From: Bacteroidaceae bacterium
GTDB lineage: Bacteria > Bacteroidota > Bacteroidia > Bacteroidales > Bacteroidaceae
Length of the DNA stretch: 33,757 nucleotides
Assembly: GCA_024401305.1 (NCBI GenBank)
Contig: JAKSLI010000036.1
Span: 1-33,757, forward strand
Reading direction: 5' to 3'
The number at the start of each line of letters is the position of its first letter. The first letter of the stretch is position 1. Positions 1 through 33,757 of this stretch are shown one piece after another. The translations under genes were made by a program, and so were the position numbers. The notes under the pieces are model-generated. The model saw only the letters and a list, made by a program, of their open reading frames with translations, ran no database searches and was not told the origin of the DNA.

Positions 1-50
1 GCACGTGATTTGTAATCTCGGGGTCGTTGGTTCGAATCCGACAAGAGGCT
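1..50 (+). tRNA. tRNA-Thr (anticodon UGU), 3' part only
   Basis: The window opens inside a tRNA. The anticodon loop TTTGTAA (bases 9-15) gives anticodon TGT. Its stem CGTGA/TCTCG pairs with one T-T mismatch. The T arm is GTTGG-TTCGAAT-CCGAC (26-42), followed by the 3' acceptor strand AAGAGGC (43-49) and discriminator T50. The 5' half (acceptor and D arm) lies outside the window. A full CCA end is not encoded, as is usual in Bacteroidetes. Two terminator hairpins follow at once, so the transcript probably ends here. Confidence 0.9.
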
Positions 51-60
51 CAAGGAAAGG

Positions 61-91
61 AAACGGATAGGTTTATGCCAATCCGTTTTTG
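61..91 (+). terminator. first of two tandem terminator hairpins behind tRNA-Thr
   Basis: The stem AAACGGAT pairs with ATCCGTTT around a loop containing AGGTTTATGCC and ends in a T run. It lies 11 bases after the tRNA. The sequence is nearly the same as the next hairpin, so the two look like a local duplication. Confidence 0.7.
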
Positions 92-98
92 GTTCGAA

Positions 99-128
99 GA
101 ACGGATAGGTTTATGCCTGTCCGTTTTT
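99..128 (+). terminator. second tandem terminator hairpin behind tRNA-Thr
   Basis: AACGGATAGG pairs with CCTGTCCGTT (one G-T pair) around TTTATG, followed by six T. It shares the string ACGGATAGGTTTATGCC with the upstream hairpin. It is the stronger of the two and the likely transcript end. Confidence 0.8.
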
Positions 129-134
129 TGTTTC

Positions 135-210
135 CCTATGAGTTTTGACTCATTTTCCTTAGAGATAATTTTTTATTCCTATGAGTTTTGACTCGTTTTC
201 CATAGAGATA
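135..210. repeat. 43-base-period direct repeat with internal palindromes
   Basis: A block starting CCTATGAGTTTTGACTC at 135 recurs at 178 and runs to AGAGAT in both copies with only a few changes. Each copy contains a short palindrome, ATGAGT-TTTG-ACTCAT in copy 1 and ATGAGT-TTTG-ACTCGT in copy 2. No reading frame is evident. Function unknown. Confidence 0.6.
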
Positions 211-232
211 TTTTTGTAAACCCAACAAACGC

Positions 233-268
233 AGATTCTTTACCAACTTGGGGATAGATTAAGAATCT
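233..268. repeat. 8-bp inverted repeat AGATTCTT/AAGAATCT
   Basis: AGATTCTT at 233-240 is the exact reverse complement of AAGAATCT at 261-268. It lies directly beside the GTGTAGG/CCTACAC array and may belong to the same element. It could equally be chance in AT-rich DNA. Confidence 0.4.
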
Positions 269-278
269 TATAGATTTG

Positions 279-435
279 CCTACACCCTACACAAAAACAC
301 TGAGATTCCCTTTATTTATTAGGGTTTGTGGAGGTGTAGGCTACCATTTATGCCTACACCTCCCTACACCCACACCTACACCTCGTAATATCCTATATAC
401 CAATACGATATAAAGAAAGGTGTAGGTGTGTAGGC
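279..435. repeat. iteron-like array of eight GTGTAGG/CCTACAC heptamers in inverted pairs
   Basis: The heptamer occurs eight times in about 155 bases: as CCTACAC at 279, 286, 353, 363 and 375, and as GTGTAGG at 334, 420 and 428. Two perfect inverted repeats are built from it. GGAGGTGTAGGC (330-341) pairs with GCCTACACCTCC (352-363). CACACCTACACCT (371-383) pairs with AGGTGTAGGTGTG (418-430). The second pair encloses a smaller one, TCGTA/TACGA (383-387, 404-408). No gene overlaps it. Such spacing suggests binding sites for a replication or integration protein, but none is encoded beside it here. Bases 441-483 hold nothing I recognise. Confidence 0.65.
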
Positions 436-483
436 TATTTTCAAATTCGTCAATTTTCCTTCCTCCACGAAATTTACTTGTTC

Positions 484-566
484 CTTCCACTATCTTATCT
501 CGTCTTCCGTCAAACCATAGAGGTCATAGACGAGGCGAAAGCCTGTCCTGAGCTTGTCGATGGCAT
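484..566 (-). pseudogene. fossil C-terminal tail of a DNA methyltransferase-like protein, copy 1
   Basis: On the minus strand the sequence reads RLVYDLYGLTEDEI, then a one-base deletion before KIVEG, so the tail is frameshifted. The same tail occurs intact at 1231-1350 and 2414-2490. In my recollection LVYxLYGLTxxEIxIVEG is a common C-terminus of Eco57I-like and other N6-adenine methyltransferase/restriction proteins. Upstream in this copy the reading is interrupted by GACAAGCTCAGGACAGG (bases 542-558 in complement), a sequence widespread as an intergenic repeat in bacteria. The remaining bases 567-655 hold no further gene that I can support. Confidence 0.6.
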
Positions 567-655
567 TGAGTTCCTCTTCGACAGTATGTTTCATGCAGAC
601 CTCTTGAGTTGTGTCCAACTTCTTGGGTTCACTTCAGAGCCTGTCCCTTGACCCA

Positions 656-967
656 TTAATGATACAATAGGCTATGACAAGCATCAGCAATAATGACTAT
701 ATCGTTTCCATTTTCATCTTCTGCTACATAATATGCGAAATGAAAATCTTCTGAAATGAATTCATAATAATCATTCTCTATCCATTCTCTTTTCAGTCTT
801 GCCTTTGGGTGTATTCGGGCATATCGTCCCAATGAAGACATGGCATTATACAGACGATCCTTTTTCTTTATAACAGAAATCTCATCGTATGTCTCATGAT
901 TCATAAGGGCATAGTCATAGAATTCGTCTATCACTTCATGCACCATTGGAGATATTATGACTCTCAT
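656..967 (-). CDS. RelE/ParE-like toxin candidate
   Basis: A 103-residue protein with the size and layout of RelE/ParE-fold toxins: a helical N-terminal half with a charged KKKDRLYNAM segment, then a strand-rich C-terminal half containing EFISEDFHFAYYV and VIIADACHSLLYH near residues 70-103. The match rests on overall look, not on a certain motif. It starts with ATG at 967, which overlaps the TGA stop of the upstream 61-codon gene by one base (TGATG on the minus strand), indicating translational coupling. A small partner first and a toxin-like protein second is a common type II toxin-antitoxin layout. A strong promoter lies before the partner gene. If real, it would act on ribosome-bound mRNA or on gyrase; the sequence does not say which. 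Confidence 0.55.
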   Translation of the reverse strand: MRVIISPMVHEVIDEFYDYALMNHETYDEISVIKKKDRLYNAMSSLGRYARIHPKARLKREWIENDYYEFISEDFHFAYYVAEDENGNDIVIIADACHSLLYH

Positions 968-1152
968 CAGCTATGGAAGTGATTATGGATTTTCTTTTCT
1001 ATCAATGCCTTAGATTGCTCTAATGTCATGTATCCTTGCGCCATCAACTGAGCCGTGTTCACCTTTTTAACATTGCATTCTGTAGCTAATGCAAGTTCTG
1101 GTTCACACACCATCTGAGACTCATCTTCTGACAGTTTATATCGCTTCGTCAT
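967..1152 (-). CDS. small antitoxin-like partner of the downstream toxin candidate
   Basis: A 61-residue protein without a recognised domain. It has a short acidic N-terminus (KLSEDESQM) and a helix-forming C-terminal part from about residue 30 (NTAQLMAQGYMTLEQSKALIEKK). This could be the toxin-binding half of an antitoxin; no DNA-binding fold is evident. Its stop overlaps the start of the toxin-like gene by one base. The start ATG at 1150-1152 is about 24 bases downstream of a TACCTTTG promoter box. The assignment as antitoxin is inferred from position and size only. Confidence 0.5.
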   Translation of the reverse strand: MTKRYKLSEDESQMVCEPELALATECNVKKVNTAQLMAQGYMTLEQSKALIEKKIHNHFHS

Positions 1153-1175
1153 ATCTATGTTGATTTAATTTGCTG

Positions 1176-1207
1176 CAAAGGTACGATTAAGTATTGAAAC
1201 CGCCAAA
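1176..1207 (-). promoter_or_regulatory. Bacteroidetes-type promoter for the toxin-antitoxin-like pair
   Basis: On the minus strand TTTG (1207-1204), 20 bases and TACCTTTG (1183-1176) match the sigma-ABfr consensus TTTG-N19-TAnnTTTG. It lies 24 bases before the ATG at 1152 and partly overlaps the end of the methyltransferase-tail fossil. Confidence 0.75.
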
Positions 1208-1350
1208 TATTTCAGAATCTTTTTCTACTTTGCCCCCTTCCACAATCTTAATCTCGTCTTCGGTCAAACCATAGAGGTCATAGACGAGATGGTCGATCTC
1301 ACGCTCAAGGGCTGTGGTGTCGGCTTGTGGGTTGGATTTCTTGGCAGAAA
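1187..1350 (-). pseudogene. fossil C-terminal tail of a DNA methyltransferase-like protein, copy 2
   Basis: The minus strand encodes AKKSNPQADTTALEREIDHL followed by VYDLYGLTEDEIKIVEGG. This is the longest of three copies in the window. The open frame continues to 1414, but its first 20 or so residues (WLERSYSVTSLIVYVFF) look unrelated, so the piece is a truncated 3' end joined to foreign sequence. The frame ends at 1187. It is not expected to be a functional protein. The tail is the type found at the end of Eco57I-like methyltransferase/restriction enzymes. Confidence 0.65.
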
Positions 1351-1439
1351 GGCATGCCTGAAAAAAGACATAGACAATAAGACTTGTGACTGAGTAAGAC
1401 CTCTCAAGCCACAAGTCCTAATAAAGTGTTAGACTGATT

Positions 1440-1766
1440 CTACGTCTTCAAGAGAGACTCCTCTGCAACAATGGAAACTTCGTCTTCGTGAAGAATATAG
1501 TTTGTTGATACATTAATGATAGGAGTATTTAACGCGGCAGAAATCTTTGCCAATGTAGATAAAGTGAAGTTATGAGTTCCACCTACCCACCTGCAAACTT
1601 CCGCTTCTGTCTTTCCCATCATTTTTGCAAACTCCTTTTGAGTCATGTTTTTAGCTTTCAGTATAGCAACTATTCTATCTGCTATACCCCATGACAAATC
1701 CACTTGAATCTTAACGTCTTCAGGAATCTGCTTTAATGCCTGTTGGAATATTGAAGAGTCTTTCAT
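1440..1766 (-). CDS. XRE-family helix-turn-helix antitoxin
   Basis: A 108-residue protein with a clear HTH_3 domain at about residues 30-90 (ILKAKNMTQKEFAKMMGKTE, then VCRWVGGTHNFTLSTLAKIS). The N-terminal 30 residues precede the helices as in HigA-type antitoxins. It is the second gene of a pair: its ATG overlaps the stop of the upstream 160-residue gene by four bases (ATGA). This toxin-first order is typical of higBA-like modules. It probably represses its own operon through the two 16-base operator-like sequences at 2246-2261 and 2295-2310, and it would neutralise the upstream protein by binding. The HTH assignment is secure; the antitoxin role is inferred from context. Confidence 0.8.
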   Translation of the reverse strand: MKDSSIFQQALKQIPEDVKIQVDLSWGIADRIVAILKAKNMTQKEFAKMMGKTEAEVCRWVGGTHNFTLSTLAKISAALNTPIINVSTNYILHEDEVSIVAEESLLKT

Positions 1767-2242
1767 AAGTCAAAAGTATTATTGTCAATATCAGAGATAG
1801 TATGTTCTTCGATTGTTATCTCACCTTTTTTTACAGCAAGTTTGATTAGTTCATCAAGCTTCTGAAGAGTGAGAACATATCCATTTAGTTCCGAGTTTTC
1901 TTGATAAGTCTTTGAATCCTTAACGCCTCCATTTCCTGCTATCAATACGGAATCAGACATTCTCAAGCAATACAATCTTAATTTGCTTGTCTCTATAGGA
2001 AGAGCGCATACGCGATCTCTCATCTTGCCTTCTGGACGGAAATAACGTTCCAAGAAGCCGCTTACAGTTAGCATCTTATTGATAGCTGTGAGAATTATCT
2101 GTAAATCACGATTTAGGATGATGTCTTGTTGATACTTTTGAATGAACTTTTCAAACTCATTAAAACTTTCGCCTTCAAAGCAAATAGAAAACAGCCCTGC
2201 TTTTTCTGTCTGCATTACTGATTGAAGTTTTGCCTGCGCCAT
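1763..2242 (-). CDS. probable toxin partner of the XRE antitoxin, uncharacterised family
   Basis: The start is taken at the internal ATG (reading MAQAKLQSVM), giving about 159 residues. A longer TTG-initiated frame reaching 2290 would begin upstream of the TATCTTTG promoter box and cover an operator, so it is unlikely. The N-terminal half is charged (FEKFIQKYQQDIILNRDLQI). The core reads GFLERYFRPEGKMRDRVCAL, then KLRLYCLRMSDSVLIAGNGG; a basic patch plus a compact beta core is reminiscent of HigB/Gp49-like RNases, though longer. I do not recognise a named family with certainty. Four-base overlap with the HTH gene and shared operators support a toxin role. Confidence 0.6.
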   Translation of the reverse strand: MAQAKLQSVMQTEKAGLFSICFEGESFNEFEKFIQKYQQDIILNRDLQIILTAINKMLTVSGFLERYFRPEGKMRDRVCALPIETSKLRLYCLRMSDSVLIAGNGGVKDSKTYQENSELNGYVLTLQKLDELIKLAVKKGEITIEEHTISDIDNNTFDL

Positions 2243-2245
2243 AAT

Positions 2246-2310
2246 TACTTTATATGATAATTTTGTGCAAAGATACAATCCATAAAACAACCAATTAGCT
2301 TATATGCTAA
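2246..2310 (-). promoter_or_regulatory. promoter with two operator-like 16-mers before the XRE toxin-antitoxin pair
   Basis: The minus-strand box TATCTTTG (complement of 2269-2276) fits the TAnnTTTG element; a -33 TTTG is not clear. Two similar 16-mers flank it: TTACTTTATATGATAA at 2246-2261 and the palindrome TTAGCTTATATGCTAA at 2295-2310. They are identical at 13 of 16 positions and start 49 bases apart. One lies over the expected -33 region and one between the start site and the ATG, as expected for autorepression by the HTH protein. Confidence 0.65.
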
Positions 2311-2413
2311 TATTTTATTCCTTTTACTCGATTTTATTAACTTCAATCAATCGTAATGCAGACAGAATTCCGCTTTAGTCGTTCATATTGTTAGATGTAT
2401 TATAGTTCTTTGT

Positions 2414-2490
2414 TATTGATTTGTTCCTTCCACAATCTTAATCTCGTCTTCTGTCAAACCATAGAGGTCATAGACAAGACGGTCGATTTT
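2414..2490 (-). pseudogene. fossil C-terminal tail of a DNA methyltransferase-like protein, copy 3
   Basis: Directly behind the mod stop codon the minus strand reads KIDRLVYDLYGLTEDEIKIV then EGTNQ and a TAA. Only about 25 codons of the original 3' end remain. The junction with mod lies within about 20 bases. The tail is not continuous with the mod frame, which has its own stop at 2511-2513. This copy shows that an earlier methyltransferase-type gene at the locus was replaced or deleted. Confidence 0.65.
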
Positions 2491-2510
2491 ATGAAGAGGC
2501 AATTATCATC

Positions 2511-5096
2511 TTACATCGTGAGAACCTTTGTGCTTTCTTCGCCAAACTGACTAACTACGCGAACAGCAACTCTTCTGCCAGGCTCGTAAGTGAGAGGTTC
2601 GCTGCGATATGAGTAGAGTTCGTCCCATACCTCTTCATTGAAAACAAGTTTTAGAGTGCGTTCTGCATTCTTTTTTGTCTTATATGAGGCAGTATGCTCA
2701 AGACCTTTCTTCCATGCAGCAAACTCCTTCTTGTCGCCTCCGCAGAAGTGAATGCCACGAACAACGAACTTACTGTTGTCGTAGCGGTCATCTATTTCCC
2801 AATAAGCAATCTGGTCGAGAGAACGTGCCTGAACATCATCCTTTATAGGGTCGTAGATATCCAAACCACGTATCTCCACATGGCAGTGAGTATCGTCATC
2901 CTTAACGATTTCTATGTCAGGTTCACCGATAGTGATAAATGCACCTGCACCCTTATCTTTCTTCAACAAACCATCTTGCATAAGGTCATCGTGCATACGA
3001 ACCTTTGAGACAATGTAAGTGCCGAGATTATAGTCCTTGTCATTGATATTGTCCTCAAACGAGAAACCGAGGATTACAAGCCATGAAGCACCTTCGTTCA
3101 TTGCCTTTGGGCGGAACTCTTGTAATGCCATAGCCACATCCTGCTTGCTGACAGTACCAAACTTAGGACCGATATGGAAATAGACTGTTCTTTCCAATCC
3201 GTTGCCATCAGTATAATACCCCTTTGCATGCAGATAAGGACTTGCCAATGCTTCCACGCCACGGAACTTTGCCTGCTCTTCCTTACGACCGTTGCGAATG
3301 CCTGAAGTCATAAGATGAGAGAATATTCGCTCTTGGAACAAACGATTTTCTTCAACCTCATCCGCATGTTCTTCCATATCCTCTGGCGACTTGATATTGT
3401 AGCTCTGCAAGGTTTCGACTGTGAAAGGACCTGCTACACGCATTCGCTTTTTGTCCTCAAGAGGTTGATCGTAGAGGGTTTCTCTATCTGGTTCTTCATT
3501 TTGAGCTAAAGTTTTAATGGTAACATGTGGTACAGTTTTATAAACAAACCCTTGTCTAATGTCTTTCGATTCATTGTCAAATAATTCATAGTACGGATAA
3601 ACGGCTGTAGTAAGTCTTTTTTTTGCAATGTTCAACGCAATGCGACTTGTGTCCATAGTAATCCACCTACGTCCCCATTGCTCAGCAACGTATGCAGTAG
3701 TTCCACCACCACAAGTAGGATCCAGAACGAGATCTCCAGGGTCTGTTGTCATCAAAAGACAACGTTGAATCACTTTCGTTGATGTTTGAACAACATATTC
3801 AATATCTTTAGCTCCGGCTGTATCATTCCAAAGGTTATTTAATTCTTGCATAGGGAAATCCTCATGATACCTAATAAAAGAAGGCGTGTCTGAAGGACAA
3901 ATCACTCTATTCTTTTTAATCAGATTTTCCATACCTAATTTGTTGGTCGCCCAACTTTTTTTCTTTGCATGAATAATCTTCCCATTGAAAATGAAGTCAT
4001 AAAAGCATGAAGGGGTATAACCTGAGGATGTTAGTTTGTCCAATCTAAAGATCTTTGCACCTTTAGGTAGTAAAGATGGAGCTATTTGCTCTTGTGGAGT
4101 CATAGTCCTTGTTGAACCATCTGGTAACTCAACATATTTATACATTGAACCTGCACCTATCGCTTTATTCTCGAATAATTGTCGATATTTAACATTTTCA
4201 ATATCTTTCGCATACCATATCAAATAATCAGAAATTCCCGCTAATCCTGTACTTCCCAATGGAGATGTTTTTTTAAAAGTAATCAAAGAGCAAAAATTCT
4301 CACTACCAAACACCTCATCCATCAGATTGCGAACAAGATGAACATTCTCATCGCTAATCTGCACAAACACACTACCGCTTTGCGTAAGCAGTTCACGAGC
4401 TACGACAAGGCGATCACGAAGATATGACAAATAAGAATGAATGCCCAACTCCCAAGTATCTCGGAAAGCCTTAATCATCTCTGGCTCACCACTTAGGCTT
4501 TGGTCATTGTCCTTTACGTCTCGGCTATTGAGTTTCATCTGCCAATTGCTACCATACTTGATTCCGTAAGGCGGGTCAATATAGATACATTGTACCTTGC
4601 CCGCCATACCCTCACGCTTCAATAGAGAGTTCATGACAAGCAGAGAATCGCCCTGAATAAGGCGGTTCTTCCATTCTGATGAATGCTTGTAGTATTCTGC
4701 CACCTTCTCCAACTCATCCTGGATAGGATTGCTGAACTCCGTATAAGAGAACAAGTCTCCTTGAAGCTGTGCAACCTCGCTTTTCTGCTCAACAAGGTCA
4801 TAGAGGTTGTTGATGAGCATTTCTGGTTGCACATCCTCATGAACATAAAGCGAACGAATGTCCACTTTCATGTCAGGCGACTGAGTGTCCTCGTCGTCAT
4901 TATCATATTTGCCGAGCCAATACAATTCAGGATCACGTCCACGAGTGAACTCATGGCGGAATGTTTTGTATGTTGCAGTACGACTATCATCAGCCACATT
5001 GAAAGCTTCTTCTCCTGCATGTTCAGTAGTAGGAATGTCCAAACGCGTATCTTTTGGATGCTTGATGGCATCTACTGGTTTTGTTATCTTGCTCAT
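2511..5096 (-). CDS. type III restriction-modification system DNA methyltransferase (Mod)
   Basis: An 861-residue N6-adenine methyltransferase. The catalytic motif IV DPPY is at residues 174-177 and the AdoMet-binding motif I (DPTCGGGTTA) at 459-468. IV before I is the beta-class order of type III Mod proteins. The 270-440 stretch between them is the likely target-recognition region. It is AT-rich: 23 and 19 G+C in the 60-base blocks at 3841 and 3901, against 30 in the block at 3061. That suggests exchange by recombination. The C-terminal 350 residues are longer than in EcoP1 Mod. The ATG overlaps the res stop by four bases. Mod sets the recognition sequence and protects host DNA in complex with Res. 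No simple-sequence repeat suggesting phase variation is visible. Confidence 0.88.
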   Translation of the reverse strand: MSKITKPVDAIKHPKDTRLDIPTTEHAGEEAFNVADDSRTATYKTFRHEFTRGRDPELYWLGKYDNDDEDTQSPDMKVDIRSLYVHEDVQPEMLINNLYDLVEQKSEVAQLQGDLFSYTEFSNPIQDELEKVAEYYKHSSEWKNRLIQGDSLLVMNSLLKREGMAGKVQCIYIDPPYGIKYGSNWQMKLNSRDVKDNDQSLSGEPEMIKAFRDTWELGIHSYLSYLRDRLVVARELLTQSGSVFVQISDENVHLVRNLMDEVFGSENFCSLITFKKTSPLGSTGLAGISDYLIWYAKDIENVKYRQLFENKAIGAGSMYKYVELPDGSTRTMTPQEQIAPSLLPKGAKIFRLDKLTSSGYTPSCFYDFIFNGKIIHAKKKSWATNKLGMENLIKKNRVICPSDTPSFIRYHEDFPMQELNNLWNDTAGAKDIEYVVQTSTKVIQRCLLMTTDPGDLVLDPTCGGGTTAYVAEQWGRRWITMDTSRIALNIAKKRLTTAVYPYYELFDNESKDIRQGFVYKTVPHVTIKTLAQNEEPDRETLYDQPLEDKKRMRVAGPFTVETLQSYNIKSPEDMEEHADEVEENRLFQERIFSHLMTSGIRNGRKEEQAKFRGVEALASPYLHAKGYYTDGNGLERTVYFHIGPKFGTVSKQDVAMALQEFRPKAMNEGASWLVILGFSFEDNINDKDYNLGTYIVSKVRMHDDLMQDGLLKKDKGAGAFITIGEPDIEIVKDDDTHCHVEIRGLDIYDPIKDDVQARSLDQIAYWEIDDRYDNSKFVVRGIHFCGGDKKEFAAWKKGLEHTASYKTKKNAERTLKLVFNEEVWDELYSYRSEPLTYEPGRRVAVRVVSQFGEESTKVLTM

Positions 5097-8000
5097 AGTT
5101 CGTTTATTTTCTTGGTTAGTGCAGATTCTATATTGTCAATATCGGTTATCTCTATGAATGCCCATTCGCCGTATTCCTTCAAGTTGTTCACAGCAGGAAT
5201 CCAATAGTTTTGCGTGTAGAATCGTTTTGCATCCTTATTGCCAGTGCGGTCATTGCTGAAACCAGAGATCTCAATGATAAGGTTTACTTTGCGACCATCA
5301 GGCGCTTTGCAAACAGCAATGAAGTCAGTGATGTAATCATGTTCCTCGCCTTCAACTACATACGGAATCTTGAAACCGAGGAAAGAGTTCTTAACATAAT
5401 GCTCTACCTGCGGAAGTTGCTCAAGAGTCTTTGCGCAAATTTGTTCCCATGAATCCGTATCAGCGACGACATAATTCACATGACTCTTCTGGGTTGGATA
5501 GACCTCCTTGCTCGTCTTGCCGAAAACATGGTGCGAGCTTCCTTTTGGGTTATAGTAGTCAAGAATTGCTGAAACATTGGTTTCATCGGCGGCAACGCTT
5601 CCATTCTTAATGCCCTCGTAGATATTGGCAACAACCTTGTTACTATCCCAGAGCTTAACAAGTCGCTTCATTGGAACCTTATCGTTAGGATTGCCTATGA
5701 CCTCAATTTGATTAGCATACCAATATTCCACTATCTTCTTAAGCTTCAAGAACTTTTGGAACTGCCTGCCATTCTCGCGGTCGTTGTATTTCTGAGAAAT
5801 AAGTTGCTGCGTAAGGTAATAGATTATTTCCGAATCGCGCCACTCTTCCGGGTCGTTCTCCATTTTTATTGCGCCGCGCTCAATGGCATTCTGCATGAAA
5901 GTCTTGTAGGCAACCTCCTTTGCAAAGTCCATCTTGAACTTCGGTACATCCGTGAAATCAGCCGTAATCTTACCCTCAATAGTCTCTATGCGATAGCCAC
6001 GAACATTAGGGAATACAATTTCCATATCCTCCCGATCCTTCAATGCCTGAACAAGCACTTTTGGCTGCTGAGGTTGAGGCTTTGCTGTACCACCACTCTT
6101 GAAAGTCTTGAACGGCACACCGATGATGCGAGCGTATTCTGGAGGGAACTTATACACAATGTTTTCTTCCTTGTAACGCTTAAGGTTCTTTATGGCAATC
6201 TCGTTGCCATCCTTATCGTATGGACGAAGGTCGTAGCTACAACGACGCAACGCACGACCAGCAACCTGTTCGCAAAGCAACTGACTGCCAAAAGCACGAA
6301 TGCCGCAAACATGCGTCACAGTATTGGCGTCCCAACCTTCCGTTAGCATACTTACGCTTACTACACACTTGATATGCGCACCCAACTTGCCAGGTTTGCC
6401 CACCGTGTTCACTACTTCACGAAGAATGTCGCCATCAGCAAGTTTGTCGGCACTTCCCGCTCCATGAAGAATAGCATACTCACGCTTGAAGTTGCTTATT
6501 TCTTCTCGGAACATAGTCTTGAACTCTTCATCGACAACAGCACCTGCTTGCTCCAACTGACTGCTATCTATAAGCAGAGTTGGCGCTTTGCGAACAGGCA
6601 ATCCTTCGCGAGTGTAATTGCTGAACACATCAAACATTCCGGCTACATTTATCGGATTGCCATTTTCATCCTCGTCCTTCTTGTATCCAGCTATGTATTT
6701 GTAAACTTCCTTTGAAACTGTAGTATTGTTGCAAACTACGATAAGTACTGGAGGAGTAGAGAAAAGCTCTGCTGCCATTTCGCCCATCTGTCCGAGTTCT
6801 TGCGTGTAAGATTCATAGTCCTTCACAAACTGGTCAAGTGCTGAATTTAGCAATGCAGGCAAATGTGGAGCAGCTTCGAATTCCTTCTTTATCTCCTTGC
6901 CATCCGCATTCTTCTCCTTTCGGATTGTTTTCTGTCCTTTCTTTGGCAGTTGCTTGCTTATGTGTTTGTAGATATTGCGCAGTTTTGGCTCATCAAGGTC
7001 ATGAGTGTTGTCATAGCTTGGAAGGAACGGAATCTTGACAAGTCCGCTCTCAATGGCATCAACAAGTCCAAAATCACTCACTACCCATGGGAACAAAGAG
7101 TATTCCGGGTATCCAGAACCCTTCAGATAATAAGGTGTAGCGGAAAGATCATATATGTGCTGAAGTTTATAGCCAAGTTTCTTCATTTGGCGTAAACCTT
7201 CATACCACACCATAGCCTTCTCGTTTTCTTCCTCTGTTTCCTTAACTTCATCATCACGTTTTGCATCATCCTTCTTAGGCAGATAGCAGTGGTGGGCTTC
7301 ATCATTGATAACGAGCAGTCGCTTTCCCTTCATACCCTTTCCGAGTACTCTGCTAAGTACAACAGAGAAGTCTTCCTTCTCTTGCTGCTTGATCATTTCG
7401 CCATCCTTATAGACAAGTTTACCATCCATCGGACTTGCCTTCTTGCCAGAGAAGACCTTCGGTTCGAAAGTGTGATAGTTGGTAATGGTAATGCAAGAAT
7501 TTATTCCTTCAAAAAGGCGCTCGTAATTGTATGGGATAAGACCACGAAGATAATAGTAGTCATTCTTCATGTTGCTTTGCTTGGTGCTTTCGTCTATACG
7601 AAGAACGCCAAGGCGGTCACGAATGGTAATGCCTGGAGCTACTATCAGAAAATGGTCAGCAAAACGTGTGTCTTGGATGTTCACCTTTTTGTTTATGTAG
7701 TTGTAGAGAATGAGCATAGCCATGACAACGGTCTTACCTGTTCCCGTAGCCATCTTGAATGCTGTTCGTGGAAGCACATCTTCTTCAAGCGAACTAACAG
7801 AATGCTGACGCTCGTGAAGCAGATGAAGAAGGTAACGTCCCTTGTTCGGGTCGCGGTCGGCAACTTCATTCAAATAAACAGCAGTTTCCACGGCTTCACG
7901 CTGGCAGAAGAACAGTCGCATATTGAATGCACGTTCCTTGTTGTTGAACCAATAATTCAGCAACTCACGAGTTACGCGAGTCGTATTAGGATAACCAGCC

Positions 8001-8251
8001 TCACGCCATTTCTTTATCTCTGCACGAATGCCATTGATGAACTCGGCATCTGCATCCTCGTCGTAGAATGCAGAATCATCAAACATTTTCCGTTGAGTAT
8101 TGGTGTTTGGTGTAATGCCAATATCCATACTGAAAGGTCGTCTGCCATCCAGTATGGTGTTATAGTCAAGGTTTCCATCCGTAGAACCATAATGATACAA
8201 TGGCTCCTCGTATGGATTATTCAGAATAGGAGATTTTGAAGCATCTTCCAT
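5093..8251 (-). CDS. type III restriction endonuclease subunit (Res), DEAD/DEAH helicase-nuclease
   Basis: A 1052-residue SF2 helicase-nuclease. Walker A is ATGTGKT (168-174), motif II DEAH (317-320), motif III SATP (370-373) and motif VI QVAGRALRR near 690. The C-terminal nuclease region has DFIAV (D976) and LIIEISG (E994, S996). A canonical PD-(D/E)xK site would have Lys two residues after the Glu, so the site is either a variant or uses the nearby NKDAKR lysines; I recall related proteins with E-x-T/S-G. Res precedes mod with a four-base overlap, opposite to the classical mod-res order. No promoter box lies in the 30 bases before the ATG, so transcription probably starts at the minus-strand promoters at 8661 or 8903, giving a long structured leader. 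Confidence 0.87.
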   Translation of the reverse strand: MEDASKSPILNNPYEEPLYHYGSTDGNLDYNTILDGRRPFSMDIGITPNTNTQRKMFDDSAFYDEDADAEFINGIRAEIKKWREAGYPNTTRVTRELLNYWFNNKERAFNMRLFFCQREAVETAVYLNEVADRDPNKGRYLLHLLHERQHSVSSLEEDVLPRTAFKMATGTGKTVVMAMLILYNYINKKVNIQDTRFADHFLIVAPGITIRDRLGVLRIDESTKQSNMKNDYYYLRGLIPYNYERLFEGINSCITITNYHTFEPKVFSGKKASPMDGKLVYKDGEMIKQQEKEDFSVVLSRVLGKGMKGKRLLVINDEAHHCYLPKKDDAKRDDEVKETEEENEKAMVWYEGLRQMKKLGYKLQHIYDLSATPYYLKGSGYPEYSLFPWVVSDFGLVDAIESGLVKIPFLPSYDNTHDLDEPKLRNIYKHISKQLPKKGQKTIRKEKNADGKEIKKEFEAAPHLPALLNSALDQFVKDYESYTQELGQMGEMAAELFSTPPVLIVVCNNTTVSKEVYKYIAGYKKDEDENGNPINVAGMFDVFSNYTREGLPVRKAPTLLIDSSQLEQAGAVVDEEFKTMFREEISNFKREYAILHGAGSADKLADGDILREVVNTVGKPGKLGAHIKCVVSVSMLTEGWDANTVTHVCGIRAFGSQLLCEQVAGRALRRCSYDLRPYDKDGNEIAIKNLKRYKEENIVYKFPPEYARIIGVPFKTFKSGGTAKPQPQQPKVLVQALKDREDMEIVFPNVRGYRIETIEGKITADFTDVPKFKMDFAKEVAYKTFMQNAIERGAIKMENDPEEWRDSEIIYYLTQQLISQKYNDRENGRQFQKFLKLKKIVEYWYANQIEVIGNPNDKVPMKRLVKLWDSNKVVANIYEGIKNGSVAADETNVSAILDYYNPKGSSHHVFGKTSKEVYPTQKSHVNYVVADTDSWEQICAKTLEQLPQVEHYVKNSFLGFKIPYVVEGEEHDYITDFIAVCKAPDGRKVNLIIEISGFSNDRTGNKDAKRFYTQNYWIPAVNNLKEYGEWAFIEITDIDNIESALTKKINEL

Positions 8252-8288
8252 ATCTACGCAATAGTTTTAGGACGTTGCTGCGACCCCT

Positions 8289-8660
8289 CCAACCTCCCCC
8301 AAGGGGAGGCTATGAAGGAAACGTGGGCTAATGACAAAGAGCCTCGGATGAAGAAAAAGAAAGCGCGGACGCAATCTTATCTCCAACCAGAGGCCCTTGC
8401 AAAGCCCACGTAAAACAGATAAGCCGTCCACGCTATTGCGCAGACGTTCTTATTATTTCTGTCTTACGTTACTTTTGAATCAATTATGAATTTGCAAGGT
8501 TCCTGGTTGATTCGATAACACTGAACGTTGTTATTTACAAAAAAGATGTTTCTTGCCCGCCGGCAAGAGGTTGCAGATTAGTGCAGCCTATAATTATTTA
8601 TCATGCCCAACAGCACATTATTATAATAGTACAAAGTGAGCTATGACTTAGACGATAGTG
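8289..8660 (-). ncRNA. candidate structured RNA or long leader upstream of res
   Basis: The gap 8252-9028 has no convincing gene. Its left half folds into strong hairpins. On the minus strand ACGTGGGCT pairs with AGCCCACGT and, inside, AAGGGCCTC with GAGGCTCTT (about 8321-8412). CGTAA/TTACG, ACAG/CTGT, ATAAG/CTTAT and CGTC/GACG form one long stem (about 8409-8468). GAATCAA/TTGATTC (8477-8513), ATAACA/TGTTAT and CTTGCC-GGCG-GGCAAG (8551-8566) follow. A TACCTTTG box at 8661-8668 could start the transcript near 8655. A CCTCCCC/GGGGAGG hairpin at 8291-8308 lacks a U run. The strand is inferred from the promoter box. Candidates I considered are 6S RNA and the Bacteroidales-1 motif, but I cannot match either; it may simply be the res-mod leader. 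Confidence 0.45.
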
Positions 8661-8668
8661 CAAAGGTA
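8661..8668 (-). promoter_or_regulatory. TACCTTTG promoter box driving leftward transcription
   Basis: The minus-strand octamer TACCTTTG fits the -7 element TAnnTTTG exactly. The -33 element is poor (no TTTG at 17-23 bases). It points toward the structured region and res. Confidence 0.5.
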
Positions 8669-8818
8669 CACTTTTTGATGTTAAACGAGAAGGATTATGG
8701 CGAAAAGTGTTCTCTTCAAGCTGTTTTTTGTTGAAAAACGAATGCAAAACAGACATCTTGCTCCAATTTCAACCCAATTAATCCACACAAGAACCCCTAT
8801 GTTCATTCACTATGCCAC

Positions 8819-8866
8819 AAAAAAATACCTGACAATGATGCGTCTTCGCGACGGAACATTGCCAGG
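8819..8866 (-). terminator. intrinsic terminator of the candidate small RNA
   Basis: On the minus strand CCTGGCAATG (8866-8857) pairs with CATTGTCAGG (8837-8828). After TA there are seven T (complement of 8825-8819). The 19-base loop contains a further CGTC-GCGAA-GACG stem. Confidence 0.75.
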
Positions 8867-8897
8867 GTTTAAAAAAGAAAGAGAGAGAGTATATTCT
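8819..8897 (-). ncRNA. candidate small RNA of about 79 nt with its own promoter and terminator
   Basis: A complete transcription unit is visible on the minus strand. A perfect promoter (TTTG, 19 bases, TACCTTTG) predicts a start near 8897. The first 30 bases include a pyrimidine-rich run (CTCTCTCTCTTTCTTTTTT). Then comes the terminator CCTGGCAATG/CATTGTCAGG (10 bp, one G-T pair; 8857-8866 and 8828-8837), with an inner CGTC/GACG stem, followed by TATTTTTTT. No start codon with a sensible reading frame lies inside. It is either a small regulatory RNA or a terminated leader; no gene follows within 500 bases except res. Confidence 0.6.
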
Positions 8898-8902
8898 GGG
8901 TG

Positions 8903-8933
8903 CAAAGGTATAACTTTTTTGTAAACATCCAAA
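8903..8933 (-). promoter_or_regulatory. consensus Bacteroidetes promoter for the candidate small RNA
   Basis: On the minus strand TTTG (8933-8930), exactly 19 bases, then TACCTTTG (8910-8903). Both boxes and the spacing match the housekeeping sigma consensus. Confidence 0.8.
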
Positions 8934-8970
8934 GAAAATGGCTGAAAAAAACAAAAAATCTGTCATTTTC

Positions 8971-9001
8971 TTTCGTTATAAACCGATTTTGCGTATTTTT
9001 G
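8971..9001 (+). promoter_or_regulatory. promoter of the GH3 gene
   Basis: TATTTTTG at 8994-9001 fits TAnnTTTG. TTTC at 8971-8974 stands 19 bases upstream as a near match to TTTG. The GH3 ATG follows 28 bases later. It is divergent from the small-RNA promoter at 8903-8933. Confidence 0.7.
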
Positions 9002-9028
9002 CATCGTAAATTATAGAAGAATAACGCT

Positions 9029-11161
9029 ATGTCGCAAGTATATCTTGACCCAAATGCTCCAGTAGAAGATCGCGTGGAAGATGCTCTGAAACGAATGACT
9101 ACTGAGGAGAAAATCGATATGTTTCATGCTATCGGCAAGTTTGTTTCGCTCGGTGTGCCTCGTCTTGGTATCCGACAGATAAACCACTCGGACGGTCCTC
9201 ACGGCTGCCGTGGCGAACTGAACTGGAACGACTACAACTCTGCCGGTTGGGAGAACGACTATATAGTAGCCTTCCCTGCCCTTTCCTGCCTTGCTGCCAC
9301 TTGGAACACGGAGCTTTCCGCGCTCTACGGCGATAAGGTTAGCGAGGAGTTTGCCTTCCGCAACAAGACTCTCCTACTCGGCCCTGGCGTTTCTCTCGTC
9401 AGAAATCCTCTCTGTGGCCGCAACTTCGAGTATATGGGCGAAGACCCTTACCTAACGGGCGAGATGGCTGTGCCTTATATCCAGAGTGTGCAGAAGAACG
9501 GCATTGGCTGCTGCCTAAAGCATTTCTTCCTGAACAACCAGGAGATCGACCGCCTCACCTACAACGCAAATGTCAGTGAGCGCGCTGTCCGCGAGATTTA
9601 TCTTCCTGCCTTCAAGCGCTGTGTTGATGGTGGCGTATGGTCTATCATGGGTTCCTACAACAAGTGGCTCAATACCCACTGCTCACAGAACAACACGCTG
9701 CTCAACGAAATCCTCAAGAAGGAATGGGGATTCGATGGCGCTGTGGTTTCCGATTGGGGCGGATGCCATGACACGAACGAAGCCATCTACGGTGGTCTTG
9801 ACATTGAGATGGGTTCTTTCACGGATGGCTTGACCGAAGGAATGAAGGGCGGTTTCGACCAGTATTACATGGCAAATCCGATGAAGAAACTCGCTGAGGA
9901 AGGCAAGCTCGACATGGATGTTGTTGACGAAAAGGCTCGACGTGTGCTGCGTCTCATCTTCCGCACTTCCATGAGTCCAAACCAGATCATTGGCAAACAG
10001 CGCTCAGAAGACCATTATGCTGCAGCCCAGGCAATTGCAGAAGAGGGCATCGTACTCCTCAAGAACGAGAACAGCATCCTTCCTATCCAGGCAGACAAGT
10101 ACCAAAAGATTCTTGTCGTTGGTGAGAATGCCACTCGCGACCTCTCTGCCGGCGGTGGTTCTTCGGAACTCAAAAGCAAGGGCGATGTCTTCCCATTGGA
10201 CGAGCTGAAGGCTGTCTATGGCAACAAGATAGAATACGCCCAGGGCTACAAATGCGACGAGATGTCATACGAGAACAAGACTCCAACATCTCCGGGACTC
10301 AAGCAGAAACTCTTCGACGAAGCAATAGAGAAGGCTAAGTCTGCCGACCTTATTATATATATAGGTGGCTTGAACAAGGACCTTTACCAGGATTGCGAGG
10401 ATGCTGACCGCCAGACATACGGACTTTCTTTCGGACAGAACGAGCTAATCTCCGCTCTCGCCAAGATTCAGGAGAACATCATCGTGGTGAACAACGGCGG
10501 TTCTGCTTACGAAACTCCATGGCTTGACGAGGTAAAGGCTCTCGTTCACATCTGGTATCTCGGCACAATGAACGGTCGCGCGATGGTGAACATCCTTTCG
10601 GGCAAGGTTTGTCCTTCAGGAAAACTTCCTGTAACATGGGCAAGAAAGCTCGACGACTACTACTTCATGCAGTTTGGCGAGGAAGCTTATCCGGGCGTTG
10701 ACAAGCAGGTTTACTACAAGGACGGCATCTATGTTGGTTACCGCCACTTCAACACCCACAACGTTAAGCCACAGTTCCCATTCGGCTACGGACTTTCATA
10801 CACTACATTCAATTACGGCAAGCCTACAATCTCTGCCAACGAAATGGACAAGGACGGCAAACTAACTGTTACCGTGGATGTTACAAACACTGGCAAGGTG
10901 GCAGGAAAGGAAATCGTGCAGCTCTTCATCGGCGACGAGGAATGTTCGGTAGATCGTCCTGCAAAGGAGCTCAAGGGCTTCACAAAACTCGCCCTCGCTC
11001 CAGGCGAGACAAAGACTGCCACATTCGAAATATCGGAGAACATGCTCCAGTTCTGGAGCGAAGCAGAACATAAGTTCGTGTCAGAACCAGGAAAGTTCAA
11101 GGCATACATCTGCGCAAGCGAGACGGATGTGAAGGGAACAGCGGAGTTCTCGTTGAAGTAA
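9029..11161 (+). CDS. glycoside hydrolase family 3 protein, beta-glucosidase type
   Basis: A 710-residue GH3 enzyme. The TIM-barrel domain carries DGPHG (55-59), RNPLCGRNFEYMGEDP (125-140) and KHFFLNNQE (164-172). The catalytic nucleophile is predicted as Asp242 in VVSDWGG. The alpha/beta sandwich domain follows at about 330-570 and a fibronectin-III-like domain at about 600-705. There is no signal peptide, so it should act in the cytosol on imported oligosaccharides, releasing terminal beta-linked sugars; the exact substrate (beta-glucoside or beta-xyloside) cannot be read from the sequence. No SusC/D genes are nearby, so it is not part of a visible polysaccharide locus. The next gene starts 26 bases later and may be cotranscribed. 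Confidence 0.9.
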   Translation: MSQVYLDPNAPVEDRVEDALKRMTTEEKIDMFHAIGKFVSLGVPRLGIRQINHSDGPHGCRGELNWNDYNSAGWENDYIVAFPALSCLAATWNTELSALYGDKVSEEFAFRNKTLLLGPGVSLVRNPLCGRNFEYMGEDPYLTGEMAVPYIQSVQKNGIGCCLKHFFLNNQEIDRLTYNANVSERAVREIYLPAFKRCVDGGVWSIMGSYNKWLNTHCSQNNTLLNEILKKEWGFDGAVVSDWGGCHDTNEAIYGGLDIEMGSFTDGLTEGMKGGFDQYYMANPMKKLAEEGKLDMDVVDEKARRVLRLIFRTSMSPNQIIGKQRSEDHYAAAQAIAEEGIVLLKNENSILPIQADKYQKILVVGENATRDLSAGGGSSELKSKGDVFPLDELKAVYGNKIEYAQGYKCDEMSYENKTPTSPGLKQKLFDEAIEKAKSADLIIYIGGLNKDLYQDCEDADRQTYGLSFGQNELISALAKIQENIIVVNNGGSAYETPWLDEVKALVHIWYLGTMNGRAMVNILSGKVCPSGKLPVTWARKLDDYYFMQFGEEAYPGVDKQVYYKDGIYVGYRHFNTHNVKPQFPFGYGLSYTTFNYGKPTISANEMDKDGKLTVTVDVTNTGKVAGKEIVQLFIGDEECSVDRPAKELKGFTKLALAPGETKTATFEISENMLQFWSEAEHKFVSEPGKFKAYICASETDVKGTAEFSLK

Positions 11162-11187
11162 ACCAGAATCGAATCATTAAACATATT

Positions 11188-11835
11188 ATGAAGAACCTCT
11201 TTCTTCTCCCACTATTGCTCATGGTCTTCCTGAATGTCGATGCGCAGATCATTGACGGTCGCACCAACGACATCACGCTTTTCCATGACTTTACCCCTGC
11301 CACAATTCTCCTTGAATCGGGGCAGATAAACCGTCAGCGCGAGACAAACATTTTCCTAAAGAACGGCGCACTGATATACAAGAGCCAGGGAAAGGTTATG
11401 CAGGCGAACATGAACGTGATAAAGAATGTGCTCGTCGGCAAGAGGCTGTTCATGAAGATTGAAGGAAAACTGGCAGAAATCGTTGACAGCTGCGGAGAGA
11501 ACAAGCTCGCCCTTATCAGACAGATAAACATAGACGGACTTAACACGGAAATCCTGAACAACAGCACGATAACAAGCATCGACTTCACCGCCAGCGAACA
11601 TATCGGCATCACGAGAACGGAAGCGAATCCCGACCAGTTGGCTTACCCCGTTGACGACATCTATTACTTCATAGTCAACGGCAAGCCAATCCTCGCTCAT
11701 GAAAGAGATGCGAAACGCGCTGTTGGCCGCAAAAACAAGGAGGCTTACGAAAGGGTTATCAGCGAACGACACTTCAAATGGACTCAGAAAGAAAGCCTTA
11801 TGGAAGTGCTGAAGGTTTTGTCGGAAAAACCATAA
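11188..11835 (+). CDS. secreted protein of unknown function
   Basis: A 215-residue protein with a clear N-terminal signal peptide (MKNLFLLPLLLMVFLNVDAQ; cleavage near residue 19). No lipobox cysteine and no further membrane segment are seen, so it is probably periplasmic. The mature part is rich in beta-type segments (ATILLESGQI, GALIYKSQGKVMQANMNVIK) and ends in a basic helical tail from about residue 180. I do not recognise a domain. It follows the GH3 gene by 26 bases in the same direction without a visible promoter, but a functional link to the glycosidase is not shown. Confidence 0.7.
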   Translation: MKNLFLLPLLLMVFLNVDAQIIDGRTNDITLFHDFTPATILLESGQINRQRETNIFLKNGALIYKSQGKVMQANMNVIKNVLVGKRLFMKIEGKLAEIVDSCGENKLALIRQINIDGLNTEILNNSTITSIDFTASEHIGITRTEANPDQLAYPVDDIYYFIVNGKPILAHERDAKRAVGRKNKEAYERVISERHFKWTQKESLMEVLKVLSEKP

Positions 11836-11891
11836 ATTTCCTTCTGACTATTATCTTTTAACAAGTGGGAAGAAATAAAAGTCGTTTTTTA

Positions 11892-11922
11892 TTTGGCGAT
11901 ACATTATTTTTTATTACCTTTG
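11892..11922 (+). promoter_or_regulatory. consensus promoter before the HU/SPOR gene
   Basis: TTTG at 11892-11895, 19 bases, TACCTTTG at 11915-11922. Both boxes and the spacing are ideal. The predicted start near 11929 leaves a leader of about 67 bases before the ATG at 11996. It may drive the whole run up to mmdA. Confidence 0.85.
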
Positions 11923-11995
11923 CCCCTGATTTTGTAATTTAGGATGTAGAAGGTGGAAGCAATTCTGCCTTGAAAAAAAGATATTTGACAAAACA

Positions 11996-12988
11996 ATGCG
12001 AATAGTAAAACATATTGAGAATCTGCTCCTTAAGGAGAATTCCGTAATCGTTCCTGATTTCGGATGCTTTATGGCGCACACCATATCCGCCCATTTCGAT
12101 GAAGCGGAAAACCTCTTCCTGCCTCCACAGCGCACACTGGGCTTCAACCCTCGTGTGACTATCAATGACTCTCTCCTTGTGCAGTCGTATATCGACACTT
12201 ACTCCATGTCATATCCTGACGCAATGAAGGAAATAGAGCGTGAGGTGGCAGAGATCAAGTCAGAACTTGCGCAGAACGGCAAGTTTGACTTCGAAGGCGT
12301 AGGCACTCTCCGCTTTGACGGTAAGGTTTACGACTTCACTCCTTGTGTTTCAGGTCTTCTCACACCATCAATCTATGGTCTTGATGCCCTTGAAATGACA
12401 AGCTTGAAGGCTATCCTTGATGCAGAGAGAAGCGACGACACCAAGGTCAATGCAATTCTCAAGCCTTCTTTCACTCCATCAGAGGAGAAGAAGAAGAGCA
12501 TCTTTGCAAAGGAGAACGATGAGCCTATAGTAATCACTATCCAGCGTGCCACTGTCCGCAAGTGTGCAACAGCCGCTGCCATTCTCGCACTTGCTGCCTT
12601 GTCGGTAATCCCTATGAAGTATGCAGCCAACGCAATGCAGGATGTTCAGTTTGCTTCCGTTTTCAGCATGAAGTCCGAGGCTCCAGCGCCTGTTGTTGAG
12701 AAGAAGGCACCTGTGAAGAAGATGGTTACAAAGAAGCCTGTCGCTCCAAAGGCTCCGATGGCAGAAGATGCAAAATACACTGTTGTCCTTGCAGCAGGCA
12801 TCACAATGGAAGGTGCCCAGATGTATGCAGGAGAACTGAACAAGGAAGGCGTTGCTGCCACAATCGAAGGTGAGAAATCGCCAATGGTTGTCTTCGGAAC
12901 ATACGCTACAAAAGAAGATGCCAAGGCTGAAATAGCAAAGCATCAGGACAATGAGAAGTTCAATATTGCCTGGATAAAGAAGATTTAA
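11996..12988 (+). CDS. HU-like (CCDC81-type) domain protein with transmembrane helix and SPOR domain
   Basis: A 330-residue protein. Residues 1-140 carry two HU/IHF-like domains of the bacterial CCDC81 type: IVPDFGCFM (18-26), FNPRVTINDSLL (50-61) and FDFEGVGTLRFDGKVYDFTP (97-116). A single membrane helix lies at 188-206 (CATAAAILALAALSVIPM). A Pro/Lys/Ala linker (228-257) leads to a SPOR domain (258-330, YTVVLAAGITMEGAQMYAGE), which in other proteins binds glycan-stripped peptidoglycan at division sites. The layout puts the HU part in the cytosol and SPOR in the periplasm, so the protein could link an inner cytosolic partner to the septal wall. It is the first gene after a strong promoter; the FHA gene follows after three bases. 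Confidence 0.85.
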   Translation: MRIVKHIENLLLKENSVIVPDFGCFMAHTISAHFDEAENLFLPPQRTLGFNPRVTINDSLLVQSYIDTYSMSYPDAMKEIEREVAEIKSELAQNGKFDFEGVGTLRFDGKVYDFTPCVSGLLTPSIYGLDALEMTSLKAILDAERSDDTKVNAILKPSFTPSEEKKKSIFAKENDEPIVITIQRATVRKCATAAAILALAALSVIPMKYAANAMQDVQFASVFSMKSEAPAPVVEKKAPVKKMVTKKPVAPKAPMAEDAKYTVVLAAGITMEGAQMYAGELNKEGVAATIEGEKSPMVVFGTYATKEDAKAEIAKHQDNEKFNIAWIKKI

Positions 12989-12991
12989 CTC

Positions 12992-13483
12992 ATGAAAAGA
13001 CTGCGCTGCCCAAAATGTGACAACACTATGACTTTCGACGAGACAAAATACGCCGAAGGCCAGAAGCTCGTCTTCCAATGCCCGCAATGCAACCACCAGT
13101 TTGGCATTCGCATTGGCGTGATGAAGCAGAAGGAAGAGGCAGTCGCTCATCTGCTTGTCATCGAAAACCAGTTCCATTTCAAGCAGCTTCTCCCGCTCCG
13201 AATGGGCAGGAATATAATCGGTAAATATTGCAAGGGCGCAAAGACAACAGTGCCTATCGAAACTTCCGATCCAAGCATCGACCACTGTCATTGCAACATT
13301 GACATCACTCGCGACAAGAACGGCGAACTCAAATTCATACTTTCCGACGGACCAAGCTACACAGGCACCTTCGTCGGAGACGTGATTCTCGGCGACAGAG
13401 AAAAGAGAATCATCGACGATGGCACCCTTTTCACGATGGGTGCCACAAGTGTTATATTGAAAGCAGTCCAACTAAACAACTGA
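12992..13483 (+). CDS. zinc-ribbon and FHA domain protein
   Basis: A 163-residue protein. The N-terminus is a zinc ribbon with Cys6, Cys9, Cys30 and Cys33 (CPKCD and CPQCN). The rest is an FHA domain: LPLRMGRNIIG (68-78), a SIDHCHCNI segment carrying the Ser/His positions that contact phosphothreonine, and TFVGDVILG in the later strands. FHA domains read phosphothreonine on partner proteins, but no Ser/Thr kinase lies in this window. It is coupled to the HU/SPOR gene by a gap of three bases, so the two products probably work together. The ORF ends with TGA, and a short tandem repeat begins in the stop codon itself. Confidence 0.82.
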   Translation: MKRLRCPKCDNTMTFDETKYAEGQKLVFQCPQCNHQFGIRIGVMKQKEEAVAHLLVIENQFHFKQLLPLRMGRNIIGKYCKGAKTTVPIETSDPSIDHCHCNIDITRDKNGELKFILSDGPSYTGTFVGDVILGDREKRIIDDGTLFTMGATSVILKAVQLNN

Positions 13484-13506
13484 ATAACTAAATAACTAAA
13501 TAACTA
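13483..13506 (+). repeat. three tandem AATAACTA octamers before mce
   Basis: AATAACTA occurs three times without gaps at 13483, 13491 and 13499. It fills almost the entire gap between the FHA stop and the mce ATG at 13512. The strongly A-rich sequence next to a start codon may act as a translation-initiation region in a group that lacks Shine-Dalgarno sites. Confidence 0.7.
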
Positions 13507-13511
13507 AAAAT

Positions 13512-13916
13512 ATGAAAATCTCACACATCGAGCACCTCGGTATTGCTGTTCAGAGCATTGAGGAAGCTCTCCCTTATTTCAAGGAAGTACTCGGTCTCGA
13601 GTGCTACGCAGTAGAAGAAGTTGCTGACCAGAAGGTAAAGACTGCCTTCCTTAAGTGCGGCGAAGTAAAACTTGAACTCCTCGAGCCAACATCTCCAGAT
13701 TCAACTATCCAGAAGTGGCTTGACAAGGGCAACAAGGGTGTTCACCACGTTGCTTTCTGCGTTGAAGACGGCGTTGCTAACGCTCTCGCTGAGTGCGAAG
13801 GCAAGGAAATCCGCCTCATCGACAAGGCTCCACGCAAGGGTGCAGAAAACCTCAACATCGCATTCCTTCACCCAAAGTCAACTTGCGGTATTCTCACAGA
13901 ACTCTGCGAACACTAA
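13512..13916 (+). CDS. mce: methylmalonyl-CoA epimerase
   Basis: A 134-residue single-chain VOC (glyoxalase/dioxygenase fold) protein of the usual family length. It interconverts (S)- and (R)-methylmalonyl-CoA between the mutase and decarboxylase steps of the succinate-to-propionate route. The probable metal ligands are His8 (IEHLGIAV), His79 (GVHHVAF) and Glu130 (GILTELCEH), with an acidic residue in KLELLEP near 55. VOC repeats span about 3-60 and 75-132. It lies 86 bases before mmdA, the next enzyme of the pathway, in the same direction. The mutase genes are not in the window. A short palindrome and GGCTAAA element begins right after its stop codon. Confidence 0.93.
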   Translation: MKISHIEHLGIAVQSIEEALPYFKEVLGLECYAVEEVADQKVKTAFLKCGEVKLELLEPTSPDSTIQKWLDKGNKGVHHVAFCVEDGVANALAECEGKEIRLIDKAPRKGAENLNIAFLHPKSTCGILTELCEH

Positions 13917-13950
13917 TTCGCAGCTAGCTGCGAGGCTAAAGGCTATGCCC
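13917..13950 (+). repeat. 3' palindrome plus GGCTAA element, copy after mce
   Basis: Immediately after the TAA stop comes the palindrome TTCGCAGC-TA-GCTGCGA followed by GGCTAAAGGCTA. The same composite structure follows the stop codons of mdh (18831) and, on the minus strand, the EF-G paralog (28363). All three copies lie in the sense direction of the preceding gene. It could be an mRNA 3' stabiliser or a small mobile repeat. Confidence 0.6.
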
Positions 13951-13955
13951 CTGGA

Positions 13956-13991
13956 ACTTTTGAAACATTTGAAACTATTGAAACATTTGAA
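13956..13991 (+). repeat. four tandem 9-base repeats before mmdA
   Basis: ACTTTTGAA, ACATTTGAA, ACTATTGAA and ACATTTGAA follow each other without gaps. The mmdA ATG is at 14003. It occupies the same position as the repeats before mce and hemW but has a different sequence and period. Confidence 0.7.
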
Positions 13992-14002
13992 AAATCAATA
14001 AT

Positions 14003-15565
14003 ATGTCACAGTTAGACAAAATCAAGGCTTTGATCGAAAAGCGCGCTGTTGCCGAACTTGGTGGTGGCGAAAAGGCTATTGAAAAGCAGCACGCACGCGG
14101 CAAATACACAGCTCGCGAGCGTATCGATATGCTCCTCGACGAGGGCAGTTTTGAAGAGTTTGATATGTTCAAGCTCCACCGTTGTACAAACTTCGGCATG
14201 GAGAAGAAGCAGACTCTCGGTGACGGTGTTGTTGTTGGTAGTGGTACTATCGACGGCCGTCTCGTTTATGTTTACGCACAGGACTTCACAGTAAACGGTG
14301 GTTCTCTCTCTGAGACTATGGCTCAGAAGATCTGCAAGGTTATGGATATGGCAATGAAGATGGGTGCTCCTTGTATCGGTATCAACGACTCAGGTGGTGC
14401 TCGTATCCAGGAAGGTATCAACGCTCTCGCTGGTTACGCAGAGATCTTCGAGCGCAACATCCTCGCTTCTGGTGTTGTTCCTCAGATTGCAGCTATCTAC
14501 GGTCCTTGCGCTGGTGGTGCTGTTTACTCTCCTGCTCTCCAGGACTTCACACTCATGATGGAAGGTACTTCTTACATGTTCCTTACAGGTCCTGCCGTTG
14601 TTAAGACAGTAACAGGTGAGGTTGTTGACCAGGAAAGCCTCGGTGGTGCTTCTGTTCACGCTTCTAAGTCTGGTGTTACTCACTTCACAGCAAAGACTGA
14701 GGAAGAAGGTCTCCAGATGCTCCGCACACTCGTTAGCTACATTCCATCTAACAACATGGAAGAAGCTCCACGCGTAGTATGCAACGACCCTGTTGACCGC
14801 GTTTCTGATGTTCTCAACGAGATCATGCCAGAGAACCCTAACGCAGCTTACGATATGTACAAGGTTATCGGCGAAGTTGTTGATAACGGCGAGTTCTTCG
14901 AGGTTCAGCCTAAGTTCGCTAAGAACATCATCGTTGGTTTCGCTCGCTTCAACGGTCAGTCTGTTGGTATCGTAGCTAACCAGCCATCAGCTTACGCAGG
15001 TGTACTCGACGTAAACGCTTCTCGTAAGGGTGCTCGTTTCGTTCGTTTCTGCGACGCATTCAATATTCCTATCGTATCTCTCGTTGACGTACCAGGCTTC
15101 CTCCCAGGTACAGGTCAGGAGTACAACGCTGTTATCCAGCACGGTGCTAAGCTTCTCTACGCTTACGGTGAGGCTACAGTGCCAAAGGTTACAGTTACTC
15201 TCCGCAAGTCATACGGTGGTTCACACATCGTGATGGGCTGTAAGCAGCTCCGCACAGACCTCAACTACGCTTGGCCATCAGCAGAAATCGCAGTTATGGG
15301 TGCAGCAGGTGCTGTTGCCGTTCTCTCTGCTCGTGAAGCTAAGGCTAAGAAGGAGGCTGGTGAAGACGTAAAGGCATTCCTCGCAGAAAAGGAGAAGGAA
15401 TACTCAGACCTCTTCGCAAACCCATATCAGGCAGCTAAGTACGGTTACATCGACGACGTAATCGAACCTCGCAACACTCGTTTCCGCATCTGCAAGGCTC
15501 TCGCTCAGCTCGCTACTAAGCGCGAATCTCTCCCTGAGAAGAAGCACGGAAACATTCCTATGTAA
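14003..15565 (+). CDS. mmdA: methylmalonyl-CoA decarboxylase alpha subunit / propionyl-CoA carboxylase-type carboxyltransferase
   Basis: A 520-residue acyl-CoA carboxyltransferase of normal length with two crotonase-fold halves. Typical segments are [11 protein letters not shown] (about 127-138) and [14 protein letters not shown] (163-176) in the first half, and GFLPGTGQE and [13 protein letters not shown] in the second. It moves the carboxyl group between methylmalonyl-CoA and protein-bound biotin. In Bacteroidales it forms the Na+-pumping decarboxylase with a biotin carrier and a membrane beta subunit, or works in a carboxylase. The biotin carrier follows, but no beta subunit is in the window. 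Codon use is strongly biased (GGT, GCT, CGT/CGC, CTC dominate), as in mdh, suggesting very high expression. Confidence 0.92.
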
Positions 15566-15567
15566 AG

Positions 15568-15590
15568 CCCCCTACCCCTAATGGGAGGGG
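15568..15590. repeat. GC-rich palindrome behind mmdA
   Basis: CCCCTACCC and GGGAGGGG pair around TAAT with one bulged A. It lies right after the mmdA stop codon. No U run follows on the plus strand, so it is not a typical terminator. Similar CCTCCCC/GGGGAGG palindromes occur at 8291, 16090 and 25951. Confidence 0.5.
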
Positions 15591-15622
15591 AATAATAACT
15601 TTTACAAGGGAATATAAATATA

Positions 15623-15655
15623 TGGAATATCCAGGCATGATGCTTGGATATTCCA
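15623..15655 (+). other. perfect 11-bp intercistronic hairpin between mmdA and the biotin carrier gene
   Basis: TGGAATATCCA (15623-15633) is the exact reverse complement of TGGATATTCCA (15645-15655), and the loop can add a GCA/TGC pairing. A U run does not follow. It may be an mRNA processing or stabilising structure that sets unequal levels of the two subunits. The rest of the 164-base gap is AT-rich and has no gene I can support; a 15-codon frame at 15622 overlaps the hairpin and is unlikely. Confidence 0.6.
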
Positions 15656-15729
15656 AAACATTTGCTTAGGCAACCAATACTTAGAAGAATAATCTTCAAA
15701 TAGGATAATAACGCAAAAACAAAACAAAA

Positions 15730-16080
15730 ATGTCTATTACAATTAATCCAAAGCAAACTAGTTGGACTCGTCAGTGCAACCCATACACAGAGGAAACAGC
15801 TATCACAAAAAAGGAGATGAAGGCTGCCGTGAAGGTAGAAGCTCCTAAAATTCAACTCGCTGCTGGTGGTGGCACAGTAAAAGCTCCACTTCCAGGAACA
15901 GTTATCGAAGTTAAGGTAAAGATTGGCGACGAAGTAAAGGAAGGACAGACAGTAGTTGTACTTGAAGCAATGAAGATGAACAATAACCTTGAAGCCGTTT
16001 GCGACGGAAAGGTTACTGCTATCGAAGTCAACGCTGGCGACGCTGTAAAAGAAAATACAGTACTTGTCGTTGTAGAATAA
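15730..16080 (+). CDS. biotin carboxyl carrier protein (biotin/lipoyl attachment domain)
   Basis: A 116-residue protein whose C-terminal 70 residues form a biotinyl domain. [16 protein letters not shown] (54-69) precedes the biotinylation site EAMKM (79-83, biotin on Lys82), and AGDAVKEN follows. It would carry the carboxyl group to and from MmdA. The N-terminal 45 residues ([20 protein letters not shown]) are unusual: many Bacteroidales carriers instead start with a longer region and an Ala/Pro-rich linker. A GGG before the domain may be the remaining hinge. It is followed by a strong terminator, which ends the unit without a membrane beta subunit or a gamma subunit. Confidence 0.88.
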
Positions 16081-16089
16081 AAACTCACT

Positions 16090-16119
16090 CCCTCCCCAAC
16101 AAGGGAGGGTTTTATTTTT
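16090..16119 (+). terminator. intrinsic terminator after the biotin carrier gene
   Basis: CCCTCCC (16090-16096) pairs with GGGAGGG (16103-16109) around CAACAA and is followed by TTTTATTTTT. It ends the mce-mmdA unit. The DUF1846 ATG is only six bases behind, so the next gene is either read through or starts its own short-leader transcript. Confidence 0.85.
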
Positions 16120-16124
16120 CCAAT

Positions 16125-17609
16125 ATGATTAAAGGTTTTGATAACGACGCTTACATCCGCACCCAATCGCAGCATATCAAGGAGCGCATTGCACAGTTCG
16201 GCGGTAAGCTTTACTTGGAGTTTGGAGGCAAACTCTTCGACGATTTCCACGCTTCACGCGTTCTCCCTGGTTTTGAACCGGACTCAAAGATCCGTATGCT
16301 CACCCAGATGAAGGACGATGCGGAGGTGATCATCGCCATAAATGCAGCAGACATTGAGAAGAACAAGGTGCGTGGTGACCTCGGTATCACTTACGACATG
16401 GATGTTCTTCGTCTCATCGATGCTTTCCGGGGCTACGGACTTTATGTGAGCAGCGTTGTGCTTACTCGTTTCACAGGCCAGCCTAATGCCATCACTTACC
16501 AGCAGAAGCTCGAAAGCCTCGGTTTGAAGGTTTATCGCCACTACCCTATCGACGGCTATCCTCACAATATCAGCAAGATTGTTAGCGAGGACGGCTACGG
16601 CAAGAATGAGTTTGTTGAGACTACTCGCCAGCTCGTTGTTGTCACTGCTCCTGGTCCTGGTAGCGGTAAGATGGCTACTTGCCTCTCTCAGCTTTACCAC
16701 GAGAACAAGCGCGGCGTGAAGGCTGGTTACGCAAAGTTTGAGACATTCCCTATCTGGAACATTCCTCTCAAGCACCCTGTAAACCTTGCTTACGAAGCTG
16801 CCACTGCCGACCTCAACGACATGAACATGATCGACCCATTCCATCTTGAGGCTTACGGAAAGACTACCATCAACTACAACCGTGACGTGGAAATCTTCCC
16901 TGTTCTCAACGCAATGATGGAGCAGATTCTTGGCAAGAGCCCTTACAAGTCACCAACAGACATGGGTGTGAACATGGCAGGCAACTGCATCGTTGACGAC
17001 CTTGTAACATGTCAGGCAGGTAAGGATGAGATTGTTCGTCGTTATTACAAGACTCTCGTTGAGGAACGCAAGGGAAATGCAGGTCACGATCAGGTTGACA
17101 AGATTGAGATTCTCATGAACCAAGCAGGTGTTTCTCCAGAAGATCGCCCTGTTGTCACTGCAGCTTGCAAGCGTTCTGAAGAGACTGAAGGTCTTCCTGC
17201 AGCAGCCATCCAACTCGCTGATGGTCACATCGTTTGCGGTAAGACATCAGATCTCCTTGGCCCTTCTTCTGCCATGCTTCTCAATGCCCTCAAGTATCTT
17301 GCAGGTATTCCAGACGCAGTAAACCTCATTTCGCCAATGGTAATTGAGCCTGTTTGCGAACTCGAGACAAAGCAACTTGGCCATACAAACCCACGCCTCC
17401 ACACAGAGGAAGTTCTCGTGGCACTTTCCATCTGCGCGCTTACAGACATCAACGCCCGCAACGCTATGGAGAAGCTTTCCGAGCTCCGTGGATGCGAAGT
17501 TCACTCAACTGTGATTCTCTCTCCAAAGGACGAGACTATCTTCCGTCGCCTTGGAGTAAACCTCACTTGCGAGCCTACTTATCAGACCACAAAGCTTTAT
17601 CACGGATAA
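16125..17609 (+). CDS. DUF1846 (UPF0371) family protein
   Basis: A 494-residue protein of the conserved DUF1846 family. The start is the ATG at 16125; an upstream extension would run through the terminator and the biotin carrier gene. The protein begins [20 protein letters not shown], the usual family start. A glycine-rich loop GPGSGKMAT (177-185) looks like a phosphate-binding loop and lies in a Rossmann-like region ([12 protein letters not shown]). C-terminal conserved segments include [15 protein letters not shown] and IQLADG, plus a helical part ending near 494. Structures of the family are known but, as far as I know, no firm function is. There is no signal peptide or membrane segment, so it is cytosolic. 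Confidence 0.85.
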
Positions 17610-17650
17610 GGTCTGAAAACCACACATACATCCCAAAAAGATGACAAAAA

Positions 17651-17686
17651 CCCTCAGTGAAATGCAATGTTTCCTGAGGGCTTTTT
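17651..17686 (+). terminator. intrinsic terminator after the DUF1846 gene
   Basis: CCCTCAG (17651-17657) pairs with CTGAGGG (17674-17680), extended inside by GAAA/TTTC, then CTTTTT. It lies about 40 bases behind the stop codon. Confidence 0.88.
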
Positions 17687-17772
17687 CGTTGCTTTTGCTA
17701 CCTAAACTTAGCAATTGACATATATTTAATGGAAATGTTATTAATTTTTGATTATAAAAAACATAAAATATG

Positions 17773-17802
17773 CTTGCTATTAATCAAAATATATTAACTT
17801 TG
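17773..17802 (+). promoter_or_regulatory. promoter of mdh
   Basis: TAACTTTG at 17795-17802 fits TAnnTTTG. CTTG at 17773-17776 stands 18 bases upstream. The surrounding DNA is very AT-rich. The ATG follows 33 bases behind. The unit is isolated by a terminator on each side. Confidence 0.8.
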
Positions 17803-17835
17803 CAACGTATTGAAAACTATTAAACCTAAGAAAAT

Positions 17836-18828
17836 ATGGCATTTTTAACAGACGAAAAACTCGTTATCGTTGGCGCTGGTGGTATGATCGGCTCTAACAT
17901 GGTTCAGACAGCACTTTTGCTCGGTCTCACTCCAAACATTTGTCTTTATGATATCTATGAACCAGGTGTTCATGGTGTACTTGACGAAATGGCACACTGC
18001 GCATTCCCAGGTGCTAACCTCTCTTACACTGTTGATCCAGAAGAGGCTTTCACTGGTGCTAAATATATCATCTCTTCAGGTGGTGCTCCTCGTAAGGAAG
18101 GCATGACTCGCGAAGACCTCCTCAAGGGTAACTGCCAGATCGCAGCTGAGTTCGGTGAGAACATCAAGAAGTACTGCCCAGACGTAAAGCACGTTGTTGT
18201 TATCTTCAACCCAGCTGACGTTACAGCTCTTACAGCTCTCATCCACTCTGGTCTTAAGCCAAACCAGCTCACTTCTCTCGCAGCTCTCGACTCTACACGT
18301 CTCCAGCAGCAGCTCGCTCTCGAGTTCGGTGTTCAGCAGGACAAGGTCACTAACGCTTACACTTACGGTGGTCACGGCGAGCAGATGGCAGTATTCGCTT
18401 CTAAGGCTCTCATCGACGGCAAGCCTCTCGCAGACATGATGCCTTCAGAGGAGCGTTGGGCAGAAATCAAGCACATGACTACTCAGGGTGGTTCTAACAT
18501 CATCAAGCTCCGTGGCCGTTCTTCATTCCAGTCTCCAGCTTACCAGGCTGTTAAGATGATTGAAGGTGCTATGGGTGGCGAGCCATTCACTTGGCCTGCT
18601 GGTTGCTATGTAAACTGCGACAAGTGCGGCATGAAGAATGTGATGATGGCTATGCCTACTACTATCGACGCTACAGGTGTTCACTTCACAGCTCCTGAAG
18701 GAACTGAGGAAGAAATGGCAGCTCTCAAGGCTTCTTACGAGCACCTCCAGGCAATGCGCGACGAGATCATCTCTCTCGGCATCATCCCTGCAGTAGCTGA
18801 TTGGGCTAACGACAATCCAAACCTTTAA
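17836..18828 (+). CDS. mdh: malate dehydrogenase
   Basis: A 330-residue NAD-dependent malate dehydrogenase of the Bacteroidales type. The dinucleotide loop is VGAGGMIGS (12-20), and the acidic residue after strand 2 is D39 (CLYDIYEPG). The substrate-binding segment GGAPRKEGMTREDL is at 82-95, and the catalytic His is probably His180 (YTYGGHGEQM), paired with Asp152 in ALDSTRL. It reduces oxaloacetate to malate on the way to fumarate and succinate, the pathway that mce and mmdA continue to propionate. It is transcribed alone from its own promoter to a shared terminator. Codon use is strongly biased, as for a very highly expressed gene. Confidence 0.94.
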   Translation: MAFLTDEKLVIVGAGGMIGSNMVQTALLLGLTPNICLYDIYEPGVHGVLDEMAHCAFPGANLSYTVDPEEAFTGAKYIISSGGAPRKEGMTREDLLKGNCQIAAEFGENIKKYCPDVKHVVVIFNPADVTALTALIHSGLKPNQLTSLAALDSTRLQQQLALEFGVQQDKVTNAYTYGGHGEQMAVFASKALIDGKPLADMMPSEERWAEIKHMTTQGGSNIIKLRGRSSFQSPAYQAVKMIEGAMGGEPFTWPAGCYVNCDKCGMKNVMMAMPTTIDATGVHFTAPEGTEEEMAALKASYEHLQAMRDEIISLGIIPAVADWANDNPNL

Positions 18829-18830
18829 TC

Positions 18831-18880
18831 GGTTCGCACTTCGTGCGAGGCTAAAGGCTAAAAGCTAAAGGCTAAAGGCC
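18831..18880 (+). repeat. 3' palindrome plus GGCTAAA heptamer element, copy after mdh
   Basis: Directly after the mdh stop lies GGTTCGCAC-TTC-GTGCGA, then four heptamers GGCTAAA, GGCTAAA, AGCTAAA and GGCTAAA (18849-18876). It is the most complete of the three copies and lies in sense orientation. It precedes a terminator. Confidence 0.7.
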
Positions 18881-18911
18881 AACTAAAAAGACTAAAGCTC
18901 TTGATAAAAAC

Positions 18912-18946
18912 AAAGGAATGTATTCCCACGGGAGTACATTCCTTTT
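18912..18946. terminator. bidirectional terminator between mdh and queH
   Basis: AAAGGAATGTA (18912-18922) is the exact reverse complement of TACATTCCTTT (18935-18945), with CCC/GGG pairing near the loop. T-rich sequence follows on the plus side and A-rich sequence precedes, so it can serve mdh (plus) and the convergent queH (minus). Confidence 0.88.
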
Positions 18947-18955
18947 CTATTATTC

Positions 18956-19600
18956 TTACATCCTTCTGCTATATTCACAACCGCAGAAGTTCTGGCGATA
19001 CAAATCGTATTCTTTTGAAAGTTCTATTGAACGCTTATAGCCACCCTTCTTCTTGAAATCACTTGGCAACCACCTCACGCCATATTCTTCTGCTAGCGTC
19101 TCGCCAATCTCATTCAGCCAATCTGCATGTTTCAATGGACTGATACTCAGCGTTGTGCAGAAATAATCGTAGTTGCCTTCCTTTGCAATCTTCGCAGCCT
19201 CCTCAAGTCGCAATTTATAACAAACCCAACATCTCCTTCCTCCTTCAGGTTCTTCTTCCATACCTTTCACCGCTTCCACAAACTCTCGCGGTTCGTATCT
19301 ACCTGAAATGAAGGTAATTTGATTTAGTGTTTCGTGTTCAGTGTTTAGTGTTAAGTGCTTAGTGTTCAGTGCTTCTATCAGCCTCTGTTGCTCGGCAACA
19401 CGCTTTTCATACTCAGCCTTGCGCATGATGTTGGGATTGAAGTATAGCACAGTAATACGGAAATACTTACTGAGATACTCCAAGGTATAGCTGCTGCAAG
19501 GAGCACAGCATGAGTGAAGAAGAAGAGTTGGAGCAGCCTCATCTTTTGGTAATCTTCCGATGAGGGCATCCAACTCTTTCTGAAAGTTTCGTTTATTCAT
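18956..19600 (-). CDS. queH: epoxyqueuosine reductase QueH
   Basis: A 214-residue QueH (formerly DUF208), the last enzyme of queuosine synthesis, which reduces epoxyqueuosine in tRNA. Its cysteines are in place: SCCAPC (Cys31, 32, 35), RRCWVC (Cys124, 127) and NFCGC (Cys206, 208), which hold the Fe-S cluster and metal site. Other family segments are YFNPNI (53-58), SGRYEPREF (99-107), TTLSISPLKH (149-158) and SDFKKKGGYKRSIELS (180-195). Residues 79-94 (NTKHLTLNTEHETLNQ) have no counterpart in the family as I recall it; they are the translation of a 7-base tandem repeat. If the fold tolerates this loop, the enzyme should still work. It converges on mdh and starts at the ATG at 19600. Confidence 0.92.
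   Translation of the reverse strand: MNKRNFQKELDALIGRLPKDEAAPTLLLHSCCAPCSSYTLEYLSKYFRITVLYFNPNIMRKAEYEKRVAEQQRLIEALNTKHLTLNTEHETLNQITFISGRYEPREFVEAVKGMEEEPEGGRRCWVCYKLRLEEAAKIAKEGNYDYFCTTLSISPLKHADWLNEIGETLAEEYGVRWLPSDFKKKGGYKRSIELSKEYDLYRQNFCGCEYSRRM
19325..19373. repeat. seven tandem TAGTGTT heptamers inside queH
   Basis: The units are TAGTGTT, TCGTGTT, CAGTGTT, TAGTGTT, AAGTGCT, TAGTGTT and CAGTGCT (49 bases). A second array of the same unit with the same left flank lies in the intergenic region at 19654. Because the unit is 7 bases, gain or loss of one copy would shift the queH frame. Confidence 0.85.
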
Positions 19601-19621
19601 ACTTTTTCACTTTTAACTTTC

Positions 19622-19681
19622 TCGTATCTACCAAAAGTATAGGTGATTTGATTTAGTGTTTAGTGTTAAGTATTTAGTGTT
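19622..19681. repeat. intergenic partial copy of the queH repeat region
   Basis: TCGTATCTACC, then GGTGATTTGATT, then four TAGTGTT-type heptamers (19654-19681) parallel the queH interior at about 19295-19345. In the queH direction it would read NQITYTFGRYE, close to NQITFISGRYE in the gene. It is therefore a fragment duplication upstream of the gene, between queH and the porin gene. Confidence 0.75.
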
Positions 19682-19689
19682 TCTTTAGA

Positions 19690-20862
19690 TTAGAATGCTA
19701 TCTGGAACTGAGTGATCCACGCATTCGTCTTAGCTCCAATCTTAGGATTAGTGTGTACAAACTGCGAAGCTATTCGGCATTGCTTATATACCCAATACTG
19801 CGCTCCCAACGTCAAGGTGCGAATAGCGTCACGGGTAGATGTTGCAGTATTCTTGTCAAGGTAGTCAAAGTCAGCTACCACGTCAAGTTTCTTTGGTACC
19901 ACATGGAAAGCAAAGTCGGCATAGAAGCCCTGCATCTTCACATCAGCATCCTTTCCCCCCATGAATTCCGTACGGAAATAAAGAGGTTTACCTTTCCATT
20001 CAGCACCCAAAGCATAGCGATTACGGTGGTAGTTACTGCCTCCTGGCACAAGCACATTGCCTGCATAATCCATTTTTGCACCTACAGACCTCGATGTTCC
20101 GAGTGCAAAGGAGCCAGAGAAGAGCAAGGAAGTCGATGGCATGTAATTAAGCATACCCATAACAGACTTTTGATTATTATTTTCCTTGATGTTCATTCCG
20201 GTACCATTGAATACACCAAGCTGATAGTTGAACTGCGGACGACCATCCTTTGGAAATAAATCACCAGTAATCATCACGCCAGCATCACGAGCCACAGTCG
20301 CACCAAGTGAAGGGTCTGTAGCAATGCCTGTCATATAAAGCACAGAGTTGTTGAAGCTGATGTTGTCAAGGATTGTCGGTGGATAAATATTCTCAAGCGT
20401 ATAAGGCTGCTTGAACTGACCGATGCGAACCTTCAGCTGTGGTGAGAAAGCGTACTGACCGTAGTATTCGTGAAGTTTTGAAGCCGCAGCGTCGTACATC
20501 AGGAAGAACGAGAGTTGCTTAGTAAGCTCAGCATTCGCCATGAGAATAATGCGAGTGATATCAAAAGCATTGGAACCTTGTCGATTGCTATGCTTGTAAG
20601 TATAGCCAGTCTGGGCATAACCGAAGAGCGTGAGTTTCGATGTTCCGATATTGATGTTTGCAGGCATTACAGGCTGTTCGCCATCAATGTTACGGCGTGC
20701 TTCCATGTCTGCATCGGAATAAATTGTGGTAGTCAGACTGACTGGAAATTCCTTTGTTTCACTTGCCAGGGAATCCATTTCAGGAACGAATGAATCCTCT
20801 TCAATTGCAAATGAAGAAAGTGAACAAAAAGCAAGGAAAGTAGATAATATATATTTACGCAT
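19690..20862 (-). CDS. outer-membrane porin, OprO/OprP-like
   Basis: A 390-residue beta-barrel protein with a signal peptide (residues 1-19, cleavage near FA-IEED) and a C-terminal Phe (QFQIAF) typical of outer-membrane proteins. Alternating strands run from about 75 to the end (KLTLFGYAQTGYTYKH, RIGQFKQPYTLENIYPP). RIGQFKQPY resembles the phosphate-selective porin O/P family. It follows the BASS-transporter gene by two bases, so both form one unit and the porin may bring in the substrate that the inner-membrane carrier then imports. The selectivity cannot be read from the sequence. Confidence 0.82.
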   Translation of the reverse strand: MRKYILSTFLAFCSLSSFAIEEDSFVPEMDSLASETKEFPVSLTTTIYSDADMEARRNIDGEQPVMPANINIGTSKLTLFGYAQTGYTYKHSNRQGSNAFDITRIILMANAELTKQLSFFLMYDAAASKLHEYYGQYAFSPQLKVRIGQFKQPYTLENIYPPTILDNISFNNSVLYMTGIATDPSLGATVARDAGVMITGDLFPKDGRPQFNYQLGVFNGTGMNIKENNNQKSVMGMLNYMPSTSLLFSGSFALGTSRSVGAKMDYAGNVLVPGGSNYHRNRYALGAEWKGKPLYFRTEFMGGKDADVKMQGFYADFAFHVVPKKLDVVADFDYLDKNTATSTRDAIRTLTLGAQYWVYKQCRIASQFVHTNPKIGAKTNAWITQFQIAF

Positions 20863-20864
20863 GA

Positions 20865-21716
20865 TTATTTCTTTATTTTTGTGAGACCAACGAAGATAAG
20901 CAATACAACATTCATCATCAAAGCATAGATGATGGCAGGAATTGCTATTGCACTGTCATTGAAAATGAACGGACTTGAAGCAATGGCAATAGCTTGGGCT
21001 GCGTTCTGCATTCCGACTTCAATGACAATCGTTTTCTGCTCCTTACCTGTAAGTCCTGTAAGTTTGGCAAGTAGCCAACCTCCACATATTGAGGCAATTA
21101 GGAGCACCGTAACGCTAAGACCAAGCAGAGAGAAATTGTTTGCGATAGTATCTCTGTGCTGAATGAAATAAGCACCAGCAAGGAAAACGAGTGCAGGGAA
21201 AGCAAGCTTTGAAAGCACCTTCTCAATCTTCACCGCAGCCTTGCTTGCGTACTTCTTCACAGCCATACCAACAGCAATAGGAACAAGCATCAGCAAGATG
21301 TTCTGAACAAGCAGATTGCCCACAGGAAGATGTATGCCAGCTCCCTCGTTTCCAACGAAAGAAACTGCAAAATCAAGTATGAAAGGAATTGTTATCAGCG
21401 TGATGATACTGCTCAAGGCTGTCAACGAAACCGACAAAGGGACATCACCCTTCGCAAGCATCGAGAAGATGTTTGAAGATGATCCTCCCGGACAACATGC
21501 TATAAGCACAAGACCAATGAAGAAAATGCTCTGCAAACCAGTAGCCCAAGCAAGAAGAAAGGCTATCAAAGGAAGAATGATAATCTGGCCAGCAAGGCCA
21601 ACCAATATAGGTCTTGGGCGCTGAATGAACATCTTGAAATCGCTAATGCTGAGGGTTAATCCGAGGTCAAACATCAGCAATGTCAAGATAGGAAGTACAA
21701 TGTAAAGACTGTTCAT
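20865..21716 (-). CDS. bile acid:sodium symporter (BASS) family transporter
   Basis: A 283-residue polytopic inner-membrane protein with about nine or ten hydrophobic helices. BASS-family signs are MFDLGLTLSISDFKMFIQRP (15-34), the conserved ACCPGGSSSNIFSMLAKGD (73-91) in the sodium-binding crossover region, and EVGMQNAAQAIAIAS near 240. Members carry bile acids, pyruvate, pantothenate or other organic anions with Na+. The substrate here is not evident. It is the first gene after a consensus promoter, and a porin gene follows by two bases. Upstream, menG is divergent. Confidence 0.85.
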   Translation of the reverse strand: MNSLYIVLPILTLLMFDLGLTLSISDFKMFIQRPRPILVGLAGQIIILPLIAFLLAWATGLQSIFFIGLVLIACCPGGSSSNIFSMLAKGDVPLSVSLTALSSIITLITIPFILDFAVSFVGNEGAGIHLPVGNLLVQNILLMLVPIAVGMAVKKYASKAAVKIEKVLSKLAFPALVFLAGAYFIQHRDTIANNFSLLGLSVTVLLIASICGGWLLAKLTGLTGKEQKTIVIEVGMQNAAQAIAIASSPFIFNDSAIAIPAIIYALMMNVVLLIFVGLTKIKK

Positions 21717-21744
21717 TTTAGTGGTAAATTTTAATTTCGGTTGG

Positions 21745-21775
21745 CAAAGGTAATGTTTTTTGTCTTATTACCAAA
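21745..21775 (-). promoter_or_regulatory. consensus promoter of the BASS-porin unit
   Basis: On the minus strand TTTG (21775-21772), 19 bases, TACCTTTG (21752-21745). It lies about 29 bases before the ATG at 21716 and is divergent from the menG promoter. Confidence 0.85.
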
Positions 21776-21789
21776 GAAATTGCTATGTT

Positions 21790-21823
21790 ATTGTAAATAA
21801 ATCCAAAAAGTTTTGTACTTTTG
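21790..21823 (+). promoter_or_regulatory. promoter of menG-aroE
   Basis: TACTTTTG at 21816-21823 fits TAnnTTTG. ATTG at 21790-21793 is the best -33 candidate with a spacing of 22. The ATG is at 21869. Confidence 0.65.
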
Positions 21824-21868
21824 CAGCCATAATAAGCGAATTTTGTGTACGCAAACGAAATATAAAAG

Positions 21869-22618
21869 ATGTATCAGCAAGAGAAAGTTCTGCCATTCAA
21901 TAGCACTGAAAACAAGGGTAAGCAAGTGACTCGTATGTTCGACAATATTGCCAAGACATACGATAAGATAAATCATTTCATGTCGCTTGGCATTGACCGC
22001 TATTGGCGAAACAAACTCATCAGCAGTCTATCGCAGTATGCAGAAAAGCAGAACGGCGGCGCAGAGATTCTGGACATTGCAACAGGTACTGGTGACCTTG
22101 CCATTCTTGAGGCGAAGAAACTGCAGCCGAAATCAGTGAAAGGTGTTGACATTTCGGAAGGAATGATGGCTGTGGGCAAGGAAAAAGTGGAGAAGGAAGG
22201 TCTTTCCGGGATTGTCTCTTTCGGTTATGAAGACGCGACAAAGATGACATTCGCTGACGATTCATTCCACATCATCACAACTTCCTTTGGCATCCGCAAC
22301 TTTGAAAACCTCGACGCTGCACTTCTTGAAATACGCCGCGTGCTGAAACCGGGTGGAGTATTCGGAATACTGGAACTCTCAGAACCAGTGACATTCCCGA
22401 TGAAGCAACTCTTCCGCATCTACTCCCACACGGTTCTTCCACTCATCGGACGCATGATTGCCAACGACAAAGGCTCGTACGATTATCTCGTACATTCCAT
22501 CGAAGCCTTCCCGCAAGGCGAAGTCATGACAGAAATCGTAAAGAAGGCAGGTTTCTCTCGCGTCACCTTCAAGCGCCTTACCTTCGGAATCTGCACCCTC
22601 TACATAATAGAGAAATAA
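21869..22618 (+). CDS. menG: demethylmenaquinone methyltransferase (UbiE/MenG)
   Basis: A 249-residue class I methyltransferase of usual length. It methylates demethylmenaquinone in the last step of menaquinone synthesis, needed for fumarate respiration. Signs are VTRMFDNIAKTYDKINHFMS (20-39), WRNKL, the AdoMet loop ILDIATGTGDLAI (67-79), GVDISEGM and FGIRNFENLDAAL, followed by the RVLKPGG motif of the family. It starts from its own promoter. aroE follows after nine bases. Menaquinone supports the fumarate-reductase branch served by mdh. Confidence 0.93.
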   Translation: MYQQEKVLPFNSTENKGKQVTRMFDNIAKTYDKINHFMSLGIDRYWRNKLISSLSQYAEKQNGGAEILDIATGTGDLAILEAKKLQPKSVKGVDISEGMMAVGKEKVEKEGLSGIVSFGYEDATKMTFADDSFHIITTSFGIRNFENLDAALLEIRRVLKPGGVFGILELSEPVTFPMKQLFRIYSHTVLPLIGRMIANDKGSYDYLVHSIEAFPQGEVMTEIVKKAGFSRVTFKRLTFGICTLYIIEK

Positions 22619-22627
22619 ATAAACATT

Positions 22628-23377
22628 ATGGACAAATACGGACTTATCGGTTATCCTCTTGGACACTCTTTCTCACAAGGCTACTTCAACGAGAAGTTCC
22701 AGAACGAGAAGATTGATGCCGAGTATCTCAACTTTGAGATTCCATCTATCGACAACTTCCTCGAGATTCTTGCAATGAATCCTGAGCTAAAAGGCTTGAA
22801 TGTAACCATCCCTTACAAAGAGAAGGTTATGCAGTTTCTTGACCATGTAAGTCCAGAAGCACGCTCAATAGGCGCTGTGAATGTAATCAAGGTGGAAAAC
22901 AATGGAAACAAGACCATCCTTACTGGTTACAATAGCGACTGCATCGGCTTCACCGACAGCATCAAGCCAATGCTCATGCCTTACCACAAGAAAGCCCTCG
23001 TACTTGGCACTGGCGGCGCATCGAAAGCCGTATTCTACAGTCTTCAGCAGCTTGGCATCGAACCAGTCTATGTTAGCCGCTACCAGCGTCCGGGCACAAT
23101 ACAATACGAAAAAATCACCCCTGAGGTCATCAAGGAATACAATGTCATCGTGAACTGCACTCCATGCGGAATGTATCCTCATGTTGACGAATGCCCAAAC
23201 CTTCCTTACGAGGCTATGGACAACCACAACATCCTCTACGATCTCATCTACAATCCTGACCAGACACTCTTCATGAAGAACGGAGCAAAGTATGGCGCAA
23301 AGACAAAGAACGGTCTTGAAATGCTTCTCCTCCAAGCCTTCGCGAGCTGGGAGTTCTGGAACGGCATCCGCAAATAG
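22628..23377 (+). CDS. aroE: shikimate dehydrogenase
   Basis: A 249-residue NADP-dependent shikimate dehydrogenase of usual to slightly short length. The substrate site is GYPLGHSFS (8-16), with Asn and Lys in LNVTIPYKEKV (57-68), and GAVNVIKV follows. The NADP domain begins at GTGGASKAVFYSL (about 119-131). NCTPCGMYP, YDLIYN and GLEMLLLQA are the usual C-terminal motifs. The start follows menG by nine bases, so the two are cotranscribed. The last codon and stop (AAATAG) form the start of a 37-base repeat unit. Confidence 0.93.
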   Translation: MDKYGLIGYPLGHSFSQGYFNEKFQNEKIDAEYLNFEIPSIDNFLEILAMNPELKGLNVTIPYKEKVMQFLDHVSPEARSIGAVNVIKVENNGNKTILTGYNSDCIGFTDSIKPMLMPYHKKALVLGTGGASKAVFYSLQQLGIEPVYVSRYQRPGTIQYEKITPEVIKEYNVIVNCTPCGMYPHVDECPNLPYEAMDNHNILYDLIYNPDQTLFMKNGAKYGAKTKNGLEMLLLQAFASWEFWNGIRK

Positions 23378-23445
23378 CCACCCTTCCCGGTGCTTTTCCG
23401 CCGGTCTCAAATAGCCACAGTTCCCGAAGCGTCCGCTTCGGTCTA
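23372..23445 (+). repeat. two tandem 37-base imperfect repeats across the aroE stop codon
   Basis: Unit 1 (23372-23408) and unit 2 (23409-23445) both run AAATAGCCAC-TTCCCG-GC-CGGTCT. Each has an inverted core: CCGGTGC/CCGCCGG-type in unit 1 and CCGAAGCG-TCC-GCTTCGG in unit 2. Unit 1 includes the aroE stop TAG. Unit 2 ends just before purM. A related CGAAGC/GCTTCG palindrome lies at 26958. Confidence 0.7.
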
Positions 23446-23457
23446 AAATATCGAAAA

Positions 23458-24627
23458 ATGAGCACAAACAGATATATGCTTCGCGGCGTATCGGCTGCGA
23501 AAGAAGATGTTCACAACGCTATCAAGAACATCGACAAAGGTCTTTATCCAAAGGCTTTCTGCAAGATTATCCCTGATATTCTTGGCGGAGATCCTGAGTA
23601 TTGCAACATCATGCACGCTGACGGTGCTGGCACTAAGTCGTCACTCGCTTACCTTTACTGGAAAGAGACTGGCGATCTCTCCGTTTGGAAAGGCATCGCA
23701 CAGGATGCTCTCATCATGAATATTGATGATCTCCTCTGCGTTGGTGCTACCGACAACATCCTCGTGTCAAGCACTATCGGACGCAACAAGCTCAAGGTGC
23801 CAGGAGAAGTTATCTCTGCCATCATCAATGGTACAGACGAACTCCTCTCCGAACTTCGTGAGATGGGCGTTGGCGTTTATGCCACTGGTGGAGAGACAGC
23901 TGATGTTGGCGACCTCGTTCGCACAATTATCGTTGACTCTACTGTAACTTGTCGTATGAAGCGTAGCGATGTTGTTGACAATGCAAACATCCAGCCGGGC
24001 GATGTCATCGTAGGTCTTGCGTCTTACGGTCAGGCTACTTACGAGAAAGAATACAACGGCGGTATGGGCAGCAACGGTCTCACATCTGCTCGTCACGATG
24101 TATTCTCAAAGTATCTTGCAGAGAAATACCCGGAAAGCTTTGACGGCGAAGTACCAGAGGATCTCGTTTATTCAGGCGGCTTGAAGCTTACTGACGCTGT
24201 TGAAGGTTCACCACTTGACGCTGGCAAGCTCGTGCTTTCTGCTACTCGTACTTACGCTCCTGTAGTGAAGAAGCTTCTTGACGCCATGCGTTCTGACATC
24301 CACGGTATGGTACATTGCTCTGGCGGTGCACAGACAAAGGTTCTCCATTTCGTTGGCGACAACTGCCACGTCATCAAGGACAACCTCTTCCCTATCCCAC
24401 CACTCTTCCGCACTATCCAGGAGCAGAGCAAGACTGACTGGAAGGAAATGTACAAGGTGTTCAACATGGGCCATCGTCTTGAGGTTTATCTTCCAGCAGA
24501 GAAGGCTGAGCAGGTTATCGAGATCAGCAAGTCTTTCAACATCGACGCTCAGATTATCGGTCGCATAGAGGAAAGTGATCACAAGCACCTCACTATCACT
24601 TCCAAGAACGGAGTTTTTGAATACTAA
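23458..24627 (+). CDS. purM: phosphoribosylformylglycinamidine cyclo-ligase (AIR synthase), Bacteroidetes long form
   Basis: A 389-residue AIR synthase-type protein that closes the imidazole ring in purine synthesis (FGAM plus ATP to AIR). Signs are DGAGTKSSLAYLYWKETGD (55-73), ALIMNIDDLLCVGATDN, GGETADVGDLVRTIIVDSTV and the glycine-rich VGLASYGQATYEKEYNGGMG. The Bacteroidetes form is longer than the 345-residue E. coli enzyme and diverged, but it is the usual purM of the group. It follows aroE by 80 bases filled mostly by repeats. The small membrane-protein gene starts seven bases after its stop. Confidence 0.9.
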   Translation: MSTNRYMLRGVSAAKEDVHNAIKNIDKGLYPKAFCKIIPDILGGDPEYCNIMHADGAGTKSSLAYLYWKETGDLSVWKGIAQDALIMNIDDLLCVGATDNILVSSTIGRNKLKVPGEVISAIINGTDELLSELREMGVGVYATGGETADVGDLVRTIIVDSTVTCRMKRSDVVDNANIQPGDVIVGLASYGQATYEKEYNGGMGSNGLTSARHDVFSKYLAEKYPESFDGEVPEDLVYSGGLKLTDAVEGSPLDAGKLVLSATRTYAPVVKKLLDAMRSDIHGMVHCSGGAQTKVLHFVGDNCHVIKDNLFPIPPLFRTIQEQSKTDWKEMYKVFNMGHRLEVYLPAEKAEQVIEISKSFNIDAQIIGRIEESDHKHLTITSKNGVFEY

Positions 24628-24634
24628 GATAAGT

Positions 24635-24850
24635 ATGATAAGGAAAATTGTAGTATCCTTTGTAGGTTTAATCTGTATGTCTCTCTTTTTGTTTGTATTA
24701 AAGAGAACATTTGATTATTGGGAAACTGCGTCTATAATGCGCGATGTAATGAGAGTACTTGCTCTACTTGGATGGGTTTCTATAACATACAAAGTTGTCA
24801 CTCTCAAATATAAGTGGATAAGAAAATTAGCAGGAATTAATGGAGAATAA
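24635..24850 (+). CDS. small two-helix membrane protein
   Basis: A 71-residue protein. The chosen ATG at 24635 gives MIRKIVVSFVGLICMSLFLF as its start; an upstream start would overlap purM by more than 50 bases. The first membrane helix spans about 5-22 and the second about 38-56 (VMRVLALLGWVSITYKVV), with a basic tail KLKYKWIRKLAG. I recognise no family. It ends 11 bases inside prfA, in another frame, so translation may be coupled. Base composition is lower in G+C than its neighbours. The placement between purM and prfA suggests a cotranscribed passenger; role unknown. Confidence 0.65.
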   Translation: MIRKIVVSFVGLICMSLFLFVLKRTFDYWETASIMRDVMRVLALLGWVSITYKVVTLKYKWIRKLAGINGE

Positions 24851-25949
24851 CAATATTCTGAATAAACTCGAAGGTCTTCAAAGTCGCTACGAGGAAGTAT
24901 CAACGCTCATCACAGACCCTTCTGTGATTGCTGACCAGCAGCGTTATGTGAAACTTACTCGCGAATACAAGGATCTTGAAGACATAATGAAGCTTCGCGC
25001 AAAGTATGTGGCGTGTCTCAATGGCATCGCAGAAGCAAAGGATATCATCATGAACGAGTCGGACCCTGACATGAAAGAGATGGCTCGCGAAGAACTTGCA
25101 GAGAACGAAGCTCTTCAGCCACAGCTTGAAGAAGAGATAAAGATTGCCCTCGTGCCAAAGGACCCTGAGGACGCAAAGAATGTTCAGATGGAAATCCGTG
25201 CTGGAACTGGTGGCGACGAAGCTTGTCTTTTTGCTGGCGACATCTTCAAGATGTACAAGGCGTTCTGCGAATCCAAGGGTTGGAGCCTTTCCGTTACGGA
25301 TGTTTCCGAAGGTGCTGTCGGCGGATTCAAGGAGATTGACTTTGCCGTTTCTGGCGATAATGTATATGGCGTACTCAAATACGAATCAGGAGTTCACCGC
25401 GTTCAGCGTGTGCCTGTAACGGAATCTAACGGTCGTATGCAGACTTCTGCTGCCACTGTTGCAGTACTTCCAGAGGCAGATCCTTTCGAAGTAAACATCA
25501 ACGAAGGCGAAATCAAGTGGGATACTTTCCGTTCTTCTGGTGCTGGCGGCCAGAATGTCAACAAGGTTGAGTCTGGTGTTCGTGCGCGCTACATGTGGAA
25601 GAACCCTAACACTGGTGAGGTGGAAGAGATTCTTATTGAGTGTACTGAAACCCGCGACCAGCCAAAGAACAAGGAACGTGCTCTCGCTCGCTTGCGTACA
25701 TATATATATGATAAGGAACATCAGAAGTATGTTGACGATATTGCAAGCCGTCGTAAGAGCCTCGTTTCTTCCGGTGACCGCTCTGCAAAGATCCGCACAT
25801 ACAACTTCCCACAAGGTCGCGTAACAGACCACCGCATCGGCTTCACAACACACGACCTCACAGGTTTCCTCGGCGGCAATATCCAGGCTATGATTGACGC
25901 TCTCACCGTTGCCGAGAACACCGAAAGAATGAAGGAAGCGGAACTCTAG
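24840..25949 (+). CDS. prfA: peptide chain release factor 1
   Basis: A 369-residue class I release factor. The stop-codon recognition tripeptide is PVT at 192-194, in the position of PAT in E. coli RF1, so it should read UAA and UAG. The peptidyl-hydrolysis motif GGQ is at 236-238 (SSGAGGQNVNKVESGVRA). The N-terminal coiled-coil domain and the C-terminal DHRIGFTTHDL are typical. The start overlaps the small membrane-protein gene by 11 bases. Its TAG stop is directly followed by the left arm of a 34-bp inverted repeat. Confidence 0.95.
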   Translation: MENNNILNKLEGLQSRYEEVSTLITDPSVIADQQRYVKLTREYKDLEDIMKLRAKYVACLNGIAEAKDIIMNESDPDMKEMAREELAENEALQPQLEEEIKIALVPKDPEDAKNVQMEIRAGTGGDEACLFAGDIFKMYKAFCESKGWSLSVTDVSEGAVGGFKEIDFAVSGDNVYGVLKYESGVHRVQRVPVTESNGRMQTSAATVAVLPEADPFEVNINEGEIKWDTFRSSGAGGQNVNKVESGVRARYMWKNPNTGEVEEILIECTETRDQPKNKERALARLRTYIYDKEHQKYVDDIASRRKSLVSSGDRSAKIRTYNFPQGRVTDHRIGFTTHDLTGFLGGNIQAMIDALTVAENTERMKEAEL

Positions 25950-25950
25950 A

Positions 25951-26105
25951 CCTTCCCCCTGCCCCTTCCTTTCAGGACGGGGAGAAGATAGAAAAGCAAT
26001 GCGACTTCATTATTCAACATTCATATATTATTAATATCATCATAGTAGAATACCCCCTACAAAACATTCTACTCCCCGTCCTGAAAGGAAGGGGTTGGGG
26101 GAAGG
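25951..26105. repeat. 34-bp GC-rich inverted repeat bounding the prfA-pyrF gap
   Basis: The left arm is 25951-25984 (CCTTCCCCCTGCCCC then TTCCTTTCAGGACGGGGAG). The right arm is 26072-26105, its reverse complement with two mismatches. The arms enclose 87 AT-rich bases without a gene. The left arm begins one base after the prfA stop; the right arm ends four bases before the pyrF ATG. The layout resembles a small non-autonomous mobile element or a long stem-loop in the intergenic RNA. Confidence 0.8.
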
Positions 26106-26109
26106 TCTT

Positions 26110-26919
26110 ATGACACGTAAAGAACTCGTATCTCAGATATTTGCAAAGAAATCATTCCTTTGCGTAGGTCTTGATGTTGACCTCAACAAGATTCCTCAGC
26201 ATTTGCTTCAGGAGGAAGATCCAATCTTTGCCTTCAACAAGGCTATCATCGACGCTACTGCCCAGTACTGCGTTTCGTACAAGCCAAACCTCGCTTTCTA
26301 TGAAGCTTACGGCGTGAAAGGCCTCATGGCTTTCGAGAAGACAGTGAAGTATCTTCAGGAGAACTATCCTAACCACTTCATCATCGCTGACGCAAAGCGT
26401 GGCGACATCGGCAACACCTCAAAGATGTACGCCAAGACATTCTTCGAGGAGTATAATGTTGACGCCCTCACTATCGCGCCTTACATGGGCGAAGACTCAG
26501 TAACTCCATTCATCAGCGAAGGCCACTGGGTAATCCTTCTTGCCCTCACTTCAAACAAGGGTTCGTTCGACTTCCAGCTTACAGAAGACAAGGACGGAGA
26601 GCGTCTCTTTGAGAAAGTTATCAAGCGCTCACAGCAGTGGGGCAACGACGAGAACATGATGTATGTTGTCGGTGCTACTCGTGGCGAGATGTTCAAGGAC
26701 ATCCGTGCCGTTGCGCCTAACTCATTCCTCCTCGTTCCTGGCGTTGGTGCTCAAGGCGGTTCTCTCGAGGAAGTTTGCAAGTATGGTTGGATTGAAGACT
26801 GCGGTCTCCTCGTAAACTCTTCTCGCGGCATCATCTACGCTTCTAACGGCGAAGACTTCGCTGAGAAGGCTGGCGAAGCTGCAAAGAAGGTAGCTGAGCA
26901 GATGGCAGCAATCATGTAA
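26110..26919 (+). CDS. pyrF: orotidine 5'-phosphate decarboxylase
   Basis: A 269-residue OMP decarboxylase of the longer (type 2) subfamily; it makes UMP. The start is the ATG at 26110; a TTG start at 26095 would lie in the repeat arm. Signs are [14 protein letters not shown] (16-29), [13 protein letters not shown] and the catalytic [12 protein letters not shown] segment (Asp-Ala-Lys-Arg-Gly-Asp), then [28 protein letters not shown] and [10 protein letters not shown] close the phosphate-binding site. It lies between prfA and rsmG in the same direction. Confidence 0.94.
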
Positions 26920-26924
26920 TTTAC

Positions 26925-26976
26925 TGATTTACAGACTTCTGTAGTCAGCCCCTGTACTCGAAGCGTCAGCTTCGGG
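26925..26976. other. two hairpins between pyrF and rsmG
   Basis: CTGATTTACAGA pairs in large part with TCTGTAGTCAG (about 26925-26949), and CGAAGC pairs with GCTTCG around GTCA (26958-26973). The second resembles the palindrome in the repeat at 23424-23440. No U run follows either one. Confidence 0.5.
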
Positions 26977-26988
26977 TTCCTATCATAT

Positions 26989-27609
26989 ATGATTAACAAG
27001 AACTTCCCAAATATCACAGAAAAGCAGCGCGAGCAATTTGCGCTGCTTGATTCGCTTTATCGTGACTGGAACGCAAAGATAAACGTCATCTCTCGCAAGG
27101 ACATTGACAATCTTTACCTCCACCACGTGCTGCATTCCCTTGCCATAGCGAAAGCCATCAACTTCCGTCCAGGCACGAAGATTCTTGACTTCGGTACTGG
27201 TGGCGGTTTCCCAGGCATTCCTTTGGCCATTATGTTCCCAGAGTGTCAGTTTACGCTCATTGACGGCACTGGCAAGAAGATTCGCGTCTGCAACGAGGTT
27301 ATCGCTGCCTGCGGACTGAAGAATGTCACTGCCGTTCAGCGTCGTGGCGAGGAAGAGAAGGGCAAGTACGAGTTTGTCGTCTCTCGCGCCGTTATGCCAA
27401 TGCCAGACCTCATGAAGATTGTTCGCAAGAACATCGACAAGAAGGAGCAGAAGAACGCCTATCCTAATGGTGTCATCGTGCTAAAGGGCGGCAATCTTGA
27501 CGAGGAGCTGAAGCCTTTCCGCAACATCGTTGAGAAGACAGAACTCACCACCTTCTTCCCTGACGAAGAGTGGTACAAAGAGAAATATCTTATTTATTGT
27601 CCGGTTTAG
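26989..27609 (+). CDS. rsmG: 16S rRNA (guanine(527)-N(7))-methyltransferase RsmG
   Basis: A 206-residue methyltransferase of usual length that methylates G527 (E. coli numbering) in 16S rRNA. Signs are WNAKINVISRKDIDNLYLHH (27-46), HVLHSLAIAK and the AdoMet loop ILDFGTGGGFPGIPLAI (65-81). VVSRAVMPMPDL and GVIVLKGG follow. The start ATG at 26989 gives a compact N-terminus typical of the family. The next gene starts 11 bases after its stop, so they are probably cotranscribed. Confidence 0.93.
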   Translation: MINKNFPNITEKQREQFALLDSLYRDWNAKINVISRKDIDNLYLHHVLHSLAIAKAINFRPGTKILDFGTGGGFPGIPLAIMFPECQFTLIDGTGKKIRVCNEVIAACGLKNVTAVQRRGEEEKGKYEFVVSRAVMPMPDLMKIVRKNIDKKEQKNAYPNGVIVLKGGNLDEELKPFRNIVEKTELTTFFPDEEWYKEKYLIYCPV

Positions 27610-27620
27610 ATTCCACCCAA

Positions 27621-28262
27621 ATGCTCAAAACATTTCCTTGCAATATGGTTGAGGAGAACTGCTATGTTCTCTCGGATGACGCCACAAAAGAGTGCGTCAT
27701 CATAGATTGTGGTGCATTGTATGAAGCAGAGCGCGATGCCATTGTAAACTACATCAAGAGCAATGGCTTGAAGCCAGTTCATCTGCTCTGCACCCACGGA
27801 CATTTCGACCACATCTTCGGCAACGCAGCAATGTATGAAGCCTTCGGACTTTCGGCTGAAGTGCATTTTGAGGATGCAGAGATGTTGCGAAATCTTGGAG
27901 GTCAGGTGGAGCGTTTCTTCAGAACGAAACTGAACATACCGTCAGGTCCAATTGGAAAACTCCTCACTTCAGGAGAGACCATAACCTACGGCACGCAGAC
28001 ACTGGAAGTAATCTACACGCCGGGGCATTCCCGCGGCGGCGTAGTGTTCTACAACAAAGCAGAACAGATAGCCTTCACCGGCGACACGCTCTTCCAGATG
28101 AGCATCGGCAGAACAGACCTTGAAGGCGGCGATTACGAAACACTTCTCTCTTCCCTCCGTCTCATCGCCACAAAACTTCCAGCAGAGACAAAACTCTACC
28201 CAGGTCACGGTCCGTCAACAACGATGGACAGCGAACTGAAATACAATCCGTATTTGAGATAG
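27621..28262 (+). CDS. MBL-fold metallo-hydrolase, glyoxalase II-like
   Basis: A 213-residue metallo-beta-lactamase-fold protein. The start is the ATG at 27621; a longer frame would overlap rsmG. The metal-binding motif THGHFDH is at 58-64. Further ligands are expected from YTPGHSRGGVVFY, FTGDTLF and YPGHG near 195. It resembles the short YcbL-like hydrolases that act on glutathione or other thiol esters. Bacteroidales generally lack glutathione, so the substrate is open. It follows rsmG closely and precedes a strong terminator. Confidence 0.85.
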   Translation: MLKTFPCNMVEENCYVLSDDATKECVIIDCGALYEAERDAIVNYIKSNGLKPVHLLCTHGHFDHIFGNAAMYEAFGLSAEVHFEDAEMLRNLGGQVERFFRTKLNIPSGPIGKLLTSGETITYGTQTLEVIYTPGHSRGGVVFYNKAEQIAFTGDTLFQMSIGRTDLEGGDYETLLSSLRLIATKLPAETKLYPGHGPSTTMDSELKYNPYLR

Positions 28263-28281
28263 CAAACCGCACATAACACAA

Positions 28282-28311
28282 AAACTCCCACGAAAATTTC
28301 CGTGGGAGTTT
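28282..28311. terminator. bidirectional terminator between the MBL gene and the EF-G paralog
   Basis: AAACTCCCACG (28282-28292) is the exact reverse complement of CGTGGGAGTTT (28301-28311), with an A run before it and a T run after it. It can terminate both convergent genes. Confidence 0.9.
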
Positions 28312-28320
28312 TTCTATTTA

Positions 28321-28363
28321 TAGCCATTAGCCAATAGCCATTAGCCTCGTTCGAAGAGCGAAC
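28321..28363 (-). repeat. 3' palindrome plus GGCTAA heptamer element, copy after the EF-G paralog
   Basis: Read on the minus strand, GTTCGCTCTTCGAACGAGGC follows the TAA stop without a gap, then heptamers of the GGCTAAT/GGCTATT type (TAGCCAT units at 28321, 28328 and 28335 and TAGCCTC at 28342 on the plus strand). The layout matches 18831-18880 almost base for base in the palindrome part (GTTCGC-C-TTCG-CGAGGCTAA). Confidence 0.7.
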
Positions 28364-30517
28364 TTATTCTTCAGTCTCAGCATCGTGAGCTGCGATGAGC
28401 TGCTGCTGGATGTCGTTAGGAACGAGTTCGTAAGAAGCGAACTTAGATGTGAATGAAGCACGACCACCAGTGATAGAGCTGAGAGCGATAGAGTAGTTAG
28501 AGAGCTCCTTCAATGGAATCTTAGCCTGAAGCTTCTGGTAACCAGCCTCAGAATCCATACCCATGATCATTGCGCGGCGACCCTGGAGGTCAGACATTAC
28601 GTCACCCATGTAGTCAGATGGCACGAATACCTCAAGGTCATAGACTGGCTCAAGAACCTTAGGACCTGCGCTGCGGAATGCCTCTGCGAATGCCTGGCGA
28701 CCAGCGAGCATGAATGAAAGTTCGTTAGAGTCAACCGGGTGCATCTTACCATCGTAAACGATTACGCGAACGTCACGAGCGTAAGAACCAGTGAGAGGTC
28801 CCTGTTCCATGCGCTCCATGATACCCTTGAGGATAGCTGGCATGAAACGAGTATCGATAGCACCACCGACAACAGAGTTCATGAAGACGAGCTTGCCTCC
28901 CCATTCGAGGTCGATTTCCTCGCGTGAACGGATGTTCATCTTGAACTCCTGACCATTGAAGTGATATACTGTTGGGTCTGGCATACCGTCTGCGTAAGGC
29001 TCAACGATGAGGTGAACTTCACCGAACTGACCAGCACCACCCGACTGCTTCTTGTGACGATAGTCAGCGCGAGCAACCTTTGTGATAGTCTCACGATAAG
29101 GGATGCGAGGCTCCTGATATTCAATCTGGATCTTCTCGTTGTTCTCCATACGCCACTTGAGAGTGCGGAGGTGGAATTCACCTTGACCGTGAACGAGGAT
29201 CTGACGGAGTTCCTTGCTCTGCTCAACAACCCATGTTGGGTCTTCCTGACGCATCTTGATGAGGGCAGACATCATCTTTTCTGTCTCAGACTCATTCTTT
29301 GCAACGATAGCGCGAGAGTACTTAGAGTTTGGATAGCGGATGAAGTCGAACTTGTTCTCAACATCCTTTGCGTTGAGAGTGTTGCCAGTCTTCACGTCCT
29401 TGAGCTTCACTGTACAACCGATGTCACCAGCGTTGAGTTGGTCAACAGGCTGACGGTTAGCACCAGCACAAGTATAGAGAGTACCGATACGCTCCTTAGA
29501 ACCACGGTCTGCATTAGCGAGGTCATCACCAGGCTTAACGCTACCCTGCATTACCTTGAAGTAAGAAACCTCACCGATGTGTGGCTCTACACCAGTCTTG
29601 AAGAAGTAGAGAGAAGCAGGAGAAGCAGAATCAGGAGTAACTTCCTCACCGCGAGTGTTGTGAACCTTAGGCATGTCAGAAACGAAAGGTACAACATTGC
29701 CGAGGAATTCCATCAAGCGGCGAACGCCCATTGACTTGCCTGCACATACGCAGAATACAGGGAAGATAGAGCGAGTAACCAAGCCCTTACGGATACCTTC
29801 ACGCATCTCGTCCTCTGTAAGAGTTTCCTCTTCGAAGAACTTCTCCATGAGAGCCTCGTCATTCTCGGCAGCAGCCTCAACGAGAGCCTTGTGGAGTTCC
29901 ATAGCCTTATCCATTTCCTCAGCAGGGATTTCCTCGATAATAGGAGCACCACCTTCAGGACCCCAAGAGTACTTCTTCATGAGAAGGACATCGATGAGAG
30001 AGTTGAAGTTAGGGCCAGTCTCAAGAGGATACTGAATCTGAACGCACTTAGAACCGTAGATTTCCTGCATCTGTGCAACAACAGAATCGAAGTCGCAGTT
30101 TTCCTTGTCAAGCTGGTTAACGAGGAAGATAACAGGCTTCTTGAGCTTCTCAGTGTAGCGGAAGTTGTTCTGAGTGCCTACCTCTGGACCATACTGTCCA
30201 TTAATAAGAATAACTGCCTGGTCTGTTACATTGAGCGCAGTGATGGCACCGCCCACGAAGTCGTCAGAACCCGGACAGTCAATGATGTTCAATTTCTTGC
30301 CGAGCCATTCCACGTTGAATACAGTAGAGAATACAGAGTAACCGTACTCCTGCTCAACAGGGAAATAGTCGCTAACTGTGTTTTTTGCGTCAACAGAACC
30401 GCGACGCTTAATCACCCCGCTCTCATAAAGGAGAGCTTCTGCGAGAGTGGTCTTACCAGAACCTGCACTACCCAAGAGGGCAATGTTCTTAATCTCGTTA
30501 GTTTGGAAAGTTTTCAT
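28364..30517 (-). CDS. EF-G paralog (EF-G2 type) with degenerate GTPase motifs
   Basis: A 717-residue elongation factor G-like protein with all five domains. The P-loop is GSAGSGKT (16-23). The switch I end reads EQEYGYSVFS where EF-G has the RGIT motif. The G3 motif is DCPGSDDF (80-87), so the catalytic His of DTPGHVDF is Ser84. G4 is NQLD (134-137) instead of NKxD. Domains II-V follow at about 300-717, with the domain IV segment GGAGQFGEVHL. These changes match what is known of EF-G2 in Bacteroides thetaiotaomicron, reported to promote translocation without GTP hydrolysis during carbon limitation and gut colonisation. This is therefore a paralog, not the housekeeping fusA. It is convergent with the MBL gene and ends in a repeat element. 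Confidence 0.88.
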   Translation of the reverse strand: MKTFQTNEIKNIALLGSAGSGKTTLAEALLYESGVIKRRGSVDAKNTVSDYFPVEQEYGYSVFSTVFNVEWLGKKLNIIDCPGSDDFVGGAITALNVTDQAVILINGQYGPEVGTQNNFRYTEKLKKPVIFLVNQLDKENCDFDSVVAQMQEIYGSKCVQIQYPLETGPNFNSLIDVLLMKKYSWGPEGGAPIIEEIPAEEMDKAMELHKALVEAAAENDEALMEKFFEEETLTEDEMREGIRKGLVTRSIFPVFCVCAGKSMGVRRLMEFLGNVVPFVSDMPKVHNTRGEEVTPDSASPASLYFFKTGVEPHIGEVSYFKVMQGSVKPGDDLANADRGSKERIGTLYTCAGANRQPVDQLNAGDIGCTVKLKDVKTGNTLNAKDVENKFDFIRYPNSKYSRAIVAKNESETEKMMSALIKMRQEDPTWVVEQSKELRQILVHGQGEFHLRTLKWRMENNEKIQIEYQEPRIPYRETITKVARADYRHKKQSGGAGQFGEVHLIVEPYADGMPDPTVYHFNGQEFKMNIRSREEIDLEWGGKLVFMNSVVGGAIDTRFMPAILKGIMERMEQGPLTGSYARDVRVIVYDGKMHPVDSNELSFMLAGRQAFAEAFRSAGPKVLEPVYDLEVFVPSDYMGDVMSDLQGRRAMIMGMDSEAGYQKLQAKIPLKELSNYSIALSSITGGRASFTSKFASYELVPNDIQQQLIAAHDAETEE

Positions 30518-30672
30518 AGTATCTATTTTTTGGTGTTTTTGTTAGATATAGCAATGCAATTTTGACTTAAAGCAAATGGAAAACCGACATAAATCAGCAT
30601 CACAATTGCGTTAAATCAGCGGTAAAATTAAAACTTTTTCTTGTATCAGCAAAATAAATCAACAAAAATCTT

Positions 30673-30680
30673 TACTTTTG
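30673..30680 (+). promoter_or_regulatory. TACTTTTG promoter box for hemW
   Basis: TACTTTTG fits the TAnnTTTG element; no good TTTG lies at the expected distance upstream. It is 86 bases before the hemW ATG. The gap 30518-30765 otherwise holds only repeats and AT-rich DNA. Confidence 0.5.
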
Positions 30681-30686
30681 CAACGA

Positions 30687-30739
30687 TTTTTAAGGTTTTC
30701 CGTGCCTTTTGGGGCATAATATTCCTCAAAACCTTAAAA
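30687..30739 (+). other. 12-bp inverted repeat in the hemW leader
   Basis: TTTTAAGGTTTT (30687-30698) is the exact reverse complement of AAAACCTTAAAA (30728-30739). The right arm lies in the octamer array. The stem would place the array, and perhaps the start region, in a hairpin. Confidence 0.6.
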
Positions 30740-30759
30740 CCTTAAAACCTCAAAACCTC
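30728..30759 (+). repeat. four tandem AAAACCTT/AAAACCTC octamers before hemW
   Basis: AAAACCTT occurs at 30728 and 30736, and AAAACCTC at 30744 and 30752. The ATG is at 30766, seven bases behind the array. The array is the same type as those before mce and mmdA. Confidence 0.75.
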
Positions 30760-30765
30760 TTTTTC

Positions 30766-31884
30766 ATGCTCTACATTCACATACCATTCTGCAAGTCGCG
30801 CTGCATCTACTGCAACTTCTTTTCCACCACACTCCTGAGGAAAAGGAAGGAGTATGTCGGCGCTCTCCTGCAGCAGTTTCCCAAGAAGCAGTACAGCACC
30901 ATCTATATCGGCGGTGGAACACCCTCGATGCTTGATGCCGACGACCTCGGAAGGTTGCTCACGGAATGTAGGAAGCATATCACCGACGGGGAGTTCACCA
31001 TGGAGTGTAATCCCGACGACATTACGGAAGACCTGGCAGCCCTGCTCCACGATTGCGGAGTGAACCGCGTATCGCTTGGCATACAGACATTCTCCAACGA
31101 TCGGCTGAAACTCATCAACCGCCGCCATTCAGCAGAAAAAGCACGCGAAGCAATAGCCCTCATACGCGCGCATAACATCAATAATGTGTCGATAGACCTC
31201 ATGTTCGGTTTCCCCGGAGAGACACTTGAAGACTGGCAGTACGACATCAGCGAAGCCATAAGGCTCTCGCCAAGCCACATCTCCGCCTACTGCCTTTCGA
31301 TAGAGGAAGACACAGCCCTCGACCGCATGTTGCAGGCAGGCAAGCTGCCGCCATTACCTTCCGAGACGACACTGGAGAGCATGTACTACACCCTCTGCTC
31401 TGCCCTGAAAGAAGTCGGCTACGAGCATTACGAGATATCCAACTTCGCATTGCCCGGCTACCACTCACGCCACAACTCAGGCTACTGGCAAGACAAGTCG
31501 TACGATGCCATCGGTGCCGGAGCCCACGGCTACGACAAGGAAGAGCGGCGCAGATATTGGAACATCTGTGATGTGGAGGAATATATAGCAAGGACACATG
31601 CAGGAGAATCAGTCGTAGAGGACAGCGAGGACATCGACGCCATCACCCATTACAACGACCTCATCACAACAGCGCTCCGCACCAGTCGTGGACTATCATC
31701 CGCTTACATAAAGAACAGCTGCACTCCCCCACTCTACGATTATTTCATGAAGACCACCCGCAGACTGGCAGACACCCATCTCGTCGAGATATTCAGCGAA
31801 GACGGAGAAACTCGCGTCAGACTATCCCCCTCAAAACTCTTCGTTTCCGACGACATCCTTTCGGAGTTTGTTTACGTAAAATAG
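30766..31884 (+). CDS. hemW: radical SAM protein HemW (heme chaperone; formerly coproporphyrinogen III oxidase-like)
   Basis: A 372-residue radical SAM protein of usual HemW length. The cluster motif CxxxCxxC is at Cys9, Cys13 and Cys16 (PFCKSRCIYCNFF), at the very N-terminus; HemN proper has extra N-terminal sequence. Then come YIGGGTPSML, MECNPDDIT, RVSLGIQTF and SIDLMFGFPGE, all standard in the family. The C-terminal HemN domain follows from about 300. It probably delivers heme to enzymes such as fumarate-reductase cytochromes. The ATG at 30766 is chosen because the upstream frame runs through the octamer repeats. It converges on an unrecognised gene 30 bases after its stop; no terminator is visible there. 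Confidence 0.9.
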   Translation: MLYIHIPFCKSRCIYCNFFSTTLLRKRKEYVGALLQQFPKKQYSTIYIGGGTPSMLDADDLGRLLTECRKHITDGEFTMECNPDDITEDLAALLHDCGVNRVSLGIQTFSNDRLKLINRRHSAEKAREAIALIRAHNINNVSIDLMFGFPGETLEDWQYDISEAIRLSPSHISAYCLSIEEDTALDRMLQAGKLPPLPSETTLESMYYTLCSALKEVGYEHYEISNFALPGYHSRHNSGYWQDKSYDAIGAGAHGYDKEERRRYWNICDVEEYIARTHAGESVVEDSEDIDAITHYNDLITTALRTSRGLSSAYIKNSCTPPLYDYFMKTTRRLADTHLVEIFSEDGETRVRLSPSKLFVSDDILSEFVYVK

Positions 31885-31914
31885 CACAGTGCACGCAAAA
31901 TAAGCAGCAAACCT

Positions 31915-32238
31915 CTAAATATCAGGATAAATCTCTCTAGGTTGACGGCGTTGCATCATTTGGTCCCAATTAGACAGATATCGCCTTCCCACCTTATTCA
32001 TCACCCGTTCTACGATTTCCATGTATTCAGATCTGCTCATACCAGAAAGGATATGCGCATGGTAATTCTCGTTCAGCTCTTTATAGACGGTTGAAATGGA
32101 GTAGAACACCATCACACCAGCTACTATTTCATTACCACCACATTCTCGCAGGCTTTTCTTCGCTGCATCGTTGAACATCTTTGTCACAACGTCATCAAAA
32201 CGTTGCTCTTTACTTTTAAACAAATCAAACAGCCACAT
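31915..32238 (-). CDS. hypothetical protein
   Basis: A 107-residue, mostly helical protein without a recognised domain. The N-terminus (MWLFDLFKSKEQRFDDVVTK) is amphipathic but not a signal peptide. A short hydrophobic segment lies at about 39-52 (NEIVAGVMVFYSIS). The C-terminus is basic and polar (QMMQRRQPREIYPDI). It lies 28 bases behind the next upstream gene, probably in the same unit. Function unknown. Confidence 0.6.
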   Translation of the reverse strand: MWLFDLFKSKEQRFDDVVTKMFNDAAKKSLRECGGNEIVAGVMVFYSISTVYKELNENYHAHILSGMSRSEYMEIVERVMNKVGRRYLSNWDQMMQRRQPREIYPDI

Positions 32239-32266
32239 ATCTTTTATATTTAAGTTATCTAATCAA

Positions 32267-32662
32267 TCATTCCTTGCTCACCAATCCCCTCTTCAGCAGG
32301 ATTTTGAAAGCATCCTTGCGTTCAGTTTCTTCCATTGAGTCGTAACGTCCAAGCAGGATCTCAGGAATCTTGTCCTTCTTGTACGAGCTCTTCGTTTCTC
32401 GCAGTTCTGCAAGGAGTTCCTTGGTAGTCATAGCATTAAGCTTTCTGATTACCTCCTGCAGTTCCGCTTTGTAGAGCAGTTCAAACAATGCCGGATAGAG
32501 AGCATTGCCCTCAGTCATCCAGCGTGAATGTCTGATGCTGCGCAGTTCATCATGAGTCATTTCTTTCAGCAAGGTTCTACACTCTTCCAATTTCTCCTCA
32601 TCCCAACCATTGTAGTAGGCAGTCTTGAGGGTGGAAATCATGAATTCTAGTTTGTTCACCAT
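32267..32662 (-). CDS. hypothetical protein, helical and charged
   Basis: A 131-residue protein that looks all-helical and highly charged, with repeated Leu-rich amphipathic stretches (KLEECRTLLKEMTHDELRSI at about 24-43 and LNAMTTKELLAELRETKSSY at 75-94). It has no signal peptide, membrane segment or recognised motif. The start is 33 bases downstream of a TATCTTTG box (32702-32695, minus strand). It is probably cotranscribed with the 107-residue gene. Function unknown. Confidence 0.6.
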   Translation of the reverse strand: MVNKLEFMISTLKTAYYNGWDEEKLEECRTLLKEMTHDELRSIRHSRWMTEGNALYPALFELLYKAELQEVIRKLNAMTTKELLAELRETKSSYKKDKIPEILLGRYDSMEETERKDAFKILLKRGLVSKE

Positions 32663-32694
32663 AATTTAATTTACAATTTACAGATTTTCGGCTG

Positions 32695-32722
32695 CAAAGA
32701 TACGCACATCCACACCTACAAA
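32695..32722 (-). promoter_or_regulatory. possible promoter of the two small hypothetical genes
   Basis: On the minus strand TATCTTTG (32702-32695) fits the -7 box. TTTG (32722-32719) is 16 bases upstream, a little short of the usual 19. It lies in the 112-base gap between the two pairs of genes. Confidence 0.45.
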
Positions 32723-32774
32723 AAGAAAGAAAAGTCTCCACAAGCCTTGTGAAAACCTTTCTTTCTTCATTTCG

Positions 32775-33449
32775 TCACAAACGATACTCCTTGTATATCT
32801 CCCTTATCATCCTTTCCATCTGCTCACGGATAGGGATTTTCGAATCAGGGTCTATCTCGTAATACCGATACACGCAACCCCACAATCCCGACTCCTTGTC
32901 TTCCATCAGGCGTCCTGAATAGCATAGAAAGCCGTGGCGGAACACGGCGAAGTCCTGCGGATAAAACATACCCTCCTTTATATCCTCTGCGTCATATTCG
33001 GCTATGTCATAGCCATACCATTGCTGCCAATTGTCGAGCCACTCGGCATCGTCCTCCATAAACCGGCGAATCTTCTCGCAGCGTTTCGTTTCAACATACA
33101 CCAACTGGCTGTACGGGAATACCAGTTTCCTCTGCTCGAAGACGAAAACCGGATCCGTATTCTTCCGTGCAACGTGATTTTCCGTCACCAGAGGCAGTTC
33201 GCGGTTGCGAATCCTCCTGTTAGTCTCCTTCCGTGCCAACTCCGTCTTCGAAATCCAGCGATTCGTATCCTTGTCACGCACATACCCCTTCATTCTCCAG
33301 TACACATCACTGCCAAACTCATATATCAAAAGGAAGGGCAGCGCAATGAGCGTACCCACTACGGCAATGCAAAACGCCAGGGCGTCCAGCTGCTTTTCAT
33401 CAACATCGCTCAATATCTGGTCAAGCTTATATAGAGTTTCGTTCTTCAT
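32775..33449 (-). CDS. hypothetical membrane-anchored protein
   Basis: A 224-residue protein with one clear membrane helix at about 24-44 (ALAFCIAVVGTLIALPFLLI), preceded by an acidic N-terminus (KLDQILSDVDEKQLDAL). The large C-terminal part is charged and rich in aromatic residues (EWLDNWQQWYGYDIAEYDAE, then SGLWGCVYRYYEIDPDSK). I recognise no domain. The ATG overlaps the stop of the upstream partial gene by four bases (ATGA), so the two products are probably translated together. Function unknown. Confidence 0.65.
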   Translation of the reverse strand: MKNETLYKLDQILSDVDEKQLDALAFCIAVVGTLIALPFLLIYEFGSDVYWRMKGYVRDKDTNRWISKTELARKETNRRIRNRELPLVTENHVARKNTDPVFVFEQRKLVFPYSQLVYVETKRCEKIRRFMEDDAEWLDNWQQWYGYDIAEYDAEDIKEGMFYPQDFAVFRHGFLCYSGRLMEDKESGLWGCVYRYYEIDPDSKIPIREQMERMIREIYKEYRL

Positions 33450-33757
33450 TCCTCACCTCCTTCCCATTCCACGAGTTTTCGTGGCAGGTCGATGCGTTTC
33501 ACTGACGCTCTCCGTCCACAGACGTAGTAGTTTTTAGCCACATTCTCATGGAAATGCGTGATGAAAGCCTCCTTTATGCGCGTACATTTCTCGTTAATGG
33601 AGTTCTTTGTCGGGTCCGTCAGACTCTTCACTCCCGGACTAATCTGAGGCATGAAGCCCGACGCAAGTCTCTCGTCAATGTCGTTCCTACGTTCCTTCAC
33701 CGCACGATAGATAATCTCCAGTTCCCGCTGATAGTCAGAGAGTTCCTTGAAGAAGAT
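33446..33757 (-). CDS. hypothetical protein, C-terminal part (continues beyond the window)
   Basis: The reading frame is open from the window end to 33446, with 103 codons visible. It begins IFFKELSDYQRELEIIYRAV and is helical and charged at first. It then has FITHFHENVAKNYYVCGRRA, a His/Cys-containing segment, and the acidic end EWEGGEE. An internal GTG at 33700 could be a start, but the upstream codons continue the same helical style, so the true start is likely outside. It is coupled by a four-base overlap to the membrane-anchored gene. No family recognised. Confidence 0.6.
   Translation of the reverse strand: MFFKELSDYQRELEIIYRAVKERRNDIDERLASGFMPQISPGVKSLTDPTKNSINEKCTRIKEAFITHFHENVAKNYYVCGRRASVKRIDLPRKLVEWEGGEE

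Follow-up and report, generated by a model that had tools for sequence, protein, structure and literature searches.

The EFG II subfamily of elongation factors was defined by Margus et al. 2011 (PMC3150367), where a relaxed switch I/G2 region is given as a trait of the subfamily and YGYSV as its Bacteroidetes motif. For the EF-G2 of Bacteroides thetaiotaomicron, the orthologue of the factor described here, non-hydrolytic translocation is stated in PMC10294740 and PMC12775393, both citing Han et al., and in the wording of the former EF-G2 "enables GTP-independent translation". Its gene, fusA2, is induced on carbon limitation by BT4338 (Cur), a regulator described as Crp/Fnr-like (PMC10294740), which binds a 22-bp site before fusA2; the gene is needed for gut colonisation (PMC6989115) and its expression peaks during carbon deprivation (PMC10994844). 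Two further second EF-G factors are cited in PMC3150367: the EF-G2 of Mycobacterium smegmatis, as nucleotide-binding without ribosome-dependent GTPase activity, and the EF-G-2 of Thermus thermophilus, as a factor that both binds GTP and hydrolyses it and that supports poly(Phe) synthesis (citing Connell 2007).

We analysed a 33,757-nt stretch of DNA from a Bacteroidaceae bacterium (contig JAKSLI010000036.1), termed here the window, which carries on its minus strand a fusA2-type gene for EF-G2 (28364..30517), an open reading frame of 717 aa running from ATG to TAA and assigned by profile searches and a tree. The five EF-G domains all pass their Pfam cut-offs: GTP_EFTU (residues 8–277), EF-G domain II (300–382), EFG_III (396–467), EFG_IV, which is matched in two stretches, and EFG_C (621–706). 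Alignment with E. coli EF-G places the GTPase motifs, all on the minus strand. The G1/P-loop reads GSAGSGKT (residues 16–23, 30449..30472; AHIDAGKT in E. coli), switch I reads YFPVEQEYGYSVF (residues 51–63, 30329..30367) with YGYSV replacing RGITI, G3 reads DCPGSDDF (residues 80–87, 30257..30280; DTPGHVDF in E. coli) and G4 reads NQLD (residues 134–137, 30107..30118; NKMD in E. coli). Ser84 of G3 (30266–30268, minus strand) occupies the column that holds His in E. coli and canonical EF-G. In addition, domain IV carries an insert (residues 512–539, 28901..28984, minus strand) that remains unaligned to T. thermophilus EF-G. The initial annotation had described an EF-G paralog with a complete domain set, a P-loop, Ser for His in G3, NQLD as G4 and a switch I devoid of RGIT, and each of these points is confirmed by the translation, the alignment and the Pfam scores. 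Elsewhere in the window, two large adjacent ORFs of 861 and 1052 aa (2511–8251, minus strand) resemble, by eye from their translations, the two subunits (modification and restriction) of type III restriction systems.

The protein matches the NCBIfam family NF058620 (EFG2_Bacteroid, "elongation factor G2") over positions 1–717 of 717 with 1333 bits, the cut-off being 1000, and reaches 495 of the 659 bits required by TIGR00484, the canonical EF-G equivalog. It departs from canonical EF-G in score, in RGITI and in the catalytic His, having YGYSV and S84 instead. The best solved relative (PDB 7uvp and 8dmf) aligns in one stretch over window residues 1–714 with 1308 bits and carries the same G3, G4 and YGYSV letters; T. 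thermophilus EF-G aligns in two stretches, 6–511 and 540–709. At 1333 and 1308 bits, the motif and family resemblance of the window protein is not due to chance. The chains 7uvp and 8dmf are deposited as "Tetracycline resistance protein TetQ", and their sequence is close to Bacteroidales EF-G2; the label is likely a carried-over misannotation, judging from that sequence. A TetQ-like identity for the window protein, considered on account of the PDB label, was rejected, the TetQ model scoring 119 bits for a cut-off of 1425.

For the comparison within the family, 229 loci gave 215 aligned rows including the window. Fifteen loci gave no row: five have frames under 600 aa (L001, L006, L112, L130, and L206), four are copies of the window (L002, L003, L007, and L132) and six, by subtraction, lack an EF-G-like ORF. 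The row sets are non-random, as loci were taken best match first and some regions were hand-picked from lists of limited length. In a tree built from 90 of the aligned rows by a quick method with SH-aLRT support only, the window EF-G2 falls inside the Prevotella-like EF-G2 rows, and these nest within Bacteroidales EF-G2 (the sets of 2, 3, and 13 rows are starred). Among the best 80 of 587 relatives, the nearest named neighbour is a Bacteroidaceae metagenome-assembled genome from horse faeces (L012; 99% over residues 22–717), followed by Prevotella-like genomes at 82–88%. By its sequence, the window gene is orthologous to Bacteroides EF-G2 (fusA2) and of the Prevotella-like type; the kinship proposed in the initial annotation is borne out by the NF058620 score, the match to 7uvp/8dmf, a survey of the order and the tree. 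It is an unremarkable member of a family already described and widespread in Bacteroidales.

In the survey of the order, 177 of 198 sampled genomes, the window genome included, pass the NF058620 cut-off, and the presence of EF-G2 here is no surprise. All 14 well-known control genomes match the model, only one of them over the cut-off. A further 14 of the 198 genomes have a weak match alone (E about 1e-95 to 1e-109), which we take as canonical EF-G; because 11 of these 14 genomes are at least 90% complete, EF-G2 is apparently losable. Within the genus, an EF-G2-like frame is found in 11 of 11 genomes by score and frame length, and all four of these that were aligned have both DCPGSDDF and NQLD. 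The window genome, which is 86% complete, also holds a separate canonical EF-G fragment, the C-terminal 254 aa, truncated by the contig end (C66 3–767) and followed by an ORF that resembles ribosomal protein S10 by eye; EF-G2 is then not the only EF-G of this genome, whereas a sole EF-G would have told against the initial annotation. The N-terminal half of this canonical EF-G was not located, and none of the nine PF00009 matches of the genome lies on C66. Three other genomes of the order (G001, G003, and G005) have two EF-G genes over the TIGR00484 cut-off plus an EF-G2-like gene, that is, three EF-G-type genes.

The G3 column of the 215-row alignment holds His in 40 rows; 39 of these are canonical EF-G, and the one left over is, by subtraction, a different translational GTPase. 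His is thus present in 39 of 39 canonical rows and in none of the 175 EFG II rows (at most 173 genes, L137/L193 and L138/L194 being duplicates), a division that is partly circular for the rows off the tree, sorted into EF-G1 and EFG II by their originating search, and for five rows (four from the EF-G1 search and L229) sorted by motifs. The EFG II rows have Ser (96), Leu (31), Phe (19), Tyr (14), Ala (14), or Pro (1) at this position. EFG II outside Bacteroidota is represented by two PDB chains only; the G3 of T. thermophilus EF-G-2 (1WDT) reads DAPGYGDF, with Tyr for His, and that of the solved EF-G-like chain 9k0z reads DTPGYADF. On the 90-row tree, from whose construction the G3 column and the insert were left out, a single change explains the distribution of His, with 22 His rows and 68 others on the two sides of one branch; the change is read as a loss and not as a gain because canonical EF-G generally has the His.

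These distributions do not agree with the earlier proposal that B. thetaiotaomicron EF-G2 differs from normal EF-G in the loss of exactly these residues. Indeed, His is missing from 175 of 175 EFG II rows and from T. thermophilus EF-G-2, YGYSV is the published Bacteroidetes EFG II motif, and it is the domain IV insert, unmentioned in that proposal, that sets the branch apart. Because T. thermophilus EF-G-2 has Tyr in place of His, yet is cited as hydrolysing GTP (PMC3150367), loss of His alone is no predictor of a dead GTPase. A missing His does not by itself mean missing GTP hydrolysis, and the step from "His missing" to "works without GTP hydrolysis" is unsafe. Neither "histidine" nor "His" occurs as a whole word in the main text of PMC3150367.

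The length of the insert was followed as the distance from GAGQ to VVGG in domain IV, which is 25–29 residues in canonical EF-G rows. It is 26 in all 30 of the EFG II rows that scored best in the phylum search and in 5 of 10 further same-phylum rows, the other 5 having 46. A distance of 46 is also found in 10 of 10 further same-class rows and in a single EFG II row that came from the second matches of that search. The distance is 55 in the window and throughout the sets of 80 Prevotella-like and 20 top-scoring Bacteroidales loci, while the 19 lower-scoring or hand-picked Bacteroidales rows are variable (46 in 10, 55 in 4, 59 in 1, and 71 in 4). The insert is absent in 35 EFG II rows of other Bacteroidota lineages (30/30 and 5/10, in two sets). 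Three changes are needed on the tree for the insert states (none, 20, and 29 or more), and EFG II rows that lack the insert fall outside the branch that bears it. Over 15 EF-G2 proteins the mean column identity is 85%, and M512, P513, P515, Q523, E524, and W539 of the insert are invariant. Han et al. 2023 reportedly describe a 26-residue region, unique to EF-G2, on which both protein synthesis and release of the factor from the ribosome depend, and the same region is said to be responsible for the absent GTPase activity; we take the insert at residues 512–539 to be, most likely, this region. A further change concerns the guanine-recognising Asp of G4, which is Glu in 11 of the 19 lower-scoring or hand-picked Bacteroidales rows of the alignment (NHLE in 9, NQLE in 2; L192, L195–L198, and L200–L205) and corresponds to two changes on the tree.

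The region between fusA2 and the divergent ORF starting at 30709, which is hemW-like by eye, should hold the fusA2 promoter (30518..30708, read on the minus strand for fusA2). No BT4338/Cur box with three or fewer mismatches is found in this intergenic region, and the best match to the TATGTTnTAnAACATA-like box in the 300 bases upstream of the window gene has five mismatches. Among the 19 top-scoring Bacteroidales loci, 4 have the box before fusA2 with 0 or 1 mismatch; none of the 76 Prevotella-like loci does, nor any of the 20 lower-scoring Bacteroidales loci (where at most 200 bases were read, vs 300 elsewhere) or of the 116 shuffled regions. The corresponding counts for exactly two mismatches are 4 of 19, 3 of 76, 0 of 20, and 1 of 116, and a few Prevotella-like loci may carry weaker Cur boxes. 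As to the regulator, the Crp helix-turn-helix model PF13545 has one match in the 86%-complete window genome, at 24.5 bits (cut-off 27) within a 1382-aa frame, and a match over the cut-off in 5 of 7 same-genus genomes tested. A candidate Cur, a Crp/Fnr protein shared by all 8 genomes that were tested from outside the genus, has no match in the 86%-complete window genome; among 11 same-genus genomes it has a strong match in three and a weak one in another.

From these sequences, starvation control by Cur is doubtful in this organism; EF-G2 has probably been kept and its known Cur control not. The idea that the Bacteroides system extends to this organism stands for the protein, whose orthologue is present, and not for control by Cur under carbon limitation, against which the sequence speaks. 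Since the Cur box was not found, induction, if any, would need another regulator. The presence of the protein, which is general, is in this way separated from its known starvation control, which apparently is not.

Of the loci L013–L091, 76 were surveyed upstream of fusA2; in 38 of these 76 Prevotella-like loci the motif TGCAAAn1-3TACTAAT stands 110–187 nt before fusA2, always on the coding strand, with three occurrences elsewhere in those loci. Seven genomes have 2 to 28 such sites each; the motif precedes EF-G2 in G200 (G200:C23:96863), G201 (G201:C1:363689), G207 (G207:C3:1946721), and G208 (G208:C30:38431), and does not in G198, G206, and G000. The intergenic region of the window has a degenerate copy, TGCAAAAGTAAAGAT (30668–30682), with three mismatches, and the whole window has 18 matches with up to three mismatches vs 12 expected by chance. 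An ORF starts within 400 bases downstream on the same strand in 8 of 20 opened motif loci, two of the eight being fusA2. In G200 many of the copies, and in G000 some of them, belong to arrays that repeat about every 77 bases; copies of one 15-mer at about this period are seen at G000:C82:4181–4425 and G200:C17:323527–324921, and such arrays look like CRISPR. The motif is a possible Prevotella fusA2 promoter element, to be considered a lead only, as this reading is weakened by the few downstream ORF starts, the array copies and the near-chance count in the window.

Beyond the observed orthology, domain layout, residue changes and insert, we consider it very probable that the window protein is a Prevotella-like fusA2 orthologue that binds guanine nucleotide, docks in the A site and carries out slow translocation without productive GTP hydrolysis, beside a canonical EF-G. 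Guanine nucleotide would be bound through the modified P-loop and NQLD, and domains II–V would dock the factor in the ribosomal A site as in EF-G. By analogy with B. thetaiotaomicron, docking and binding would then drive slow movement of tRNA and mRNA without productive hydrolysis. The domain IV insert may replace hydrolysis in releasing the factor from the ribosome, while the canonical EF-G would serve fast growth. A different reading, that of an EFG II factor still hydrolysing GTP slowly or intrinsically, in which loss of His alters rate or timing, draws on T. thermophilus EF-G-2, which lacks the His (DAPGYGDF) and is cited as GTP-hydrolysing and poly(Phe)-active (PMC3150367), and on the GKT of the P-loop and the G4 Asp retained in the window protein. 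However, the latter has the Bacteroidales-type insert, its close orthologue is a factor for which hydrolysis-free function has been reported, and the insert-free EFG II rows fall outside its branch, which makes slow hydrolysis unlikely.

Far less room is left for a ribosome-protection or recycling factor of the TetQ or spdEFG2 type in place of a translocase. The TetQ label of 7uvp/8dmf and a match to NF012153 (tet_protect) point in this direction, but that match, at 257 bits, is far under its cut-off of 775, the TetQ score also stays below its own while EF-G2 is matched with 1333 bits, and the 7uvp label looks like a carry-over of naming; we regard this identity as very improbable. We give just as little weight to a decaying paralog under relaxed constraint and little used in this organism. 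EFG II evolves fast (PMC3150367), the known regulatory box was not found upstream, and loss seems tolerated in the 14 of 198 genomes with a weak match only; nevertheless, the 717-aa frame is intact, the conservation over 15 EF-G2 proteins extends to invariant residues inside the insert, and the EF-G2-like frame recurs in all 11 same-genus genomes, four of them aligned. A translocase working without productive hydrolysis remains our preferred reading.

Taken jointly, the His, insert and G4 patterns allow a tentative scenario, which we hold to be possible and on balance rather doubtful. Loss of His would be a founding trait of EFG II, at least across Bacteroidota, and would have occurred once, before the insert; the insert would have arisen later with about 20 residues and then grown (relative to EFG II without insert, to 29 in the window and to as many as 45), and G4 Asp would have turned to Glu (NHLE/NQLE) in one Bacteroidales branch. 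EF-G2 could on this view stand last in a series of steps that leads from hydrolysing to His-independent to non-hydrolysing, perhaps nucleotide-indifferent, translocases, with the Prevotella-like EF-G2 cut loose from Cur and, in many cases, placed under another promoter element, TGCAAAnnTACTAAT. The order of His first, insert later and G4 last is the sole part that goes beyond the published work we found, and its basis is a non-random sample of one phylum plus two solved chains. Because the insert varies in length by branch, nature offers here a graded series in which the cause of the loss of hydrolysis could be tested, and this series bears on the debate over the role of GTP hydrolysis in translocation.

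When compared with the known systems, the window protein shares the name that NCBIfam gives to B. thetaiotaomicron EF-G2 (BT2167, fusA2), a likeness by family profile. In contrast to B. thetaiotaomicron, neither a Cur/BT4338 box before the gene nor, in the 86%-complete genome, a Crp/Fnr (Cur-like) gene was found here. It resembles T. thermophilus EF-G-2 (1WDT/2DY1) as an EFG II member with the His replaced, by Tyr in that case; the match of the Thermus factor to it, however, is split in two, with residue 509 as the end of the better stretch, a pattern expected of an EF-G lacking the insert, and that factor is cited as hydrolysing GTP (PMC3150367). The insert likewise distinguishes the window protein from the 35 EFG II rows of other Bacteroidota lineages. 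M. smegmatis EF-G2, from a different phylum and compared by description only, is similarly a second EF-G cited without ribosome-dependent GTPase activity (PMC3150367). There is also agreement with the published description of EFG II by Margus et al. 2011 (PMC3150367), whose relaxed G2 with Ser for Thr, occurrence as an extra copy beside canonical EF-G and Bacteroidetes sub-subgroup are all recognised here, the YGYSV of the window protein being the motif published for Bacteroidetes EFG II.
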